Below, one piece after another: positions 1 to 64,000 of a DNA stretch of 64,000 nt. The DNA is from Selenomonas ruminantium subsp. ruminantium ATCC 12561 (GTDB lineage Bacteria; Bacillota; Negativicutes; Selenomonadales; Selenomonadaceae). The number at the start of each line of letters is the position of its first letter. The first letter of the stretch is position 1. Under the pieces are notes generated by a model. That model searched no databases. It worked only from the letters and a program-made list of their open reading frames with translations, and had not been told where the DNA came from. The stretch spans positions 1-64,000 of the forward strand of contig NZ_AUJE01000003.1 in assembly GCF_000424065.1 (NCBI RefSeq), in the 5' to 3' direction. The position numbers and the translations under genes are program-made.

Positions 1-2
1 AT

Positions 3-257
3 TTCCACCACAAACTGGAAAAACAGGGAATGACACAAAGCATGTCCCGCGTAGCCCACTGCATTGACAACGGGCCTATGGAAGGATTCTGGGGCATCCT
101 TAAGCGGGAGATGTACTACGGCAGACGTTTTACCAGCAAGTGTGAACTTATGCGTTCGATTGAAGCATACATTCATTATTACAACCACAAGCGTGTGCAA
201 CGTAACCTTGGTATCTTAACACCAATAGAGAAACACACCTTGTATTTAGCCGCATAA
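3..257 (+). CDS. IS3-family transposase (OrfB), C-terminal fragment
   Basis: This is the end of a DDE (rve-type integrase) transposase that cuts and joins IS ends. The frame is open from base 3, so the gene starts before the window. Family features visible are QSMSRVAHCIDNGPMEGFWG, which contains the last catalytic acidic residue region, and the closing block YNHKRVQRNLGILTPIE typical of IS3/IS150 OrfB. Only about 84 codons are present, so whether the element is intact cannot be judged. Confidence 0.9.
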   Translation, partial: FHHKLEKQGMTQSMSRVAHCIDNGPMEGFWGILKREMYYGRRFTSKCELMRSIEAYIHYYNHKRVQRNLGILTPIEKHTLYLAA

Positions 258-261
258 AAAA

Positions 262-285
262 GGCCGACAGACAAATCTGTCGACC
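262..285 (+). terminator. Hairpin after the transposase stop
   Basis: GGCCGACAGA and TCTGTCGACC pair with one mismatch around a CAAA loop, five bases after the transposase stop. A T-rich run (295-307) follows only after a 9-base gap, so terminator activity is plausible but not textbook. Confidence 0.45.
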
Positions 286-369
286 AAAGAAATCTTATAT
301 TTTTTTATTGTCCTCTTGACGGGGAGCAGGTCAGGCAGCCCTAGGGATTTTATTGGTTGAAGGATTTTA

Positions 370-2514
370 TCAGCGTACAGCCAGCACAATTATTTTTTCC
401 CCGTCCGGCAAAAGTTCGGTTTCCATCTTCATGAGGTCCAATACCTGCTCCTGGCTGACCAGACCGCTTAAATTTAACTGCTTTTCTCCATAATAAGCGA
501 AAAGCCCCGGCAGTTCGCCGCCAGTCGTTCCATATTCTACAGTATCTTCCAGAAGTGCTGTCAGCTCTGCCTGTAAATCTGCTTTCGTGCAGACGATGGC
601 GCCAAGGCCTTCCCGCTGCAAGCAAATGACGCCGTTTCGATTCAAAACGCGCACCTTATGTTTGGTAATGGGGATAATCCCCCAAAGCCGTTTTTTATAT
701 TGTCCATCAAAAATATGCCAGGTTCCTGTTGCAGCCGCTTCTTTAACCTGTTTGGGGGGGAGCGCCATAGACTCAGCGGCTATGGCCCGAAGTTCTGTTG
801 CTGAAAGTGCCTTAGCCGCCCCATCGCTTTTGCGTAGTTCTGTGGCGCCCATAGCTGAGGCTCTTAATATATTGGCCTGCCGGTCAATTTCTATGGCAAT
901 TTCTACGGTGGACTCCTGCGCACCGGAACGCAGAATTTTTTCCAGGGCCTCTCTGCGGATAGAGCGAATATCTTCCTCAGACGGCTGCACTACTGTACGC
1001 TCTACGACTTCCCGTACCATAGCCATAGCGACGCCAATAGTGGAAATAATCGGGGCATTTTTGACAATCTTCCAGCGGATATTTTTTTTCCTGCCCAAAT
1101 AGGGAACGATAACACCACCACTGCCACCACCGCCAGCTAAACAAAGTACATGCGGCGAAAGTTCATATTCACGAATAAGCCGGGAGACGATTTCCCATAT
1201 CTTTTCGGCAGCAATATCCATGGCTTTTTGCGCTGCTTCCTCTGCACTGCAGCCAATAACCTTTCCGAGTGCGCCCCAAGCGGCTCTTGCAGCTTCTTTC
1301 CCCTCTTTTGTGCAGGCATAATCATTTTCGGGAACACTGCCTAAAAGATTAGCAGCACCAGCCAGCGTCAGGGAAACACGCTGGCCGTCTTGGCTAACCA
1401 CGGCCGCATAAACCGCAGCATCGCCCTTCATTGGCGCCACCAGTTCCAAATGCGGGGCAGAAAGTTCAGGGGAAAATACCTCATAAGCCAGTCCGGCAAT
1501 ATGGGCACTGCGCGGGCCTACATCGGTAATCTTTCCCTTCTCCACGCGTATCATACTGCCGCCGGCTACACCAAGCGTGCGGACATCTAATGACGAGAGA
1601 TAGGTCTTATGACCGCCTACTTCACCGTAACGTACCATGACGCGTCCATCTTTCACGACAGAAATATCTGTGGAAGTACCTCCTGCCTCCAGAAAAATGC
1701 CATCGGACAGGCGCTCATACATGAGCACTCCGGCTACCCCGGCAGCTAAGCCGGACAACATGGTGAGAATAGGACGGCTGCGCACTTCGTCTACCGTCAT
1801 AACACCGCCGTCACAGCGCATAATCATCAACGAGGCGGGGATGCCGGAACGCTTGACGCAGGCTTCGGTCATGTCTGCCGTTTCCATCATCTTGGGAATC
1901 AGGCTGCCGTTGATTACCGCCGTCCGCGTCCTTACCCGCAGGCCATAGAGCTGCGATACTTCGTGTCCGCCCGTGGCATAAAGCCCCATTTCTTTGGCCA
2001 TGTTCATAACGAATTTTTCGTTGTCCGCATCGTCTACGCCAAAGGATTCTGTGGCAACAATAACCTCAGCCCCCGCCTGTTTCAAGGCAGTAAGTTTTTC
2101 ATGGATTTCAGCAGCCGAGGCAGCTGCATCTTCTGTTTCTACATATTCATGAATAGCAGAAAGCACTTTCCCAGGAGCCAGGGATATATTGCCCACATCG
2201 CTGGCCTCTTTAGCACGGCCAGATTCCATACCGCTGCCCATGGCCAGCACACCAGTCACCGCCACATCGCCCTCTAAGAGTGCATTGGTAGCCTGGGTTG
2301 TTCCATGCGCAATAAACACGACTTCTTCTGGTGCAATATGATTTCTTTGCAGGAGATTCTGTAGAATCGTAATGATTCCCTCCGCCACACCTTCTTTGGC
2401 ATTATGGGTAGTCGGAATCTTTTCCTGCGCGATGATTTCATAAGTTTCATTATCGATGGCAACCGCATCCGTAAACGTGCCGCCTACATCAATACCAATC
2501 CTGACTTGACGCAT
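370..2514 (-). CDS. Hydantoinase/oxoprolinase family protein (N-methylhydantoinase A-like)
   Basis: A 714-residue protein of the ATP-dependent hydantoinase/5-oxoprolinase family (HyuA-like), which opens cyclic amides using an actin-like ATPase fold. The N-terminal signature GIDVGGTFTDAV (residues 7-18) and HGTTQATNALLEG (about 69-81) are typical of the Hydant_A_N and Hydantoinase_A domains. A glycine-rich block LAGGGGSGGVIVPYLG lies in the middle. The length is near that of the family A subunit; no HyuB-like partner is visible. It lies 12 bp downstream of a permease gene and is probably co-transcribed with it, suggesting uptake and hydrolysis of a cyclic imide or related compound. The substrate cannot be told from sequence. 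An IS element ends just downstream. Confidence 0.88.
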   Translation of the reverse strand: MRQVRIGIDVGGTFTDAVAIDNETYEIIAQEKIPTTHNAKEGVAEGIITILQNLLQRNHIAPEEVVFIAHGTTQATNALLEGDVAVTGVLAMGSGMESGRAKEASDVGNISLAPGKVLSAIHEYVETEDAAASAAEIHEKLTALKQAGAEVIVATESFGVDDADNEKFVMNMAKEMGLYATGGHEVSQLYGLRVRTRTAVINGSLIPKMMETADMTEACVKRSGIPASLMIMRCDGGVMTVDEVRSRPILTMLSGLAAGVAGVLMYERLSDGIFLEAGGTSTDISVVKDGRVMVRYGEVGGHKTYLSSLDVRTLGVAGGSMIRVEKGKITDVGPRSAHIAGLAYEVFSPELSAPHLELVAPMKGDAAVYAAVVSQDGQRVSLTLAGAANLLGSVPENDYACTKEGKEAARAAWGALGKVIGCSAEEAAQKAMDIAAEKIWEIVSRLIREYELSPHVLCLAGGGGSGGVIVPYLGRKKNIRWKIVKNAPIISTIGVAMAMVREVVERTVVQPSEEDIRSIRREALEKILRSGAQESTVEIAIEIDRQANILRASAMGATELRKSDGAAKALSATELRAIAAESMALPPKQVKEAAATGTWHIFDGQYKKRLWGIIPITKHKVRVLNRNGVICLQREGLGAIVCTKADLQAELTALLEDTVEYGTTGGELPGLFAYYGEKQLNLSGLVSQEQVLDLMKMETELLPDGEKIIVLAVR

Positions 2515-2526
2515 ATATCTTCCCCC

Positions 2527-3915
2527 TTAGACGCAATGGGTAAAGGCGACACAGAGCAGCATCAAAATGCACATTCCCCAGCTATAGGGCAAAATGCGCC
2601 GTAAGATTACAGCTGTATCCACTTCGGTAAAACCACCAATCCAGGTATTATGGGAATTGGTTGGGTCAGCAACTGCCTGAACAAAGCCTACAGCCAAAAA
2701 CATACCGCAAAGCGCTTCCGGTGGAAAAGTACCAAAACCGACAAGAATAGCCGCAATACCGGCACCCATGCCATACATGTTAAACGGCCCGCGATAAAGC
2801 GCCGCTGGGGCAAAGAGGGCAAAAATGATGAGCAGTCCCGTCAGCGATTCCGGGAGAATCGACGTCAATACCGGATTGAGAACCGGTGCCGCCAAGGGAT
2901 GGGCTGTGGCCGTTACCAACATACCAATGCCGATAAAGAGGAATAACACACCGGCTACATCCTGAATCCCCTCGACAAAAGCACCTGCCAAAAGATTAAT
3001 AGTTTGTCCGGGGCGCGTGGTCAAAGCCGCATATAGAGCTGACAGCAAAAATCCCAAAATAGCTGCAGCTACCGGGTCAATCGCACCATTCTTGGGGCTG
3101 CCTAAGCCAAAGACCATACCGGCACAGCCAATAAAAATCAAAGGCAGTACCGGAGCGATAAGCGCTGCTGGAGCCAATTCCCTCTTTTTGCGAACCAGGC
3201 TGTTTTGTCGGCTGCCAAATAATTTTCCCATACTTTGGACGATGCTTAGTGGAATTGTGGCAATTCCTTTGACTATGCTAAACAGCAGATTGAGCAGGGA
3301 ACCTCCTTCACCTGTTCCCCGCGGTATATTGCGCAGGATGTAGATAATTGCCGCCAGTGCCGCTATTGCTACACCGGGGAAATAATAATACAATGCAGGT
3401 TCGCTGCCAAAGATGCCAATATAGGTACCATAGCTGGCAATGTTAGCCATCAGACCAAGATTAATCCCCATCAGCAAAATAACAGCTGCATCTAATGGCG
3501 AAATACCTGTGCTGGTCATGATGGGCAGCACGATAGAACCGACCATCAACACAGCGCCCAGACCACTCATTCCCGTAAATACAAATGCAGTTGCTGCCAA
3601 CATAAGGAATGCAATGGCTATCGGACGGTCCCCAGCCATCTCAGCAGCTTTCTTGATAATGGCCGCTGAAATGCCCGTCTTTTGAATGACTCTGGCAAAC
3701 ATCGCGCCAAATACCACCAGGGCAATGGCGGAAGACAGTCTTAGCGCCCCGCCCAGTAAAACTTCATTGGCCCAGGTCAAAAAAGGAAGCCCTGCGACCC
3801 AGGCAATCCATGCCGCCATAAGCGGCAGGGCCAACAAAGTCGGCAAGATTCGGGCTACCATAAGTGCTGCAAATACAATGAAACCACCAAGCAGTAAAAT
3901 ACCAGTAACGGACAT
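2527..3915 (-). CDS. Multi-spanning membrane permease, GntP/CitMHS-like
   Basis: A 462-residue, very hydrophobic protein with about twelve predicted membrane segments and no signal peptide. Small-residue-rich helices such as FTGMSGLGAVLMVGSIVLP and the repeated VARILPT/GMGAGIAAIL style suggest the ion-transporter superfamily (gluconate:H+ or citrate symporter-like). It precedes the hydantoinase-like gene by 12 bp, so it may import that enzyme's substrate. A start with GGGGGAAAATTT upstream is reasonable. I recognise the superfamily but not the exact subfamily or substrate. Confidence 0.75.
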   Translation of the reverse strand: MSVTGILLLGGFIVFAALMVARILPTLLALPLMAAWIAWVAGLPFLTWANEVLLGGALRLSSAIALVVFGAMFARVIQKTGISAAIIKKAAEMAGDRPIAIAFLMLAATAFVFTGMSGLGAVLMVGSIVLPIMTSTGISPLDAAVILLMGINLGLMANIASYGTYIGIFGSEPALYYYFPGVAIAALAAIIYILRNIPRGTGEGGSLLNLLFSIVKGIATIPLSIVQSMGKLFGSRQNSLVRKKRELAPAALIAPVLPLIFIGCAGMVFGLGSPKNGAIDPVAAAILGFLLSALYAALTTRPGQTINLLAGAFVEGIQDVAGVLFLFIGIGMLVTATAHPLAAPVLNPVLTSILPESLTGLLIIFALFAPAALYRGPFNMYGMGAGIAAILVGFGTFPPEALCGMFLAVGFVQAVADPTNSHNTWIGGFTEVDTAVILRRILPYSWGMCILMLLCVAFTHCV

Positions 3916-4023
3916 AAATTTTCCCCCTGTATAAACAATTTGGATTAACCTGTTTATAAATCAATTCGTTTATACACAATTTCGCCTTAAAAAGAAAAAT
4001 ATCCTGCCAGTATCAATAATAAA

Positions 4024-4062
4024 AATGCCATCTGACTGGTCAATAGACAATCAGATGGCATT
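4024..4062 (-). terminator. Rho-independent terminator of the housekeeping operon
   Basis: AATGCCATCTGA and TCAGATGGCATT form a perfect 12-bp stem around a 15-base loop, directly after the stop of the metallo-hydrolase gene. On the minus strand a T-rich run follows. Plus-strand sequence also gives TTGTTTA after the stem. Confidence 0.85.
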
Positions 4063-4064
4063 GT

Positions 4065-4703
4065 TTATATTCTCCCTGTGTACCAGGGCATTTTACGTTC
4101 ATGCTCTACGCTTGTGCGGTCATCGTGACCGGGCAATAAAATGGTTGATTCAGGCAAACACATTATGCGCTGGGCAATACTTTTGAGCAAGGTTTCTTCA
4201 TCACCACCGGGCATATCGGTGCGTCCGTAGCTTTCGTAGAAGACGCTGTCACCGACAAAGGCCACACCGTCCTTTTCGCTGTAATAGGTACAGCCGTCAG
4301 AAGTATGGCCGGGAACGGCGATAAGCTGAAGTTTATGCGCAGGATTGGCATTTAAGGTGATAATGGCATTATCGGGAAGATAGGTAACATTGTCCAGTAC
4401 AATCCCCTGCCCTATTTGACTGGACAAGTTCCAGTCAGGATTTCCGGCATAGTCTTTGCCGTTTTCGTGCATACATACCTCTGCGTTCCAGGCTTTTTGC
4501 AGCTCACTTACTGCACCGATATGGTCGAAATGGCCGTGTGTCAGGAGAATCTTTTCAATAACAAAGCCTTTCTCCTCAACAATCTGTTGGAGCTTATCCG
4601 CCTGTGCGCCGGGGTCAATCAGAAAACCATGCTTAGTCGTATCGTCGATATAGAAATACGCATTGGTGGGAATGTACTTCGTTACTACTGCCTGCAAAAT
4701 CAT
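4065..4703 (-). CDS. MBL-fold metallo-hydrolase (glyoxalase II-like)
   Basis: A metallo-beta-lactamase-fold hydrolase of about 212 residues, the usual size of small glyoxalase II-like enzymes. The zinc-binding motif HGHFDHIG is present, and later metal-ligand regions GHTSDGC and the final GHDDRT fit the family. I place the start at the ATG at 4703, eight bases after GAGG; an in-frame GTG three codons upstream is less likely. It is the last gene of the aroA-cmk-plsC run and lies just before the strong terminator. The substrate is unknown; many members hydrolyse thioesters. Confidence 0.88.
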   Translation of the reverse strand: MILQAVVTKYIPTNAYFYIDDTTKHGFLIDPGAQADKLQQIVEEKGFVIEKILLTHGHFDHIGAVSELQKAWNAEVCMHENGKDYAGNPDWNLSSQIGQGIVLDNVTYLPDNAIITLNANPAHKLQLIAVPGHTSDGCTYYSEKDGVAFVGDSVFYESYGRTDMPGGDEETLLKSIAQRIMCLPESTILLPGHDDRTSVEHERKMPWYTGRI

Positions 4704-4721
4704 CCGTATCACCTCATTTGT

Positions 4722-5321
4722 TTAACCTTGATACTCAGCCTTGATAGCGGCAATCTTATCCATTACCTGCTGGGAAAATTCCGCCAGAGCCTCTTTATCC
4801 TTATGGTCGCCAGTGAACTGCATGGGTTCACCATAGATAACCTTGAGTTTTGGAAAATGTCCGCCATTGGCAAAAATCTTATCCGTGCCGATAATCGCGG
4901 CAGGCACGATAGGCGCACCACTCATGGCGGCAATCAGCCCCACGCCGGCTTCCGCTTTGCCCATTTTGCCGGTACGGCTGCGGGTTCCTTCGGGAAACAG
5001 CCCCAGACAGCGGCCTTCTTTGAGTACCTGCAAGGCTGCTTTGATGGCCCCTCTATCGGCGGCACCACGCTTTACCGGAAAAGCATGGCAGGCGGTGATT
5101 GCCCGGCCAAAGATGGGGTTCTTAAAGAGTTCAACCTTGGCCATATAGCTGACCGGACGATGCAGGAAGGTAGCCACAAACGGCGGGTCCCAGTTACTCA
5201 TGTGGTTGGCGGCCAGAATTACAGCGCCGTTTTTAGGCATATTTTCCCGGCCATAGATTTCTGCGCGGAAAAAGAGTTTGAAGAAAATGCTGAAGATAAG
5301 CTGCAATAAACTATATAACAT
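4722..5321 (-). CDS. plsC: 1-acyl-sn-glycerol-3-phosphate acyltransferase
   Basis: It transfers an acyl chain to lysophosphatidic acid to make phosphatidic acid at the membrane. The HX4D catalytic motif appears as NHMSNWDPP, and the substrate-binding block as FPEGTRSRTG. The N-terminus is hydrophobic (LYSLLQLIFSIFFKLFF), fitting membrane attachment. The likely start is the ATG at 5321 (199 aa), eight bases downstream of GAGGTG; longer versions would overlap cmk. The cmk stop lies 8 bp upstream, so the two are co-transcribed. Confidence 0.92.
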   Translation of the reverse strand: MLYSLLQLIFSIFFKLFFRAEIYGRENMPKNGAVILAANHMSNWDPPFVATFLHRPVSYMAKVELFKNPIFGRAITACHAFPVKRGAADRGAIKAALQVLKEGRCLGLFPEGTRSRTGKMGKAEAGVGLIAAMSGAPIVPAAIIGTDKIFANGGHFPKLKVIYGEPMQFTGDHKDKEALAEFSQQVMDKIAAIKAEYQG

Positions 5322-5329
5322 GGAGCACC

Positions 5330-5986
5330 TCACTGACACATAGCGAGGATACGGTCAACTACTTCATCAATGGATAGGCCCGTGGTATCGAGAAGCGTAG
5401 CATCTGCAGCCTGTACCAGCGGCGAGATTTCCCGTTCGCTGTCGGCTTTATCGCGGGCAGCGATATCGGCTTTCATCTGCTCCATATCAATCTCGTAGCC
5501 CTTTTCCGTGAGTTCCTTGTGGCGGCGGCGGGCACGTTCTTCAATGGAGGCCGTCAGGAAAATCTTGACATCTGCATTAGGCAGGACATTGGTGGCAATA
5601 TCGCGGCCGTCCATCAGCACGCTGCCCCGCTCGCCCATCTTGCGCTGCAGGTCAACCATCTTTTCGCGGACAGGGCCAAGCGCAGCTACCTGCGATACAA
5701 TGGCGCTGACTTCCGGCGTGCGGATTTCGCCCGTCACATCGGTGCCGTCTACGGCAACTGTAGTCTTGCCGTCCTTATACTGCAGGTCAACGTCGATATC
5801 CTTAACCACGTCCAGAATCAGTTCATCCGTAACCTCTTTGTGCTGCTGGAGCGTTTTCCATGCCACCGCACGGTACATGGCACCCGTGTCGATATAGGTG
5901 TAACCAAGCTTCTTGGCTGCCAGCTGGGATACGGTGCTCTTGCCTGCTCCGGCAGGTCCATCAATTGCTACTACTAAATTTTTCAT
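5330..5986 (-). CDS. cmk: Cytidylate kinase
   Basis: It phosphorylates CMP and dCMP to the diphosphates. The 218-residue length is typical. The N-terminal P-loop reads IDGPAGAGKST (residues 8-18), followed by DTGAMYRAVAW for nucleotide binding and the DGRDIATNVLPNADVK block characteristic of the family. The start overlaps the aroA stop (TAATG), indicating translational coupling. The aroA-cmk-plsC order is common in Firmicutes and Negativicutes. Confidence 0.96.
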   Translation of the reverse strand: MKNLVVAIDGPAGAGKSTVSQLAAKKLGYTYIDTGAMYRAVAWKTLQQHKEVTDELILDVVKDIDVDLQYKDGKTTVAVDGTDVTGEIRTPEVSAIVSQVAALGPVREKMVDLQRKMGERGSVLMDGRDIATNVLPNADVKIFLTASIEERARRRHKELTEKGYEIDMEQMKADIAARDKADSEREISPLVQAADATLLDTTGLSIDEVVDRILAMCQ

Positions 5987-7284
5987 TACTGTATTTCCTC
6001 CAAAGTCTGATAAAATTCAGGATAAGATATATTGACGCATTCGGGATTTTCAATCTCTACGCCATTGCCTGCCGTGCCCAAAATAGCGAGTGACATGGCA
6101 ATGCGATGGTCATCATAGGAAAAGGCCGTGGCTTCTTTTATCTGCGCATTGCCGTGGATAATCAGGCCGTCCTCTTTTTCCTCAATTGCGCCGGGAGCGA
6201 GTTTGTTGAATTCCTTGGCAATGGCCATCAGGCGGTCAGTTTCCTTGACTCGCAGTTCGCCGGCGCCTGTAATCACGGTATCCCCCTTGGCGCAAAGTGC
6301 GGCTACGGCAATAATGGGGATTTCATCAATCAGACGTGGCATGATTTCGGCACCAAAGGACACACCATGCAGTTCACTGTATTCTACGAGCATATCCGCT
6401 GCGGCTTCCCCGCCGCTTGTGCGTTCATTCTGCAGGGTAATCTTTGCGCCCATGTCTTTTAGCACATCGAGAATTCCTGTACGTGTAGGATTAATACCGA
6501 CGTTCTTCAAGAGCAGTTTGCTGCCGGGCACGATGCTGCCGGCAACAAGCCAGTAAGCTGCAGAACTGATATCGCCGGGAACTTCGATTTCCTGCGGAGC
6601 AGTGAATTTTTCGACCGGCTGAATGGTTACGGCCGTACCCTTGCGCTTCAGCTGCACGCCAAAAGCTGAAAGCATCTGTTCCGTATGGTCACGCGATACA
6701 AAGGGTTCATTGACCGTTGTTTCGCCTTCGGCAAACATGCCAGCCAGCAAAATGGCCGATTTTACCTGTGCACTGGCCACAGGACTGTCGTAGTGCATGC
6801 CGTGGAGTTTTTCTTTGGCAGGTACTACGGTGATGGGCAGTTTGGCATTGTTTTCGCGGCCATAAATCTGTGCGCCCATTTTAGACAGGGGCTTGATTAC
6901 CCGACCCATGGGGCGTTTGTGCAGGGAAGCATCCCCTGTGAAGGTGGACAGGAAGGGCTGGGCGGCCAAAATCCCCATCAAAAGGCGTAAGGTCGTGCCG
7001 GAATTGCCCGCATCCAGAATCGTTGCCGGTTCTTTGAGGCCATGCAGGCCGTTGCCCGTGACGATAAGCTCTGTATCGCTGATAAACTCCACCTGGGCAC
7101 CAAGAGCCTCCATACAGGCTGCGGTAGACATGCAGTCCTGTGCGTGCAGGAAGTTCTTGATGCGTACCGGCGTATCCCCAAGCGCAGAGAACATGACACT
7201 GCGATGGGAAATGGATTTGTCACCGGGTATTACGATTTCGCCTTGCAGGCCCTGACGGGCTTTTTCAATCTGGATTTTTTCCAT
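5986..7284 (-). CDS. aroA: 3-phosphoshikimate 1-carboxyvinyltransferase (EPSP synthase)
   Basis: The sixth step of the shikimate pathway: it joins phosphoenolpyruvate to shikimate-3-phosphate. At 432 residues it is the usual size. Signature segments include GDKSISHRSVMFSALG near the N-terminus, LDAGNSGTTLRLLMG (PEP and shikimate binding), KSAILLAGMFAEG, and DEIPIIAVAALCAKG with KETDRL further on. It is co-transcribed with cmk through an overlapping stop/start. Confidence 0.97.
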   Translation of the reverse strand: MEKIQIEKARQGLQGEIVIPGDKSISHRSVMFSALGDTPVRIKNFLHAQDCMSTAACMEALGAQVEFISDTELIVTGNGLHGLKEPATILDAGNSGTTLRLLMGILAAQPFLSTFTGDASLHKRPMGRVIKPLSKMGAQIYGRENNAKLPITVVPAKEKLHGMHYDSPVASAQVKSAILLAGMFAEGETTVNEPFVSRDHTEQMLSAFGVQLKRKGTAVTIQPVEKFTAPQEIEVPGDISSAAYWLVAGSIVPGSKLLLKNVGINPTRTGILDVLKDMGAKITLQNERTSGGEAAADMLVEYSELHGVSFGAEIMPRLIDEIPIIAVAALCAKGDTVITGAGELRVKETDRLMAIAKEFNKLAPGAIEEKEDGLIIHGNAQIKEATAFSYDDHRIAMSLAILGTAGNGVEIENPECVNISYPEFYQTLEEIQ

Positions 7285-7318
7285 TCAGACAACCCCTTTG
7301 TTTTATAGGTATATATGA

Positions 7319-8560
7319 TTAATCGTTCCACACACTCCAGTTGCCAGCGGCCGCGCCCATGGAAAACGCCGCCTGCAGATTGTAGCCGCCAGTATAAGCG
7401 TCCACATCCACCACTTCGCCGGCAAAGTACAAGCCTTTGACGAGTTTGGACTCCATGGTCTTGGGATTGATTTCCTTGACGGAAATCCCGCCTGCCGTCA
7501 CAATGGCTTCGGCAATCGGTCTTGCTTTCGTGATGGTCAGCGGCAAATGCTGCAAAGTCTGCCCCAGGCGATGGCGTTCTTCCACCGTTATCTGATGCAC
7601 TGGCTTATCCATTTCGAGGAAAGCTGCATCGAGTACCGGTTCAATGAGCTTGTGCGGCAGTAAGTCCACCATGGCATTGCCCAGCTGTTTGCGCTGATAT
7701 TTGGCAAAATCCCGCTGCAGACGGGCGTCCAAAACATCTTCGGCTAACGCGGGTTTTAAGTTCAGCTCCAATTCCACAAAGGAATCATTGGCTAGTGCCT
7801 CAGTAGCTGCCCGGCTAAGAGACAGGATAATGGGGCCGGTCACACCGAAATGTGTGAACATCATTTCCCCGAACATATCCGTTTTTTTCTCACCATCGAC
7901 TAACAGTGTTGCCTTGATATTGCGCAGGGACAGCCCTTGTACGGATTTTACCCAGTCTTCCTCTGTTTCCAGAGGAACCAACGACGGGCGGATATCCACC
8001 AGCGTATGGCCCAGCTTCTGCGCCATCTTATAGCCGTCACCGGTGGAACCTGTGCCGGGATACGAGGCGCCACCGGTACAGAGAATAACGGCATCTGCCT
8101 TTAGGCTGGCACCACTTTGCAGTTTGACCGCCTTGATTTTGTCATCCTGTGCCAGAATTTCTGCCACAGGGCTTTCTGTAACGATTTTGACGCCCAGTTC
8201 ATGGAGCTTATGCACCATGGCATCTACGACATCCTGAGCCTTGTCGCTGACCGGGAATACCCTTTGGCCGCGTTCCACCTTGGTCGGCACGCCCTGTGAC
8301 TCGAAGAAATAAATCACATCTTCATTGTCATAGGCGCGCATGGAGCTATTGAGGAACTTGCCATTGCCATGGATATTCTTGATGATTTCCGGCACTGTAG
8401 CGGCATTGGTGATATTACAGCGCCCCTTGCCGGTAATCAGCATCTTCTTGCCGGGGCGTTTCATTTTTTCGAGTATGGTCACATCGGCGCCGTTTTCCGC
8501 GGCTTTGATGGCGGCCATCATGCCGGCAGGTCCGGCACCAATTACAAAGATAGTTTTCAT
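7319..8560 (-). CDS. FAD-dependent oxidoreductase of the HI0933/YhiN family
   Basis: A 413-residue flavoprotein often annotated as NAD(P)/FAD-dependent or aminoacetone-oxidase family. The N-terminal dinucleotide-binding motif is GAGPAGMMAAIKAAENG, and the family block KMLITGKGRCNITN follows. The C-terminal FAD-binding region GLYFAGEVVDVDAYTGGYN is intact. Its start overlaps the rluB stop by four bases (ATGA). The physiological role of this family is not settled, and the sequence gives no further clue. Confidence 0.9.
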   Translation of the reverse strand: MKTIFVIGAGPAGMMAAIKAAENGADVTILEKMKRPGKKMLITGKGRCNITNAATVPEIIKNIHGNGKFLNSSMRAYDNEDVIYFFESQGVPTKVERGQRVFPVSDKAQDVVDAMVHKLHELGVKIVTESPVAEILAQDDKIKAVKLQSGASLKADAVILCTGGASYPGTGSTGDGYKMAQKLGHTLVDIRPSLVPLETEEDWVKSVQGLSLRNIKATLLVDGEKKTDMFGEMMFTHFGVTGPIILSLSRAATEALANDSFVELELNLKPALAEDVLDARLQRDFAKYQRKQLGNAMVDLLPHKLIEPVLDAAFLEMDKPVHQITVEERHRLGQTLQHLPLTITKARPIAEAIVTAGGISVKEINPKTMESKLVKGLYFAGEVVDVDAYTGGYNLQAAFSMGAAAGNWSVWND

Positions 8561-9288
8561 GATTGTTTTATTCCTGCTATATGATAGAGTTCTGCTATTT
8601 CCTCAGCGGTAAGCGGACGATAATGACCGCGCTTGACCCCTGCCAGCGTAAGTCCGGCAAATTTTACCCGTTTCAGCGCCCGCACATCACAGCCAATGGC
8701 GGCAAACATCCGACGCACCTGACGGTTGCGGCCTTCATGAATGGTGATTTCTACTTTGGCTTCACTATCGGCTGTTTCAAGCACCTTCACTACAGCCGGT
8801 GCGGTCATGCCGTCTTCCAGTTTTATGCCCTGCCGCAATTTGTCCAAGGTCTTCTCTGTGGGAATCCCTGCTACGCGCGCCACATAGGTTTTATTGACCT
8901 TGTAGCGCGGATGCAGCAGACCATTCATCAAATCCCCGTCGTTGGAGATAAGGAGCAGCCCTTCGGTGTTGTTATCGAGTCTGCCCAACGGATAAACCCG
9001 CTCTTTGACTTCCGGCAGCAAGTCCAAAACCGTACGCCGACCGCGTTCATCTTTGGCGGTGGAAAGGTAGCCTTTGGGTTTATTCAGCAGATAATACACT
9101 TTTGTTTCGGTAAAGGTCAGCGGCTTGCCGTCCACACAGATTTTATGCTGGGAACTGTCGTATTTGCCGCCAAGTTCTGTGATAATCTGACCGTCAACCG
9201 TAACCCGACCCGCTAAAATAAGTCCCTCTGCTGCCCGCCGGGAAGCAATCCCTGCCTGGGCAATAATTTTTTGCAAGCGTTCTGCCAT
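8557..9288 (-). CDS. rluB: Ribosomal large-subunit pseudouridine synthase (RluB type)
   Basis: It isomerises uridine to pseudouridine in 23S rRNA. An N-terminal S4 RNA-binding domain (LQKIIAQAGIASRRAAEGLI, residues 4-23) is followed by the catalytic domain with GRLDNNTEGLLLISNDG, which contains the catalytic aspartate, and the RNRQVRRMFAAIGC block. Length 243 aa is typical. The start overlaps the dacA stop (TGATG). RluB versus RluE/RluF specificity is assigned by domain organisation only. Confidence 0.92.
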   Translation of the reverse strand: MAERLQKIIAQAGIASRRAAEGLILAGRVTVDGQIITELGGKYDSSQHKICVDGKPLTFTETKVYYLLNKPKGYLSTAKDERGRRTVLDLLPEVKERVYPLGRLDNNTEGLLLISNDGDLMNGLLHPRYKVNKTYVARVAGIPTEKTLDKLRQGIKLEDGMTAPAVVKVLETADSEAKVEITIHEGRNRQVRRMFAAIGCDVRALKRVKFAGLTLAGVKRGHYRPLTAEEIAELYHIAGIKQS

Positions 9289-10511
9289 CAGAACAGTCCT
9301 TTCCAGAAATCACGCAGATAATTCAATAGATTATCCCAGAAGGAATAATATTCTACATCCTGTGCGGCTAACAGATTGATGGAGCCCTGACGTTTGCCGT
9401 CATAGTAGCAGACGACTTTGCCAATGACATCACCCTTCTTAATCGGAGCAGCAACGTCATTGGGGACTTCTACCTTTTTTTCCACCTTAGCACTTTCGCC
9501 GTTCTTTTCGGCAACGACCAGGGATTCTGCGGCAATAAGTTCCACTTCGTCATGGCGGCCGTCGGCTACATCCACCTTAGTCACCACTTCGCCTTTTTTT
9601 ACCAGTGTTTTGGGCTGAACGCTATGAAAACCATAGTCAAGCAAGGCAATGGAATCATTCCACATATAATAGCTGTCCAAAACAACCGCTACGAGCTGCA
9701 TGCCATCGCGGCGGGCGGCCGATACCAGACAGCGGCCTGCCGCTTCCGTATAACCGGTCTTGACCCCATTAGCTCCACGATAGAGCCAAAGCATCTGATT
9801 TTCATTGCGTAGCTTCTTGGCCGGGTCTTTCACCCAGTCATAAATGGTTTCCTGCGTGCTGACGATTTCTTCAAAATGCGGCAGGCTGTAACCATAGGCC
9901 GCAATCTTGGCTAAATCAAAGGCCGTGGTATAATGCTTTTCATCCGGCAGACCGTTCGGATTGACAAAATGCGTATTATACGCGCCGATTTCCGTGGCTT
10001 TTTCATTCATCATTTCCACAAAAGCCGGCACGCTGCCAGCAATATGCTCGGCTACCGCAACAGTGGCATCATTGCCGGAATGCATCATCATACCGGCAAG
10101 CAGTTCACCCAGGGGAATCTTATCCCCCTGCACCAGCCAAAGCGTAGAACCTTCCACGCCTTCGGCATTCTTGCTGACGGTAACGATATCGTCCAGTTTG
10201 CCATGCTCCAAGGCCACAATCAGCGTCATCATCTTCGTGGTACTGGCCGGATATCTGCGGGTATCAATATCCCGCTCATAGAGGACCTGACCGGTTGCCG
10301 CATCCATCACAATGGCAGAACGCGCCGTAAGCTTCTGCAACGGGTCGGCAGGACTGACTACCAGCCCCGGAATATCCGGACGCTCCGGCTGTACATAAAC
10401 CTTATCCTGCACTTCGGCAAAAGCAGGCGAGCTCTGCGGTAAATTTATCATAAAACCAGCAGCCCCCAGCATGAACGCTGTAACTGCTTTACAGGCGATT
10501 GATCGTCTCAA
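9288..10511 (-). CDS. dacA: D-alanyl-D-alanine carboxypeptidase (low-molecular-weight PBP)
   Basis: A peptidoglycan carboxypeptidase that trims the terminal D-Ala. The three active-site motifs are SxxK (S90-T-T-K93), SxN (S145-G-N147) and KTG (251-253). A signal peptide covers about the first 32 residues and ends near FAEV. A PBP5-type C-terminal domain and a final amphipathic tail (FWDNLLNYLRDFWKGLF) for membrane anchoring follow. The start appears to be a TTG at 10511, nine bases after GGAG; the nearby ATG at 10519 is out of frame. This is the last host gene before the prophage. Confidence 0.93.
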   Translation of the reverse strand: MRRSIACKAVTAFMLGAAGFMINLPQSSPAFAEVQDKVYVQPERPDIPGLVVSPADPLQKLTARSAIVMDAATGQVLYERDIDTRRYPASTTKMMTLIVALEHGKLDDIVTVSKNAEGVEGSTLWLVQGDKIPLGELLAGMMMHSGNDATVAVAEHIAGSVPAFVEMMNEKATEIGAYNTHFVNPNGLPDEKHYTTAFDLAKIAAYGYSLPHFEEIVSTQETIYDWVKDPAKKLRNENQMLWLYRGANGVKTGYTEAAGRCLVSAARRDGMQLVAVVLDSYYMWNDSIALLDYGFHSVQPKTLVKKGEVVTKVDVADGRHDEVELIAAESLVVAEKNGESAKVEKKVEVPNDVAAPIKKGDVIGKVVCYYDGKRQGSINLLAAQDVEYYSFWDNLLNYLRDFWKGLF

Positions 10512-10756
10512 AAAACATACACTCCATTAGTTGAATAAATTTGATACAACCACATTTTTCCTAGTTTTTTACCGTTTAAGGGGTTGCAAAATTCCTCAGG
10601 GGGTTGCATCGTTTGCGAGTATCATGAAGCCTTGTAACGATTGGGTTCCGAGTTTTACGGTGCGCAATGCAACCCGCACCTTATCTTAATTGAGACGCCA
10701 ATGAACTCACATAATAACCATTCTACCATAAAATAAGAAAGGAATACAAGAAAATT
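10512..10756. other. Gene-free junction region, candidate left prophage boundary
   Basis: About 245 bp between dacA and the recombinase terminator holds no gene. It contains two direct copies of GGGGTTGCA (10580-10588 and 10600-10608) and an inverted copy, ATGCAACCC (10667-10675), pairing with GGGTTGCAT at 10601-10609. Serine recombinases use short cores, so attL probably lies here, but its partner attR was not found. The dacA promoter must also lie in this stretch. Confidence 0.4.
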
Positions 10757-10778
10757 GGCACGGGACTTTGCCCGTGCC
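10757..10778 (-). terminator. Terminator after the serine recombinase
   Basis: GGCACGGG and CCCGTGCC form a perfect 8-bp stem with a six-base loop. It lies six bases after the recombinase stop, and on the minus strand AATTTTC follows. Confidence 0.75.
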
Positions 10779-10783
10779 GCCTG

Positions 10784-12379
10784 TTACCCTATATGAATTT
10801 CTGTTCCATCCTTGAATGTTACGCTGATATCTTCCTTGCTGTATACGGTCATGAAGTCCACAATCGTTCCCCACAAGCCTTCATCAAACTCCGTTACTGA
10901 TGCGCCTTGGGTGGCCAATGCTTTGACGAATGCCCCCAGCCGCTCTGCCTTAGCATGCCGGGCCTTGATGGATTTTTCTGTCTTGTCATAGTTGGCTTTG
11001 GTCGTCTCGTAACGATTGACCAGTTCATCATAGCGTTTCTGGTAGTCCGTCTGGTCTTGGGCTATGCGGGCATTTTCACTGATGCATTTCTGCACTCTAT
11101 CCGATAGAGCATTCATCTCATCCATGAGTCGTTGACTTTCAGCTTCAAGGTCTGACGTGTCACATATCTGCTTCTGTACCAGACGGATATTTTCCAGCAT
11201 ATCCGTTTTGCCTTTTAGTAATTTGTTCACCACCTTGACGAAAGCCTCTTTTATTTCCTTCTCCGTCAGATGTGGCGTGGAGCATTTCTTTGCCCCTGCG
11301 AACTTGTTGTTACACTGGTAGACCACTCGCCTGTATTTATCATTGCTGTGCCAAACCTTGGAACCATACCAATGACCACATTCACCACACTTGATGCGAT
11401 TGGAGAATATGGTCGCCCCGCTATATCCGCCTTTTCCCCTGCCATTCTTGCGTCGTTCAATCTCAGCCTGTACCAAATCAAATGTCGCTGGCGGTATAAT
11501 TGCTTCGTGATTGCCCGTCACATAATACTGCGGAACCTCCCCTTCATTCTTTTTTACTTTCTTGGTCAGGAAATCCACGGTAAATTTCTTTTGCAGCAGT
11601 GCGTCCCCTTTCATTTTCTCGCTGGTGAGAATGCTCTGCACCGTATTAGAATACCATCTATCTTTGCCCGCTGGTGATTTTATGCCCTTTTCCATCAGTT
11701 TTTTGGCGATTGCTGAGTAAGACAACCCAGTAAGGAAAAGTTTGTAGATGAGCTTCACTACCTTTGCTTGTTCAGGATTTATGACCAGATTGCCATCTTC
11801 GCCCCGGTCATATCCAAGGAAACGCTTGTAAGGAACTCTCGCCTTGCCATCGGCGAAGCTTTTTCTCTGCCCCCAGGTGGTATTCTCCGAAATACTCCGA
11901 GCTTCTTCCTGGCTGATTGATGAGAGCACCGTTATGAGAAGTTCGCCAGCCGAATCCAGTGTCCAGATCCCCTCTTTTTCGAAGTAGCACTCAACTCCGG
12001 CAGCTTTTAGTTTTCTTATTGTTGTAAGGCAGTCTACTGTATTTCTGGCAAATCTGGACACCGATTTTGTGATGATAAGTTGTATTTTTCCTGCTAAAGC
12101 ATCTTTTATCATACGTGTGAATCCTTCACGCTTTTTCGTTGAAGTTCCTGTCACACCTTCATCGGTATATATGCCAACAAAATCCCAATCTTTTCGTTCT
12201 TTGATGTATTTCGTATAGTAATCGACCTGTGCGGCGTAGCTGGATATCTGGTCATCCGTATCCGTACTGACACGAGCATATCCCGCTACTTTCCGCTTTA
12301 CATTGCTGGCAATAGGTGCAGCCGTAAATTTATTAATAGTTGCTGGAATAGTCGTTATCTTTCTTGCCACAATACTCAT
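10784..12379 (-). CDS. Large serine recombinase (probable phage integrase)
   Basis: A 531-residue site-specific recombinase. The resolvase-type catalytic domain begins with YARVSTDTDDQ, whose serine is the nucleophile. The conserved SVSRFARNTVDCLTTIRKLK helix and the recombinase domain follow, then a zinc ribbon with CGECGHW (cysteines later at KKCST) and a long coiled-coil segment around residues 400-470. This is the architecture of phage integrases. AGGAGG directly abuts the ATG at 12379, so the in-frame GTG at 12370, nine bases on, may be the real start. It lies 29 bp downstream of a second recombinase gene. Confidence 0.93.
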   Translation of the reverse strand: MSIVARKITTIPATINKFTAAPIASNVKRKVAGYARVSTDTDDQISSYAAQVDYYTKYIKERKDWDFVGIYTDEGVTGTSTKKREGFTRMIKDALAGKIQLIITKSVSRFARNTVDCLTTIRKLKAAGVECYFEKEGIWTLDSAGELLITVLSSISQEEARSISENTTWGQRKSFADGKARVPYKRFLGYDRGEDGNLVINPEQAKVVKLIYKLFLTGLSYSAIAKKLMEKGIKSPAGKDRWYSNTVQSILTSEKMKGDALLQKKFTVDFLTKKVKKNEGEVPQYYVTGNHEAIIPPATFDLVQAEIERRKNGRGKGGYSGATIFSNRIKCGECGHWYGSKVWHSNDKYRRVVYQCNNKFAGAKKCSTPHLTEKEIKEAFVKVVNKLLKGKTDMLENIRLVQKQICDTSDLEAESQRLMDEMNALSDRVQKCISENARIAQDQTDYQKRYDELVNRYETTKANYDKTEKSIKARHAKAERLGAFVKALATQGASVTEFDEGLWGTIVDFMTVYSKEDISVTFKDGTEIHIG

Positions 12380-12408
12380 CCTCCTCGTTCCATACGCGAT
12401 GAAAGTTA

Positions 12409-13617
12409 CTATGGTCGGTATCTTTCTGTGATTATTTCTCCATTCTTAAAATGAAATTCCAAAATATCTCGTTTGGGCACGCTGATATAATCTACATTTT
12501 TTAGGAATACTTCTTTATTGAATTTTTCTATGTTCAACACTTTTGCGCATACTCGCTTGAGCTCTTCTTGATTTATTTTTTCGCTCCCAGAACATATCCC
12601 CACCTTTTTCCAGTGTGCCCAATATTCATTCGACGTAGCTTTGTATTGATAATAAACATAACTGCGCCCACAAAACGGGCATTTAATTTTCATGGTAAAA
12701 CAAGATGCATTGATTTTGCCTCTACTCTTACGATTTGCAAATTCTTCCTGTACCATATCAAATGTTTTTTTATCAATGATAGCTTCATGTGTATTTTCAG
12801 CCAGGTAACGGGTCAATTCCCCATCGTTTTTCTTGAGCTTGTGTGTAAGAGGATTTTCCACATAATATTTTTGCAGAATCAGATTGCCTGTATAGTGAAC
12901 ATTTTGCAGGATGTAGTTGACACTACTGCCACTCCATCGCTTGCCTCTCTTGGTGATAATACCTTGGCTGGAAAGTTCACAGGCTATTTCCGCTGTCGAC
13001 TTACCAGAAAGATAATCCTGATATATACGCTTTACAATAATGGCTTCTTCGGGGACAATAATCATCTCGTCCCCCACCCATTTGTACCCGTAAATACAGA
13101 ATTTTGCATTGGGAAGTCCCTGTTCAAATCTTTTCCGCTTTGCCCACTTTACATTTTCCGAGTAGTTGATGATTTCTTCCTGTGCAATACTTGCCAAGAT
13201 AGACAACATAATCTCGCCGGACGAGCTCATGGAGCGGATATTCTCCTTTTCAAATCGTACTTCCACTCCAATGACTTTGAGATGCCGAACAGTAGAAAGA
13301 AGGTCAACCGTATTTCTTGCGAAACGGCTGATGGACTTGGTCAGGATTATATCAATCTTTCCAGCCTCACAATCAGCCACCATACGCTGAAATTCTGACC
13401 GCTTGTTGATGCTGGTACCGGAGATAAAACTGTCGGCATACACACCGGCATATTCCCACTCCGGATTATTCTGAATAAGCTCGCTGTAATAGCTAATCTG
13501 TGCTGACAGGGAATGCGTCAGCCGGTCTGATTCTGCAGATACCCGTGCATACGCTGCTACGCGCTTTTTCCGCTTAATCTGCGGAACCTTTGGCTCTATA
13601 CGTTCTATCTTCTTCAT
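12409..13617 (-). CDS. Second large serine recombinase
   Basis: A 402-residue recombinase with the same catalytic layout: AAYARVSAESDRL with the nucleophilic serine, KSISRFARNTVDLLSTVRHLK, and a recombinase domain. Its zinc-ribbon region has CPFCGRSY, but the second cysteine pair is weak and there is no long coiled coil, so it is shorter than its neighbour. The ATG at 13617 lies seven bases after AGGAGGG. Tandem serine recombinases occur in several Firmicutes phages and mobile elements, where both may be needed or one may control direction; which applies here is unknown. Confidence 0.9.
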   Translation of the reverse strand: MKKIERIEPKVPQIKRKKRVAAYARVSAESDRLTHSLSAQISYYSELIQNNPEWEYAGVYADSFISGTSINKRSEFQRMVADCEAGKIDIILTKSISRFARNTVDLLSTVRHLKVIGVEVRFEKENIRSMSSSGEIMLSILASIAQEEIINYSENVKWAKRKRFEQGLPNAKFCIYGYKWVGDEMIIVPEEAIIVKRIYQDYLSGKSTAEIACELSSQGIITKRGKRWSGSSVNYILQNVHYTGNLILQKYYVENPLTHKLKKNDGELTRYLAENTHEAIIDKKTFDMVQEEFANRKSRGKINASCFTMKIKCPFCGRSYVYYQYKATSNEYWAHWKKVGICSGSEKINQEELKRVCAKVLNIEKFNKEVFLKNVDYISVPKRDILEFHFKNGEIITERYRP

Positions 13618-13660
13618 GAGCATGCCCTCCTTTCCTACTATATATCACTCTACGCTGAGC

Positions 13661-13837
13661 CTAAGTCAACGCCATGTCCGAGAATAATGTACCGAGCAGC
13701 GGATGATATTTTTCGCGCATCAACTGCTCTGCCTTGACATAATCCGCCTGTGTGATAATGCCCTGTTCCAACCAGCCACGAAACACCTGCATGGCTGACT
13801 GATACTTGGCCTCCTTCAGCATCAAATCATGAGACAT
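13661..13837 (-). CDS. SHOCT-like small protein
   Basis: A 58-residue protein resembling the SHOCT-type short proteins that often precede phage recombinases; EQGIITQADYVKAEQLMREK is the helical SHOCT-like segment. The start is taken as the ATG at 13837, overlapping the end of the upstream gene by 11 bases. It precedes the two recombinases in the same direction. The function is unknown; a role in recombination is only suggested by position. Confidence 0.7.
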   Translation of the reverse strand: MSHDLMLKEAKYQSAMQVFRGWLEQGIITQADYVKAEQLMREKYHPLLGTLFSDMALT

Positions 13838-14201
13838 AGGCTTCACCGAACCTTTCTGCTATGTAGCAGGTGTGGGAACAATACTTTCTGCCGCTTCTGC
13901 CATGGAATGGCTTACCACAGTGAGCACAGACGTTGTTGGCCTTCATCAAATCAGTGTGATGATTCCACCATTTGATACGGCAAGTATCGGAGCAGAACTT
14001 CTTCCCCTTCTGACCTGTAGGCTGCGTAATGGACTGGCCACATGCCAAGCAAACCATCTGCCCATCACCTGCCTTTAGCTTATTTCGGATGCAATAGGAC
14101 TTGATGGTATTCTCTGACAGAGACATGGCTGCCGCTATCTTCTTATAACCCAGCCCCGCCTGTCTCATAGCCTTGATTTCTTCTTGCTGTTTTTCTGTCA
14201 T
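13827..14201 (-). CDS. HTH and zinc-finger protein next to recombinase genes
   Basis: About 124 residues from the ATG at 14201, which follows GTGGAGG. An N-terminal helix-turn-helix (MRQAGLGYKKIAAAMSLSE) resembles sigma-70 region 4 or MarR-like DNA-binding helices. Two Cys-rich fingers follow: CLACG with CSDTC, and CAHCG with CSHTC. Such proteins are common beside serine recombinases and may recruit or regulate them. Its start overlaps the stop of a possible 41-codon upstream ORF (TGATG). The exact family is not recognised. Confidence 0.78.
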   Translation of the reverse strand: MTEKQQEEIKAMRQAGLGYKKIAAAMSLSENTIKSYCIRNKLKAGDGQMVCLACGQSITQPTGQKGKKFCSDTCRIKWWNHHTDLMKANNVCAHCGKPFHGRSGRKYCSHTCYIAERFGEAYVS

Positions 14202-14326
14202 CACTCGACCTCCACTTTTAATTGGCGGTGCAATTTTGAGCCACCAAAGTTTCTGTAAGATTGCCTTTCTCTGCATATAGCCGAAAAAATCAACCCTCTC
14301 ATATGTAAGAGGACAAAAAGTTCCAT
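14201..14326 (-). CDS. Possible 41-aa leader peptide
   Basis: A short open frame begins at an ATG preceded by GGTGACCAAG and ends in a TGA that overlaps the next start (TGATG). The peptide begins MELFVLLHMRGLIFS. It lies across the conserved element described at 14274-14339; a related frame exists at the second copy, starting with GTG. Coding status is doubtful, because the conservation may be of RNA or DNA rather than peptide. Confidence 0.3.
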   Translation of the reverse strand: MELFVLLHMRGLIFSAICRERQSYRNFGGSKLHRQLKVEVE

Positions 14327-14339
14327 CTTGGTCACCAGC
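14274..14339 (-). repeat. Dispersed conserved element, copy A
   Basis: On the minus strand this begins GGTGACCAAG, contains TTTGTCCTCTTA, and continues through GGGTTGATTTTTTCG. Related copies lie at 46079-46141 and, in part, 50302-50337, all in the same orientation and all at gene boundaries. A short stem CCTCT/AGAGG with an 8-base loop is kept in the copies. Confidence 0.75.
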
Positions 14340-14433
14340 CCCCGCTACTTTCTTAAAGAGAAGAAAACAGCATTTTGCCGAAAAAATTTGCCCTCCCACC
14401 ATTGAAAGGACAGAAATAATGATTTTTAGCAAA

Positions 14434-14466
14434 AAAATAAGCCCAGCAGGATTTCTCCCACCAGGC
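14434..14466 (-). terminator. Terminator after the holin gene
   Basis: On the minus strand, GCCTGGTGGGA and TCCTGCTGGGC pair imperfectly around a GAAA loop, followed by TTATTTTTTT. It lies 17 bp after the holin stop and closes the long late-gene transcript. Confidence 0.7.
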
Positions 14467-14483
14467 AATAACCTATCCGATAT

Positions 14484-14876
14484 TCATTTGTTCTTAAGCT
14501 GTTTCATGACTTCCGTCAGCTTATCCGGCACGGGCAAGCCAATCCGAGCTGCATTCTCAATGATGGAAATCCCCTCATTGGCGCAATAAAAGAAGATAAC
14601 TGCCGTTCGCAGGACACAGCCACCGCCGACCATATGGACATCCAGCACATTGGCCACGCCGACCAAGGCCATGATGAAGACCTTCTGGCAAATGCCACGG
14701 AAGCCCACGGAACTGGAAAGCCGTTTTTCCACTATGGCACAGAGCACTCCGGTGATGTAATCCGTCACGATAAAAGCCACCAAGGCATAAAGCAGGCTGT
14801 CAAAGGAGCCAAGATATTCTCCCAAGGCTGCCCCGGCTCCTGCCGACCAGACCCTAACATCCAAAATTACATCCAT
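14484..14876 (-). CDS. Phage holin
   Basis: A 130-residue membrane protein matching the phage_holin_4 (toxin secretion/phage lysis holin) type. Three hydrophobic segments are visible: YALVAFIVTDYITGVLCAIV, FIMALVGVANVLDVHMV and TAVIFFYCANEGISIIEN, the last with the family's N-E-G-I-S-I-I-EN signature. It makes the membrane lesion at lysis. Usually the endolysin gene lies next to it; here the only amidase is 21 kb away (36302-36853). Confidence 0.88.
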   Translation of the reverse strand: MDVILDVRVWSAGAGAALGEYLGSFDSLLYALVAFIVTDYITGVLCAIVEKRLSSSVGFRGICQKVFIMALVGVANVLDVHMVGGGCVLRTAVIFFYCANEGISIIENAARIGLPVPDKLTEVMKQLKNK

Positions 14877-14879
14877 AAA

Positions 14880-16151
14880 TCATTCCCCCTTCATCCACTT
14901 CGCATAATTCTTTATAGGCCGCAAGCGGGTGCTGCAGTGATAGCAGTCACCCTCAATCAGTTCCTTCTCACCATTTTTGACACGGTAAAGTTTGCCATCA
15001 AAAGCCACCAGCCATGTCCTTGGGCGCAGCTTGCAGGCCAGCATTCTTTGTCCTGGCTCATAGCCATCGACATCACAGATTTTCTGCCCCTGTGGTGATT
15101 TCAGTTCATAGCTGTAGGAATCCGACTCATAGCCCATGTACTCAATTCGCTCCCTGTTGCTGCGGCTCATGTTCACCTTAAAACCGTCTGGCAAGCGCAG
15201 GTCTGTACTTTTAATGGAATCCACAAAATGATATGGGTCACCATACTCTTCGTCCAAGGGCAGATACGTCAAACGCCAGCTACCATTGTTGTTATGTCGA
15301 CCTCGCAGTACGGTAATCCCCTTCGGTGTAGCCACCATTTCTAACAGGTACTCAACTGCCAAGGAATAGAGTGTGCCAAAATCTGCCTGCCAGCATCGTT
15401 CCCTGTCATCATAGATGCCAAGATTTCTGCCCGACATGTATAACGCCTGTGCATTCCCTTCCAAAAATAAACAGTAATCCTGCTCTGATTCATACCAGCC
15501 ACCGGTTATCCTGCATTCTTTTTCCGGAAGGACGGTCATCGATTCCCCCTCACCAGACGGAGCCTGCTTTTCCAGTTCCAGCAAAGCCCGTTCTGCCGTC
15601 TGCTTTGCACCTTCCTGCAATACTTGGACATATTTCATTTGCTCAAACGCAGTTTCTGTTTCGGCCAACCAATAATGTTCTTGCGGTTCCCATTCAAAGT
15701 AAATCCCCAACTTTGCCCCTATGCTTCCACCATAATCCTTGAACCAATAGCCCAATGCGCCATTTCTATGAGAATACCGCTCGTATTTGAGTTCCTGCAC
15801 TTCCCCCGATGTACCTACGGATACATCCAGTACTCTGTAGGCATCTGAAAACACGACTTCACTGCCATGGCTGGCCATCAGTTCATGTCTGGCATCCCGC
15901 CAGCCTGTTTTCAGATTACCTTTATGGTAAAGGCAGTGCGTACCATCCTTCATGAAAATCGGCACATACGGCTCACTGGTATTGATAACAGGAGCCGCTG
16001 CACCACCCTCGGATATATTGCCGTAAACACACCTGCCGTCTGTCCAGACAAAATCTCCGGCAGCAATAGCTTTATTTCCGATGATGTTCAGCCACTTGCC
16101 ACCTGCCTGTGCCTTGGTATTGCCGACTGCCGTCACTCTTGCCCTGTGCAT
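14880..16151 (-). CDS. Phage protein at the distal tail end of the late operon
   Basis: A 423-residue soluble protein of unknown family. It lies between the tail-tip genes and the holin, where receptor-binding or tail-fibre proteins are usually encoded. The N-terminal part is glycine-rich with short beta-like stretches (HRARVTAVGNTKAQAGGKWL). The rest has many aromatic and charged residues but no motif I recognise. GGAGCG upstream of the ATG supports the start. A receptor-binding or adhesion role is only positional inference. Confidence 0.7.
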   Translation of the reverse strand: MHRARVTAVGNTKAQAGGKWLNIIGNKAIAAGDFVWTDGRCVYGNISEGGAAAPVINTSEPYVPIFMKDGTHCLYHKGNLKTGWRDARHELMASHGSEVVFSDAYRVLDVSVGTSGEVQELKYERYSHRNGALGYWFKDYGGSIGAKLGIYFEWEPQEHYWLAETETAFEQMKYVQVLQEGAKQTAERALLELEKQAPSGEGESMTVLPEKECRITGGWYESEQDYCLFLEGNAQALYMSGRNLGIYDDRERCWQADFGTLYSLAVEYLLEMVATPKGITVLRGRHNNNGSWRLTYLPLDEEYGDPYHFVDSIKSTDLRLPDGFKVNMSRSNRERIEYMGYESDSYSYELKSPQGQKICDVDGYEPGQRMLACKLRPRTWLVAFDGKLYRVKNGEKELIEGDCYHCSTRLRPIKNYAKWMKGE

Positions 16152-16155
16152 AGCA

Positions 16156-16380
16156 TCACGCTCCTACAATTACAGCCGTTCCGCTCTTGGCCAGCTGCAC
16201 CCAGACCAGACTGCCGTCATCGGTATTCACATCCACCGCCGCTTTCAAAGGGTAGCTGTGAGCACCAATATGTACCCTGCCGCCTTGGATTACACCACGC
16301 AGGGCTTTCTGCTCGGATTGCTTCTTTGCCCGTTTCATGCCAGCCTTGATGGATTCAGCCAGCCCGTCTACTCCGTTCAT
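16156..16380 (-). CDS. Small phage protein of unknown function
   Basis: A 74-residue protein starting at the ATG at 16380, whose first base overlaps the stop of the upstream tail gene (TGATG), with GAGGTGG in front. The C-terminal half (HSYPLKAAVDVNTDDGSLVWVQLAKSG truncated) reads as a small beta-rich fold. No family recognised. Tight packing on both sides supports it as real. Confidence 0.7.
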   Translation of the reverse strand: MNGVDGLAESIKAGMKRAKKQSEQKALRGVIQGGRVHIGAHSYPLKAAVDVNTDDGSLVWVQLAKSGTAVIVGA

Positions 16381-18500
16381 CAGTACCACCTCGTCATTTT
16401 AATTGTTTGTCGTAATGACCGTGGAGTCAGTTCCACGACATTGGACATCAGGAAATACTCGTTGTCATTGAATTTTATCCGCTCGGTGAAATCCACGATA
16501 TGCTTTACATCTGGAACACCATTCCTGACATTAGCTACAACCTCCACGGTGACAGTCTCCTGCGTCTTGCGGTTCAGCCACTCGATGGCTTTGGTCAGCT
16601 CCCATAGATAATCCTCACCGATAACCGGAAACTCTGTGTCGATGAGGGATTCGTACTTGGGGCCGTCATCGTCATCGCCCATATCGTAATCAGCACCAAG
16701 ACTCAGATTGGACTGGTCGATGGTGAAACGGCTGGCCTTGCCGCCGGGTTTTCCCTGTGACAGGCTGCTGCCTTCCAGTTCTCCATCCACATACACCACG
16801 GTGGAATACCAGCCATAACCCAGGGGGGCGTGATAGGTTATGCGCTCCGTTCCGTTTTTATTATTCCAGTCTGTCCAGTCGTAGATATCATGCTCCTGCC
16901 CATCATCTATCGGCTCCGTAGTGCGCTCCTTTTCCTCGAAAAGATATATGTCCCTGCTGGTCTTGGCGTAGAAATACTCTGTCCGACTGGTGGAGCCGTC
17001 CTTGTTATGGGTGTTTTTCTCAGACAGGTATTCGCCATCATAGACATAATCCGTGTAGCCCTTCTCGTTAGTTTCATGGGTCAGAAAGCCGTTGGAATAG
17101 GATCTGCTGATTTCCCCCAGCGAGATAGTCCCTGTAAAACCTTTTGGCTCGGTATCCTCATCATTACGCGCCCTGTCGGCATTCTCCATGGTGCTGTGCC
17201 AAATGGAGCGGACAAGTTTCCGCTCGATGGTCGGCCTGCTATGCGGCCAGTCCGTAATATCCACTACAGAATTCTCCCTGCCACGCTGAATAATATGCAG
17301 GGTATCTCCACGGATAAAGACGTTTATTTGACGCTGGGGCAGTTTGGCTGTCCAGCCGAACAATGCGGAAATGAAGTCCTGATAGGTCATACCGCTGTCC
17401 TCAAAGTTCTGTGACGGAATGAAATCGTCACAAGCCATATTCAATTTCAGCCCCAGCGCCTTGGCTATGCCCTCGGCGTAGTAGGACACCCCAAACTCAT
17501 TGAGGAAGAAGCTGATGGCACTGTAGAGCAGCTTGTCCTTGGAATACATTCCCTTCACCGTCTGAACCAAATCTCGCTGACTGGTTTCTTCCACGAGAAA
17601 ATGGAAGTGATAGTCAAAAATCTGCCCCTGCACAGAATCGTCAATGTTCAAGGGCTGCACCGTTTCCAACTGAAAACTGTCCGAAAGCGTCAGTTCACCT
17701 AGCGTCATGGAGAAGGAGCGGATGCCGTGCTCACGGAATTTATCCATGATGGATGGCAATGCTGTAGCCTTGATTTTCTTTGCTCGTGATGGCTTAACTG
17801 CAGGTTCAACATATTCCAGTACCACAGGCACCCGAATTGATGTGTCGGCAAGGAGCGACTGAAACTTTATAACCTGCCGCCGTGTATGGCTTACCGCAGG
17901 CTCGCCCCAGCCCAGCTTACGTGAAGTATCTGCCATGGACAAACCATCTATCCCCAGCCTGCTGATGGTGTCAGCTATTACCTGTTCCCTTTGGTTAATC
18001 TGCCGCAGGCACTTAGCCCGCCGTATGCAAAAACTCATCGACAGAATTCGAGATGTATCTGCATGGGCTGTAACGTGGCAGCAACTGACCAGCCGTTCCG
18101 TATCTGCTGAAGATTTATCTGATACCAGAATATGTCGGCGCAAGTCAGCACTCGTCCATGCTACAACAGCAGATTCTATCTGCCGTTTGGTGTCAGCGAA
18201 AAAATTCTCTGTTCTGACCAACCTGCGGTTGGTAACTGCAATCACAGCGTTCTCTTGCGCTAACTGCCTTTTTACATCTGCCGTGGCCTTTACCTGTACG
18301 CTGGAGGGGGGCACTATAGTGGCGATGATTTGCATCTTGAGGTGGATTCTCCCCATTGGCACCCAGGCGGCAGCAATCTGCGGCCTAATGATTATCCTTC
18401 CTATGGGCATCCATGAGATATAGGCATCCGTAGGCTGAAGAATAATTTTTCCGTGAGGAATCCACGAAATATATGCTGTTGGCTTTATGACAATGCCCAT
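16380..18500 (-). CDS. Tail-tip/baseplate-like protein with internal repeats
   Basis: A 706-residue protein downstream of the tape measure and tail genes. The N-terminus carries three short repeats of the type AYISWxPxGxIxxxP (residues about 8-55). Residues about 75-215 hold around nine degenerate units built on ADTxR or a close variant, spaced about 12-25 residues. The C-terminal 450 residues (LGELTLSDSFQLE, FWIF-like and MTYQDFISALFGWTAKLP) resemble tail-associated distal or hub proteins. I cannot assign a precise family. Its position makes a structural role likely, with the repeats perhaps setting contacts around the tail tip. Confidence 0.72.
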   Translation of the reverse strand: MGIVIKPTAYISWIPHGKIILQPTDAYISWMPIGRIIIRPQIAAAWVPMGRIHLKMQIIATIVPPSSVQVKATADVKRQLAQENAVIAVTNRRLVRTENFFADTKRQIESAVVAWTSADLRRHILVSDKSSADTERLVSCCHVTAHADTSRILSMSFCIRRAKCLRQINQREQVIADTISRLGIDGLSMADTSRKLGWGEPAVSHTRRQVIKFQSLLADTSIRVPVVLEYVEPAVKPSRAKKIKATALPSIMDKFREHGIRSFSMTLGELTLSDSFQLETVQPLNIDDSVQGQIFDYHFHFLVEETSQRDLVQTVKGMYSKDKLLYSAISFFLNEFGVSYYAEGIAKALGLKLNMACDDFIPSQNFEDSGMTYQDFISALFGWTAKLPQRQINVFIRGDTLHIIQRGRENSVVDITDWPHSRPTIERKLVRSIWHSTMENADRARNDEDTEPKGFTGTISLGEISRSYSNGFLTHETNEKGYTDYVYDGEYLSEKNTHNKDGSTSRTEYFYAKTSRDIYLFEEKERTTEPIDDGQEHDIYDWTDWNNKNGTERITYHAPLGYGWYSTVVYVDGELEGSSLSQGKPGGKASRFTIDQSNLSLGADYDMGDDDDGPKYESLIDTEFPVIGEDYLWELTKAIEWLNRKTQETVTVEVVANVRNGVPDVKHIVDFTERIKFNDNEYFLMSNVVELTPRSLRQTIKMTRWY

Positions 18501-18503
18501 CGG

Positions 18504-19466
18504 CTACACCCCGGCTTTCCAGCCTAACTGCATACCTGCCATGTCAGATATGGTTGTGTTTACGGAATAACAATCTGCCATGCCCATATTGATGTTGGTG
18601 TGGAGTTTCTTGATACCGTGCTCAGCTTGCTCACCATCAGCCTTGGAAATACCTGTAAGCCGTGTCAAATCCTCTCCTGTCCGATAGGCAGGCCTGCCGC
18701 CAATGGCTATTCCCGTCACCTTTGATATGCCCCCATATTGGGCTATGAGCGATTCTACATCCACAGTCTGCAAAATCTGCTGTCCTGCCGTATCGGCAAG
18801 ATATGTGCCGTCTTCTTGGGCAGTCATATCCGTCACAACATCTCCCAACGGAACTGCCTGTATTTTTTCCTTGAGGCTGATTTCCTCATCAAAACTCATG
18901 ATGATATTGGACAGATAGCATTTGCCATAATTTTGGGTGGCATAAATGACCAGTTTGCTGATGGCATCCATGTAAATGTATTTCTGCGTATTTTCCATGA
19001 TTTTCTCGCCGTTCATATAGACCTGGTACTCACCATCGGCAGCAGAAACGCTCCTTGCCTTGAAGTGCATCCAGAAGCTGTTGACGCTGTCGAATTTTAG
19101 CGCACCTCCAACCTTATACTCCACATATTTGTCATACGATGAACTATTGCCGATAATGACTTGCGGATCAAGGTCACTAGAATATTTACGAAGTTGCCAG
19201 CCATAAAAACCTGTATATCCGGAATGATTGCTGTAAAAACCGACCTCGGCCATGACGCCATCGGACATTTCTGACCATGGTGGGATATAGACGTCGAACT
19301 TTGCATAGAAATGTGTCGGTGCGGTTTCCAAGGTAATATCAATTCCCTCGTTGTCTTTTGGCTGGTATAAGGCTACGCCATTGTCGGGATTGAATTTTGT
19401 TCCTTCCACGGTCGTGCCGTCTTCCACATCCAGGAACTCTGCAAAGCCCGGATTGATATATCTCAT
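18504..19466 (-). CDS. Tail-associated lectin-like protein, paralogue 2
   Basis: A 320-residue protein starting at the ATG at 19466, overlapping the previous stop (TGATG). It is clearly paralogous to the upstream gene: both open with YINPG(F/Y)AEFLDV and share TQ/LQTVD and the GI(A)xIGxPxxRTxExL block. The middle (FDVYIPPW, then EYQVYMNGEKI) looks like a concanavalin-A-like beta sandwich. A role in host recognition is plausible but inferred. Confidence 0.72.
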   Translation of the reverse strand: MRYINPGFAEFLDVEDGTTVEGTKFNPDNGVALYQPKDNEGIDITLETAPTHFYAKFDVYIPPWSEMSDGVMAEVGFYSNHSGYTGFYGWQLRKYSSDLDPQVIIGNSSSYDKYVEYKVGGALKFDSVNSFWMHFKARSVSAADGEYQVYMNGEKIMENTQKYIYMDAISKLVIYATQNYGKCYLSNIIMSFDEEISLKEKIQAVPLGDVVTDMTAQEDGTYLADTAGQQILQTVDVESLIAQYGGISKVTGIAIGGRPAYRTGEDLTRLTGISKADGEQAEHGIKKLHTNINMGMADCYSVNTTISDMAGMQLGWKAGV

Positions 19467-20395
19467 CACGATGCACCTGCCTTCCAGCCAAATTTATAGT
19501 CTGCTATTTCAGATATTTTTAGTGACAGGGCATGACCGTCTGCCACTACTCCCGGTGTTCCCTGCGGAACAGTTTTCGTGCCATACTCTGTGATATTTGC
19601 TCCATCAGATTGAATCGCCGTAAGGTCGGACAGCCCTTCTGCTGTGCGACAGACTGGATTGCCGATAACAGCGATACCCTTGATGATTGTATCTGCGCCG
19701 TAGGCATTGATTAACGAAACTGTATCTACGGTCTGCAAAATAGTCTGCCCCTCCGCATCAGCGATGTACTCTCCATCCTCTCCTGCCGCCATAGTGGTTT
19801 CCGTTGCAGCAACAGGGAGAACCACCACCTGCTCCTTGGGGGCAATCTCTGTATCGGACAGAATGAGATTGGAAAGCGCGCCATAAGCACTATCAGCGTA
19901 GACCACCAATGTTTTGGATTTGCCAAATTTGATATCATAGTCAAACTTTTCCACGGACTGACCGTTGGCATAGATTTGCACATAACCGTCAGTGCCAGTC
20001 TTAACATGAAACCAAATGGTATTGATGGCATTCAGCTTGAGGTTCAGTCTCTCCGGCTCGGATAAATAAGCCTCTGTACCACCGGATGAATTACCGCTAT
20101 AATACCGCAAAAAGTACATGACATTATCTCTCTTAACGAATCCCATGCCGTCCAACGCATAGCCATTGGTTTCGAGCATGGCAATTTTTATCCAAAAGTC
20201 GTTACGGTCTTTGGGAATGTACACATCGAATTTGCCGTAAAGTTCTGCCGGTGTTTCAGAAGGCACCAGCCCTTTTTTATCTGTGGGCTGATAGAACATC
20301 ACCCCTGTCTTGCTTTTGACCGTATCCGCTATGGTCGTACCACCTGCCACATCAAGAAATTCTGCATAGCCCGGATTGATGTATTTGAAACTCAT
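19466..20395 (-). CDS. Tail-associated lectin-like protein, paralogue 1
   Basis: A 309-residue protein, the tandem partner of the next gene. It shares the opening YINPGYAEFLDV, the FDVYIPK strand, the YVQIYANGQSVEKFD loop expected in ConA-like sandwiches, and the ILQTVDTVSLINAYG region. It overlaps its upstream neighbour by four bases (ATGA). The divergence from its twin indicates an old duplication followed by specialisation. Confidence 0.72.
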   Translation of the reverse strand: MSFKYINPGYAEFLDVAGGTTIADTVKSKTGVMFYQPTDKKGLVPSETPAELYGKFDVYIPKDRNDFWIKIAMLETNGYALDGMGFVKRDNVMYFLRYYSGNSSGGTEAYLSEPERLNLKLNAINTIWFHVKTGTDGYVQIYANGQSVEKFDYDIKFGKSKTLVVYADSAYGALSNLILSDTEIAPKEQVVVLPVAATETTMAAGEDGEYIADAEGQTILQTVDTVSLINAYGADTIIKGIAVIGNPVCRTAEGLSDLTAIQSDGANITEYGTKTVPQGTPGVVADGHALSLKISEIADYKFGWKAGAS

Positions 20396-20808
20396 ACCGC
20401 CACCACCAGTCCTTCTGCCTGTATGTCTACGGACGTGTCGTTCTGGGGCTTTTCTTCCTTGCTGCTGATTGCCTTGACCCAGAAGATGGTGTTCTTGTCC
20501 GTCACTCCGTCCAGAGTGAGCGTTTCCTGCCAGCTGGCTTTCTTCAAGGCCGCATCCTCGTCAGCATAGTTGTTGTCGGCAGCTGCCCGCCATTTTGCAG
20601 AGCCGTCACCAACAAACTTGATGGCGGTGCTCCCCTCAATGTAATAACCACTGTCACAGCGGACAGCGCATTTCACGGCTTTCTGCTCCTCCTTGCTGGC
20701 ATCCAGCGTGACGGAGATGGGAGAAAGCTCCGTGCCGGAACTGGCTTCTGTGCCATCCGTAGAGCCTGCCGTGGGATTGCCATAATAGATGTGAAGCTGA
20801 TTTGCCAT
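20392..20808 (-). CDS. Small phage structural protein
   Basis: A 138-residue protein starting at the ATG at 20808, eight bases after GGAGG. It opens MANQLHIYYGNPTAGSTDG and has an alternating, beta-rich composition with many Ser, Thr and Asp, reminiscent of Ig-like or adhesin-type phage decorations. Placed between tail genes; no family recognised. Confidence 0.7.
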   Translation of the reverse strand: MANQLHIYYGNPTAGSTDGTEASSGTELSPISVTLDASKEEQKAVKCAVRCDSGYYIEGSTAIKFVGDGSAKWRAAADNNYADEDAALKKASWQETLTLDGVTDKNTIFWVKAISSKEEKPQNDTSVDIQAEGLVVAV

Positions 20809-20810
20809 AG

Positions 20811-21164
20811 TCATAACCTCCAAAATTCTAATGTCGCTTTTACTGCCTTGGGAAAACGGGATACATACTGATAGGACTTCACCACTACTCGCATAGACGG
20901 CCAGATGTTGCCGCCTTCATCTGTAATCTGCACCAGCTGTCGCCTGTTCCAGTAATGGCAAATCTCCTGCCAGCCGTCTATTTTGACGATTACATTGCAG
21001 GAAACCTTATCCCCGGTCGCCACATGACCGAAATCCTGCACTGCCACACCACCGATGATTTCCACTTGCTGCTGACGGTCATCCGGGATTATCTGCCAGT
21101 TGTCTACATCCAGTGTCCTGACCTCACCAATTTGAATATGTATTGTCCCCACCTCCCAAGGCAT
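20811..21164 (-). CDS. Minor tail protein of unknown family
   Basis: About 117 residues, ending just before the next gene. It overlaps the tape-measure stop region by 41 bases. The composition (EVRTLDVDNWQIIPDDRQQ, HYWNRRQLVQITDEGGNIW) resembles small minor tail proteins. The ATG at 21164 lacks a good ribosome site, while GGGAGGTG lies inside the frame and is followed by ATA, so the start is uncertain. Confidence 0.62.
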   Translation of the reverse strand: MPWEVGTIHIQIGEVRTLDVDNWQIIPDDRQQQVEIIGGVAVQDFGHVATGDKVSCNVIVKIDGWQEICHYWNRRQLVQITDEGGNIWPSMRVVVKSYQYVSRFPKAVKATLEFWRL

Positions 21165-23736
21165 TTTCTACAGCAGGTCTTATGCGGTCGGCCACGCTGT
21201 CCGCAAGATATCTTATGCCGTCATTATCCTGGGTGACGGCGTTTTCGATATTCACATTGACCTCCAAATGCGGCGCAGCCGTGACAGCTTGCTGGGGAGC
21301 CTGCCCAGTTTCATTCTGAAGGGCAGGCGATGAACTGAGATTGTCCATCTGTTCCCGCATGCCGTGCATTTCCGTCTGCATATTGCCCATAACCTCATCG
21401 TATGAATAATCCTTACCTCCCATGGTCATCTTGAAACTTTGGCGCATCTGCTCCTGCTCGGCGGCAATGACAGACGGGTCACGGAAATTGGGCAGGAGAT
21501 TTTCCAACATGGATTTTCTAGCCTGTTGAAAACCTGCCAGTTGCTCTGGTGTCATCTGCAAATCTTCCATTGTAAAACCATGCGCCTGTTTGTAGTACTC
21601 GGCTAGACCGCGCTGACCGCCTTCCAGATACGCCTTAAATTCCTCTTTCTGCGCCTGAAGTACCTGCAACGCCGCATTCCTTTTGGCGTCAAGTTTTTCT
21701 TTTTCAGCCCATTGCGTCGCCTTGACTTCATCCAGCCCTTTTTGAATCCAAGCCTGTTTCTCACGTTCGATATCATCAAGGCGGTTTTGTAGCTCCGTCT
21801 TCCAGACAGAGTCGATTTTTGATGCAATTTCATTTTCCCACTGCTCCCTAATTTTAGCTTTGCTGGCTTCTGCCCAGCTTGCAGTACTGACCTCATCCAA
21901 GCCTTTCTGCCGATAGGCCTGCGCCTCTCTGTCAATATTAGCCAGCTGATTTTGTAAATCCGTACGGTAAACGGCCTGAGTGCTATCTACCACGTTCCGC
22001 TGAAAATCTTCGTAAACCTTGGCCTGCTTTGCCAGCTTGTACTCGTCCAGCAACTTGGTATCTGCACCTTTGGCCTGAAGTTGTTCCACCTCTTTGTTGA
22101 TGGTATGGAGAGAGTTTTCCAGTTCGTTATGGGTAAGTTCATATAGGGAATCCGTCAGCTGGGCATTGGCCTTTGCGGCTTCTTCCGTAGCCTTGGCAGC
22201 CTGCTTTTCGGCAGCCGCACGTGAAAGGCTGGCTTTTGTATTCTTCTCCTGCGCCTCGCGATTTTTCTCCGCTTCAGCCGCCGCCTTTTTCTCGGCTTCG
22301 GCCTTTTCCTTTAGAGCCTTTTGCTCCTCCAGATATGCCTTGTACTCATCCCCATACATTTTGTCGAGGATTGCACCGCCGACCACAGGAATGCCAATAA
22401 GCGGTGCTGCCGCCGTGTGATTTTCAATCAGCCACTTGTTGGCCTTGGCGTGTTCCGCCACCTTATTGAACTGCTCGCCGACAAAGACCAATCCTTCAGC
22501 TACCGTCTTCAGTGCCCAGCCCCAGCCAGAGATGGCATCCTTGATGGTGTCTTTGTTAGCCTGAATCTCCTCAACCAGATTCTTAAATCCTTCAGTGACT
22601 TCCGGTAGCAAATCTGAACTCAGTGGTAATAGTGCTGTCCCTATTGCAGATTTCAGCTGACCGACTTCCATCTCCATGGCTTTCCATTGGAGCCACGTTT
22701 TATGACTTTCCTCCGGATTGAGCAGACCGGTGGTTTTGACGTTGCCCGCCACTTCCATCAGCTCATCGTACTGTTCAAGGAGCGGAATGAGTGCCGCACC
22801 ACGGGCACCAAGGACTTCTGCGGTATAGGCTTCTTCCTGCCCCGCCTCCATGGCGTTTTTATACCCCTTGGCTAACTGGTCGAGCTGTTCATTGAGCGGC
22901 AGAAGGTTGCCAGCCTGGTCTAACAGGGTTATGCCAAACCGCGCCATAGCCTGAGTAGTGGCATTGCCATTTTCCCCGGCAGTCTCCATCTGCTTATCCA
23001 GACGGGCAATCAGCGGAACAATGGACATAACGTCCATGCCTGCCAGTTGGAAAGTGCGGTTCAGCTTACCCGCCTCTGCCGCCGTAGTATGGAGGCGTTT
23101 TGTCAGCCGATAGAGGTTTTCCCCGGACTCCATGGCTCCCTTGGTCAGATTGAACAATCCTGCTCCCGTGGAGAAGATGGCCATAACTGCTGCCGCCTTG
23201 ACGGACAGCATGGTGAATCCACCTGCCAGACTGTCCACACCGCTTTTTGCCTTGCTGATACCAGCTGCCATAGTGGCACCGAAGGTTCCTGCCTTGCCGG
23301 AAGTCTGAGCGATTGTGCCGCCAAGTTTTGCCATCTCCGCATTCAACTTGCGGACTTCCGCCTCGGTCTGAGCCACAATCTTCTGCTGTTTCAGCAGGTT
23401 TGTCTGCGCCCGTTGGGCAACCTCGCTGTCATTGCCGTTGGTCTTTTGGGCATCTTTTAGAACGGCTGCGAGGATTTCTTCCTTCTGCCGCTGTATATCC
23501 AACTGACGATTGATGGCTTCATGCTTAACCTTCAACTTGTCCAACTCCGAGCCAACGCCCTCCAGTTTGGCAAGGTCAACGTCCATCTTCAGCTTTATTT
23601 GGTTAGTTCTGGTATTCAGCCGCGATACTGCCTGGGATACCGTCTTACCTGCCATGTCAAAGTCCAGCTGGAGCCGGGCAATGTCCAGGCCAAGGCTGAT
23701 ATACAGTTCATCTATCTTTTGCCCACGCTTTGCCAT
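21124..23736 (-). CDS. Tail tape measure protein
   Basis: An 870-residue protein that sets tail length. The N-terminus (QKIDELYISLGLDIARLQLD) is typical of tape measure proteins, followed by long heptad-like coiled coils, Ala/Gly-rich membrane-like segments around residues 165-205, and repeated QWENEIASKIDSVWKTELQN-type helices in the second half. The gene follows the gpG/gpGT-like pair by 11 bp, as in most siphophages. It is the longest late gene of the prophage. Confidence 0.9.
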   Translation of the reverse strand: MAKRGQKIDELYISLGLDIARLQLDFDMAGKTVSQAVSRLNTRTNQIKLKMDVDLAKLEGVGSELDKLKVKHEAINRQLDIQRQKEEILAAVLKDAQKTNGNDSEVAQRAQTNLLKQQKIVAQTEAEVRKLNAEMAKLGGTIAQTSGKAGTFGATMAAGISKAKSGVDSLAGGFTMLSVKAAAVMAIFSTGAGLFNLTKGAMESGENLYRLTKRLHTTAAEAGKLNRTFQLAGMDVMSIVPLIARLDKQMETAGENGNATTQAMARFGITLLDQAGNLLPLNEQLDQLAKGYKNAMEAGQEEAYTAEVLGARGAALIPLLEQYDELMEVAGNVKTTGLLNPEESHKTWLQWKAMEMEVGQLKSAIGTALLPLSSDLLPEVTEGFKNLVEEIQANKDTIKDAISGWGWALKTVAEGLVFVGEQFNKVAEHAKANKWLIENHTAAAPLIGIPVVGGAILDKMYGDEYKAYLEEQKALKEKAEAEKKAAAEAEKNREAQEKNTKASLSRAAAEKQAAKATEEAAKANAQLTDSLYELTHNELENSLHTINKEVEQLQAKGADTKLLDEYKLAKQAKVYEDFQRNVVDSTQAVYRTDLQNQLANIDREAQAYRQKGLDEVSTASWAEASKAKIREQWENEIASKIDSVWKTELQNRLDDIEREKQAWIQKGLDEVKATQWAEKEKLDAKRNAALQVLQAQKEEFKAYLEGGQRGLAEYYKQAHGFTMEDLQMTPEQLAGFQQARKSMLENLLPNFRDPSVIAAEQEQMRQSFKMTMGGKDYSYDEVMGNMQTEMHGMREQMDNLSSSPALQNETGQAPQQAVTAAPHLEVNVNIENAVTQDNDGIRYLADSVADRIRPAVENALGGGDNTYSNW

Positions 23737-23747
23737 CTGCCCACCTC

Positions 23748-24235
23748 CTACAGGACATCGTCAATGTATTTCTGATGGCGGCTATCATCCGTCAGACTGA
23801 GGACAGTCAGCTGATCAAGCAAAAAATCTATATCATGTTCATCCACCTCCTGCATTGTCCAGCCGTAGGACTGCTGCAGCCGCTCATAGTAGAGCAGCAG
23901 ATTCTGGTACGGAGACAGGCTCACTCCCCTGCCTCCGTTTCCCCGTTTGGGAGCTTTACCAGCTTGGCAAAGGTCTGAGCCTGCAGCCACTCGAAAAGCT
24001 GCCGTGCCAACGGCACCACATCGGCGATTTCCATATTCTCCTCCACGGATTCTGTGGTAACCTCCGGCTGATTGAAGGCCAAAACAATAAGGGCAACATG
24101 AGCCGAGAGGAATTCCTCCACGGTCATCTTGCCCTTGTCCTTATCGAAGAATGACAAAAACTCACGCCATACCTTCATCTTAGGCGGAGCCGGCTGGATG
24201 ATTTTGCCGTTAATTTTGATTTTTGGTGTATCCAT
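23748..24235 (-). CDS. Tail assembly chaperone, gpGT-like -1 frameshift fusion
   Basis: A -1 slip at CCCAAAC (codons CCA-AAC, residues 96-97 of the short form) leads into the frame ending at 23748. The extension reads RGNGGRGVSLSPYQNLLLYY onward, giving a fused protein of about 164 residues. The downstream frame has no plausible start or ribosome site of its own before the overlap. Lambda gpG/gpGT and many Firmicutes phages use the same design: the short form and fusion assemble the tail around the tape measure. The efficiency cannot be read from sequence. Confidence 0.8.
23921..24235 (-). CDS. Tail assembly chaperone, gpG-like (unshifted form)
   Basis: A 104-residue protein between the major tail protein and the tape measure gene, where gpG-type chaperones lie. 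It has an acidic helical middle (EFLSAHVALIVLAFNQPE). Eight codons before its stop lies the heptamer CCCAAAC in the X_XXY_YYZ frame (plus-strand 23945-23951), allowing a -1 shift into the next frame. GGAGG precedes the ATG. The crcB unit begins head-to-head just upstream. Confidence 0.82.
   Translation of the reverse strand: MDTPKIKINGKIIQPAPPKMKVWREFLSFFDKDKGKMTVEEFLSAHVALIVLAFNQPEVTTESVEENMEIADVVPLARQLFEWLQAQTFAKLVKLPNGETEAGE
23945..23951 (-). other. Programmed -1 frameshift slippery heptamer
   Basis: CCCAAAC on the minus strand, in frame C-CCA-AAC. It lies in the 70-base overlap of the two chaperone frames. The offset between the frames is exactly -1. Confidence 0.82.
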
Positions 24236-24259
24236 CTAGATTTATCCTCCAAAATCAAC

Positions 24260-24288
24260 TTTCAAAAGTTTTGCCCTCCTTGTATAAT
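24260..24288 (+). promoter_or_regulatory. Promoter of the crcB cargo unit
   Basis: TTTCAA at 24260-24265, 17 bases, then TATAAT at 24283-24288. The promoter points away from the tail chaperone gene. GGAGG at 24312-24316 precedes the crcB ATG. I saw no fluoride-riboswitch-like sequence between them. Confidence 0.65.
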
Positions 24289-24321
24289 GAATAATAATTT
24301 CCTATACGCGGAGGACTCTTT

Positions 24322-24708
24322 ATGTATCTTTTTTATGTTTTCATCGGTGGCGGACTTGGGGCTATTTGCCGCTATCTTGCCACATCCGTAATTGGCAGCC
24401 GTTTTGGTATTATGTTTCCTTTCGGCACACTGTTTGTTAATACCATTGGCAGTTTTCTCATGGCACTTATTTTGGGATTTTTATTACCCTTGGCCAGAAC
24501 CACCAACATGATGACAGAATCGTTACGTCTACTTTTGACCGTTGGCTTTCTTGGTGGATTTACAACTTTTTCCTCGTTCAGCATGGAAACTTTGACACTA
24601 GTGCGAGGAGGCAGTTATTTTCTCGCCATAATTAACGTTACCGCCAATATTGTGCTAGGCTTTTGTGCGGCTATAATAGGCTATAAACTTTCTTCATCAC
24701 TTTGCTAA
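24322..24708 (+). CDS. crcB: Fluoride ion channel CrcB/FluC
   Basis: A 128-residue four-helix membrane protein that exports fluoride as a dimer. Family signatures are GGGLGAICRYLATS near the N-terminus, FPFGTLFVNTIGSFLMAL (the conserved Asn in TLxVNxxGSF), and VGFLGGFTTFSSFSMET (the phenylalanine-box and sodium-site region). It stands alone on the plus strand amid minus-strand tail genes, ending two bases from the major tail protein stop. It is a moron with its own promoter. Dual CrcB genes are common, but here a single long-enough copy is seen. Confidence 0.94.
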   Translation: MYLFYVFIGGGLGAICRYLATSVIGSRFGIMFPFGTLFVNTIGSFLMALILGFLLPLARTTNMMTESLRLLLTVGFLGGFTTFSSFSMETLTLVRGGSYFLAIINVTANIVLGFCAAIIGYKLSSSLC

Positions 24709-24710
24709 TA

Positions 24711-25298
24711 TCAAACCGTGGTATACCAGTTACTTGCAGTTTCTGCATCCAGCCCGGCACTTTCGGTATCGGCATAGGTGTAAGAATTGCCGTCTGACAA
24801 TCGGTAGATGGCCTTAGCAGTCAAGGTCGGCGTCTGATAGGAAATGTTTTCTTCCTTGGTCGAGCCTTTGACCGAGGGTTCCTGGAACATGACTTTGAAG
24901 AATTTTGTCAGGCGCTTACTGCCGTTCCGTTTGTCGCTCTGAAACATCACTGCGAAGTACGGAGCAACATCATCCTTGTTGGCAACCATCACGCCATTCT
25001 CACACTTATGCCCCAAGAGATATGCCACATACTCCAAGGGCAGAGCCGCCGTGTCAAAGGTCAGTTCATAGGATACCGTGTTGGTAGCGGTATCAATGGA
25101 CTGGCCATCTGCATAGAGGTCAGCACTCGAATTTGACGGTTTGATGTCGATGCTCCGCAGTACCTTGCCCAAGTCAACGGGGGTATCGTAGGTTGCGGTT
25201 TCCCCGGCTTCATCCGTTAGCAATTTTGCCACATGCAGCCGCTGTATATTGATAAACTGTCCGCTGACCATTCTGCTGGCCGGTTTCATTTCTGCCAT
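24711..25298 (-). CDS. Major tail protein (phi13 type)
   Basis: A 195-residue tail tube subunit. The gene order (capsid, connectors, tail terminator, this gene, chaperones, tape measure) is diagnostic. VSYELTFDTAALPLEYVAYL and the later KFFKVMFQEPSVKGSTKEEN block resemble phi13-family major tail proteins. The start overlaps the previous stop (TAATG). Confidence 0.87.
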   Translation of the reverse strand: MAEMKPASRMVSGQFINIQRLHVAKLLTDEAGETATYDTPVDLGKVLRSIDIKPSNSSADLYADGQSIDTATNTVSYELTFDTAALPLEYVAYLLGHKCENGVMVANKDDVAPYFAVMFQSDKRNGSKRLTKFFKVMFQEPSVKGSTKEENISYQTPTLTAKAIYRLSDGNSYTYADTESAGLDAETASNWYTTV

Positions 25299-25669
25299 TA
25301 TTCATCCACTCCTATTCCAATTACATAATCCACGCAGAACACAAACACATCACGTTCTGCCATCTCTAGTGACTGACGGCGCATAAAGCCCAGCTCTTTC
25401 ATGATTTTATTTACCACATCATAGATATGCTCATAGTGTCCGTCCTTAGTGAGAATCTGCAGCCGCACGGTTACGCGCCGTTCCATCTCGAAACCGTCTG
25501 CCGTAAGAGCCGGAACATCCGATATGACATTATAGACAATGATTGGGTAGCTGCCAGCATTGGGGCTGATGCCGGGATAAACGCACCGACACCGCCTGTC
25601 CTTTGCCAGCAGAATTGTCAGCTTCCTTGAAGTTGACAGAGCCTTATATACTTTTTCCTTGATATTCAT
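25298..25669 (-). CDS. Tail terminator protein (gpU/DUF3168-like)
   Basis: A 123-residue protein in the tail-terminator position. The segment GISPNAGSYPIIVYNVISDVP followed by RRVTVRLQILTKDG is typical of small tail completion proteins that cap the tail tube and join it to the head. It overlaps the preceding gene by four bases. Confidence 0.75.
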   Translation of the reverse strand: MNIKEKVYKALSTSRKLTILLAKDRRCRCVYPGISPNAGSYPIIVYNVISDVPALTADGFEMERRVTVRLQILTKDGHYEHIYDVVNKIMKELGFMRRQSLEMAERDVFVFCVDYVIGIGVDE

Positions 25670-26049
25670 TTCCTGCGAAACGCCTCCCTTACCGCATCAA
25701 TGATTTTATTCCGTACCTCATCCCGTCGGGCATCCATGGCAGGATACATAAAAGGCTTGTTTATCTTGGGGCTGAATTCCACCAACTTGCCGTAGAAAAT
25801 GCCGTCATGAGAAACGGCATCCGCTACGATTTTGTACTTGGCACCGTCTTTTTGTTTGACGGTATGGATGGAATCGCGTAAAGCGCCTTTGACCACACGG
25901 TGGTCGTTGCCCTTATAGACAGGGCAGCGGTTCCTTGCCTCCTGCATGACAATTTCCGCTCCATCTGCCAAGGCATCCTTGGCGGCCTTGGTGGCATTCT
26001 CCCCCAGTTCCCTAAGAATCGCCTCGGCAGACTGGTAACCTTTAACCAT
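25666..26049 (-). CDS. HK97 gp10-like tail morphogenesis protein
   Basis: About 127 residues. The segment ALADGAEIVMQEARNRCP and the later LVEFSPKINKPFMYPAMDAR are characteristic of the HK97-gp10 family of morphogenesis proteins. The ATG at 26049 is chosen because it overlaps the previous stop by eight bases, as is usual in this operon. Confidence 0.82.
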   Translation of the reverse strand: MVKGYQSAEAILRELGENATKAAKDALADGAEIVMQEARNRCPVYKGNDHRVVKGALRDSIHTVKQKDGAKYKIVADAVSHDGIFYGKLVEFSPKINKPFMYPAMDARRDEVRNKIIDAVREAFRRK

Positions 26050-26380
26050 CTTCCACCAGTTCCTTTGCCTCCATAACAAGGTATTTGCGACCACCGTCCA
26101 GAGGATACGGTGGGGCTGATATAATCAGCGTCTTACCGCGCCATTGCAGGAGGTCGGTGGTTTCTATATCCTCTCGGTAACGGATAACCACACGGTAATT
26201 TACCTCATCCACCTTCTCGGCATAGCCGTCTGAAATCTTGGCGGCATAAGGCAGAACCTTTGCCCAGACTGTAGTCACCTTTGACCTGCCATGCTCAATA
26301 AGGTTGCCAACTTCATCTTCCTCAACCCTTGGGCGCAGGATTTTCACACGCTGTTTAAGTTCACTCAAGTTTATATACAC
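26042..26380 (-). CDS. Head-tail adaptor (head closure) protein
   Basis: A 112-residue member of the phage head-tail joining family (SPP1 gp16-like). The core includes VKILRPRVEEDEVGNLIE, TTVWAKVLPYAAKISDGYAE and VVIRYREDIETTDLLQW. The start is a GTG at 26380, nine bases after GGAGG. A gdx cargo unit separates it from the connector gene. Confidence 0.85.
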   Translation of the reverse strand: MYINLSELKQRVKILRPRVEEDEVGNLIEHGRSKVTTVWAKVLPYAAKISDGYAEKVDEVNYRVVIRYREDIETTDLLQWRGKTLIISAPPYPLDGGRKYLVMEAKELVEDG

Positions 26381-26407
26381 CTATATCAGCCTCCAAATAA
26401 AACTTTC

Positions 26408-26436
26408 TTGACACCTGTCTAGCCGTTTGCTATATT
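26408..26436 (+). promoter_or_regulatory. Promoter of the gdx cargo unit
   Basis: A near-consensus promoter: TTGACA at 26408-26413, 17 bases, TATATT at 26431-26436. Transcription would start near 26443, leaving a leader of about 108 bases. Confidence 0.8.
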
Positions 26437-26442
26437 GACAAC

Positions 26443-26550
26443 ATAAATGAAATTCGTGCCGCCGGGTACGTCTTCGCGTTTGTTCCATTAGGCCATATAG
26501 AAGGAACAATGCTGGACGTACCCATTTTTATTTTCGAGGAGTTGTATTTT
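26443..26550 (+). promoter_or_regulatory. Structured leader of gdx, candidate guanidine-type attenuator
   Basis: Two nested perfect stems are visible: GGGTACGTC (26464-26472) with GACGTACCC (26515-26523), and TTGTTCC (26480-26486) with GGAACAA (26503-26509). ATTTTTATTTT follows, so the outer stem is a terminator. GCCGCC just before the stem could pair with GGCC in the inner loop. Genes of this family are often controlled by guanidine riboswitches; the class here was not identified. Confidence 0.6.
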
Positions 26551-26865
26551 ATGTATTGGTTGTACCTTATATCTGCCGGTTTTTTTGAAACCTTTTGGAC
26601 TATTGCTTTGAAATTGTCTGACGGATTCAGCCGTCCAATTCCTTCCATCCTGACCATCATAGGAATGACAATCAGCTTCTATCTCTTATCCCAAGCCTTA
26701 AAAGCCATTCCTTTAGGAATGGGATACGCTATATGGACAGGCATTGGTGTCATAGGAACATTCGTCATCAGCATAGCTATATTTCATGAAACATTTACTA
26801 TTGGGCAAGGAATTTGTGTTTTACTTATCCTTACAGGTATCATTGGTCTTCGTATCCTTAGTTAG
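26551..26865 (+). CDS. SMR-family exporter, guanidinium-type (Gdx/SugE)
   Basis: A 104-residue four-helix transporter. Residues GFFETFWTIALKLSDGFSRP contain the essential membrane glutamate, and the LKxxxGFSRPxPS segment and GMGYAIWTGIGVIG match the Gdx (SugE) branch, whose members export guanidinium ion, rather than EmrE. The ATG at 26551, 10 bases after CGAGGAG, is preferred over one 42 bases upstream that lies in the terminator stem. It is a plus-strand moron between two head-tail genes. Confidence 0.88.
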   Translation: MYWLYLISAGFFETFWTIALKLSDGFSRPIPSILTIIGMTISFYLLSQALKAIPLGMGYAIWTGIGVIGTFVISIAIFHETFTIGQGICVLLILTGIIGLRILS

Positions 26866-26880
26866 ACTGTATAGCCCATT

Positions 26881-27156
26881 CTAAAACGACTCCCGGCGAA
26901 TGCCCATCAGCAGGGAACGGAGCGTTATGGTGAGTGTCTTATGGTCAGCAGCGTCCCGATGTTCGTATAGATAGCCCACAGTGTACAGCACCGCTGTTTT
27001 AGCAATGGCACCGCAGGCTTTGAACTCGTCAGCATTGAGCCGTGCCACATCCATGCACAGCTGTTCTGCCGACCGTAGCAGTTTGCGGACAATATCATCT
27101 TCGGCATCCGTGTCGATGCGGAGATATTCTTTTGCTTTGGGCAGGGAAACAATCAT
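26881..27156 (-). CDS. Head-tail connector protein (gp6-like)
   Basis: A 91-residue alpha-helical connector. SLPKAKEYLRIDTDAEDDIVRKLLRSAEQ matches the phage gp6-like family of DNA-packaging/head-tail connector proteins. It follows the capsid gene in the expected order. The gdx gene ends 15 bases away, tail to tail. Confidence 0.88.
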   Translation of the reverse strand: MIVSLPKAKEYLRIDTDAEDDIVRKLLRSAEQLCMDVARLNADEFKACGAIAKTAVLYTVGYLYEHRDAADHKTLTITLRSLLMGIRRESF

Positions 27157-27219
27157 AAGCCATCACTCCCATAAAAACAGGTAGATGCCTCAAGGACACC
27201 TCCCAACAACAAATCTTTA

Positions 27220-28410
27220 TCAGCCCTTGCCAGCAGCACCTTTGATTTTCAGCATCTGCACGGCCTCCGGCAGTACCAACTTGCCGTCCACACGTTCCTT
27301 CATAACAAAGGCAATCATGCCATTACCGGCGAACAGCTCACGCAGTTCCTGAATGGAACGGGAGCCACGGTCACCGATGTTGTAATAGCTGTAATCACCG
27401 AACACCAGCGCCGTTTTGCCAGCTTCTGCCGTAGGCATAAACGGCGTGGTGTGAATCGGATAGCCCAGCAAGCGGTCTGGCTCGCCCATCTGGTAGGAAG
27501 GCTGCCACATATACGCCTGGTTGGCATCCTTCAGTTTGCGGATTGCCGCCAAGGTCTGGTCGTTGACGATAAAGGCCGCACTCTTGCGGTAAGGACGCTT
27601 GAGTTTGTAGACCAGTTCAATAAGGTCATCTGCAGTGATGGATGCACCGCTGGTGGTCACGCCAGTCTGCGCCGTGGTCAAAAGACCGGTGGGCTTATGG
27701 TTGCCGTCACCATTGAGGAAGGCATCCTCCTCGGCATTGGCAATTGCCTTGCCGAACTGCTGAATGATGTAACTCTCCAGATTAAAGGCGCTATCGTACA
27801 AAAGTTCCTCCGTAACCTTGATAGCCACATGGAGCTTGTAAGCGTCCATGATAATCTGGTCGAAAGTTGCATCGCCAAAACTCAGCGCACCGCCTTCCTC
27901 AATCCACGATGCGGCAGGTTTGGTGGCGGCGATGTTGATTTTGCGCTCACCGCTGGTGGTGATTTTCGTACCGAGGTTACGCATAATGCACTCCTCGTTC
28001 AGCACATCAATCAGGCGGCTGTCGTACTCCTCCGGCACTAAATAACCGCCATCGGTATCTACACCTTCCTGCAGGACATTGGACACGTTGCGGAAGTTGC
28101 TGCGGATGGCGGCAAGCATGGCCTTACGGTATTCAGCTGCTGCCCTGCCCGTTTTCTCCGGCACCTTGGCGGCAGGCTTGTTGACAATCGGCTCGGAGGT
28201 GGGCTGGGCAAGCTCGGCATCAATCGCCGACTGCCGTTCCAGACGCTCAATGTCCTTGCCGAGAGCCACCACATCTGCCTCCATTTTGTCATAGGCGGCA
28301 GCATCTTCGGCAGAAAGCTTGCCGTCCTTGTCCTGATGGCTGTCCAAAAATGCCTTGGCACCTTCCCACAGCTGTGCCCGTTTCTTGCGAAGTTCCATAA
28401 CATTTGCCAT
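27220..28410 (-). CDS. Major capsid protein, HK97 fold
   Basis: A 396-residue HK97-type capsid protein. The first 100 residues form the coiled-coil delta domain (MELRKKRAQLWEGAKAFLDS onward) removed by the protease; the mature shell starts near residue 100. GVDTDGGYLVPEEYDSRLID is the usual entry to the fold, and PYRKSAAFIVNDQTLAAIRK and GMIAFVMKERVDGKL are typical later blocks. It lies directly downstream of its protease gene, as usual. Confidence 0.94.
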   Translation of the reverse strand: MANVMELRKKRAQLWEGAKAFLDSHQDKDGKLSAEDAAAYDKMEADVVALGKDIERLERQSAIDAELAQPTSEPIVNKPAAKVPEKTGRAAAEYRKAMLAAIRSNFRNVSNVLQEGVDTDGGYLVPEEYDSRLIDVLNEECIMRNLGTKITTSGERKINIAATKPAASWIEEGGALSFGDATFDQIIMDAYKLHVAIKVTEELLYDSAFNLESYIIQQFGKAIANAEEDAFLNGDGNHKPTGLLTTAQTGVTTSGASITADDLIELVYKLKRPYRKSAAFIVNDQTLAAIRKLKDANQAYMWQPSYQMGEPDRLLGYPIHTTPFMPTAEAGKTALVFGDYSYYNIGDRGSRSIQELRELFAGNGMIAFVMKERVDGKLVLPEAVQMLKIKGAAGKG

Positions 28411-28425
28411 AAATTATTCCTCCAA

Positions 28426-29151
28426 TCAGTGAATAAGTAAGTTAAGACGGCTCCTGAGAGCGTCTGCAGATACACGGTTGTCCGGCACAGCCGCCTTAAC
28501 GAATTTCAGCGACTGCGCCTTGATTTTATCGATGAGGGAGTTTGTTACTGCCCGCTGGGAAAACAGCATGGCTTCAACACCCTCGGACTGCTTTTCCTCA
28601 TCCTCGTTGGCGAACAGAATCTTGTCTGCAAAGCCTAGCTCCACGGCCTTCTTGGCGTTCATCCAGCTTTCCGCATCCATAAGGTCGGACAACTGTTGAC
28701 GGGGCTGCCCCGTTTTCAGTTCATAGGCATTGAGGATGGATTCCTTCACCTCGTCCAACATCTGGATTGCCGCCTGCATTTCCTTGGTGTTGCCAATGAC
28801 TGCCGTACTGGGATTGTGAATCATCAGCATGCCCACAGGGGACATCTCCACGGTGGTTCCGGCCATGGCAATCACGGATGCCGCTGATGCCGCTAGACCG
28901 TCAATGCGGACGGTGACATTGCCTTTGTAGTCCATAAGCATGTTGTAGATTTGCGCCGCCGCGAACACATCACCGCCTGGGCTGTTAATCCAGACTGTGA
29001 TATTGCCCTCGCCTTTCATTAGCTCATCTCGGAAGATGGCTGGCGTAACTTCATCGCCAAACCATGAGTCCTCGGCAATTTGCCCGTTAAGCACAAGGGT
29101 GCGTTCCCCTGTATCAGAGTCACGCACCCAGTTCCAAAATTTACGTTTCAT
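28426..29151 (-). CDS. Head maturation protease, ClpP-like
   Basis: About 241 residues. A ClpP/crotonase-type serine protease that cuts the capsid delta domain. Key parts are INSPGGDVFAAAQIYNML, LAASAASVIAMAG with the catalytic serine, and MIHNPST with the catalytic histidine. The ATG at 29151 lies eight bases after AGGAGG, three codons from a weaker upstream alternative. A secreted-protein cargo gene faces it head to head. Confidence 0.93.
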   Translation of the reverse strand: MKRKFWNWVRDSDTGERTLVLNGQIAEDSWFGDEVTPAIFRDELMKGEGNITVWINSPGGDVFAAAQIYNMLMDYKGNVTVRIDGLAASAASVIAMAGTTVEMSPVGMLMIHNPSTAVIGNTKEMQAAIQMLDEVKESILNAYELKTGQPRQQLSDLMDAESWMNAKKAVELGFADKILFANEDEEKQSEGVEAMLFSQRAVTNSLIDKIKAQSLKFVKAAVPDNRVSADALRSRLNLLIH

Positions 29152-29251
29152 TTTTAAAGCCTCCTCCTGCATTTTTGCAGGACATTTTATTATTAGCCTA
29201 GAATTTATACCTCGATTCCAAATCGTCTATATATACGAAAGGAGAATACCT

Positions 29252-29794
29252 ATGCGAAAAATGCTAAAAGCATGGCTCTTTACCATGCTTCTGCTACTCC
29301 CATGTATGTTAGCCAGTGCCGGAAGTTTGTACCCCGATACACTCGACAATGGCAATTATGTCTGTGTCGATGGTGGTATGGGCGTTGGCACTTATGCTGA
29401 CAGGTCATCCGTTGTTGTTCAAAACTATAACCCTCCCAACTATCAAATTGCCATAAATATTATTCGGGTTCAATTTTCCGATGATTACTGGAGCAAGCAT
29501 GAAACCTATGTAGGTGGCCCATATAAGGTCATTGGCAACTTCACTGCCTACTTCCGCTATAATTGGGATCGGAAATCTGTGGCATGTCTCCGCCAAAATG
29601 GCTGGATGGATTGGAACATTCATCATGATTACAGCCATGCTGAAGGTAACCCCTTCGTGCCTCATGCTGCTGAAGTTGCTTTTGTGTCCGCTTATAAAAT
29701 GCGATTCTTCAATGACACCATGGGCTATAGCCCGGTGTTAAAAGAATATCGTCGTGTCATCGATGAAAGCTTTTATCGGACTTTGGGCATATAA
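29252..29794 (+). CDS. Secreted cargo protein of unknown function
   Basis: A 180-residue plus-strand protein starting at the ATG after AAAGGAG. Residues 1-24 are a clear signal peptide (MRKMLKAWLFTMLLLLPCM). The mature part has many aromatic residues, including YVCVDGGMGVGTYADRSSV and NGWMDWNIHHDYSHAEG. No transmembrane segment remains. The family is not recognised; it resembles short exported proteins of Selenomonadales in general style. It ends two bases before the portal stop, at a bidirectional terminator, and acts as a moron. A lysogen surface role would be a guess. Confidence 0.82.
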   Translation: MRKMLKAWLFTMLLLLPCMLASAGSLYPDTLDNGNYVCVDGGMGVGTYADRSSVVVQNYNPPNYQIAINIIRVQFSDDYWSKHETYVGGPYKVIGNFTAYFRYNWDRKSVACLRQNGWMDWNIHHDYSHAEGNPFVPHAAEVAFVSAYKMRFFNDTMGYSPVLKEYRRVIDESFYRTLGI

Positions 29795-29796
29795 TT

Positions 29797-31056
29797 TTAA
29801 GGCGCCGATTTATTCTCGGTGCCTTTTTTATTTCCAAACAGCCCCGCATCACGGAGCTTGCAAAGGTTGCCGTTAATCAAGTAGAGATTGCCACCTTCCT
29901 CCTCAGGGATGGGATTCATGTTCTCCATCTCACGGATATCGTTGGCTGACAGCCAACCGTTCTGCCTGCCCACAGCATAGCCAGCCATACGGCTTTGATA
30001 GTCACCACGAAGCAAACCATCCACATTGAACTTGATGAAATAGCTTTTCTGCTCAGTAGAATTGAGCAGGGCTTTCTGCAAGGATTGTTCCCAGCGCACC
30101 ACCCACGGATTCAGCGTGTATTTGACGAATTCCAGTGACTGCTGCTCGATGTTGTTAAAGCTGGACTTTTCGAGGTCGCCAATCATATGGGGCGGTACTC
30201 GGTAAAGCCGTGCTATCTCGTCAATCTGGAACTTCCTCGTTTCAAGGAACTGCGCCTCCTCCGGTGGGATGGAGATTTGTTGGTAGTCCACCCCCTCCTC
30301 CAAGACCACAACCTTGCCCGTGTTGGCTGTGCCACCGTAGACGGCCTGCCAGCTTTCGCGGAGTTTGGACGGGTCTTTGAGAACGCCGGGATGCTTGAGC
30401 ACTCCGCCTGGTCTTGCCCCATTGGCGAAGAAGGACGAGCCGTACTCCTCACAGGCCAATGTCATGCCTACGGCGTTACGCGCCATGGCTATGGGTGAAT
30501 AGCCGACAAGACCATCAAACCCCAGCCCCGGAATATGCAGGACATCCTGCCGCCGCAGCTTGATGGACTGACCGCCTTTGACTTTCGGACTGCTGTCGCT
30601 CATAGGCGTGTAGGTGTAGACAATCTCACCATGCTCATCCCGGTCAACACTCATGCGGTTAGGTAGCAGCGGATACAGCCCCATCACTCGTCCCATGCCA
30701 TCTCGGATTATCTGCGAGTAGGAATTTCCCCACAAAAGCAGGTGAATCATGGCCGTCTCACGAAATATAAAAGAAGTCATTTCAGGATTTGGCGAATCGT
30801 GGAGCAGGAAGTACAGCGGATGCTGCGGCACTCGTTCCTTGCCCTGCCCTTTGTATTCATAGACATGCAGCGGCAGGCTGGCTATGGATTCAGCCAAGAT
30901 GCGGACGCAGGCATACACCGCCGTAGTCTGCATGGCGGTGAACTCATTGACCTTTTTACCACTGGCTGACCTGCCAAAGACGAACGGCCAGCCGCTGAAG
31001 TGATAGAAGTTTTGTGGCTTGTCCCGTGAGCGGAAAAGTTTTGTAAAGAGGTTCAT
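29797..31056 (-). CDS. Phage portal protein, HK97 family
   Basis: About 419 residues from the ATG at 31056, nine bases after GGGAG. Typical portal features: FTAMQTTAVYACVRILAESI, a DSPNPEMTSFIFRETAMIHL helix, and EIARLYRVPPHMIGDLEKSS. It forms the dodecameric DNA gate at the capsid vertex and is followed by protease and capsid as in most HK97-like phages. Confidence 0.93.
   Translation of the reverse strand: MNLFTKLFRSRDKPQNFYHFSGWPFVFGRSASGKKVNEFTAMQTTAVYACVRILAESIASLPLHVYEYKGQGKERVPQHPLYFLLHDSPNPEMTSFIFRETAMIHLLLWGNSYSQIIRDGMGRVMGLYPLLPNRMSVDRDEHGEIVYTYTPMSDSSPKVKGGQSIKLRRQDVLHIPGLGFDGLVGYSPIAMARNAVGMTLACEEYGSSFFANGARPGGVLKHPGVLKDPSKLRESWQAVYGGTANTGKVVVLEEGVDYQQISIPPEEAQFLETRKFQIDEIARLYRVPPHMIGDLEKSSFNNIEQQSLEFVKYTLNPWVVRWEQSLQKALLNSTEQKSYFIKFNVDGLLRGDYQSRMAGYAVGRQNGWLSANDIREMENMNPIPEEEGGNLYLINGNLCKLRDAGLFGNKKGTENKSAP
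29801..29829 (+). terminator. Terminator of the secreted-protein cargo gene
   Basis: GGCGCCGA and TCGGTGCC pair around a seven-base loop, followed by TTTTTT at 29824-29829. It overlaps the end of the portal gene on the other strand. Confidence 0.88.
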
Positions 31057-31100
31057 AAATATCACGCTCCCTCAAGTTTATGCATCATGGAGGTACGAAA

Positions 31101-31511
31101 ATGCAGCATGAATGTAAAATAACGGTTTTAGAGACGAAGGTCTTTACTGATTATCAAGAGAAATATCTTGCAGATCCTAAGTCCGGTCCATGTCCATGCT
31201 TCAAAGCCGGAGACACATTTATTTTGAAAAGAACACCCAAGCAGGATGATTTTTACAATCTGATGAACGGCAGATTCTGCGGTGAGGCATGGGATGCCAT
31301 CAGCCGATATGTATACACTGCCCTCCAAGGCGGTTCCATCATGCACAAATGGACTAACGATGACCGAATGATGATTGCTTGCTGCAATGATGGCACTCGT
31401 CCTGTAATCTTTAAAATCGAACGGATTGACATTCCAGAATCCGAGGAAGAACGCATATGGCTCGAAAAACAGAACTTCAAAAATTCTGCTGCTGATGCCT
31501 ATACTGGCTAA
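31101..31511 (+). CDS. TIGR04076-family cargo protein
   Basis: A 136-residue plus-strand protein starting at the ATG after GGAGGTACGAAA. CKITVLETKVFTDYQEKYL and SGPCPCFKAGDTFI are the hallmarks of the TIGR04076 family, a set of small cysteine-bearing proteins of unknown function found in anaerobes. It is flanked by the portal and an unknown phage gene that both read on the opposite strand. Confidence 0.85.
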   Translation: MQHECKITVLETKVFTDYQEKYLADPKSGPCPCFKAGDTFILKRTPKQDDFYNLMNGRFCGEAWDAISRYVYTALQGGSIMHKWTNDDRMMIACCNDGTRPVIFKIERIDIPESEEERIWLEKQNFKNSAADAYTG

Positions 31512-31524
31512 TCATCACGCAAAA

Positions 31525-31546
31525 GCACCGCCCTTTCGAGCGGTGC
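31525..31546 (-). terminator. Terminator after the 108-aa phage gene
   Basis: GCACCGC and GCGGTGC pair around CCTTTCGA-type loop sequence. On the minus strand TTTTG follows. It lies between two convergent genes and may serve both. Confidence 0.7.
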
Positions 31547-31564
31547 CCCTGCCTTGCTTTCAGC

Positions 31565-31891
31565 TTAGAAGGTTCTTTCGTAGGAAAGCCTCATGCTTTG
31601 AAGTTCTGCCGTGAATTTTGCTCCTCTTGCAATCTCGTCTGCGGCCTTCAAGAGTTCCTCCGGCGTTGGGCTTCCCCCCATCCGGCTTACGCTTGCGTTG
31701 GCTTCGATTTCGATGCAGCCGATGCGTTTTTCCCAGTCGGTCTTTTCAAGGTTGCTGTTCTGGAAAATATGGATGTTAATGTAATCCTGCCCCGTGCGCT
31801 TGTTGTTCCAGCCCATCGAGTTTTCTTCAATCTCGAATCCGTACTCGGCTGCCTTGCTGGTGATGATTTCGTTTACTTCCTGCTTTGTCAT
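31565..31891 (-). CDS. Phage protein of unknown function under a repeated element
   Basis: A 108-residue protein beginning MTKQEVNEIITSKAAEYGFE. It looks like a small alpha/beta protein with central TGQDYINIHIFQNSN. No family recognised. It has a good ribosome site (GGGAGG), and the 39-bp element at 31932-31970 lies 40 bases upstream of its start. Two other such elements precede genes at 35114 and 36205, so the three probably share control. Confidence 0.65.
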   Translation of the reverse strand: MTKQEVNEIITSKAAEYGFEIEENSMGWNNKRTGQDYINIHIFQNSNLEKTDWEKRIGCIEIEANASVSRMGGSPTPEELLKAADEIARGAKFTAELQSMRLSYERTF

Positions 31892-31931
31892 TTTGTTTTC
31901 CTCCCTTTCGGTTGTCTGTGTTTTCCCTTTC

Positions 31932-31970
31932 GGTATGTGTATATTCCCGTACTATCGAAGAAATAGCAAG
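31932..31970 (-). promoter_or_regulatory. 39-bp conserved element, copy 1
   Basis: Minus strand: CTTGCTATTTC at one end and GGGAATATACACATACC at the other, with exactly 39 bp. GTATACA stands about 27 bases upstream. The TTGCTAT part may be an extended -10 box (TGCTATTTC). Downstream is the 108-aa gene. Confidence 0.8.
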
Positions 31971-32013
31971 TCATAAATGAGAATTATTTTATGTATACAA
32001 GGAGATTAATTCT

Positions 32014-32490
32014 ATGGATTTTGAACAGTCAATTCGCGGAAATAAAGCAAGGGAAAATTTCAATTCCGGCTACAATTGCTCCCAGTCCGTACTGCTGGCC
32101 TATGAAGATTATTTGCAGGAAAAAGGACTTGACCCTAAAACCGTATTGCGGATGGCATCACCCATGGGAGGTGGAATCAGCCGTCTGCGGGAAATATGCG
32201 GTGCTGTCTCTTCTTTATGTCTGCTAATAGGTTTAGCAGATGGTTACGACACACCAGATGATGAAAAGAAAAAAGCACTGTATACTCAGGTTCAAAAACT
32301 TGCACTTCAGTTCAAAGAGCATCAAGGCTCCATTATCTGCCGTGAGTTGCTAGGCTTAGAGCAAAAACATGACCAGCCTACACCATCAAAACGAACAAAA
32401 GAGTATTATGCTGAACGCCCCTGCGCCGATTTCTGTGCAACGGCAGCAGCTATTTTTGAGGAACATTATCTACAAGAACTGTCTAAATAA
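32014..32490 (+). CDS. C_GCAxxG_C_C family cargo protein (putative redox protein)
   Basis: A 158-residue protein. The family pattern is partly retained: FNSGYNCSQSVLLAY, ASPMGGGISRLREICGAVSSL, and later cysteines in SIICRELLG and ERPCADFCATAA. Members of this family are thought to bind redox cofactors or metals, but function is unproved. It is on the plus strand with AAGGAGA upstream, and its stop overlaps the terminase stop by eight bases, tail to tail. Confidence 0.86.
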   Translation: MDFEQSIRGNKARENFNSGYNCSQSVLLAYEDYLQEKGLDPKTVLRMASPMGGGISRLREICGAVSSLCLLIGLADGYDTPDDEKKKALYTQVQKLALQFKEHQGSIICRELLGLEQKHDQPTPSKRTKEYYAERPCADFCATAAAIFEEHYLQELSK

Positions 32491-34084
32491 CCAGCACACC
32501 ACGGCTGTCATATACTGATTCTCCGCTATCATTTCCGCAACGAATAGCACGGTCAAGAGCCATGATGAGGGCAATCGCCCCGTCAATCTTCTCCGTGCTT
32601 TTTGCTTTGTCTGCCTTGATGTTTCCGGCAGGGTCGGTACGGATGAAGATGTTGTCCATGTTCCAACGAAGCACCGGATGACCGCCATGAGCGATTTTCT
32701 CCTCCAGCACCAGCTTCATCAATTCCTTGGTGGGAGGACTCATGCTGGCGAAACCTTGACCGAAGGGGACAACGGTGAAACCCATTCCTTCGAGGTTCTG
32801 CACCATCTGCACCGCTCCCCAGCGGTCGAAAGCAATCTCCCGGATATTGAACCGCTCACCAAGCCGCTCGATGAATTTTTCAATGTAACCATAATGCACC
32901 ACATTGCCTTCGGTAGTTTCCAGCTTGCCCTGCCGCTGCCAGACATCATAGGGAACATGGTCACGGCGCACACGCAAATCCACATTGTCCTCTGGAATCC
33001 AAAAGTACGGTAGCACCGCATATTTATCGCTCTCGTCCAGTGGCGGAAACACCAACACAAAAGCCGTTATGTCTGTGGTACTGGAAAGGTCCAGGCCGCC
33101 ATAGCAGACACGTCCTTCCAGTTCATCTTCCGAAACCAGAAAAGCGCAGGCATCCCATTTGTGCATCGGCATCCAGCGGATGGACTGCTTTACCCATTGG
33201 TTAAGGCGCAACTGCCGGAAGGAGTTCTCCTCCCCCGGATTCTGCTTGGCTGAATCACAGGCGGCTTGCACCTTGTCTATGCCAACGGTAATGCCCAGGG
33301 AGGGATTGGCTTTCTTCCAGACCTCCGGGCTTGTCCAGTCTTCATCCTCTCTGGCTCCATAAATAACCGGGTAGAAGGTATGGTCAATTTTGCGACCTTC
33401 GAGAATATCCAACGCCTTCTGATACGTTTCATAGCAGATGGACTGCGTGTCCGTTCCTGCCGTGGTAATCAGAAAATACAGCGGTTGCATACGGGCATCA
33501 CCAGAGCCTTTGGTCATGACATCAAATAACTTTCTGTTCGGTTGGGTATGCAGCTCATCAAATACCACACCATGGATATTGAAGCCATGCTTGGAGTAAG
33601 CCTCTGCCGACAGCACCTGATAGAAGCTGTTGGTTGGCTGAAAAACCATCCGCTTTTGCGATGCAAGGATTTTCACCCGCTTATTAAGGGCAGGACACAT
33701 CCTCACCATGTCAGCTGCCACGTCAAAAACTATGCCAGCCTGCTGACGGTCAGCCGCACAGCCGTACACCTCGGCACGCTCCTCCCCGTCACCACAGCAA
33801 AGCAGGAGTGCTACAGCCGCCGCAAGTTCGCTCTTGCCTTGCTCCTTGGGGATTTCCACGTAGGCGGTGTTGAACTGGCGGTAGCCGTTTTTCTTGAGGA
33901 TGCCGAAAATGTCACGGATGATTCGTTCCTGCCAATCTATAAGTTCGAATGGTTTTCCTGCCCATGTACCTTTGGTGTGGCAAAGGCATTCGATGAAGCC
34001 CACGGCGTAATCGGCGCAATTAGCATCGTAATGGGAACTTTCTGCCATGAATTGTGTCGGCTTGTAATCGGTCAGCTTTCGCAT
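32483..34084 (-). CDS. Terminase large subunit
   Basis: About 533 residues from the ATG at 34084, seven bases after GGAGG. It is the ATPase and nuclease motor that packages DNA. The P-loop-like EIPKEQGKSELAAA, the Walker B FDELHTQPN, motif III around FLITTAGTD, and the nuclease-domain start CYGGLDLSSTTDITAFV are all visible. The small subunit gene is not adjacent but lies 4 kb upstream at 38246; cargo and accessory genes separate them. Confidence 0.94.
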   Translation of the reverse strand: MRKLTDYKPTQFMAESSHYDANCADYAVGFIECLCHTKGTWAGKPFELIDWQERIIRDIFGILKKNGYRQFNTAYVEIPKEQGKSELAAAVALLLCCGDGEERAEVYGCAADRQQAGIVFDVAADMVRMCPALNKRVKILASQKRMVFQPTNSFYQVLSAEAYSKHGFNIHGVVFDELHTQPNRKLFDVMTKGSGDARMQPLYFLITTAGTDTQSICYETYQKALDILEGRKIDHTFYPVIYGAREDEDWTSPEVWKKANPSLGITVGIDKVQAACDSAKQNPGEENSFRQLRLNQWVKQSIRWMPMHKWDACAFLVSEDELEGRVCYGGLDLSSTTDITAFVLVFPPLDESDKYAVLPYFWIPEDNVDLRVRRDHVPYDVWQRQGKLETTEGNVVHYGYIEKFIERLGERFNIREIAFDRWGAVQMVQNLEGMGFTVVPFGQGFASMSPPTKELMKLVLEEKIAHGGHPVLRWNMDNIFIRTDPAGNIKADKAKSTEKIDGAIALIMALDRAIRCGNDSGESVYDSRGVLVI

Positions 34085-34158
34085 TTGGTCACCTCCAACC
34101 AAAAGAGCCATTGTAATAGCGACTCCTAAAATGTTTTCGATAAAATTTACCCCAAACT

Positions 34159-34173
34159 ATGTTATAATAACAT
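34159..34173. promoter_or_regulatory. Operator-like palindrome upstream of the LRAT-like gene
   Basis: ATGTTAT-A-ATAACAT is a perfect 15-bp palindrome containing TATAAT. It lies about 150 bp upstream of the LRAT-like start, in an AT-rich stretch with no other gene. A -35 box at the right spacing is not obvious. Confidence 0.4.
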
Positions 34174-34320
34174 TAAGAATTTGGACTTTGTTAAAATAGA
34201 ATTTGTATGAAAAATGGTAATGTTTAGCAGAAGCAAATTTATCCAAAAAAGGAGCGCGCAATGATTTAAGAGAGCTAGTAAATATAGTAGATGTATAGAT
34301 TGATGAAGGGAGTAGTGTAT

Positions 34321-34809
34321 ATGCAAAAACCCCAAAAAGGAGACATGATCTTTACAACTAGGTTTGCCTACAATCACTACGGAATATACTCTGGACGAAA
34401 TAAAGTCATACACTACTGCAAGATTGATGGTAGTTGCTGTGATGGTGAGATTCGAGAAACTAGCTTAGATGAATTTTTAGATGGCGATACGCTTCATATA
34501 TGCAAGTTTGATCGCAACTTTTTTGTCGGGATTGGATTAGATCTGATAGATTGTGCTCTTATGACCGTATTCGGTAAACTTATTCCTGATGATATATGTC
34601 GAAGAGCAACCTTACGGTTTAGACAGGAGCATAGAGACAAGAATTTACATATTTTTACACCCGAAACTGTAGTGAGTAGAGCAAAATCAAAAATTGGTAC
34701 ACATGATTATAATCTTTTTGGAAACAACTATGAACAGAGACTCTGTGAACATTTTGCAATGTGGTGTAAAACGGGAATACCTATTTCTGCACAAGTTGAC
34801 TTAGATTGA
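34321..34809 (+). CDS. LRAT-domain (NlpC/P60-like) cargo protein
   Basis: A 162-residue protein of the LRAT/NC-domain type, a circularly permuted papain-like fold with acyltransferase or hydrolase activity. GDMIFTTRFAYNHYGIYSG supplies the histidine region, and YEQRLCEHFAMWCKTG corresponds to the NCEHF motif with the catalytic cysteine. The ATG at 34321 follows AAGGGAG by nine bases; in-frame ATGs upstream (34291, 34303) are weaker. Its AT-rich composition differs from the flanking terminase genes, suggesting recent acquisition. Target unknown. Confidence 0.85.
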   Translation: MQKPQKGDMIFTTRFAYNHYGIYSGRNKVIHYCKIDGSCCDGEIRETSLDEFLDGDTLHICKFDRNFFVGIGLDLIDCALMTVFGKLIPDDICRRATLRFRQEHRDKNLHIFTPETVVSRAKSKIGTHDYNLFGNNYEQRLCEHFAMWCKTGIPISAQVDLD

Positions 34810-34853
34810 AGATACAATCAGTATTGGAAATTCTGTGTATACTTCAATAGGAA

Positions 34854-34871
34854 ACAGCCCCGAAGGGCTGT
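34854..34871 (-). terminator. UUCG-type hairpin after the 74-aa gene
   Basis: ACAGCCC, CGAA, GGGCTGT: a 7-bp perfect stem; on the minus strand the loop is TTCG, followed by TTTCCT. It lies 18 bp after the stop. Confidence 0.55.
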
Positions 34872-34889
34872 CCCGCTTTGGTGTTGGTC

Positions 34890-35114
34890 TTAGTTGAACT
34901 TTTCCATCAGGATTGCGTAGGCTTGGTAACCAATTTTCGTTTCCGGTTCCATGTTCCATCCCCTCTCGTAGTGAAGGATTGTTTTTCCGTTTGCTCGGCA
35001 TTCCAGCTTGGAAATTCTGCCGCCATCGATCCCGAATTCTGAACCTTCCTCGTAGTGTTTTACCCAGTACCGAACCTTGGTCCCTTCAATCTCGATTTCG
35101 CCTTTGCTCCACAT
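34890..35114 (-). CDS. Small phage protein (DUF7678-like)
   Basis: A 74-residue protein whose ATG at 35114 follows GGAGGAGG. The segment EFGIDGGRISKLECRANGK followed by YERGWNMEPE is one I associate with the DUF7678 type, common in gut-anaerobe phages; the name is tentative. The 39-bp conserved element at 35153-35191 lies 38 bases upstream, so its expression is probably linked to two other genes. Function unknown. Confidence 0.68.
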   Translation of the reverse strand: MWSKGEIEIEGTKVRYWVKHYEEGSEFGIDGGRISKLECRANGKTILHYERGWNMEPETKIGYQAYAILMEKFN

Positions 35115-35152
35115 GGTTGCATCCTCCTCCGCTTGTTGGGGTGTTTTCTTTT

Positions 35153-35191
35153 GGTATGTGTATATTCGCTCTAAACGCAAATTATAGCAAG
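35153..35191 (-). promoter_or_regulatory. 39-bp conserved element, copy 2
   Basis: Minus strand: CTTGCTATAATTTGCG, then TTTAGAGCGAATATACACAT. In this copy TGCTATAAT is a perfect extended -10 box. GTGTATACAC lies about 25 bases upstream. Confidence 0.82.
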
Positions 35192-35235
35192 CGATTATCG
35201 GATAAATTCTGTGTATACACAGCGCACATTTTGGA

Positions 35236-35502
35236 TTATTTTCCATTGTCTTCTGGTCGATGTTTCAGCAGGTAAAATTTGTCGACCAAGGGGATAAGGG
35301 ACAGGGATGAGCCGTTGTCCCAGCGGACCAAAATCTGGCCTGCATCATCGACTCCCCTTATCTCGCCCACCGTGCCTTCCGGCGGAGCCTGCGGTTCATC
35401 GTGCATCTCCACAAGCATCACGATGCGCCCCGGAGGGTAGATGGAGCGCAGCCGCTCCACCTCCTCTCTGCTGGGAAAGCCCATCTTGTCAGCTTTCCTC
35501 AT
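35236..35502 (-). CDS. DUF4314 domain protein
   Basis: About 88 residues from the ATG at 35502, nine bases after GGAGG. The block MGFPSREEVERLRSIYPPGR and the PEGTVGEIRGVDDAGQILVR strands match the DUF4314 family, a small SH3-like fold linked with phage and conjugative elements. It overlaps the end of the upstream gene by 14 bases and is therefore co-transcribed with it. Function is not known. Confidence 0.8.
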   Translation of the reverse strand: MRKADKMGFPSREEVERLRSIYPPGRIVMLVEMHDEPQAPPEGTVGEIRGVDDAGQILVRWDNGSSLSLIPLVDKFYLLKHRPEDNGK

Positions 35503-36205
35503 GCTCTGCCGCCTCCTTCTTTTTGCTGGACTTGAAGCTGGCATTGCCGGAAAGGTTAGCCATAAGGATTTTCCTCGTGGTCTTGTACTCATTGCCAATC
35601 AGCCCAAGGCGCAGGAGGAAACACCGGAAAGCGTATTTTTCGTTGTCCACCGCCTTAGCCTTGGCGGTGACACGCTTCTGCGTCCGTGCCATCTCGCAGA
35701 GCTTGCCGATAAAATCCTGCGTTGCCTTTGCCTTCTCCGGCTCAATCTCGCCGGTCAGCCAGTTGAAGGTGATGCGATCTTCAGTAGCTGTGTAGGTTAC
35801 TTCTTCGATGCCAAATGCCTTCTTGATAAGATTACCCTTACTCTCCAGCAGATGGTCGAGATTTCCCAAGGCGGCATCCGTGAAGGATTCCCTTGGCAGG
35901 CTGATGGAAAGGCTGTCTGCCACAGGCTCCTGCTCTTCGGTCGGCTGCTTTTCTTTCGGCAAATCCTCATGGGCTTCGCATTCAAAGCCTGCCTTTGCCA
36001 AGGATTCCAAGACCTGCTCAACCATCTCGGTATCCGTGCGGTCGGCAAAAATCAATGTGCCATTCTTCGTAATCTCGAAATCCCCCACCTGGTAGGAAAA
36101 GCTTGGTGCTCCAAGATACTTGATTTCCCAGCTTTCCAATGCCTCGCTGACTACCTTCACCATTTCCTTGCGGCGGTCGCCGCTTACGTTGTACCGTACT
36201 TCCAT
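35489..36205 (-). CDS. Virulence-related family phage protein
   Basis: A 238-residue protein whose N-terminal half (EVRYNVSGDRRKEMVKVV, KYLGAPSFSYQVGDFEI) matches proteins usually labelled virulence-related in clostridial phages and elements, a label without functional proof. The C-terminal half is Lys/Glu-rich and helical. AGGAGGT precedes the ATG. The third 39-bp element lies 33 bases upstream. A DUF4314 gene overlaps its end. Confidence 0.78.
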   Translation of the reverse strand: MEVRYNVSGDRRKEMVKVVSEALESWEIKYLGAPSFSYQVGDFEITKNGTLIFADRTDTEMVEQVLESLAKAGFECEAHEDLPKEKQPTEEQEPVADSLSISLPRESFTDAALGNLDHLLESKGNLIKKAFGIEEVTYTATEDRITFNWLTGEIEPEKAKATQDFIGKLCEMARTQKRVTAKAKAVDNEKYAFRCFLLRLGLIGNEYKTTRKILMANLSGNASFKSSKKKEAAEHEES

Positions 36206-36239
36206 TTTCGTGACCTCCTTTGTGTCAACCTTATCTTTT

Positions 36240-36278
36240 GGTAGTCACATATTCCCTCTAAGCACTGGAAATAGCAAG
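36240..36278 (-). promoter_or_regulatory. 39-bp conserved element, copy 3
   Basis: Minus strand: CTTGCTATTTCCAGTG, then CTTAGAGGGAATATGTGACT. Its 3' end is the most divergent of the three copies. TTGTATACAA lies 16 bases upstream. Confidence 0.8.
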
Positions 36279-36301
36279 CGATTTGTGTTGTATACAATTT
36301 A

Positions 36302-36853
36302 TCAGTTCAAAGTCGCCTGCTCAAAATCCGTGATACCCCTAGCGATAGCACGGGCAAACTCGTCCTGCTTGGTACGGAGCAGAACCTCATCCTCGGCATT
36401 GTCGATAAAAGCCGTTTCCACCAGCACCGATACGGCATCCGTATTAGATAGTACATATAGACCGTTTTTGCCCGGTACTGCACCCTTTACGCCACGATCT
36501 GCCGTGCCAAGCGCCCCAATAATCTGGCGCTGAATGCACTCGGCCAGCTGTTTGCCATATTTGCTGGTATGGTAATGCCAAGTCTCCGTACCATTGACTA
36601 CACCGTTAAAGGCATTGCAGTGGATTGATACAAACACATCTGCATCAATGTTGTTCGATGCACAGACAACCTCATACAAGCTATCCGACTGCAAATTGCC
36701 GGATACAGAAACGCCGGCCTTGGTGAGATGCTTCTCTACAAGGTCGGCGATATTTTTGGCCACATCACATTCTCTAAGTCCAGTGCCGCTGTTGACAGCA
36801 CCGGGGTCAGGGCATCCACAAGGCGCATGGCCGGCATTTAAGAATACACGCAT
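36302..36853 (-). CDS. N-acetylmuramoyl-L-alanine amidase (endolysin)
   Basis: A 183-residue amidase_3-type peptidoglycan hydrolase. Zinc-binding sites appear as FLNAGHAPCGCPDPG, ECDVAKNIAD and SIHCNAFNGVVNGTETWHY, followed by the catalytic glutamate in VSVLVETAFIDNAEDE. No signal peptide or cell-wall-binding domain is present, so a holin is needed for export. It lies 21 kb from the holin, in the packaging region, which is unusual. Confidence 0.92.
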   Translation of the reverse strand: MRVFLNAGHAPCGCPDPGAVNSGTGLRECDVAKNIADLVEKHLTKAGVSVSGNLQSDSLYEVVCASNNIDADVFVSIHCNAFNGVVNGTETWHYHTSKYGKQLAECIQRQIIGALGTADRGVKGAVPGKNGLYVLSNTDAVSVLVETAFIDNAEDEVLLRTKQDEFARAIARGITDFEQATLN

Positions 36854-36856
36854 AAG

Positions 36857-38119
36857 TCAGTCCTCCTTCGGTTTGGGAACATCGACATAGGGAATCTTTG
36901 CCCCATCCCGTTCCACATATACATCTGCAAAATTTCCATCATGGGCAGCGGCATAACGCTGCACCGCAACATCTACGAACTTCGGCTCCAGCTCCACGCC
37001 ATAGCAGATACGCCCTAACTGGTCGCAGGCGATAAGCGTTGACGCTGAGCCAAGAAAACCGTCCAGCACAAGACCATTGGTTTGGGTACATTGCTTGATG
37101 AGGTAGGCAACCAGCGGCACCGGCTTGCTGGACGGATGACCGCAGCCATCTTCCTTCGAGTTCTTGATGCGGTCGAATTCAAACACCGTGGTCTGCTTCT
37201 GATCGCCATACCATGTATGCTTGCCATCCTTGCGCCAGCCCCAGATAATTGGTTCATGGATGTACTTCCAATCGGTGCGCGTAAGCACCAGCCGGTTCTT
37301 CTTCCAGACCAGTCCTGCCCCAACTTTAAAGCCCGCATCCTCATAAGCGTCATGGAAAATGCGGGCTTTTGCCGTAGCGTAGAAAACATATATCGAAGCA
37401 TCCTTCACCATGGCTTCATGGAAACAACCGAAGGCTTTGGTCAGGAATTGGTATGCCTCTTTGTCGGAGAGGTCATCGTTTTTGATTTTGCCGGAGGTGC
37501 TCTCTAGATTGACCATATACGGTGGGTCGGTGCATACCAGATTTACTTGCTCATCACCGAGCAGCCGCCGATAGGTTTCCGGCAAGGTAGAATCACCGCA
37601 GATAACCCGGTGCTTGCCCAAGTGCCACACATCTCCTGCCTTGGAAATACACGGCTTTTCCAGTTCCTCATCCACATCAAAATCGTCCTCTTTAGCATCG
37701 CCATCTTCATCCGCAAAGAGGTCAGCCAGTTCCTTTTCGTCGAAGCCTGTCAGCCCAAGGTCAAAATCCATGCCCTGCAGGGCTTCAATCTCGACACGGA
37801 GCATATCTTCATCCCAGTCAGCGTCCATGGCATAGCGGTTGTCGGCAAGGATATAGGCTTTTTTCTGTGCCTCGGTGAGATAGTCCACAAACACACATGG
37901 CACTTCAGCAATATGCTCTTCCTTGGCTGCCATCAGTCTGCCATGTCCAGCTATGACATTGAAATCCCTGTCGATAATGACAGGATTCACAAAACCGAAC
38001 TCCCGTAGCGATGAGCGCAGCTTGGTTATCTGCTCCGGCGAATGCGTCCGAGCGTTATTCACATAAGGCACCAGCTTGTCGATGGGGACAAGCTGCATAT
38101 CTGTAGTTGTTTTTCCCAA
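36857..38119 (-). CDS. ParB-like nuclease fused to DNA methyltransferase
   Basis: About 420 residues. The N-terminal ParB-type domain (LVPIDKLVPYVNNARTHS and VIAGHGRLMAAKEEH) is followed by an N4/N6 methyltransferase with DPPYMVNLES and, at the C-terminus, FLGSASTLIACDQLGR. The likely start is a TTG at 38119, six bases after GGAGGTG; a downstream ATG at 38098 is an alternative. Such phage proteins are thought to protect DNA from restriction. It lies next to the packaging genes. Confidence 0.88.
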   Translation of the reverse strand: MGKTTTDMQLVPIDKLVPYVNNARTHSPEQITKLRSSLREFGFVNPVIIDRDFNVIAGHGRLMAAKEEHIAEVPCVFVDYLTEAQKKAYILADNRYAMDADWDEDMLRVEIEALQGMDFDLGLTGFDEKELADLFADEDGDAKEDDFDVDEELEKPCISKAGDVWHLGKHRVICGDSTLPETYRRLLGDEQVNLVCTDPPYMVNLESTSGKIKNDDLSDKEAYQFLTKAFGCFHEAMVKDASIYVFYATAKARIFHDAYEDAGFKVGAGLVWKKNRLVLTRTDWKYIHEPIIWGWRKDGKHTWYGDQKQTTVFEFDRIKNSKEDGCGHPSSKPVPLVAYLIKQCTQTNGLVLDGFLGSASTLIACDQLGRICYGVELEPKFVDVAVQRYAAAHDGNFADVYVERDGAKIPYVDVPKPKED

Positions 38120-38245
38120 GTAATACACCTCCCAAAATTTTATCCAAGCCAAGCAGGAAAACACACCTGCGCCGCAGAAAACTATCCGCAGATAGTTTTC
38201 CATAAGAACGACAAAAGCGAGAGCCGCCAATGGTTCTCGCTTTCT

Positions 38246-38779
38246 TTATCCTTTTCGTGAACGGAGCAGCCGTTCCATCACATCATCCTGCGGATTGGCT
38301 CCGCTGTAACCCTCCGAGCAGTTTTCCTTCACAACCTGGTAAATCTGATACCACAGCTGGTTGGCCTGCTTCATGTACTGCAAGCTGATGTTCACATAAG
38401 GAGATACGATAGCCGCCCCAGTCGTTGGATGCTTGGCAAGGAATCCGTAATTTGAAATTGCATCCTGACATTGAATCCAACGAGACACGGTCATAGCGTA
38501 GTGCTCAATAAGCTCCGGGCTGACCAGTTCGGCACAGCCCTTTTCATTCAGCCAGTTCCATGTCTTTTCGTAAATCTCCACAGCGTAATTTTCCTGCCTG
38601 TTCTTCTGGGGCGCTTTGAGGTACTCCTTGGGAGCGGGCATTTCCATGCCCTTAAGATTAGCCGTTGGCAGCACCGTCACCTTGGCGGTCTTGCCTTCGT
38701 TGATTTTATCGGCGAGGGCTTTCTTCTTACGCCCAGCACCTGCTCTGGCACCGCCGCGATTTGTTCCGTCTTTGGCCAT
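38246..38779 (-). CDS. Terminase small subunit (P27 family)
   Basis: About 177 residues. The gly-rich N-terminus RGGARAGAGRKKKALADK and the P27-type middle (YEKTWNWLNEKGC, LIEHYAMTVSRWIQCQDAI) identify it. It recognises the cos site for DNA packaging. The ATG at 38779 sits eight bases after GGGAG. Confidence 0.9.
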   Translation of the reverse strand: MAKDGTNRGGARAGAGRKKKALADKINEGKTAKVTVLPTANLKGMEMPAPKEYLKAPQKNRQENYAVEIYEKTWNWLNEKGCAELVSPELIEHYAMTVSRWIQCQDAISNYGFLAKHPTTGAAIVSPYVNISLQYMKQANQLWYQIYQVVKENCSEGYSGANPQDDVMERLLRSRKG

Positions 38780-38785
38780 TCTCAT

Positions 38786-39040
38786 CTCTCCCTTCCCTCG
38801 TTTGATTTCTTGATTTTTTCAAACGTTTTTCAAACAAAATCGGCGTTTTTCAAAGGACTATGCGACCTTTCGACATTGCCGTGAACCCCGTACAATCGGC
38901 AGTCAGCGGACTTTGCCACCGCCCTGCCCTATTCCCCTGTTTGAAAAATGATTTTTTCGCGTGTGCCCCCACGCCGGACGGGGCTTCGCGGGCTTTTTAA
39001 GATTTCGACCGCCCCTGTCCCTATCCTTACAACAATTTGC
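38786..39040. other. Gene-free region, probable cos site
   Basis: About 255 bp between the TerS and toxin-antitoxin genes has no plausible coding frame. Its centre (about 38955-39010) is GC-rich with GGACGGGGCTTCGCGGGC and CGTGTGCCCCCACGCC. HNH and TerS genes flank it, as in cos-type HK97 phages, so it is the best candidate for the packaging site. Confidence 0.5.
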
Positions 39041-39069
39041 TTTACATCGTAAACCGAATGGATTATAAT
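39041..39069 (+). promoter_or_regulatory. Promoter and operator of the toxin-antitoxin unit
   Basis: TTTACA at 39041-39046, 17 bases, TATAAT at 39064-39069. The -35 box overlaps the inverted repeat TTTAC-ATC-GTAAA, a likely binding site for the antitoxin itself. Confidence 0.78.
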
Positions 39070-39091
39070 CAAAGCAAAGGTGGTGTTAATC

Positions 39092-39364
39092 ATGGCAACT
39101 GTACCAACTCAAATAAGAATTGACCGTGACATCAAAGAGCAAGCCGGTGCGCTGTTCGCAGGGCTTGGCTTAGATATGTCCGGCGCCGTGAATATGTTTC
39201 TGCATCAGTGCGTCCTTCGCGGTGGCATTCCTTTTTCCATTGAGATGCCACACTACAAGCAAAGCACTCTGGCAGCAATGGAAGATGCTCGGCGCATTTC
39301 TCGCGACCCCAATGTTCCCAGCTATGACAGCATGGATGACTTAAAGAGGGCACTAGAAGAATGA
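39092..39364 (+). CDS. RelB/DinJ-family antitoxin
   Basis: A 90-residue antitoxin. The N-terminal ribbon-helix-helix (VPTQIRIDRDIKEQAGALFA, LGLDMSGAVNMFLHQ) matches RelB/DinJ, which bind DNA as dimers and neutralise the toxin. The C-terminus, RISRDPNVPSYDSMDDLKR, is the toxin-binding tail. The stop overlaps the toxin start by four bases. It is a plus-strand cargo unit between TerS and HNH. Confidence 0.92.
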   Translation: MATVPTQIRIDRDIKEQAGALFAGLGLDMSGAVNMFLHQCVLRGGIPFSIEMPHYKQSTLAAMEDARRISRDPNVPSYDSMDDLKRALEE

Positions 39365-39642
39365 CCTATCATGTAAAATTTACCAATGCCTACAAGAAAA
39401 GTTACAAACGAGCCAAGAAACGTGGCTTGAATCTTCAGCTGCTTGATGATGTTGTCGAGGAACTGCGGCAGGGGCACAAACTGGATGCCAAATACCGTGA
39501 CCACGAACTTCATGGCAATTGGGCTGGATTCCGTGAGTGCCACATTCAGCCAGACTGGCTTCTGATTTACCTCATCGAAGACGATGTCCTCACCCTAACC
39601 TTGGCTGAAACAGGAACCCATGCAGAATTGCTCAATCTATAA
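39361..39642 (+). CDS. YafQ-family mRNA interferase toxin
   Basis: A 93-residue RelE-superfamily toxin of the YafQ branch. The helix SYKRAKKRGLNLQLLDDVV, the GHKLDAKYRDHELHGNWAG block with conserved basic residues, the catalytic-type H in RECHIQPDWLLIY, and the terminal EAGTH-like TLAETGTHAEL are typical. It cleaves mRNA on the ribosome. It is paired with the preceding antitoxin. Confidence 0.92.
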   Translation: MTYHVKFTNAYKKSYKRAKKRGLNLQLLDDVVEELRQGHKLDAKYRDHELHGNWAGFRECHIQPDWLLIYLIEDDVLTLTLAETGTHAELLNL

Positions 39643-39666
39643 GCTGTCCATTAGGACGGCTTTTTT
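39641..39666 (+). terminator. Terminator of the toxin-antitoxin unit
   Basis: AAGCTGTCC, ATTA, GGACGGCTT with one wobble, followed by TTTT. It overlaps the end of the HNH gene on the other strand. Confidence 0.85.
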
Positions 39667-40004
39667 CTTTGGTGAACCTTCTCATGACAGCTGATGCACA
39701 GGCTTTGCAGGTTGCTCTCGTCATGAGTGCCGCCATCTGCCAGCGGTTTGATGTGATGCACCAGCTTGGCCGCAGTGAATTTGCCCTGACTCTGACACTG
39801 TTCACAGAGCGGATGGCTGCTGATGTAGCGGTTTCGAACCTTACGCCAGTTCTCATCGTACCGCTTGTGGTGGTCGTAGCCACGGGCGAAGTGCTCGTAG
39901 TGCCGTTCCATCATCTTGCGATGGTCTTCGCAGTAACCGCTTTTGTGGTCTGTCAGCTTTGGGCAGCCACCATACCGACAGGGTCGCTTTGGTTTTCTTG
40001 GCAC
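39651..40004 (-). CDS. Phage HNH endonuclease
   Basis: A 117-residue HNH nuclease that typically cooperates with terminase at cos. CRYGGCPKLTDHKSGYCEDH and CEQCQSQGKFTAAKLVHHIK (the HH of HNH), then GGTHDESNLQSLCISCHEK complete the motif. The start is a GTG at 40004, seven bases after GAGGTG. Confidence 0.92.
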   Translation of the reverse strand: MPRKPKRPCRYGGCPKLTDHKSGYCEDHRKMMERHYEHFARGYDHHKRYDENWRKVRNRYISSHPLCEQCQSQGKFTAAKLVHHIKPLADGGTHDESNLQSLCISCHEKVHQRKKPS

Positions 40005-40035
40005 TCTGGTTCACCTCGATTCCGGGCACTAAAAA

Positions 40036-40065
40036 ACCTCCTCAGGGATTGCTCCCTTTGGAGGT
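40036..40065 (-). terminator. Terminator after the DUF1492 gene
   Basis: Nested stems ACCTCC/GGAGGT and AGGGA/TCCCT around a TTGC loop. On the minus strand TTTTTT follows immediately. It separates the early transcript from the HNH/TerS genes. Confidence 0.85.
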
Positions 40066-40115
40066 CTTCATCTTTTTATTTCATGTTACCATTTTAGCAC
40101 TTTGAGGTAGGAATT

Positions 40116-40553
40116 CTAGTGAATTTTTGTGCACTCTTTATTTTTTCCCAAGATTTTTTCTACAGCGGCGAGTCCCTTAGAATGCAGGATGTGTACCCAG
40201 CGGGAGCCGTAATGCATCTCTGCCGCAATCTCCTCCCAAGACTTGAAGCTGAGATACCGGAGTTCCAACAGCATCAGGCAGTTAGTGTCCTGCACCTTGC
40301 TGAGTGTCTTCATGACACCTCGCTTCAAATCTACCAGATGGTCAATGTCATCGTTGATTTCGTTCTCCAAGGCAATGATGTTATCGATGGTGTCTGCCAT
40401 CCGCTGAACATTCCGTGTGCCGCTGACAGGCTCCGTTCCCAAGGTTGATGTGGCTTTGGTAGCCATGTCTTTCAGTGATGCCAGCTGATTCAGTTTGCTG
40501 TTTATCCGCTGGTCAGCCCAGTATGCCTGCTTCAGATATTCCTTTGCTGTCAT
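40116..40553 (-). CDS. DUF1492 protein (ArpU-like late regulator)
   Basis: A 145-residue protein. The N-terminus TAKEYLKQAYWADQRINSKL and the helix-turn-helix FKSWEEIAAEMHYGSRWVHILHSKGL match DUF1492, a family with sigma-70 region 4-like DNA-binding helices. It is the last gene of the early operon before a terminator; in related phages such proteins control late genes. Overlaps the helicase stop by four bases. Confidence 0.82.
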   Translation of the reverse strand: MTAKEYLKQAYWADQRINSKLNQLASLKDMATKATSTLGTEPVSGTRNVQRMADTIDNIIALENEINDDIDHLVDLKRGVMKTLSKVQDTNCLMLLELRYLSFKSWEEIAAEMHYGSRWVHILHSKGLAAVEKILGKNKECTKIH

Positions 40554-41902
40554 TTCTGATTCCCTCCCAGGTTAGCTTTTACTGCATCAATCAAGGCGGT
40601 CTGCGTCTTGTCCTTCCGCTCCAAAGCCTTCATGACATCTTCATCAATCGTGCCCTCGGTGATGATGTGGATGATGCTGACGGTGTCTTTCTGCCCTTGA
40701 CGATAGAGCCGGGCATTGGTCTGCTGATAGAGTTCCAAACTCCATGTCAAACTGAACCAAATGAGAATAGAGCCGCCTTTCTGCAGGTTCAGTCCGTGAC
40801 CTGCTGATGCTGGATGGATAAGTGCCACAGGAATCTTTCCTACGTTCCAGTCGGCAATGTCCTGACTGGTCTTTATCTCCCTGACCTTCAGTCTCTCCTT
40901 AATGCGCTCGGCTTCATGCTTGAACCAATATGCCACCAGCACCGGTCTGCCGTTGGCACTTTCCACCAAGTCCTCCAAGACATCCAGTTTTTGGGCATGG
41001 ATGACATGAGCCGTGCCATCGCCATCATAGACAGCACCGCCAGCCATCTGCAGGAGCTTATTGGACAGAGCCGCTGCACTTACGGCATCAATCTCGGTGT
41101 CGCCCACGGACACCACCAAGTCCTTTTTAAGACTGTCGTAGGCGCGGCGCTCCTTTGCCGTCATGGCTACAGTCTTGGTGCTCACCACCAGCGGTGGCAG
41201 CTTGAGATAATCTGCCGACTTCATGGAGATGGTCACATCGCTTATCCGCCGATAGATTTCTTCCTCTGCCCCAGCCTTGGGCTTGTAAGAAAAGACTATC
41301 TGCTGATTGCGCCTGTCCGGAAGGAAAAACTCATCGCGGTAGTGACCGATGAACCTGCCCAGCCGCTTGCCCATGTCCAGCAGGCGGAACTCAGCCCACA
41401 AGTCCATAAGTCCATTAGAACTTGGTGTCCCCGTCAACCCCACAATTCTTTTCACCAGAGGACGTACCCGCATAAGAGCCTTGAACCTCCTGGCCTGTCT
41501 AGACTTGAAGGAACTCAGCTCGTCAATGACCACCATGTCAAAGTCAAAGGTGTTGTGGCTCACCAGCCAGTCCACATTTTCTCTGTTGATGATGGTGACC
41601 TCGGCTCTCTGCTGAAGGGCAGCTATCCGCTTGGCGGTACTGCCCACAGCCACGGCATAGGTCAGATTGGAAAGGTGACTCCACTTCTGTATCTCTGCAG
41701 GCCATGTGTCCCGTGCTACACGGAGAGGGGCAATAATCAGCACCCTGCTGACCTCAAAACTATCATGCAAGAGTTCTTCAATCGCGGTCAGGGTGATTAC
41801 CGTCTTGCCAAGACCGCAGTCAAGAAAAATGGCTGCGACCGGATTCTTCACAATGAAGTCAGTGGCAAAGTCCTGATACTGATGCGGTGAATAGTCCATC
41901 AT
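40550..41902 (-). CDS. SNF2-type DEAD/DEAH helicase
   Basis: About 450 residues. Motifs: DCGLGKTVITL (Walker A), VIDELSSFKSRQARR (Walker B-like), LTGTPSSNGLMDLWAEF (motif III), and the arginine-finger region NARLYRQGQKD (VI). SNF2-like phage helicases of this kind usually sit with VRR-NUC and primase genes. The ATG at 41902 overlaps the previous stop (ATGA) and follows GGAG. Confidence 0.92.
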   Translation of the reverse strand: MMDYSPHQYQDFATDFIVKNPVAAIFLDCGLGKTVITLTAIEELLHDSFEVSRVLIIAPLRVARDTWPAEIQKWSHLSNLTYAVAVGSTAKRIAALQQRAEVTIINRENVDWLVSHNTFDFDMVVIDELSSFKSRQARRFKALMRVRPLVKRIVGLTGTPSSNGLMDLWAEFRLLDMGKRLGRFIGHYRDEFFLPDRRNQQIVFSYKPKAGAEEEIYRRISDVTISMKSADYLKLPPLVVSTKTVAMTAKERRAYDSLKKDLVVSVGDTEIDAVSAAALSNKLLQMAGGAVYDGDGTAHVIHAQKLDVLEDLVESANGRPVLVAYWFKHEAERIKERLKVREIKTSQDIADWNVGKIPVALIHPASAGHGLNLQKGGSILIWFSLTWSLELYQQTNARLYRQGQKDTVSIIHIITEGTIDEDVMKALERKDKTQTALIDAVKANLGGNQK

Positions 41903-42162
41903 GCCATCTCCTTCTTGTAAAGCGGCCAGCCGATGCCGTTCACCGTCTTGATGCTGCCCCAATAGACACCTTCCCTGGCAACCTTCAGTTTTACCAGCAC
42001 ATAACGGGGATAAACCTTCAACACCGTGCCAATGGCAGGAATAGCAGAACTGCTGCTCCTGCCCAGTCTGATTGCGCTATCGCAGGCTCCGTAGCTGTTG
42101 AAATCAATCTTGTCACCGGGCTTAATGCCAGCCATCATTTTGTCTACATGGCTAAGTTCCAT
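41899..42162 (-). CDS. Small replication-module protein
   Basis: About 87 residues from the ATG at 42162, eight bases after GGAGAG. Contains a small beta-barrel-like part (AIPAIGTVLKVYPRYVLVKL). No family recognised. The packed position between VRR-NUC and helicase genes suggests a role in phage DNA replication or its regulation. Confidence 0.68.
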   Translation of the reverse strand: MELSHVDKMMAGIKPGDKIDFNSYGACDSAIRLGRSSSSAIPAIGTVLKVYPRYVLVKLKVAREGVYWGSIKTVNGIGWPLYKKEMA

Positions 42163-42167
42163 TTTGC

Positions 42168-42446
42168 TCACTCTCCAATCGCATCCAGCACAGAGCCAAT
42201 CTGCTCTACGCCATCAATTACAAATACCTTAAAACCCATTTTTCTCATCTGCTGTATACGGCGTACCTGTATCGGTCTGGGCTTTTTCCCAGGCGCCTTG
42301 AGTTCCACAAAGCCCATCTTGCCATCAGGCAGCATCACGATGCGGTCAGGAACTCCAATGCAACCTGGGCTGACAAACTTCAATGCCACACCTCTGCGCC
42401 GTACCGTTTCCACCACGAGTTTGCGTTCGATATCTCTTTCACGCAT
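42168..42446 (-). CDS. VRR-NUC domain nuclease
   Basis: A 92-residue stand-alone VRR-NUC enzyme. GVPDRIVMLPDGKMGFVELK has the PD-(D/E)XK-type catalytic D...ExK, and KPRPIQVRRIQQMRKMG follows as usual. Such phage nucleases act on branched or replication intermediates. Confidence 0.92.
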   Translation of the reverse strand: MRERDIERKLVVETVRRRGVALKFVSPGCIGVPDRIVMLPDGKMGFVELKAPGKKPRPIQVRRIQQMRKMGFKVFVIDGVEQIGSVLDAIGE

Positions 42447-42489
42447 AATGTCCTCCCATCCGCGTCATTAAGCCATTTTTAGCTCCAAT

Positions 42490-42592
42490 GAGCAGGTCGG
42501 AGCAAGTCATTACATAAACCTCTCTATATAGGATTTTTAGGTAAAAAACAGCCCTAAAGGGGGTTTTATATAAGACCTGCTCCGACCTGCTC
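42490..42592. repeat. Inverted iteron repeat beside the primase, candidate replication origin
   Basis: Two 19-bp arms at 42490-42508 and 42574-42592 match in inverted orientation with one mismatch. Each arm is itself two 9-bp units of GAGCAGGTC type with one base between. The 65-base centre contains CCCTAAAGGG and AT-rich TATATAGGATT. It occupies the gap between the primase and VRR-NUC genes. Confidence 0.7.
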
Positions 42593-42603
42593 ACTCAGAT
42601 ATT

Positions 42604-44841
42604 TCAGGTCAGGAATTCACGACCTTCAATCAGCATCAAACCGTCAACCATTATGCCTTTTCTTGTCTTATGTTTCTTAAAACCACGCAGTTCCAAGGCA
42701 GAATAGAAGTCTGTCGTACTACGCACATACTCGCCTGTACTAGCAGCATAAGCCCGATAGGCGTTATACAATGCTCCTGATTTTTCGTGATAGGTCTTGT
42801 CCACCAGGCAGCATTCCTCTAGGAAATGCCCCAGCCAGTCATTGTTATCGCGATAGGCATCGATGGCACTTTCTACACAAGAAGGTCTGTCCAAATGAAA
42901 TCCGCTCTGGATGACCTTCTGCGCCCCTTCAATGACCCAGGCAAGCACCGCTGGCCCAGCCTCATCAAAGAGGTAATCAGAATAGTTCTTGATGTCGCTA
43001 TTCCCCTCAATAACAGCATCGAAAGGGATGACCAGCAATCGCCGCCAAGTACCTGGGTCATTGGCACCTACCCTCGGCAGATGGTTAGTGTAGAGCACCA
43101 GGGTATGGCTCGGCGTAAAATGGAACGGGTCTTTGTACTTCTTCTCAGCCTGGACGGCATCCGTGGAACAAAGCTGCTTGATGAGTGATGTGTTGAGCCG
43201 CATACCCTCGTCAAGCTCTGCCGCAATCAGCATACGTTTTCCCTTGGCTTCGGCCAGTTCCGGTTTCACATTCCGCTTGCAGCCAACGGTCAAAGTGTCT
43301 GCTGAGATATTGCCACTGTACGTCCCTAGCACTCTGGCGATAGTGTTCCAAAAGGTTGACTTGCCATTGCGACCATCACCATAGGCAATGATGAGAGACT
43401 CCACATACACCTTGCCCACTGCTGCCAGTCCAACAATCTGCTGCACGTAATCCATAAGTTCGATGTCACCGCAGAAGAATGTTCCCATGGCATCCTGCCA
43501 AATCTTCGCCCCCTGCTCCCCCGGTGCGACAAAAGTAACCTTGGTAGCATAGTCAGAAGGCGAATGTTCCTTTCTGCCAGACAGCCCCAGCCGCAGGTCG
43601 TATGCTCCATTCGGTGTATTCAGCAGAAAAGCGTCATGGTCAAGGTCATCCACCTTGATTTCCAGCATAGGTTTTGCCGCCTGCAGGGCAGACAGTACAT
43701 ACTTCATGTCCCGGCGTTTCTGTACAAAGGCAAGGTAACTAATAGCCGACTGATAACGAGCGTATGCCTTCATCTGCGCTTCCGTGATTTCCTTTTCCAG
43801 CGTCCTGCCGCCCTTGGCCAGTTTTTCCTGTGCCACGCCCAAGTCTGTAAGTTCCTTGACTGCCGCCTTAACTTCATCCTGAGCATCAGCCAGTTGCAAA
43901 TCCAGGAATTCCTCCATGGCACCAATGGCCTGTGCCCTTGATTCATTCCAGGTAACGCCGTCATAGCGAAGATAATCTGTGGCGGGCGTGTACTTGAGTT
44001 CATCTCGGTATTCCCTGGCCAGTACCTTGGCCTGTCCAATATCGCTGTAATCTGCAGGTTTCAAAGATATATGTTGGAACTCATACTCCTCTGGCGGCAC
44101 ATAATCAGGCTGCCCCTGTACCCTTTTGGCAAAGCCCTCTGCACTATGCCAAATTTTGTCCAGTTCCTCATCGGACAGAGGCGGCTCACACTTGGCGGCT
44201 TTCTCAAGAAAAATCTCATGAGCCCGTTCCGTTGCCCCATAACGCTTCACCAGCTTGCCTGCAAAATGTGACATAGTACTGTTGCGTTGTCCCTGCGGTA
44301 TACTTTCCGTTGTCTGACAGGCCAGCACCACCTGTTCAATGGACTGTTCCCCTTCGTGCCAGACTACCTTCTCACAGGGATGTCCATAAATGAACCGCGC
44401 CGCATCAAGAGCGTTGCCATCAAAAAAGGGAAACCTTGCCTGAATGGCACGTTTCAGCCCGGCATATTCCCCTGCCTCCTCTATAGGTTCATGAGGAAAA
44501 TACACATGGAACCTGGGGCGTGGTGACTTGCCGTCCTTTACTTCCCCATCATGCCGGCTGGTAGCCAGTACATAACTCACATCCGGCAACATATCTGCCA
44601 GCTTTTCCGGCATTACCCACTCAGCAGAAACATCTGAATGGTCATTATCGCAATCCATCACTAGCACATCCGCACTCTGGAAATTTCCCACGCTACGCCT
44701 ACATCCTTGGAATGCAGCACAAACATGGTCAACCGCCACTGCCGCCATGAACTCAGCCTCACTGCTAATCCGGCATTCATGCGGATAGCACACATTCTTC
44801 TCATTGCCACGGCAGTCAGCCGTATGTAACGTAAACCTCAT
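42604..44841 (-). CDS. Phage primase-helicase (P4 type)
   Basis: A 745-residue two-domain replication protein. The N-terminus has a primase-like region with VLVMDCDNDHSDVS and PRPRFHVYFP. The C-terminal D5/SF3 helicase has Walker A GDGRNGKSTFWNTI and the arginine-finger area around HTLVLYTNHLPRVGAND. It overlaps the upstream gene by four bases. It is the central replication protein of this prophage. Confidence 0.9.
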   Translation of the reverse strand: MRFTLHTADCRGNEKNVCYPHECRISSEAEFMAAVAVDHVCAAFQGCRRSVGNFQSADVLVMDCDNDHSDVSAEWVMPEKLADMLPDVSYVLATSRHDGEVKDGKSPRPRFHVYFPHEPIEEAGEYAGLKRAIQARFPFFDGNALDAARFIYGHPCEKVVWHEGEQSIEQVVLACQTTESIPQGQRNSTMSHFAGKLVKRYGATERAHEIFLEKAAKCEPPLSDEELDKIWHSAEGFAKRVQGQPDYVPPEEYEFQHISLKPADYSDIGQAKVLAREYRDELKYTPATDYLRYDGVTWNESRAQAIGAMEEFLDLQLADAQDEVKAAVKELTDLGVAQEKLAKGGRTLEKEITEAQMKAYARYQSAISYLAFVQKRRDMKYVLSALQAAKPMLEIKVDDLDHDAFLLNTPNGAYDLRLGLSGRKEHSPSDYATKVTFVAPGEQGAKIWQDAMGTFFCGDIELMDYVQQIVGLAAVGKVYVESLIIAYGDGRNGKSTFWNTIARVLGTYSGNISADTLTVGCKRNVKPELAEAKGKRMLIAAELDEGMRLNTSLIKQLCSTDAVQAEKKYKDPFHFTPSHTLVLYTNHLPRVGANDPGTWRRLLVIPFDAVIEGNSDIKNYSDYLFDEAGPAVLAWVIEGAQKVIQSGFHLDRPSCVESAIDAYRDNNDWLGHFLEECCLVDKTYHEKSGALYNAYRAYAASTGEYVRSTTDFYSALELRGFKKHKTRKGIMVDGLMLIEGREFLT

Positions 44842-45251
44842 ACTCTTGTTACCTCCTTCAAATCACGGGTGAAATACCGCACCCGCTTGCCCTCATCTGC
44901 TGCCATCTCGATTTCCATGGTCATACCCTCGGTAATCTCGCCAAAGGCCCAGACTTCATCACATCTGCGCAGGAGCAGGCAGTCCATCTTCATGGCCAGC
45001 CCCCGCTCTGTTGCCTCAGTGACAAACTGCGGAAAGAGCAAGTGCGGGGCTATCGGCACACGCTTCTTACTCACCACGAACCGACAGTAATTTCTGGCTC
45101 TCAGTACATTCACCCGCTCATTGCCGCGATAGGCAGAGCAGACATACACTACTGGCCAGGCATTACGGCGTTCAGCCGCCTCGACCTTCGCCAGGGCAGA
45201 TTGAGCCGTAGTATCTGCATAGCCCTCAGAATTAAATCTCTCAATACACAT
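44838..45251 (-). CDS. DUF7768/DUF4406-like phage protein
   Basis: A 137-residue protein resembling small nucleoside 2-deoxyribosyltransferase-like folds. VVYVCSAYRGNERVNVLRARN and the C-terminal CDEVWAFGEITEGMTMEIEM are the usual blocks. The families are poorly characterised, so an enzymatic function is not claimed. Good GGAGG upstream; overlapping stop/start with primase. Confidence 0.72.
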   Translation of the reverse strand: MCIERFNSEGYADTTAQSALAKVEAAERRNAWPVVYVCSAYRGNERVNVLRARNYCRFVVSKKRVPIAPHLLFPQFVTEATERGLAMKMDCLLLRRCDEVWAFGEITEGMTMEIEMAADEGKRVRYFTRDLKEVTRV

Positions 45252-45254
45252 ACA

Positions 45255-46031
45255 TCAATCCTCCCTTTCGATAAGCGGCAGGATGCCACGTGCCTTCAGA
45301 AAATCGTAAAGGAACAGCCTGCCTTTCTGAGTCCAGTAAGTATGCGGTTTGGCATGCTGAGTGCCATCTTCGCCAGCATAGTTATGGGTCTTGGTGCTGG
45401 TGTACCCCTGCTCTGCATATTGCTGGTACAAAAGCCAGATGCCGCTCTGTTTGAACTGAATTCCTTGTTCATGCAGATAGGCATTGAGCCGTTTTGCCGA
45501 CCAGCCATAATCCTTGGCAATGGTGGTAATGGACATCAAATCCGGGCACTGCAGGATAAGGTCGTAATAGCTGACCTTCGGCTGCATTTCGGCAATCTGC
45601 TGATTCTGCACGGCCACCGTTCCTTCCAGCGACCTGCGCTTTTCACGCTCGGACTTGAGTTCCTGTAAAGCCTTGATGACAATATCCGGATTTGCCAGAA
45701 TCTCATCCACTGCATAAAGACCATGCTTGCGGATAGACGGCAGCACCTCGGAGGTTACCCAACGTTTAAACGCCTTTGCTTTCGGCAGTTTGCTGGTAAG
45801 GATGAGGCTATAAAGACCAGACTCGTTGATAAGCCAACCACCACGCTGTCCCAAACTCAACGCCGTTTTGTCGTTGAGTTTATCTTCCTCATCCACATGC
45901 ATGGCGATTGCTTTGTTGGTATCAGCGTATCCGAGGATTTCTGCCACATCCTTGCCCACGAAAAACGGCTCACCGTTGACCTCCATGGTACGCACCTTGC
46001 CGAACTCTTTGTTCTCGAAAACCTGAATCAT
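45255..46031 (-). CDS. Phage antirepressor (BRO-N and KilAC)
   Basis: A 258-residue protein. The N-terminal BRO domain (VRTMEVNGEPFFVGKDVAEI) is followed by a coiled-coil linker and a KilAC-type C-terminus (ITTIAKDYGWSAKRLNAYLH). Such antirepressors oppose phage repressors. It lies alone after a strong terminator, so it probably has its own promoter near the conserved element at 46079-46141. Confidence 0.9.
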   Translation of the reverse strand: MIQVFENKEFGKVRTMEVNGEPFFVGKDVAEILGYADTNKAIAMHVDEEDKLNDKTALSLGQRGGWLINESGLYSLILTSKLPKAKAFKRWVTSEVLPSIRKHGLYAVDEILANPDIVIKALQELKSEREKRRSLEGTVAVQNQQIAEMQPKVSYYDLILQCPDLMSITTIAKDYGWSAKRLNAYLHEQGIQFKQSGIWLLYQQYAEQGYTSTKTHNYAGEDGTQHAKPHTYWTQKGRLFLYDFLKARGILPLIERED

Positions 46032-46078
46032 AATGTTGTCCTCCTGCCCTATGGGCGATAGAATTGTTAACTCCTACA

Positions 46079-46141
46079 TATAGAGGCGAAAAAATCAACC
46101 CCTTCATAGGTAAGAGGACAAAATAGGCCACCTTGGTCACC
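46079..46141 (-). repeat. Dispersed conserved element, copy B
   Basis: Closely matches copy A over about 60 bp, including GGTGACCAAG, TTTGTCCTCTTACC and GGGGTTGATTTTTTCG on the minus strand. It lies between a terminator and the antirepressor gene. Confidence 0.78.
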
Positions 46142-46155
46142 CAAAAATAAAAAAA

Positions 46156-46175
46156 GGAGCAGATTTTTCTGCCCC
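46156..46175 (-). terminator. Terminator after the DNA polymerase gene
   Basis: GGAGCAGA and TCTGCCCC form a stem around a T-rich loop, followed on the minus strand by TTTTTTTATTTTT. A clear rho-independent terminator. Confidence 0.88.
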
Positions 46176-46183
46176 TGCATAAA

Positions 46184-48133
46184 TCAGTCTTTTTTGTAAT
46201 ACCGGCACTCATAGCCATCTGCTCGAAGAATCAGCCCCGGTGCCCATGGCGGTGTGCGCCCCATTTTATCGCAGACTTCCTCCAAGGAGAACCCCTGCTC
46301 TGCCTCAATAATCAGTTCATCATGGACGTGCATGACGATTCGCGCATCACCAAGAGTCTGCATGGCATAGCAGAGCACATCTCTGGCCACCGCTTGGGTG
46401 ATATTCTCCACCAGTTTGCCTGCGAAAGTCTCGATGCGTTCCCACTTCTTGGCAGCACCAATGCCCATGTAAGTGACGGAATCGCTACCGAACCGATTCT
46501 CACCTATCCGTGGCTGCACATAGGATAAATGCCTGCCGCTCGGCAGTTCAATGAACAGCATGCCACTCCGGCAGACAAACTGTATGCCATGAGTTTCCGT
46601 AGTGGTTTTCTTCTTCACAGCCTCCTTGGCGGCCCTGTCCACATCCCACCAAAACTTCACGATATTAGGATTGGCCTCCCGCCATGCGTCAACCGATGGC
46701 TGAAGTTCATCTTCCTTCATGCCAGCCTCCAATGCTCCCATAGCCTTTAAGGCACCGACGGAGCCGCCATAGCCACAGGACAAAGTTGCCTGCTTTCCCT
46801 TTTGTCGAAGTTCACCGTTCTGGCCATGCTTTACCACTGGCACATGAAACATCTTTTCGGCACAGGCGCAGTAAATGTCACCGTTATTGGCAAAGACATC
46901 CAACACCCACTGTTCACCTGCCAACCATGCCAGAACACGACACTCGATAGCTGAAAAATCGGCCACTATGAATTTATAACCAGGTTTCGGCACAAAGGCT
47001 GTGCGGATAAGCTGGGAGAGCACATCCGGCACGGAATCATACAGAAGATGCAGGGCATCATAGTTTCCCCGCCTTACCAGCTGACGGGCTTCATCCAAAT
47101 CTAGCATACTGTTCCGAGCAAGATTTTGTAATTGCACCAGCCGCCCTGCGAACCTGCCACTGCGATTGGCTCCGTAAAATTGGAAAAGGCCACGTGCCCT
47201 GTCATCTGCTCCAGCCACATTGACCATGGCGGTGTATTTCTTGACGCTGGATTTAGAGAGTTGCTGCCGCAAGGCAAGCAGTTCATGTACCTGCCCCGTA
47301 GTCTCCTTAAGCAGGCGTTCCACCTCTGATTTTGCCAGTGAATCCACGGATATGCCGTTACTTGCCAACCATTCCTTGAGCTGGATTGGAGAGTTTGGAT
47401 TTTCCAATCCTGTGATGGCCTGTGCACGTTTAAGATTCTCCTCCGTACACTTCTGACTGATAGCTATGGCATTTCGCACCAAAGACATATCTACCAGAAT
47501 GCCACAGTCATTGATTTCCTGATCCTGATGGTATTCCCGCCAAACTGAGTCTGGCACAGGAAACTTGGCCAGCCGTTCCTTGATGGCAAGTTCCACTTCC
47601 ACATCACGCTGATTATATTTTTTGAACAGCTCCCACTTATCCGGGGCATCGGCGGGCAAGTTACGTTTGCGGCCACCATTGGTCTTGGTCGGCTTGCAGG
47701 GACAACAAAAGTAGCGGATAAGGTCTTGTCCTTCTGCCATTTTCTGCTGCTCCAAGCCCAGCACCGCACCTACTGACTTCAGCGACAGCGGCAGTCCCAT
47801 ATAGGCAGACCACACCATAGAACAATACCACGATGCCGGGTCTAGAAACTTCCCCTCTGCCAGCAAGCCCTTATCCTGCAGGAACCTGGCAATACAGGTA
47901 CGCTCAAAGGTACAGTTAAATGCCCATTTGGATGTTTCATCATCCAGTAGAGCCGACAGGATTTCCTGCGGTAATTCCTCTCCATGGGTGAAGTCCACCA
48001 CATGAACAGCACCGCCATCCACCGAATAGCCAAAGAGCAGGATTTCAAAATCCGGGCTTGCGGCGTATTTATACACCCCGGATTTTGATAAATCCACGCT
48101 GCTGAATGTTTCAATATCTATGCTTAAAACCAT
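46184..48133 (-). CDS. Family A DNA polymerase of phage type
   Basis: About 649 residues from the ATG at 48133 (AGGAGG six bases upstream). The exonuclease domain has SIDIETFSSVD, FNCTFERTCI and YNQRDVEVELA. The polymerase domain has motif A DFSAIECRVLAWLAG, motif B around RQKGKQATLSCGYGG, and motif C VMHVHDELI. It replicates the phage genome. Confidence 0.95.
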   Translation of the reverse strand: MVLSIDIETFSSVDLSKSGVYKYAASPDFEILLFGYSVDGGAVHVVDFTHGEELPQEILSALLDDETSKWAFNCTFERTCIARFLQDKGLLAEGKFLDPASWYCSMVWSAYMGLPLSLKSVGAVLGLEQQKMAEGQDLIRYFCCPCKPTKTNGGRKRNLPADAPDKWELFKKYNQRDVEVELAIKERLAKFPVPDSVWREYHQDQEINDCGILVDMSLVRNAIAISQKCTEENLKRAQAITGLENPNSPIQLKEWLASNGISVDSLAKSEVERLLKETTGQVHELLALRQQLSKSSVKKYTAMVNVAGADDRARGLFQFYGANRSGRFAGRLVQLQNLARNSMLDLDEARQLVRRGNYDALHLLYDSVPDVLSQLIRTAFVPKPGYKFIVADFSAIECRVLAWLAGEQWVLDVFANNGDIYCACAEKMFHVPVVKHGQNGELRQKGKQATLSCGYGGSVGALKAMGALEAGMKEDELQPSVDAWREANPNIVKFWWDVDRAAKEAVKKKTTTETHGIQFVCRSGMLFIELPSGRHLSYVQPRIGENRFGSDSVTYMGIGAAKKWERIETFAGKLVENITQAVARDVLCYAMQTLGDARIVMHVHDELIIEAEQGFSLEEVCDKMGRTPPWAPGLILRADGYECRYYKKD

Positions 48134-48196
48134 TTTGTGCCTCCTATGCAAAAGGCAGCGACCCTAAAGCCGCCGCCCTGCAAAACTTAATTACTT

Positions 48197-48748
48197 TTAG
48201 GACAGAAAGTCATCGTCTGCACCGTCCAAAGCGGTGAAATCATCCGTGGCACTGGTACGCCCGCCCAAAGGCTCACCATCCTTAACCTTCTGCAAATTAT
48301 TCAGCCCACAGGCAACGCCCTTGTTGCCGTTACTGTTGAAGGCATACAGAGAAATCGAGGCACGGACATAGCAGCCGCTATAAACCTCGTTCCTGTCCAG
48401 AATAGGACGCACGGCACGGTCGACAATCTGCGGAGCCGTTTTGCTATTGGCATTGATGAAGAAGGCATCCTTGTATGCCTCATCCTCACGCTCCGTATCC
48501 CCATCACGAAGAGGCAGTTTCAGTGCAGCTTTGTTTGGCTTCTTGCCGCCAAACTTGCCGATGCCCTCAGTGATAGCAGCCTCAACGGCCTCCTCAACAG
48601 CCTTTATGGTCTTCTTGTCGCTCTTAGGGATGATGAGCGATGCAGAATACTTCGGCTCCCCGCCATTGATACTGGCAGGCTCCCACACATGCTCATAGCT
48701 GAGACGAACGATACCGGTGATTACTTTTGTCTTAAGATTGTTAGCCAT
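48197..48748 (-). CDS. DUF2815 protein (ssDNA-binding-like)
   Basis: A 183-residue protein of DUF2815, a family of phage single-strand DNA-binding-like proteins. EPKYSASLIIPKSDKKTIKA and the strand VYSGCYVRASISLYAFNS, then the acidic tail DDFTALDGADDDFLS are typical. It overlaps the upstream nuclease gene by eight bases. Confidence 0.88.
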   Translation of the reverse strand: MANNLKTKVITGIVRLSYEHVWEPASINGGEPKYSASLIIPKSDKKTIKAVEEAVEAAITEGIGKFGGKKPNKAALKLPLRDGDTEREDEAYKDAFFINANSKTAPQIVDRAVRPILDRNEVYSGCYVRASISLYAFNSNGNKGVACGLNNLQKVKDGEPLGGRTSATDDFTALDGADDDFLS

Positions 48749-49877
48749 TTTCTTTTTCCTCCAAATTCGTAAACTCTGAAACTACATCTATTGCCGGACG
48801 CTTGTCGCTCTCTGGCACAAGTGTCGGCTTGCCTTGCGGCTTTATAATCAAACCGCCTAAGACCTCGTTGAATGTTGCCTTTCCCATCAGTTTTTCCATA
48901 CTGGTAAGGGTGATGAGTTTATGCTCGAAGATGTCCTTAAAGCCAGCAGATTTTGCGGCTTCAGCCACCTTTCCCTCATCAGCATATTTTCTGACGGAAC
49001 GACCTGCCACAAGTTTGTAGCCCGACCATTTCTTGCCATGGTTGACTGCTGACTCTAAAGCATAGGCAGAAATCGCATTAGCCCACTTGACCAGTTCCGG
49101 CAGTCGAGGCAGCAGGTCTGCTATCTCCTCATCTGTTAATAGTGGTGGCAGGCGAAACTCATCCTGCGCCACAGTCAGCTGGGCTTCGGCTCTTGCCCTG
49201 CAACGGGGAGATGCCCTACAGAACTGGCACCAGGCACCTGCCGCAAACTCGCCTTCACCTTTAAAGGCCATCTGTGCTCTGGGCTTTACCGTTTTCTCGG
49301 CCCAGGTCATAAGTTCATCAGCAGAGATAGACCAAGAAGTGGACACGTTCTCACGGCGAGGCTGGTAGATGGACATTCTGACCTTGGACACATCGTAGAG
49401 ACTGCCAAACATGGTCAGTGCTCCCAGTGCATAAAGCATCATCTGTGGATTCTGCTCAGCATCTACCAGCACCCCAAGACCATATTTGAAGTCAATGACG
49501 TGGAGAATGCCGTCACCTACAATAAGGCAATCTGCTGTACCAAAGGACTCTGGCACAAATTCTCTCAAGTCCAGTTTTTGCTCAATACACACCATGGCAT
49601 TGGGAATTTCCTGCATCTGCTCCACCACAAAAGCCACATAACCATCGGCGCAGTCCTCCATCTCATCGGAGTCAAAATCCGAATGAGGACGGCGGCTCCG
49701 GCGTTTCAGTGCCTTCTTTAACTTGTGCTCACAAAGAGCATGAGCCGCTGTGCCTTCTTCTGCCGCCTCCCCAGCAGAGTTAGGAAACTGTGTTTCAAGA
49801 CTTGCTGACGGTGTACAGTGGACAAGCCACCGTTCTGCCCCGGATGGAGACAATTTTGCATGTGCTCTTGCCGCCAT
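48741..49877 (-). CDS. DUF2800 protein (PD-(D/E)XK nuclease-like)
   Basis: About 378 residues. A Cas4/RecB-like phage nuclease family. The LSPSGAERWLVHCTPSASLE opening, the central LHVIDFKYGLGVLVDAEQNP with the D...K catalytic pair, and the cysteine cluster WCQFCRASPRCRARAEA near the end define it. The ATG at 49877 sits seven bases after GGAGGTG. Confidence 0.9.
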   Translation of the reverse strand: MAARAHAKLSPSGAERWLVHCTPSASLETQFPNSAGEAAEEGTAAHALCEHKLKKALKRRSRRPHSDFDSDEMEDCADGYVAFVVEQMQEIPNAMVCIEQKLDLREFVPESFGTADCLIVGDGILHVIDFKYGLGVLVDAEQNPQMMLYALGALTMFGSLYDVSKVRMSIYQPRRENVSTSWSISADELMTWAEKTVKPRAQMAFKGEGEFAAGAWCQFCRASPRCRARAEAQLTVAQDEFRLPPLLTDEEIADLLPRLPELVKWANAISAYALESAVNHGKKWSGYKLVAGRSVRKYADEGKVAEAAKSAGFKDIFEHKLITLTSMEKLMGKATFNEVLGGLIIKPQGKPTLVPESDKRPAIDVVSEFTNLEEKENG

Positions 49878-49878
49878 C

Positions 49879-50286
49879 TCAAAGCACCTCCGCTTTAGCC
49901 TTGAGGGCTGCATAATCCTTGGGATCTACTGCTGAAAGTTTTGCAGCACCAAAATCCTGCAAGAGCTTACGCACCTCGTCTGTGTGCCCAGCACTGCTTT
50001 TCTCTGCCAAAACTGCCCGGACTTCTTCCAGCATCACTTTGGGCTGAGCAGGCTTAACATCTTCTGTTGCCTTTGCGTCCGATACTGCCTGCTTATCACC
50101 AGCATCACGCAACAGATAAATCGCCAGCGTTTCCAGCCCCTCGGCCAGTTTGTGCATGCTGTCCACTACGCTTGCCAGCGTTTGCATTTCATCTTGCTTC
50201 ATCATTTGTACCTCCTCAAAATCTTCCTTGCGGCGTTTCTGGCTATAAGGCTGATAACCAGAAGACTTGGATTTTGCATTTCTCAT
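49879..50286 (-). CDS. Early-operon phage protein of unknown function
   Basis: About 135 residues if the ATG at 50286 is used; a shorter form from ATGs at 50205/50202 has the better ribosome site (GGAGG). The downstream part (DEMQTLASVVDSMHKLAEGL) is helical and reads like common small early phage proteins. No family recognised. It lies in the packed operon between the sigma-like and DUF2800 genes, with element C just upstream. Confidence 0.55.
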   Translation of the reverse strand: MRNAKSKSSGYQPYSQKRRKEDFEEVQMMKQDEMQTLASVVDSMHKLAEGLETLAIYLLRDAGDKQAVSDAKATEDVKPAQPKVMLEEVRAVLAEKSSAGHTDEVRKLLQDFGAAKLSAVDPKDYAALKAKAEVL

Positions 50287-50301
50287 TCCCCCCTTCACCA
50301 A

Positions 50302-50337
50302 TTAGAGGACAGGAACGTCGATTTTGGTCACCAGCTT
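50302..50337 (-). repeat. Dispersed conserved element, copy C (partial)
   Basis: Keeps GGTGACCAA, TGTCCTCT and the following CCTCT/AGGGG-like stem, but lacks the T-rich stretch of copies A and B. It starts right after the stop of the sigma-like gene. Confidence 0.6.
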
Positions 50338-50997
50338 TTATAAAAAACTTTCGAGGTGCTTTCGTAAAGGCGGCAAAACCTTGTCCATCCGCTTATGAAC
50401 ACTGGTCTTGGACTTAAATCCCAGCTCCTTGGCAATATCCCTTTCTGACATACCATTGGCCTTCATCAACAGTATTTTGAGGGCAGTGAGGGCAAGTTTA
50501 CCGACAGCCTTGTACATCTCCTCATAGGCTTTCTGCTTTGCTAAAGTATCTGCCACATCATCATCGGACAACAATTCCCTGCTATCCTTATCATCCAAAA
50601 AATTGAATGATTCTTTTAAATATGTCTGATGTAGGCACTTCTCGCAGTTCTGAGATTGACATAATTTTCTATTATTTTTATATAAACATTCCAGTTCACG
50701 TTTTGCACGGCGGTCTTCACGCCAGATGGGCCGCATTATCTTCATGTATTTTTCTGCATCCACGGGCACATAGATAGGCTTTCCTGCTACCTTGAGAAAC
50801 CTCTCGCCATTTTCGCGTCGGGTAATAAGCTCCTCTAAATTAGTGCTACGGCTTTCGCCGCCTTCGTGAATCAGGATTGCCTTGGGTACATAAGCTTCCA
50901 GGTTAGCGCAAAAAACAAATCTAAATCCGCGTTTCTGGAGAGCGTGAACCTCTTTACTGGTGTAGTCGTTAATTGTCGAATTGAGCAGAACTTTCAT
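50338..50997 (-). CDS. Sigma-like HTH regulator, first gene of the early operon
   Basis: About 219 residues from the ATG at 50997. A cysteine-bearing middle (KNNRKLCQSQNCEKC) is followed by a C-terminal helix-turn-helix (MSERDIAKELGFKSKTSVHKRMD) resembling sigma-70 region 4 or related activators. It is the first gene after the structured leader. The ribosome site GGAGG lies inside a predicted hairpin (CGTGTC...GACACG). Confidence 0.75.
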   Translation of the reverse strand: MKVLLNSTINDYTSKEVHALQKRGFRFVFCANLEAYVPKAILIHEGGESRSTNLEELITRRENGERFLKVAGKPIYVPVDAEKYMKIMRPIWREDRRAKRELECLYKNNRKLCQSQNCEKCLHQTYLKESFNFLDDKDSRELLSDDDVADTLAKQKAYEEMYKAVGKLALTALKILLMKANGMSERDIAKELGFKSKTSVHKRMDKVLPPLRKHLESFL

Positions 50998-50999
50998 TT

Positions 51000-51418
51000 T
51001 CGTGTCCTCCCTGCCTGAATCCGCAGGTGACACGAGATACAAAAGGGAGGCTACCCTGTTATATGTAGCCTCCCCGTGATGCCAAATTACGCACAGCGAT
51101 AAAGGCTACCCCATACCGATACTCGCTGTTGCCATAGCAACATTGGTTTTCGATATGTGTATCCTCGTGCCGTTATACGTAATCAGGCTCGATAATATTT
51201 TGTTCCTAAGTACCCCCGACAGACGGTGTACTCAAATCATCTGAGACGATGATATCACACTAAGAATTTCTACTCCTTGAACTCTGTTCAAGGACTGCCC
51301 CCATATGTATCAAGGGTTCTTAGCGCATCAAATCTGTTTCATCTCGGTGATACGACAATTTTCCCTTGAAGAAAGTTCAATAAAATATTTTCACGACGCT
51401 ACCTCCTTAAAAAAGCAC
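51000..51418 (-). ncRNA. Structured leader of the early operon with a predicted attenuator
   Basis: This 400-base gene-free stretch is dense in stems. Minus-strand segments GGGTAGCCT (plus 51103-51111), AGGCTAC (51065-51071) and GTAGCCTCCC (51045-51054) can pair as 1:2 or 2:3. The 2:3 hairpin (51045-51074) is followed by TTTTG, so 1:2 looks like an antiterminator. Other stems: CAGCGA/TCGCTG (51094-51128), GTTGC/GCAAC (51128-51141), CCTTGAAC/GTTCAAGG (about 51275-51293) inside CTAAGAA/TTCTTAG, and GTAC-CCG/CGG-GTAC near 51210-51232. No coding frame is convincing. A GTG after AAGGAGGT at about 51397 opens only five codons. Confidence 0.6.
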
Positions 51419-51427
51419 AAAAAAATA

Positions 51428-51460
51428 GACCGAAGATATTTGTACTAAATATCTTCGGTC
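51428..51460 (-). terminator. Terminator of the restriction-like operon
   Basis: A perfect 14-bp stem (GACCGAAGATATTT with its complement) around GTACT. On the minus strand it is followed by TATTTTTTTG. It lies 14 bases after the hsdR stop and separates the island from the prophage leader. Confidence 0.93.
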
Positions 51461-51474
51461 GTTACCTATGATAG

Positions 51475-54400
51475 TTATGTAGTTTTCTGTTTTGCCTGCT
51501 GTTTTTTCTTCTTATGCGGATTTTTTATAAGACTTTCCTTACCGTCTGCCTCGAGGTCTGTTACAATATCATCATAATCCGATGCCCATCGAATCGTTAG
51601 TAGCTGATTATAAATATTGTTATCCTGTGATTTTGTCGGATTTATGGATATGTTCGCCCGGTCTAAGAGTTCCGAACTGACGGGAAAGGGAACATGGATG
51701 CCCAAACACGCAGAAACCACATTCAAAGTATTAAGATTGCTCCCCTTTTGCATATTAGATATCGTCCGATTGTCGAGACCTGTAGTACTTCGCAGAAGCT
51801 CTGTGCTGCAACTGCAAATTCTGCGACTCATCAATTCTCTAAGCGAAGGACCAAAATCCAAGCGATAAATTTCATCAAGCATTCTTTCGCTTATCTCGCT
51901 TACCAAGCTATAATGTTTCAGAATATCGTCATTAATTTCGTCAACATAATGAAATGTTTTATCTGCCTGATCAGCCGGCAATTTTATATAATGAAGTTTC
52001 CCCTCATCATCCTCATAGAACTGCAAGAAGCATTTATCTTCGTTTTCTTCATCCTTTGCATAATCGGTAAGACGCCAATTTCCGTCTGGGTCTTTCTTGG
52101 CATATTTCTTATCAAATGGACAAACTCGACCTTCGATGCAAGCATATGCCCCCGATTTCATAAGTGCAGACAGGGCAGGACTTTCTTCACACCATTTAGC
52201 CAATTTTTTGGCTTTGACTTTTGTGGTTTTCTTTTTGTCATTTATATCGTCAGGTGGATTCGAGTCACTATCGTTGCCCGAAACTGATCCTTCACCTTCT
52301 GTAGAATTCTTTTCGCTACCATAAGGTGCAAAGTCCTCATGCACTTCATTATACCTGTCATAACCTTCGTTCAAAAGGAACATACGTAAATATTCATCGA
52401 TGTGCATTCTCAAATCTACTTCTTTGAGTTCAGTTCTTTCAACTCTGGTAAAAAACCGTCTTGCCTTGCCCAAATCAACAGATTTTACCAAATCCTCGAA
52501 CCTTCCGAAGTCATCAATTGTTGTTTCGGTGACTTTGCGATGCAGGAGGTCGCGGAGCTGCTCTTCATTACAGCCAAGCCTATGCACAACTCGTTTTATA
52601 CGATTGCTTTCCTCAGCTTCCTTATATAAACTGATGTAGTCACGAAAAGTCTTGTCCTCCGTTACTTTCACTTTTCCGTCCTGTATATCTTGAAGGAATA
52701 ATTTGGCATATTCCTGATCGTCACGCCCCAGCATGGCAAAGGATTTATGCAGGATTTTCAGCATCTTTTCCTTTTGCTCGGCGTCAGCACCATCATCCAT
52801 CACAATATGCAAGTATTTCTTGAAGCGTGTATTCATATAGTCGGTATCAATGGCATCTGTATTGATTTCCGTCAAATGCGTATCGATATCGAAGGGGACA
52901 TCGTCCTGTCTTCCGCCACCGCCGCCACTTACGAGTTCCTTGTATCGTCTGGCAAGGGTCAGATACTCCTCATGGGTAAAGGCAAGTACTATTGTCCGCT
53001 CATCCTTTAATTCGTCAAAAACATATTCATGCTGATCCCAGTGGAATCCTTGGATGGAGGCCGCCTCCAAATAGGTGTTGAATTCTGCGAACCATTTAGC
53101 GAATTTTTTGCAGTCGGACTTCTCCTGCGGCAACTCACCAAAATTCTGAACACCTGCAGCCTCAAACAATTCCAGAATATCCGCAAAGATGCGATTCATG
53201 TTTTCCAGATTGTCCGGCAATTTATCAACAAACAGTCCCTTGGGAATATTCCCGGAATAGGCTTCTACGGCTTCTTTAATATTGCGCTCCATAAGATGCG
53301 GTTTGCGGTAATAGCGAATCGTGCCGAATGGCTTGTCCGGGCCGAATAAGCGATTGGTTCTTGAAAATGCCTGTATCAGGTTTTCGTAGTCCATCACCTT
53401 ATCCATGTAAAGCGTATTAATCCATTTAGAATCATAGCCGGTAAGCATTTGATTGACTACAATCAAAATGTCAATCTGGTCTTTTCGCTCGATATGATTA
53501 TATGGTTTCTTATGTGCTAGACGAAGTTGCACATCTTCACGGAATTTATCGTAAGAAGGGATGGAAAACTCTACATCGAACATTTTCCTGTAGTCATCTA
53601 AAATTTCTACAATACCATCCTCTTTGTCCAGAGTTCCGCCACCTTCGTTGTCAATATTGGGATCGAAAACCGCCGTTATATTAAGTCCGGGGAGCATTTC
53701 CTTTGCCATACGATAATATTCTACCGCCTCTGGGATATTGCTGGTAGCAAAGATGGCGTGAAACTTCCCTGCCTGACTTAAAACCTCCCAGTTCCTGGCG
53801 ATATCCTCGAGAACTGCTCCCTTGTGTTCACGTCTCGTGTATTGAGCGTTTGGCACAAGTTCCTCAATACCTTTTATGTAGCGTGTGCCCCTTTGAAATC
53901 CCAGCATAGGCACTTCATTTCTGTTCATGTAGCGATAATATACTTTCGCTTTGCGTTTGTCCGCCAAAGCCTCCTCAACGGTATTTGCCTTTGCTTTGTA
54001 GAGTGCTACCGCTTTTCTTAAGTCAGAATCACGGTAGGTCATGACCATATATGGGTCAAATCCCAGTACATTTTTGTCCCGAATCCCATCGGCAAGAGTA
54101 TAGCGATGGATTTCATCGCCGAAAATTGTGGTGGTGGTATTGCCCTTCTTTTCGTTTACATCCTGAATCGGCGTGCCGGTAAAACCAAAAATAATGGCAT
54201 ACTTAAACGTGTCCTTGATGTTTGTGAGCATTTCGCCAAATGTGGAGCGATGGGCTTCATCGATGATAATGACGATTTTTTTGGCGACGATTTTATTAAG
54301 GTCAGCTGTTTTGATATTCTCGTTGTCCTTGGTGATGTTACTGAGTTTTTGTATGGATGTCACAATGAGCGAGTCATCCCGACTGTTGCTCTTCAGCTTG

Positions 54401-55473
54401 GCCATCAGGACAGTACCGTCCTCCGTGCCGTGAACAACCGTGCGGTTGCCGGAAAAATCATTGTAATCATCAAGAGCCTGTTTGCCGAGGGCGCGTCTGT
54501 CCACCAAAAAAATTACCTTGTCGGCATCATGGAAACTGTCAATGAGCTGCGCCGCCTTGAAGCTGGTGAGAGTCTTGCCTGAGCCGGTAGTATGCCAAAC
54601 ATATCCTCCCAAGGGATTCAGGTCGCGCCAGTCCTTGTGTTTTACCTTCTCTGCAATTTTGTCGGCGGCGTAATATTGGTAGCTGCGCATAACCTTTAGG
54701 GTATTGTCTTTTTCATCGGCTATGGTGTAAAAACCGATGAGCGTATGCGCCATGGGAATGTTTAGGAGTCTTGAGACCACATCCTTCCAATTGGTGAAGG
54801 CTATATTCTCCTCGTTCGCCCAATGAAAATAAAATGCCTTGTTGAATGGTGCATCGGGACCGGGATTGGCAAAATAGACAGTCTCATCCGGTGTCATGGC
54901 TACAAAAACCTGCACGAGAGAGAAAAGCCCGGTGAACACCCCCTCATGGGCATATTTCTCGATTTGATTATAAGCTTGGCTTACGGGGACATCGCTCCGC
55001 TTGAGTTCGATATGGATAACGGGCATACCGTTAATTAACAGCATAAGGTCGCCACGGCGGTCATTTAGGACAGGCGCGGTCTTGAATTTCGGCTGGCGGG
55101 CGATTTTATAGCTACTCTCCCCGTTGGCGATTTCATTGGGGTCATAAATTTTCAGGCTGACTTCTTTGCCATAGTGAAGTGTGTCATCAGGATTGTCCCG
55201 GCGAATGGACACACTTTTCCCGTTGATGAAGTCATTGAGCCTCCACGGAGTTCTTAAAGCGTATATCTGCTCCATAAGCTGCTGCATCTCGCTGTCCGTC
55301 AAAGGGCAGTCGTTCAGGCTGTCAATCTGGCGGTTGTTTTGGAAGAGAATATCCGCCCAATTTTTGATAAGTTCCTCCTCCGTTGGATATTCGATGATTC
55401 CCTGTTTCCAGCCTCGGTCAATGAGGAGGTTGATAACGGCATCCTCGAATTCCTTTTCCGTGCGAAAGGTCAT
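51475..55473 (-). CDS. hsdR: Type I restriction endonuclease subunit R with C-terminal HTH
   Basis: A 1332-residue motor subunit. The N-terminal nuclease has RRGDLMLLINGMPVIHIELK (D...ExK). Translocase motifs are HTTGSGKTLTSFKAAQLI, VIIIDEAHRSTFGEML and FGFTGTPI, and later QAFSRTNRLFG. Normal type I R subunits are around 1000-1100 residues; the extra C-terminus includes an XRE-like helix-turn-helix at about 1210-1270 (SLRELMSRR, TTGLDNRTISNMQKG) and a Lys-rich tail. GGAGG precedes the ATG by seven bases. It is the last gene of the operon. Confidence 0.92.
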   Translation of the reverse strand: MTFRTEKEFEDAVINLLIDRGWKQGIIEYPTEEELIKNWADILFQNNRQIDSLNDCPLTDSEMQQLMEQIYALRTPWRLNDFINGKSVSIRRDNPDDTLHYGKEVSLKIYDPNEIANGESSYKIARQPKFKTAPVLNDRRGDLMLLINGMPVIHIELKRSDVPVSQAYNQIEKYAHEGVFTGLFSLVQVFVAMTPDETVYFANPGPDAPFNKAFYFHWANEENIAFTNWKDVVSRLLNIPMAHTLIGFYTIADEKDNTLKVMRSYQYYAADKIAEKVKHKDWRDLNPLGGYVWHTTGSGKTLTSFKAAQLIDSFHDADKVIFLVDRRALGKQALDDYNDFSGNRTVVHGTEDGTVLMAKLKSNSRDDSLIVTSIQKLSNITKDNENIKTADLNKIVAKKIVIIIDEAHRSTFGEMLTNIKDTFKYAIIFGFTGTPIQDVNEKKGNTTTTIFGDEIHRYTLADGIRDKNVLGFDPYMVMTYRDSDLRKAVALYKAKANTVEEALADKRKAKVYYRYMNRNEVPMLGFQRGTRYIKGIEELVPNAQYTRREHKGAVLEDIARNWEVLSQAGKFHAIFATSNIPEAVEYYRMAKEMLPGLNITAVFDPNIDNEGGGTLDKEDGIVEILDDYRKMFDVEFSIPSYDKFREDVQLRLAHKKPYNHIERKDQIDILIVVNQMLTGYDSKWINTLYMDKVMDYENLIQAFSRTNRLFGPDKPFGTIRYYRKPHLMERNIKEAVEAYSGNIPKGLFVDKLPDNLENMNRIFADILELFEAAGVQNFGELPQEKSDCKKFAKWFAEFNTYLEAASIQGFHWDQHEYVFDELKDERTIVLAFTHEEYLTLARRYKELVSGGGGGRQDDVPFDIDTHLTEINTDAIDTDYMNTRFKKYLHIVMDDGADAEQKEKMLKILHKSFAMLGRDDQEYAKLFLQDIQDGKVKVTEDKTFRDYISLYKEAEESNRIKRVVHRLGCNEEQLRDLLHRKVTETTIDDFGRFEDLVKSVDLGKARRFFTRVERTELKEVDLRMHIDEYLRMFLLNEGYDRYNEVHEDFAPYGSEKNSTEGEGSVSGNDSDSNPPDDINDKKKTTKVKAKKLAKWCEESPALSALMKSGAYACIEGRVCPFDKKYAKKDPDGNWRLTDYAKDEENEDKCFLQFYEDDEGKLHYIKLPADQADKTFHYVDEINDDILKHYSLVSEISERMLDEIYRLDFGPSLRELMSRRICSCSTELLRSTTGLDNRTISNMQKGSNLNTLNVVSACLGIHVPFPVSSELLDRANISINPTKSQDNNIYNQLLTIRWASDYDDIVTDLEADGKESLIKNPHKKKKQQAKQKTT

Positions 55474-55485
55474 ATTGCCGCCTCC

Positions 55486-56703
55486 TTAAACAAACATTTT
55501 CTGTAGCAAAGCCGTTTTCATTTGCTGCAGTTTCGTGATTTTTTTCTCTTGGGTGTCGATGAGAATATCGAGGTTATCGAAATATTCTCCGATGGTTTTT
55601 TGTTCGTCATCTCCCGGTACATAAATTACCTGTTCTAAAAAATCATCTATATCAAGCTCGTTCATCATCGTACCTGTTTTAGTAGAATTTACTAAAATTT
55701 TTCTCATAATGGGTTCATGATGTATGTAATATTTCCAGAAGGAAATTGGAAATATTTTTTTAGGGCGCAATGCACTAAAACGGGGGGACATAATACCATC
55801 CCCTATGTCATTGAGGACAAACCTACCATATAAAAATTCTTTATTTGTATGTCCCTCAAAGGCTATATCACCTAATCGTAATATTTTGTATGTAGCAAGT
55901 GAATCTAAAGCCGCTCCATTTCCATCTTCTTTATAATTCATAGTTGCAACAGAAATTGTCTTATCAAAACCTATATTTTTGTTTACATTTCTCTCGTTGT
56001 TACATTCGTACAAATCCCCCAACTTTTTCTTCTCCCACTCTCCATCAAACCCCTCAAATCGAATCCGAGGAGTGCTCTCTCCCTTCTGTGGAAACATCTT
56101 TTGCAGGAGGGATTTTTTTAGGGCGAGGAGTTTGGTGTGGCGTTCTTGTTGGCATTTTATAACAGTATCTATCGAACTGATATAACTGCTAATTGCCAGT
56201 TGCTCATCATATTGTGGATGTATAAACTGTACCTGCTCCAGATCATCATTATGTAAATGTACAACAGTTTTACCATGTGCCATTTTTGCCATATCATCGT
56301 GAGCGTTCCCATAGGATATAACCAATGCTAAAAAAGCAGGATCGATATTTTTATTAGGAGATATGATGTTCAAATCTCCTCCTAATAAGATATCTGGATT
56401 TTTTACAACCGATGCTACCGATATATCTTCTGCCGATTCGCCAGAAGCGGGAACAATAACTTCCCCACCACGGCTACATACCGAATTTTTCTTAGGCACA
56501 GCAAATGTATCGACATCAGAAATAATAATTTCATGATTTGTATACATACGTCCATAGAGAATGATTGGATTACCTGCCGGGACTAAGTCTGCCTTTGAAT
56601 ATCCCTTTCCTTTTGAAAATGTTGCAATCTCTTTCAGCTCACAACTTTCCCACTCTCCCTCAAATCCCTCCAACCGAATCTCAGGGACTTTTTTCTTTTC
56701 CAT
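55486..56703 (-). CDS. hsdS: Type I restriction specificity subunit S
   Basis: About 405 residues with two target recognition domains. The half-repeats begin with PEIRLEGFEGEWESCELKEI and PRIRFEGFDGEWEKKKLGDL, and end with LLALKKSLLQKMFPQ and LQQMKTALLQKMF, the usual coiled spacers. The ATG at 56703 is two bases from the hsdM stop. The target sequence cannot be read from sequence. Confidence 0.93.
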   Translation of the reverse strand: MEKKKVPEIRLEGFEGEWESCELKEIATFSKGKGYSKADLVPAGNPIILYGRMYTNHEIIISDVDTFAVPKKNSVCSRGGEVIVPASGESAEDISVASVVKNPDILLGGDLNIISPNKNIDPAFLALVISYGNAHDDMAKMAHGKTVVHLHNDDLEQVQFIHPQYDEQLAISSYISSIDTVIKCQQERHTKLLALKKSLLQKMFPQKGESTPRIRFEGFDGEWEKKKLGDLYECNNERNVNKNIGFDKTISVATMNYKEDGNGAALDSLATYKILRLGDIAFEGHTNKEFLYGRFVLNDIGDGIMSPRFSALRPKKIFPISFWKYYIHHEPIMRKILVNSTKTGTMMNELDIDDFLEQVIYVPGDDEQKTIGEYFDNLDILIDTQEKKITKLQQMKTALLQKMFV

Positions 56704-56705
56704 TG

Positions 56706-59474
56706 TCATTCCTCCAAAAGCCGCTGAAATTCTTTCAATCCCGCCATATCGAACTCACTGCCCCGCAGTCCCTTGGTCATATCGGCGATGGTTTTCTCGG
56801 AAGATGTGCGCCGTTCTTCCACCTCAGCAAATGTCACCTTGTATTTTTCGATAATGGCGTTCATCTTCTCGATAAGTTCCCCTACAATGATGTCCGGCAT
56901 GGAGAGGATATCCGTCACCAAGGGAATAATCCACTTTTTTTCGAGCAGCATCTTGGCATCATCATCATCAAGATTTTCTATGGTTTCCTTGGTCTTCAGG
57001 TGCAATTCGTTCTTCATGGCGCGAATCTCAGTCTTAAGACTGGATTCCATATCTATGGCCTTTTGCACACGAAGCATCTTGTATTCAAAGCTGTCCTCCG
57101 GGAATTCATAGGCCAACTTGATGGAGTCGATACGGTTCAAGACTTCACGCTTGTTGTAAATGCCGCTTGCAGCCTTCGTCATGGCTTCCCAGTTGACGGC
57201 TGTCTTTTCTTCGATGTAGGCGAGCTTGTCCTTCTTTTTGCTGAGGGTGAGATACTCTACGAGAGCGCGGGTTTCTTCTGTTTCTACCTCCGAGAGGATT
57301 TCATCCACCACAGTCTTGACTTCCTTCGCTACAAAGGCTGTGTTGGCATCATTCAGGATAGCACCTCCTTTTTCCTCTTCGCTCATGTTTTCGAGAACTT
57401 CATCGTAAATCGCCGCCACATCAGCAAGTTCCGTTTCCTTGGCGCTGAGTGCTGCCAAATCCTCCGGCAAAAGTTCTCTCTGCACCAAATCAAAGGGGAG
57501 AATATGGCCACGCCAGCCTTTTTGTACCTCCACCTTTTCCCCTTCATTGTTTTGCTTCAGCACCATGTTGGGGTCAACCAGCATGACAGTTGAGAATCCT
57601 TCTGTCTGTATCATTTCAAGGTCAGTATGTATCATCTGCCAAGCATCGCTTAAAATCTGATAAACTCTGTACCGATCGATGGCTTTTACCCCTGCCAGCC
57701 GTCCGAAAATGTCATCGCAGATTTTACCTTCTTCATGTGCGAGTTCAATGCGCCGACCATTTTCAATCAGGTCAGTTTTAAGGCTATCCTGAAATCCAAA
57801 GAATTTATCTTTATAATCTGCTTTGTAATGTTGCACAGCTTCATGCGACAATGTCTGCACTCCGATATTCTCGCTTACGGGTTCGGCATACTGTTCGGAA
57901 ATATCGCGGAAGATGGATTCCCTAAGCCCCGGCAGAGCCTGCCAATAATCGTCGAGGATATCGAGTTCGCTTTTAGGGACGCCACCGAACATGATGGAAT
58001 GTACATCCCACTGCTCTGTCGGCTCTGCCGAAGACACATAGCGGGGAATATTCAGATTGTAGTCGTTGCCCTTGATTTCCTCCTTGGAAACACGACGGGA
58101 GAAACGAGGAATCTCGGCTCTGTCTTTTACGGTATCAACAATGCGTTTGATGTCCGATGCCCGCAGTCGATTATTTTTGTCGGCTTTTTCAAAGCCCTTG
58201 GAAGCATCAATGATGAGGACATCCGTTTCCTTGCGCTTGCGTTTCAGCACCATAATAATGGTGGCGATGCTTGTGCCGAAGAAAATGTTGGCTGGCAGAC
58301 CGATGATGGCATCAATGTTATTTTTCTCGATGAGATTGCGGCGGATTTCCCCTTCCTCATTTCCTCGAGTCAGCACGCCGTGGGGGAGGACGATGGCCAT
58401 AATGCCGTCTTCTTCCAGATGGTAAAGGTCATGAAGCAAAAAGGCAAAGTCTGCCTTGCCTTTGGGTGCAACACCATAACCAATAAAACGAGGATTGAGC
58501 TTTTTATCCTTGTTGTCCCACTTTTGGGAGTAAGGGGGATTGGACACCACGGCATCTACCCGTACCAGAGTATATTTGTCTGGGTCATCATCCTCAAAGA
58601 ACGGCCAGTCATCCTCCAGAGTATCGGCATTGCGCACGTTGATATTGCGTGGCTCGATACCCCGCATGACCAGATTCATGCGCGTAAGATTGTATGTGTT
58701 TTCCTTAAGTTCCTGTGCATAATACTGCACCTTATTGCTGTCCATGAACTTCGTTACGGAACTGCCAATATTTATAAGCAGCGATCCCGATCCTGATGTA
58801 GGATCATAGATACAAATTTCCCTTCTGCCGGATAAATGCCATGCCACAATCTCCGACATGAGAAGGGATACTTCATGGGGAGTATAGAACTCGCCCGCCT
58901 TCTTCCCGGCATTGGCGGCAAACATGCTGATGAGATACTCATATATAAAGCCCAGTACATCATAATCCTGCTTGCCGTCCATGGGAATTTTCTCTATTAG
59001 CTTCAGGAGTTTATTTATGGCTTTCGTCTGCGCAGTTGCGCTCTCACCAAGTTTAGACAGACCGGTCTGAAGAGTTTTGAATATATCCTTGAAAAGCTTT
59101 TTGTGGGATTTTCCAATAAGGCGGTCGAAGGCAGATAGTGCCTGCCGGACATTAGAAACATCAAAAGTAATTTTTTTCTTGCCTTCATAATCGTCCTTGT
59201 TTGCTCCAACCCAGGTGGAGAACAAATTCTCGTAGGCGATAAAATAGCCAAGATTACGCTGGGCATACTCCACCTGTTTCTTGTTAGACTCTGAAAGCGT
59301 CTCCATGTCCTCTTCGGACATACCTTTATCGGCAAAGAAACGCACTTCCTTGTCGGACAAGTATTTGTAGAAAATAAACCCCAAAATGAAATCCTTGTAT
59401 TCATTGGCTTCAATCTTGGAGCGCATCTGATTTGCTGACTCCCAGATAGTCGATGCCAATTGTTGCTTATTCAT
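56706..59474 (-). CDS. hsdM: Type I modification methyltransferase subunit M, long form
   Basis: A 922-residue N6-adenine methyltransferase. Motif X appears as EFYTPHEVSLLM (about 195), motif I as DPTSGSGSLL (about 224) and motif IV as NPPY (312-315). The N-terminal HsdM_N helical domain is intact. The long C-terminal third (from about 600) is helical and coiled-coil rich, including KKDKLAYIEEKTAVNWEA. It is about 350 residues longer than a classical HsdM; such long forms exist but are less common. It starts 45 bp after the 179-aa gene. Confidence 0.92.
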   Translation of the reverse strand: MNKQQLASTIWESANQMRSKIEANEYKDFILGFIFYKYLSDKEVRFFADKGMSEEDMETLSESNKKQVEYAQRNLGYFIAYENLFSTWVGANKDDYEGKKKITFDVSNVRQALSAFDRLIGKSHKKLFKDIFKTLQTGLSKLGESATAQTKAINKLLKLIEKIPMDGKQDYDVLGFIYEYLISMFAANAGKKAGEFYTPHEVSLLMSEIVAWHLSGRREICIYDPTSGSGSLLINIGSSVTKFMDSNKVQYYAQELKENTYNLTRMNLVMRGIEPRNINVRNADTLEDDWPFFEDDDPDKYTLVRVDAVVSNPPYSQKWDNKDKKLNPRFIGYGVAPKGKADFAFLLHDLYHLEEDGIMAIVLPHGVLTRGNEEGEIRRNLIEKNNIDAIIGLPANIFFGTSIATIIMVLKRKRKETDVLIIDASKGFEKADKNNRLRASDIKRIVDTVKDRAEIPRFSRRVSKEEIKGNDYNLNIPRYVSSAEPTEQWDVHSIMFGGVPKSELDILDDYWQALPGLRESIFRDISEQYAEPVSENIGVQTLSHEAVQHYKADYKDKFFGFQDSLKTDLIENGRRIELAHEEGKICDDIFGRLAGVKAIDRYRVYQILSDAWQMIHTDLEMIQTEGFSTVMLVDPNMVLKQNNEGEKVEVQKGWRGHILPFDLVQRELLPEDLAALSAKETELADVAAIYDEVLENMSEEEKGGAILNDANTAFVAKEVKTVVDEILSEVETEETRALVEYLTLSKKKDKLAYIEEKTAVNWEAMTKAASGIYNKREVLNRIDSIKLAYEFPEDSFEYKMLRVQKAIDMESSLKTEIRAMKNELHLKTKETIENLDDDDAKMLLEKKWIIPLVTDILSMPDIIVGELIEKMNAIIEKYKVTFAEVEERRTSSEKTIADMTKGLRGSEFDMAGLKEFQRLLEE

Positions 59475-59519
59475 AAATCAATTCTCCTCTGCTCTATTTT
59501 GTTGCTCTTGTCTATCTTC

Positions 59520-60059
59520 TCACCCAACAGCCAAATATCCGGAAGCCACCGCCTCCCGGATGGCTTCCTTGATATTGCTTTTGGTCATCTTCAATTGCCC
59601 ATTACTGGTTAATCTGACGATTTTAGTAAAACCTTCCTCTTGCTCCATCATGGAGATAACACTAGAGTGTTCCCCCTTATCTTTGGTGGAATGTGGCATA
59701 GGACCGACCAAAATCAACCGATAATCACTATTATACCGCAATTTCCCAAAATCGAAATGCTTTAATTCACTATATTCTATATGTAGCTCCACCCTGTCTT
59801 TGGATATCCCCTGACTGGCCACAGAAGCCAGTATTTCCCTATCCTTGATGGCAGCTTCCCCAAAGATAATAATCTTGCCATTTTGCATGGCCTCATCCCA
59901 TGCAGGAGCTTTTTTATTCGGAGCCAGGTTGTTAAGACCAATCTGGTGCAGATACTCATCCAATCGGTCTTCCTTCCAAGCATTTTCTAGATTCTGATAG
60001 ATGCTCATCTGCACGGCCTCAACCAGCTCACTAAATTCGGTTTCAGACACCAAGGTCAA
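59520..60059 (-). CDS. Unknown 179-aa protein of the restriction-like operon
   Basis: The TTG at 60059 overlaps the previous stop by four bases (TTGA) and lies four bases after GGAGG; another TTG at 60053 is possible. The fold looks alpha/beta: GKIIIFGEAAIKDREILASV, then KLRYNSDYRLILVGPMPHST and FTKIVRLTSNGQLKMTKSN. The central LILVGPMPHS block looks conserved enough to be functional. I know no family for it. It sits between a methylase-like fusion and HsdM, so a role in assembling, tuning or arming the type I complex is likely. Signs of nuclease or protease activity are not evident. Confidence 0.72.
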   Translation of the reverse strand: MTLVSETEFSELVEAVQMSIYQNLENAWKEDRLDEYLHQIGLNNLAPNKKAPAWDEAMQNGKIIIFGEAAIKDREILASVASQGISKDRVELHIEYSELKHFDFGKLRYNSDYRLILVGPMPHSTKDKGEHSSVISMMEQEEGFTKIVRLTSNGQLKMTKSNIKEAIREAVASGYLAVG

Positions 60060-61825
60060 TCCGCCTCCTCCAGGATGCATGCCAACTGAAGTTCCAATTC
60101 CTGCGTCTGACGCTTCAATACCGATAAATGACGGCGAATGGAAGTATATTTCTCCACAACCTTCATCTGCTCATCCATCGGTATCACAGGTATCTTTACC
60201 TGTAACAAGTCCTTACGGGAGATTATCTTAATCGTGCTCCCCTTAGACAAATATTCTATCTGCTTGGCCCCTTCGCGGCTTTTCAAATAGCACATTACAT
60301 ATATAGGATGCACCATTTTCTCATCTAGTTGCATAAAATACATATTGCCATTAGCCAGCACCTTCTTGCCCTGCAAAGGAGGAACAATACCTATCTTCAT
60401 CGGTGCACTTCTAGAAATTACCAAGTTACCCTCAGTCACGCAAAATCTTTCCCACGACTCTTCCATTTCAGCTAAATATGGCAATGGCATGCGAACAGCA
60501 TCATCTTCTACGTCTTTTAACATCAGATACTGGAAGTTCGTTTCATCCTTGGTTGCTAATTTTTCCAGCTTAGATGCCGGAATTGCCTGTCCGCGTTCCA
60601 GTAATAGCACCAAATCTCCCAGTGCTACTCCATTTTCCACTTCTGCCACAGCATTGGACAAATAACCTACAGGACTTAAATCATATTCTTGTTCAGCAAT
60701 TTCCTTGGGTTCCACATCGCGACTATGTTCTGTTGCTCCGTTTACCCGACGTAGAACTTCCAATATATTATCCTTAGTCATTTCGCTTGTGTAGCGTTCT
60801 TTTACCTTGCAATCTCGTGCATCTACCATTCTTACAGTAGTATTCCCCTGGCTAAATACAAGCATATCACACTGCACGCCTGTATTTGGCATAATTCCGT
60901 CTGGCAAAGCTATTACTGACTCCAGGAGTCCGCTATCAATCAAATAACGTCGAATGTCTTGCTCGCCTCTCGATGCACGGAACAGCAGACTATCATATGT
61001 AAGCACCACAGTCCGTCCACCAGAATTCTGCTTTTCCAGTGCAGATAATGCAAACGCCCAATCCATTCTTCTGGTTCTTGGAAGTCTCTCATAAATCTTA
61101 GCCAGTTCAGCATCTTGGGGACGCCAATGGTAAGCATTTGTCTCTCTCATGGCCATAGGTGGATCTGCATATATTTTATCCGCGCTCAAATCATCAAGCA
61201 GACTATCCCCCTGCTTCACGCTGATAGCTTCGTCCATGAAGGCCGCACGAATTTTACTGACAATTACTGCATCTGTGGAGATTTCTGTGCCATACACTGC
61301 TTTTGCCTTAGTATTCAAATAAGCTCCGATAGCAAAATCACCAAAACCAAAGCAATAATCCATTACAGATTCACCGGGCTTGACCTGTAGCAACTCTCTG
61401 CCTATATGAGCGAACGCTTCTGGTGTCGCCACACTTCCACTTCTTTTCCCCATACTTCTAAAATACCATGATAAGTTGCCAAATATTAAAGACAGTAGCT
61501 GCTCTTCACTACATTTGTATGCAAGCGTTTCTGCCTCTGTGTAGAATTCATCAAGCACGGAGTTAAGCTTCAGGCCAACAGAATAGTCCATCTCAGTTTC
61601 CCGTAACACATCGTATAATCTTTCCCGGCTCACACCCCCAATTCTCTTGTATATGTATGCTAAAGTCACCAACGACATAAATTTCGCTAGATTAGGTTCT
61701 GATTTGCTGCGCAGCAAATTCATCCCTTCCCATGCCAGCTCATAAGATACTGACTCACGCAACTTACGAATATCATCCTTGGAAAGGGTCGGAAAGAACA
61801 CAGGTTTTGCAGTTTTAACAGCCAC
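60056..61825 (-). CDS. Atypical N6-methylase fused to an S-like target domain
   Basis: About 589 residues from the GTG at 61825, nine bases after GGAGG. The first 145 residues are helical and end in a motif-X-like VATPEAFAHIGREL. Motif I is changed to VMDYCFGFGDFAIG, and motif IV reads ADPPM instead of NPPY/F. The C-terminal 200 residues resemble one HsdS target domain (LGDLVLLLERGQAIPA, ISRKDLLQVKIPVIPMDEQM and a helical end). So this is an M-S fusion whose catalytic site is in doubt. It opens the operon and may guide, regulate or replace the HsdM-HsdS activity. Confidence 0.8.
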   Translation of the reverse strand: MAVKTAKPVFFPTLSKDDIRKLRESVSYELAWEGMNLLRSKSEPNLAKFMSLVTLAYIYKRIGGVSRERLYDVLRETEMDYSVGLKLNSVLDEFYTEAETLAYKCSEEQLLSLIFGNLSWYFRSMGKRSGSVATPEAFAHIGRELLQVKPGESVMDYCFGFGDFAIGAYLNTKAKAVYGTEISTDAVIVSKIRAAFMDEAISVKQGDSLLDDLSADKIYADPPMAMRETNAYHWRPQDAELAKIYERLPRTRRMDWAFALSALEKQNSGGRTVVLTYDSLLFRASRGEQDIRRYLIDSGLLESVIALPDGIMPNTGVQCDMLVFSQGNTTVRMVDARDCKVKERYTSEMTKDNILEVLRRVNGATEHSRDVEPKEIAEQEYDLSPVGYLSNAVAEVENGVALGDLVLLLERGQAIPASKLEKLATKDETNFQYLMLKDVEDDAVRMPLPYLAEMEESWERFCVTEGNLVISRSAPMKIGIVPPLQGKKVLANGNMYFMQLDEKMVHPIYVMCYLKSREGAKQIEYLSKGSTIKIISRKDLLQVKIPVIPMDEQMKVVEKYTSIRRHLSVLKRQTQELELQLACILEEAD

Positions 61826-61848
61826 AACAAAGCACCTCCGTACATCAT

Positions 61849-61862
61849 GGTTATACATAACT
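61849..61862. promoter_or_regulatory. Operator-like palindrome, proximal
   Basis: GGTTATACATAACT, an imperfect palindrome about 10-25 bases downstream of the predicted transcription start and just before the GTG start of the methylase-like fusion. Confidence 0.7.
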
Positions 61863-61877
61863 TTATTGACTGTTTAT

Positions 61878-61906
61878 AGTATATAAAATCGGTACACTGT
61901 TTTCAA
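61878..61906 (-). promoter_or_regulatory. Promoter of the restriction-like operon
   Basis: On the minus strand TTGAAA (61901-61906), 17 bases, TATACT (61878-61883). Both operator-like palindromes flank it closely. Confidence 0.82.
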
Positions 61907-61907
61907 T

Positions 61908-61921
61908 GGTTATATATAACC
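61908..61921. promoter_or_regulatory. Operator-like palindrome, distal
   Basis: GGTTATATATAACC is a perfect 14-bp palindrome directly upstream of the -35 box. It matches the proximal site at 12 of 14 bases, so one dimeric repressor could bind both. Confidence 0.75.
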
Positions 61922-61951
61922 TTTTTAATTTATATTCATAAACGCAAAAAA

Positions 61952-61974
61952 ACGGGATACATAATGTACCCCGT
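61952..61974 (-). terminator. Terminator upstream of the operon promoter
   Basis: ACGGGATACAT and ATGTACCCCGT pair with one mismatch around one base; on the minus strand TTTTTTT follows. It would stop transcripts from the right, for example from the small frame at 62081-62206. Confidence 0.8.
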
Positions 61975-62080
61975 GAAGTTATGACAGCACTCCTGTTAAT
62001 CATTTGGATTTAAACATCTCAGCAACCAATTTTAAAGATACTGCCTTATTCATAAACCATTAATAAGGCTCCGTCATACA

Positions 62081-62206
62081 TCAGTTTTGTTGCTCATCGA
62101 ACAATACCCACAAGATTTCTTCAAACGCCTGGGGCTGCTCCTTTATTACTTCGCTGTGTAAAGAAAACAGATTTTTCAGTAAATGAGAATCTCTTTTGAT
62201 AAGCAT
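62081..62206 (-). CDS. Possible 41-aa small protein or gene remnant
   Basis: A short frame starting MLIKRDSHLLKNLFSLHSEV, without a convincing ribosome site. It precedes a minus-strand terminator, which suggests that something was once transcribed here. It may be a small regulator or the remains of a gene; the rest of 61975-62316 holds nothing else I can name. Confidence 0.3.
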   Translation of the reverse strand: MLIKRDSHLLKNLFSLHSEVIKEQPQAFEEILWVLFDEQQN

Positions 62207-62316
62207 TCTAAAATATCAGCAGGATTTAATCGCTTCTGCCTCGAAATTAGCTTTTAGTCGTCAAGTTATACCTGTAATGTAGATTTCCCCCCACATATAG
62301 AATCGAGGAACAACCA

Positions 62317-64000
62317 ATGAGCAAATATAATGTAAATCAATATTCTGTAAATACTCTATTGGGCTTCATCGAAGGAGGCAACATCGCCATTCCTGAAATC
62401 CAACGTCCTTTTGTCTGGAAGGCCAGCAAAGTGCGTGACCTGATAGATTCTCTATACAACGGCTACCCCACCGGTTACATCATAATCTGGCAAAACGGAA
62501 ACGTGAAGCTTAAGGATGGCTCCAGTTCCGTAGGAAAGAAAATCCTCATCGATGGACAGCAACGTATCACAGCACTCATGGCAGCCATAGCCGGACAGAA
62601 CATACTAACTGAAAATTACGAAGAAAAACCCATCCGCATTGCCTTCAACCCCATTGCAGGTGAGGATGAAGAACGATTTGCCGTACAGACCCCTGTCCAC
62701 ATGAAGAGTCCCATGTGGATTGCAGATATTTCCGAAGTATTCAAGCCAGAATTTGACAGCTATGGCTTTATTGAAGAATTCACGGCGAAGAACCCCTCCG
62801 TCTCGAAAAGTGAAGTCAATAAAGCAATCCTGAAACTACTCGGTATACAGAATTGCCAAATCGGAGCTATTGAGCTTATACCACAACTGGATATTAGTGA
62901 AGTAACAGAAATCTTCGTGCGCATCAATTCCCAGGGGAAGCGGCTCAATGAAGCTGATTTCGCCATGTCTAAAATTGCTGCTGACGAAGGCTATGGTGGT
63001 AACCTACTCCGCAAAGCCATCGATTATTTCTGCCACCTCGCCGTAGAACCAGCATTCTACAGCAAACTGAAAACCGTGGATGCTGAGTTCATGCAGTCTC
63101 CCTACGGTGCCAAGATGAAATGGCTTAAGGACGATTACGATGACATCTACGACCCGGAATATAATGATATGCTGCGTGTTTCCTTCATGCACCAGTTCAA
63201 TCGTGGCAAACTGGGTGACTTGGTGAGTCTTCTCTCCGGCAGGGATTTCAAGGACCGCTCCTTTAAGGAGGAAATCGCAGAGAACAGCTTTAAGAAGCTG
63301 GCGAACGGCATACTGAATTTCATGAGCGAATACAACTTCAAGCAATTTGTACTAGCCATCAAGTCTGCCGGTTTCATCTCTTCCAAGCTAATAAACTCAA
63401 TGATGACACTAGATTTTGCATATACCCTTTTCCTCATCCTGCAGAACGGTGACGAGGTGGCAAAGACCGAAATCAAGCGATACATTCAGAAATGGTTCGT
63501 ACTCTCAGTCCTGACCGGGCGCTATATTTCCTCTCCAGAATCTCAGATGGACAGGGACTTGCGCGGTATCAAGGACAAGGGCTTTTTAATATTCTTCAAG
63601 GAAAATGAAGAATCTATGCTCTCTGATACCTTCTGGAACGTACGCCTCGTGCAGAGTATGGAGACTTCCTCCATCAGCAGCCCTTATTTCAATACTTACT
63701 TAGCAGCGCAAGTTTTCTTCGGTGATCATTCCTTGTTGTCCACCACCTCCAAAGTGGAGCACCTTATTACTGTAGCCGGGGATGTTCATCACATCTTCCC
63801 CAAGGAGTATCTGAAGCAAAACGGTTATAACGACAAATCACTTTATAACCAAGTGGCGAACTATACATATCTCGATACCACGGTCAACATTGCCGTGGGC
63901 AAAAAGGCCCCAAGCGATTATTTCAATCAAGCACTGTCACAATGTGGTACTGACAAGCTCACCTGCGGTACAATTGCAGAGGAATCCGTTTTCTGGGAAA
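62317..64000 (+). CDS. DUF262/HNH (GmrSD-like) protein, truncated by window end
   Basis: The frame stays open to the window edge (over 560 codons). The N-terminal DUF262 domain carries IPEIQRPFVWKASKVRDLID, GYPTGYIIIW, and the signature LIDGQQRITALMA, which bind and hydrolyse nucleotides in GmrS-like proteins. Near residue 490, GDVHHIFPKEYLKQNG is an HNH (DUF1524-like) nuclease motif. Single-chain DUF262-HNH proteins include type IV restriction enzymes that cut modified DNA. It is divergent from the restriction-like operon. Confidence 0.9.
   Translation, partial: MSKYNVNQYSVNTLLGFIEGGNIAIPEIQRPFVWKASKVRDLIDSLYNGYPTGYIIIWQNGNVKLKDGSSSVGKKILIDGQQRITALMAAIAGQNILTENYEEKPIRIAFNPIAGEDEERFAVQTPVHMKSPMWIADISEVFKPEFDSYGFIEEFTAKNPSVSKSEVNKAILKLLGIQNCQIGAIELIPQLDISEVTEIFVRINSQGKRLNEADFAMSKIAADEGYGGNLLRKAIDYFCHLAVEPAFYSKLKTVDAEFMQSPYGAKMKWLKDDYDDIYDPEYNDMLRVSFMHQFNRGKLGDLVSLLSGRDFKDRSFKEEIAENSFKKLANGILNFMSEYNFKQFVLAIKSAGFISSKLINSMMTLDFAYTLFLILQNGDEVAKTEIKRYIQKWFVLSVLTGRYISSPESQMDRDLRGIKDKGFLIFFKENEESMLSDTFWNVRLVQSMETSSISSPYFNTYLAAQVFFGDHSLLSTTSKVEHLITVAGDVHHIFPKEYLKQNGYNDKSLYNQVANYTYLDTTVNIAVGKKAPSDYFNQALSQCGTDKLTCGTIAEESVFWE

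Follow-up and report, generated by a model that had tools for sequence, protein, structure and literature searches.

A conserved leader RNA with a candidate attenuator at the head of the replication operon of a Selenomonas prophage

Background

Classical transcription attenuators and the expression platforms of riboswitches work through a 5' leader in which the antiterminator and terminator pairings exclude each other and a U-run follows the terminator. A further group of RNAs, comprising put of phage HK022, EAR of the Bacillus eps operon and canT of Tn916, consists of structured RNAs located early in an operon with terminators downstream. EAR resides in a host operon, whereas put and canT are found in a phage and a mobile element. 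Among these, canT is a cis-acting, processive antiterminator RNA of a Gram-positive mobile element (PMC11658703).

To our knowledge, the start of the lytic programme has not been worked out in the Ca. Heliusviridae. These are temperate phages, detected in the gut of more than 90% of the participants of one study; the text of that paper contains no mention of "non-coding", "untranslated" or "RNA structure" (PMC9226167). The leader RNA described here heads the replication operon of a prophage of this kind. It has the exclusive pairings and U-run of the attenuators and riboswitches but differs from them in that its presumed sensing domain falls outside the families of Rfam 15 and it is without a conserved leader peptide. 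Like put, EAR and canT it is a structured RNA early in an operon; whereas those RNAs act processively on RNA polymerase, it is instead complementary to its own terminator.

Results and discussion

Locus and operon

The window, that is the whole stretch of DNA analysed, comprises 64,000 nucleotides of Selenomonas ruminantium subsp. ruminantium ATCC 12561 (NZ_AUJE01000003.1). The prophage within it has nine of the nine Ca. Heliusviridae core genes (DUF2800, DUF2815, PolA, VRR-NUC, SNF2, TerL, portal, Clp protease and capsid), an assignment made by family models, not by a tree, with the core-gene list taken from PMC9226167. The leader region lies on the minus strand, which is the direction of the operon. 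The latter opens with a sigma-like gene of 219 amino acids (50338-50997) possessing a C-terminal sigma-70 region-4-like HTH, followed by genes for DUF2800 (48741-49913), the DUF2815/ssDNA-binding protein (PF10991; 48197-48748) and a family A DNA polymerase (46184-48151), an antirepressor gene and further replication genes.

Upstream, on the same strand, is a type I restriction operon of hsdM, hsdS and hsdR (59474-51475). It ends in a strong intrinsic terminator (51428-51460) made up of a 14-pair stem followed by TATTTTTTTG; the leader transcript must therefore start downstream of this site. Between the hsdR terminator and the first gene there are approximately 430 untranslated bases.

Folding of the leader

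A preliminary description of this DNA had proposed a dense RNA leader carrying a three-segment attenuator. The minus strand of the whole leader region folds at -150.2 kcal/mol (z = -6.27), which is better than 100 of 100 dinucleotide shuffles. The plus strand also scores highly (z = -5.48), as palindromic DNA would lead one to expect. The three segments were located exactly as given, on the minus strand: segment 2, GGTAGCCT, at 51110-51103; segment 3, AGGCTAC, at 51071-51065; and segment 4, GTAGCCTCCC, at 51054-51045, followed by TTTTG. Segment 3 is contained in GGGAGGCTAC, the 5' arm of a terminator, T2 (51045-51074, -19.9 kcal/mol), which consists of GGGAGGCTAC, a loop and GTAGCCTCCC and is completed by its T-run (TTTTG, 51044-51041). 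A terminator hairpin with a U-run is thus present upstream of the first gene (51074-51041). The pairings 2:3 and 3:4 are mutually exclusive in the window leader.

The ribosome site of the first gene had also been placed in a hairpin, and indeed its GGAGG (51010-51006) is enclosed by a Shine-Dalgarno hairpin at 51001-51034 on the minus strand. The same arrangement occurs in relatives, in which both T2-type terminators and the ribosome-site hairpin recur.

Compared column by column with the two closest relatives, L002 and L014, the 5' part of the leader (51189-51375, minus strand) is about 91% identical. The perfect stems earlier described in the upstream 300 bases are present, but two among them look operator-like rather than like RNA. 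These are the inverted repeats TTGAA-N5-TTCAAG (copy 1, 51365-51380) and CTTGAA-N5-TTCAAG (copy 2, 51276-51292), the latter with its half-sites kept in L002 and L014 and one intervening base different. A sequence scan for TTGAA-N5-TTCAAG returned two copies in 64 kb, both in the leader and 88 bp apart. They are probably the operators of a phage repressor. A Peptoclostridium plasmid (L123) has a similar repeat (TTGAACTTTATTCAA) ahead of its element. In clostridial members (L043, L054, L062, L065 and others) the hairpin is instead preceded by one to three copies of a motif, AAACCGTCAGATTT..CTCCCRWGGCTACCWGATAGGAG.

A candidate promoter (TTAAGG, 17 nt, TATTTT; 51382-51410, minus strand) was picked by eye with low confidence; it is largely kept in L002 and L014 and fell below the threshold in a scan for consensus promoters. 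At the start of the leader a perfect Shine-Dalgarno sequence, AAGGAGG, precedes a five-codon ORF, GTG AAA ATA TTT TAT TGA (51394-51377, GTG at 51394-51392). Its frame differs in the two closest relatives. The frames MPDYV*/MPDLQ*, from leaders of the A and D types, were rejected as leader peptides, as was an ORF of 18 codons in L002 and L014; they are not conserved in the window or elsewhere. The earlier statement that the leader has no convincing coding frame agrees with the finding of no conserved frame in it.

A conserved core hairpin

The core of the RNA family is a 108-nt hairpin (51081-51188, minus strand), defined by covariance models R1 and R2 and by pair counts. It has the form of a single long hairpin with helices P1 (51188-51183/51086-51081), P2 (about 51178-51170/51099-51091), P3 and P4 and a variable tip. 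In the window P3 joins GG-A-TAC (51164-51159) with GTA-G-CC (51109-51104), segment 2 contributing its 3' strand. Across the family P3 takes the form GG-A-TAC/GTA-N-CC, in which the bulged A is constant.

Model R1, constructed from eight foreign sequences and excluding the window, recovered the window element with 48.0 bits (E 3.3e-10). In alignment A7 (37 distinct sequences), which was fitted to the structure, 94.8% of the cells in paired positions are paired, compared with 87.0% after shuffling. Changes on both sides occur in 15 of the 27 pairs, and the cells showing them number 73, against 22.5 in shuffled alignments (reached by 0 of 500 shuffles) and at most 12 in slid controls. The covariation thus exceeds that of both controls, and at the level of sequence comparison the leader hairpin is shown to be a conserved RNA structure. 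Since many members were found by way of the conserved 5' strand, the apparent invariance of that strand partly reflects how members were picked. Some divergent members came up although they do not match it exactly, namely L068, L069, L076 and L172 (from the models) and phi1605 (from blastn), and in these both strands change together.

Could these be chance hairpins, or repeats acting only as DNA, such as operators or replication sites? The two upstream TTGAA-N5-TTCAAG repeats do look like operators. Against this reading are the covariation, the constant orientation of the element towards the next gene, and the strand specificity of the R2 scores (56.1 bits on the minus strand, 20.4 on the plus strand); we regard it as highly improbable.

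The operon had suggested a kinship with the Rfam DUF2800 and DUF2815 motifs, which are tied by name to these phage gene families. This possibility was not borne out. At the gathering threshold no Rfam 15 model matches the window or 16 relatives, barring group II introns elsewhere in L123, and at E <= 10 the leader gave three unrelated matches, the best with E 1.6. The DUF2800, DUF2815, ROOL and GOLLD models, for which a covariance search had been proposed, do not match the leader, and it was rejected as an RNA of any of these four kinds; the same search gave no match pointing to EAR (epsC). The alternative offered at the time, an undescribed relative, fared better: the leader element is an RNA family without a listing in Rfam 15 and undescribed in the open-access literature.

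Alternative pairing of segment 2 with the terminator

In most members the terminator follows the 3' strand of P3 by about 35 bases, and this strand finds its complement in the terminator's 5' arm and loop. The sequences of the two partners vary together: GTAGCCT/AGGCTAC in the window, and AGAAGTAC/GTACTTCT, GAGATAC/GTATCTC, GAGATG/CATCTTC, GTCGG/CCGAC and ATATGCG/CGCATAT in relatives. Among 21 representatives the mean duplex energy is -13.1 kcal/mol with the own terminator and -8.6 with swapped terminators (0 of 20,000 permutations), and the ungapped score is 18.3 as opposed to 13.6 (again 0 of 20,000). The 5' strand of the hairpin, used as control, scored 12.7 with its own terminator and 11.8 with swapped ones. 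For the window the own pairing ranked 17 of 21 with a fixed slice and 2 with a wider slice. Members found by the models only also show the complementarity (L172, GCGACGATG/CATCGTCGC; L174, TGGAGT/ACTCCA). Compensatory changes in relatives thus maintain the complementarity of segment 2 to the terminator, which supports the proposed three-segment attenuator; judged by these changes, this is shown to be a conserved alternative pairing, one that excludes the terminator. A B-type subset (e.g. L015, L040, L042) is without a separate T2 and has its U-run directly after P1.

The terminated fold is the more stable in 20 of the 20 cases tested, the antiterminated fold costing between 0.7 and 29 kcal/mol (23.4 in the window). 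So large a gap would suit a static insulator, in which the terminators and a closed ribosome site block read-through from flanking host or restriction-modification genes and no switching takes place. The conservation of the terminators and of the ribosome-site hairpin is in keeping with this, and Tn916 employs a terminator as an insulator (PMC11658703). An insulator would, however, need neither the conserved 100-nt domain nor a complementarity, kept by compensation, that links the terminator loop to a distant strand. In addition, the gap between T2 and the first gene is approximately 45 nt and is occupied by the ribosome-site hairpin, which leaves little room for a promoter. We consider an insulator unlikely.

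The same complementarity bears on processive antitermination of the put, EAR or canT kind, by which the hairpin would bind RNA polymerase and carry it past T2 and further terminators. The position at the start of an early operon, the terminator just downstream and a stable hairpin with conserved internal loops would all fit, and canT provides a known cis-acting precedent in Gram-positive mobile elements (PMC11658703). With this mode of action one would expect sense-strand terminators to be enriched downstream. Over 237 kb downstream of the elements, though, 26 sense and 32 antisense intrinsic terminators were counted, with no excess on the sense strand. The co-varying complementarity to the terminator would also be left unexplained, and the canT region of a Tn916-like locus (L038) contains neither the motif nor a match to R1. 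Processive antitermination, which these data do not support, appears rather unlikely.

First genes of the operons

The first gene of the window matches Pfam Sigma70_r4_2 below the gathering threshold (E 0.0016) and phrog_13787 (5.6e-18), to which phrog assigns no function. Sigma70_r4_2 was detected at E <= 0.05 in 33 of the 39 first genes of the RNA family, and the element is shown to be positioned in front of first genes that, from their predicted domains, are sigma-like. The N-terminal parts of these genes differ widely.

Perhaps the hairpin is a binding site for the sigma-like first protein, or for some other protein of the phage, which would in this way control its own operon. The recurrence of the region-4-like domain speaks for such an autogenous leader, although the N-terminal parts are so unlike. 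On the other hand, the leaders of the window and L014 share about 90% identity as far as the start codon and precede different first genes, from which it follows that the RNA travels as a module. The first gene of the window has 13-26% identity to those of relatives while the core sequence of the RNA is constant. A leader that is retained in front of changing proteins argues against feedback of this sort, and we hold an autogenous leader to be quite unlikely.

Proposed mechanism

The reading that we favour, and think probable, is that the leader is a default-off transcription attenuator combined with a lock on the ribosome site, together gating the phage replication operon. Off is taken as the default in view of the greater stability of the terminated fold, by the 23.4 kcal/mol given above for the window; we infer that antitermination proceeds through the 2:3 pairing in response to a signal acting in trans. 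The start of transcription would fall between 51428 and about 51375. As the RNA emerges, P1 to P4 would fold first and so hide segment 2, whereupon segments 3 and 4 would form T2 and RNA polymerase would stop. If the upper half of the hairpin were prevented from forming, or opened, segment 2 could pair with segment 3, T2 would not form and the operon would be transcribed. The trigger could be a protein of the phage or of the host, a ligand or an altered speed of RNA polymerase, and would act on the 5' strand, which is conserved, and on the motif GG-A-TAC with its bulged A. Because of the gap of 23 kcal/mol in the window, a strong trigger or kinetic control would be needed. The ribosome-site hairpin would add a translational layer.

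A role of the leader as a lysis-lysogeny or timing switch, as earlier suggested, is plausible in view of its location in front of the replication genes. This strongly covarying RNA offers a concrete control point for the Ca. Heliusviridae. The family has the character of an "orphan riboswitch", with a conserved sensor domain and a conserved expression platform. More tentatively, the aptamer-like hairpin with its invariant bulged-A motif might represent a new class of gene-control RNA that senses one common signal across phages of Clostridia, Negativicutes and Erysipelotrichia, gates the replication operon and sets the onset of prophage replication. On this reading, the RNA would do so in a temperate phage group that is among the most prevalent in the human gut.

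Relatives and distribution

A DNA search of 150 related genomes revealed a leader 87% identical in G040 and a conserved stretch of 37 bases in Selenomonas sp. AE3005, of the same genus. Phage contigs bearing the same hairpin were then found through the sequence CCTGATTACGTATAA within this stretch. Broader patterns extended the set to further phage contigs and to 28 stretches of bacterial DNA, almost all of them from Clostridia, and R1 added a further subtype (GATTTGCAATAAGGGC) in 37 viral contigs. Blastn of the window leader against phages and plasmids, and a protein search of viral contigs with the first gene, returned nothing. Most 15-mer matches, as well as loci L033, L035, L036, L044, L058, L169 and L173, were rejected as chance matches.

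The element occurs in many related phages of gut and rumen. Its range takes in phages of the Ca. Heliusvirales as well as prophages of Clostridia, Negativicutes and Erysipelothrix. Named carriers include Oscillospiraceae phages (listed under Ca. Heliusvirales), Erysipelothrix phage phi1605 and the Peptoclostridium plasmid. At E <= 0.001 R2 matched 7 of 200 genomes of the class of the window and 11 of 291 of the Clostridia-type class, counts which include chance matches (by inspection, at least two of the weakest, L169 and L173). A clear match was present in 2 of the 41 viral contigs with a DUF2800 relative. The element is therefore not universal in such phages, and other phages of this kind use something else.

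Loci L125, L126 and L127 have DUF2800 proteins 90-94% identical, are probably Selenomonas phages and carry a diverged leader. Their P3 reads GG-A-TAC/GTA-G-CC (L125, L127) or GG-A-CAC/GTG-CC (L126), with a U-run right after P2. R2 matched L125 and L126 weakly (E 0.8 and 0.2, left out of the counts), and these two look like a divergent Selenomonas-phage version of the element.

Several loci show disrupted elements. In L045, L046, L059 and L067 the element breaks off within the hairpin or immediately behind it and gives way to foreign sequence, which by eye is an IS3-type transposase in L046 and a serine recombinase in L059; the junctions are either chimeric contigs or real insertions. At 316-655 of L002 there is a leader remnant without terminator and ribosome-site hairpin, beside IS200/IS605-like hairpins and followed by a gene that by eye is DUF4417-like. 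L174 (G004:C2:246054 onward) has a good element, and its first gene reads in frame into DXS/transketolase-like sequence, either an assembly chimera or a real fusion.

The leader comes right after restriction genes in the window, L014, phi1605, NatCom_21982 and NatCom_43819. Restriction-modification genes were seen directly upstream in the window (51475-61858), L014, L121, L122 and L124, as if this slot were one for cargo.
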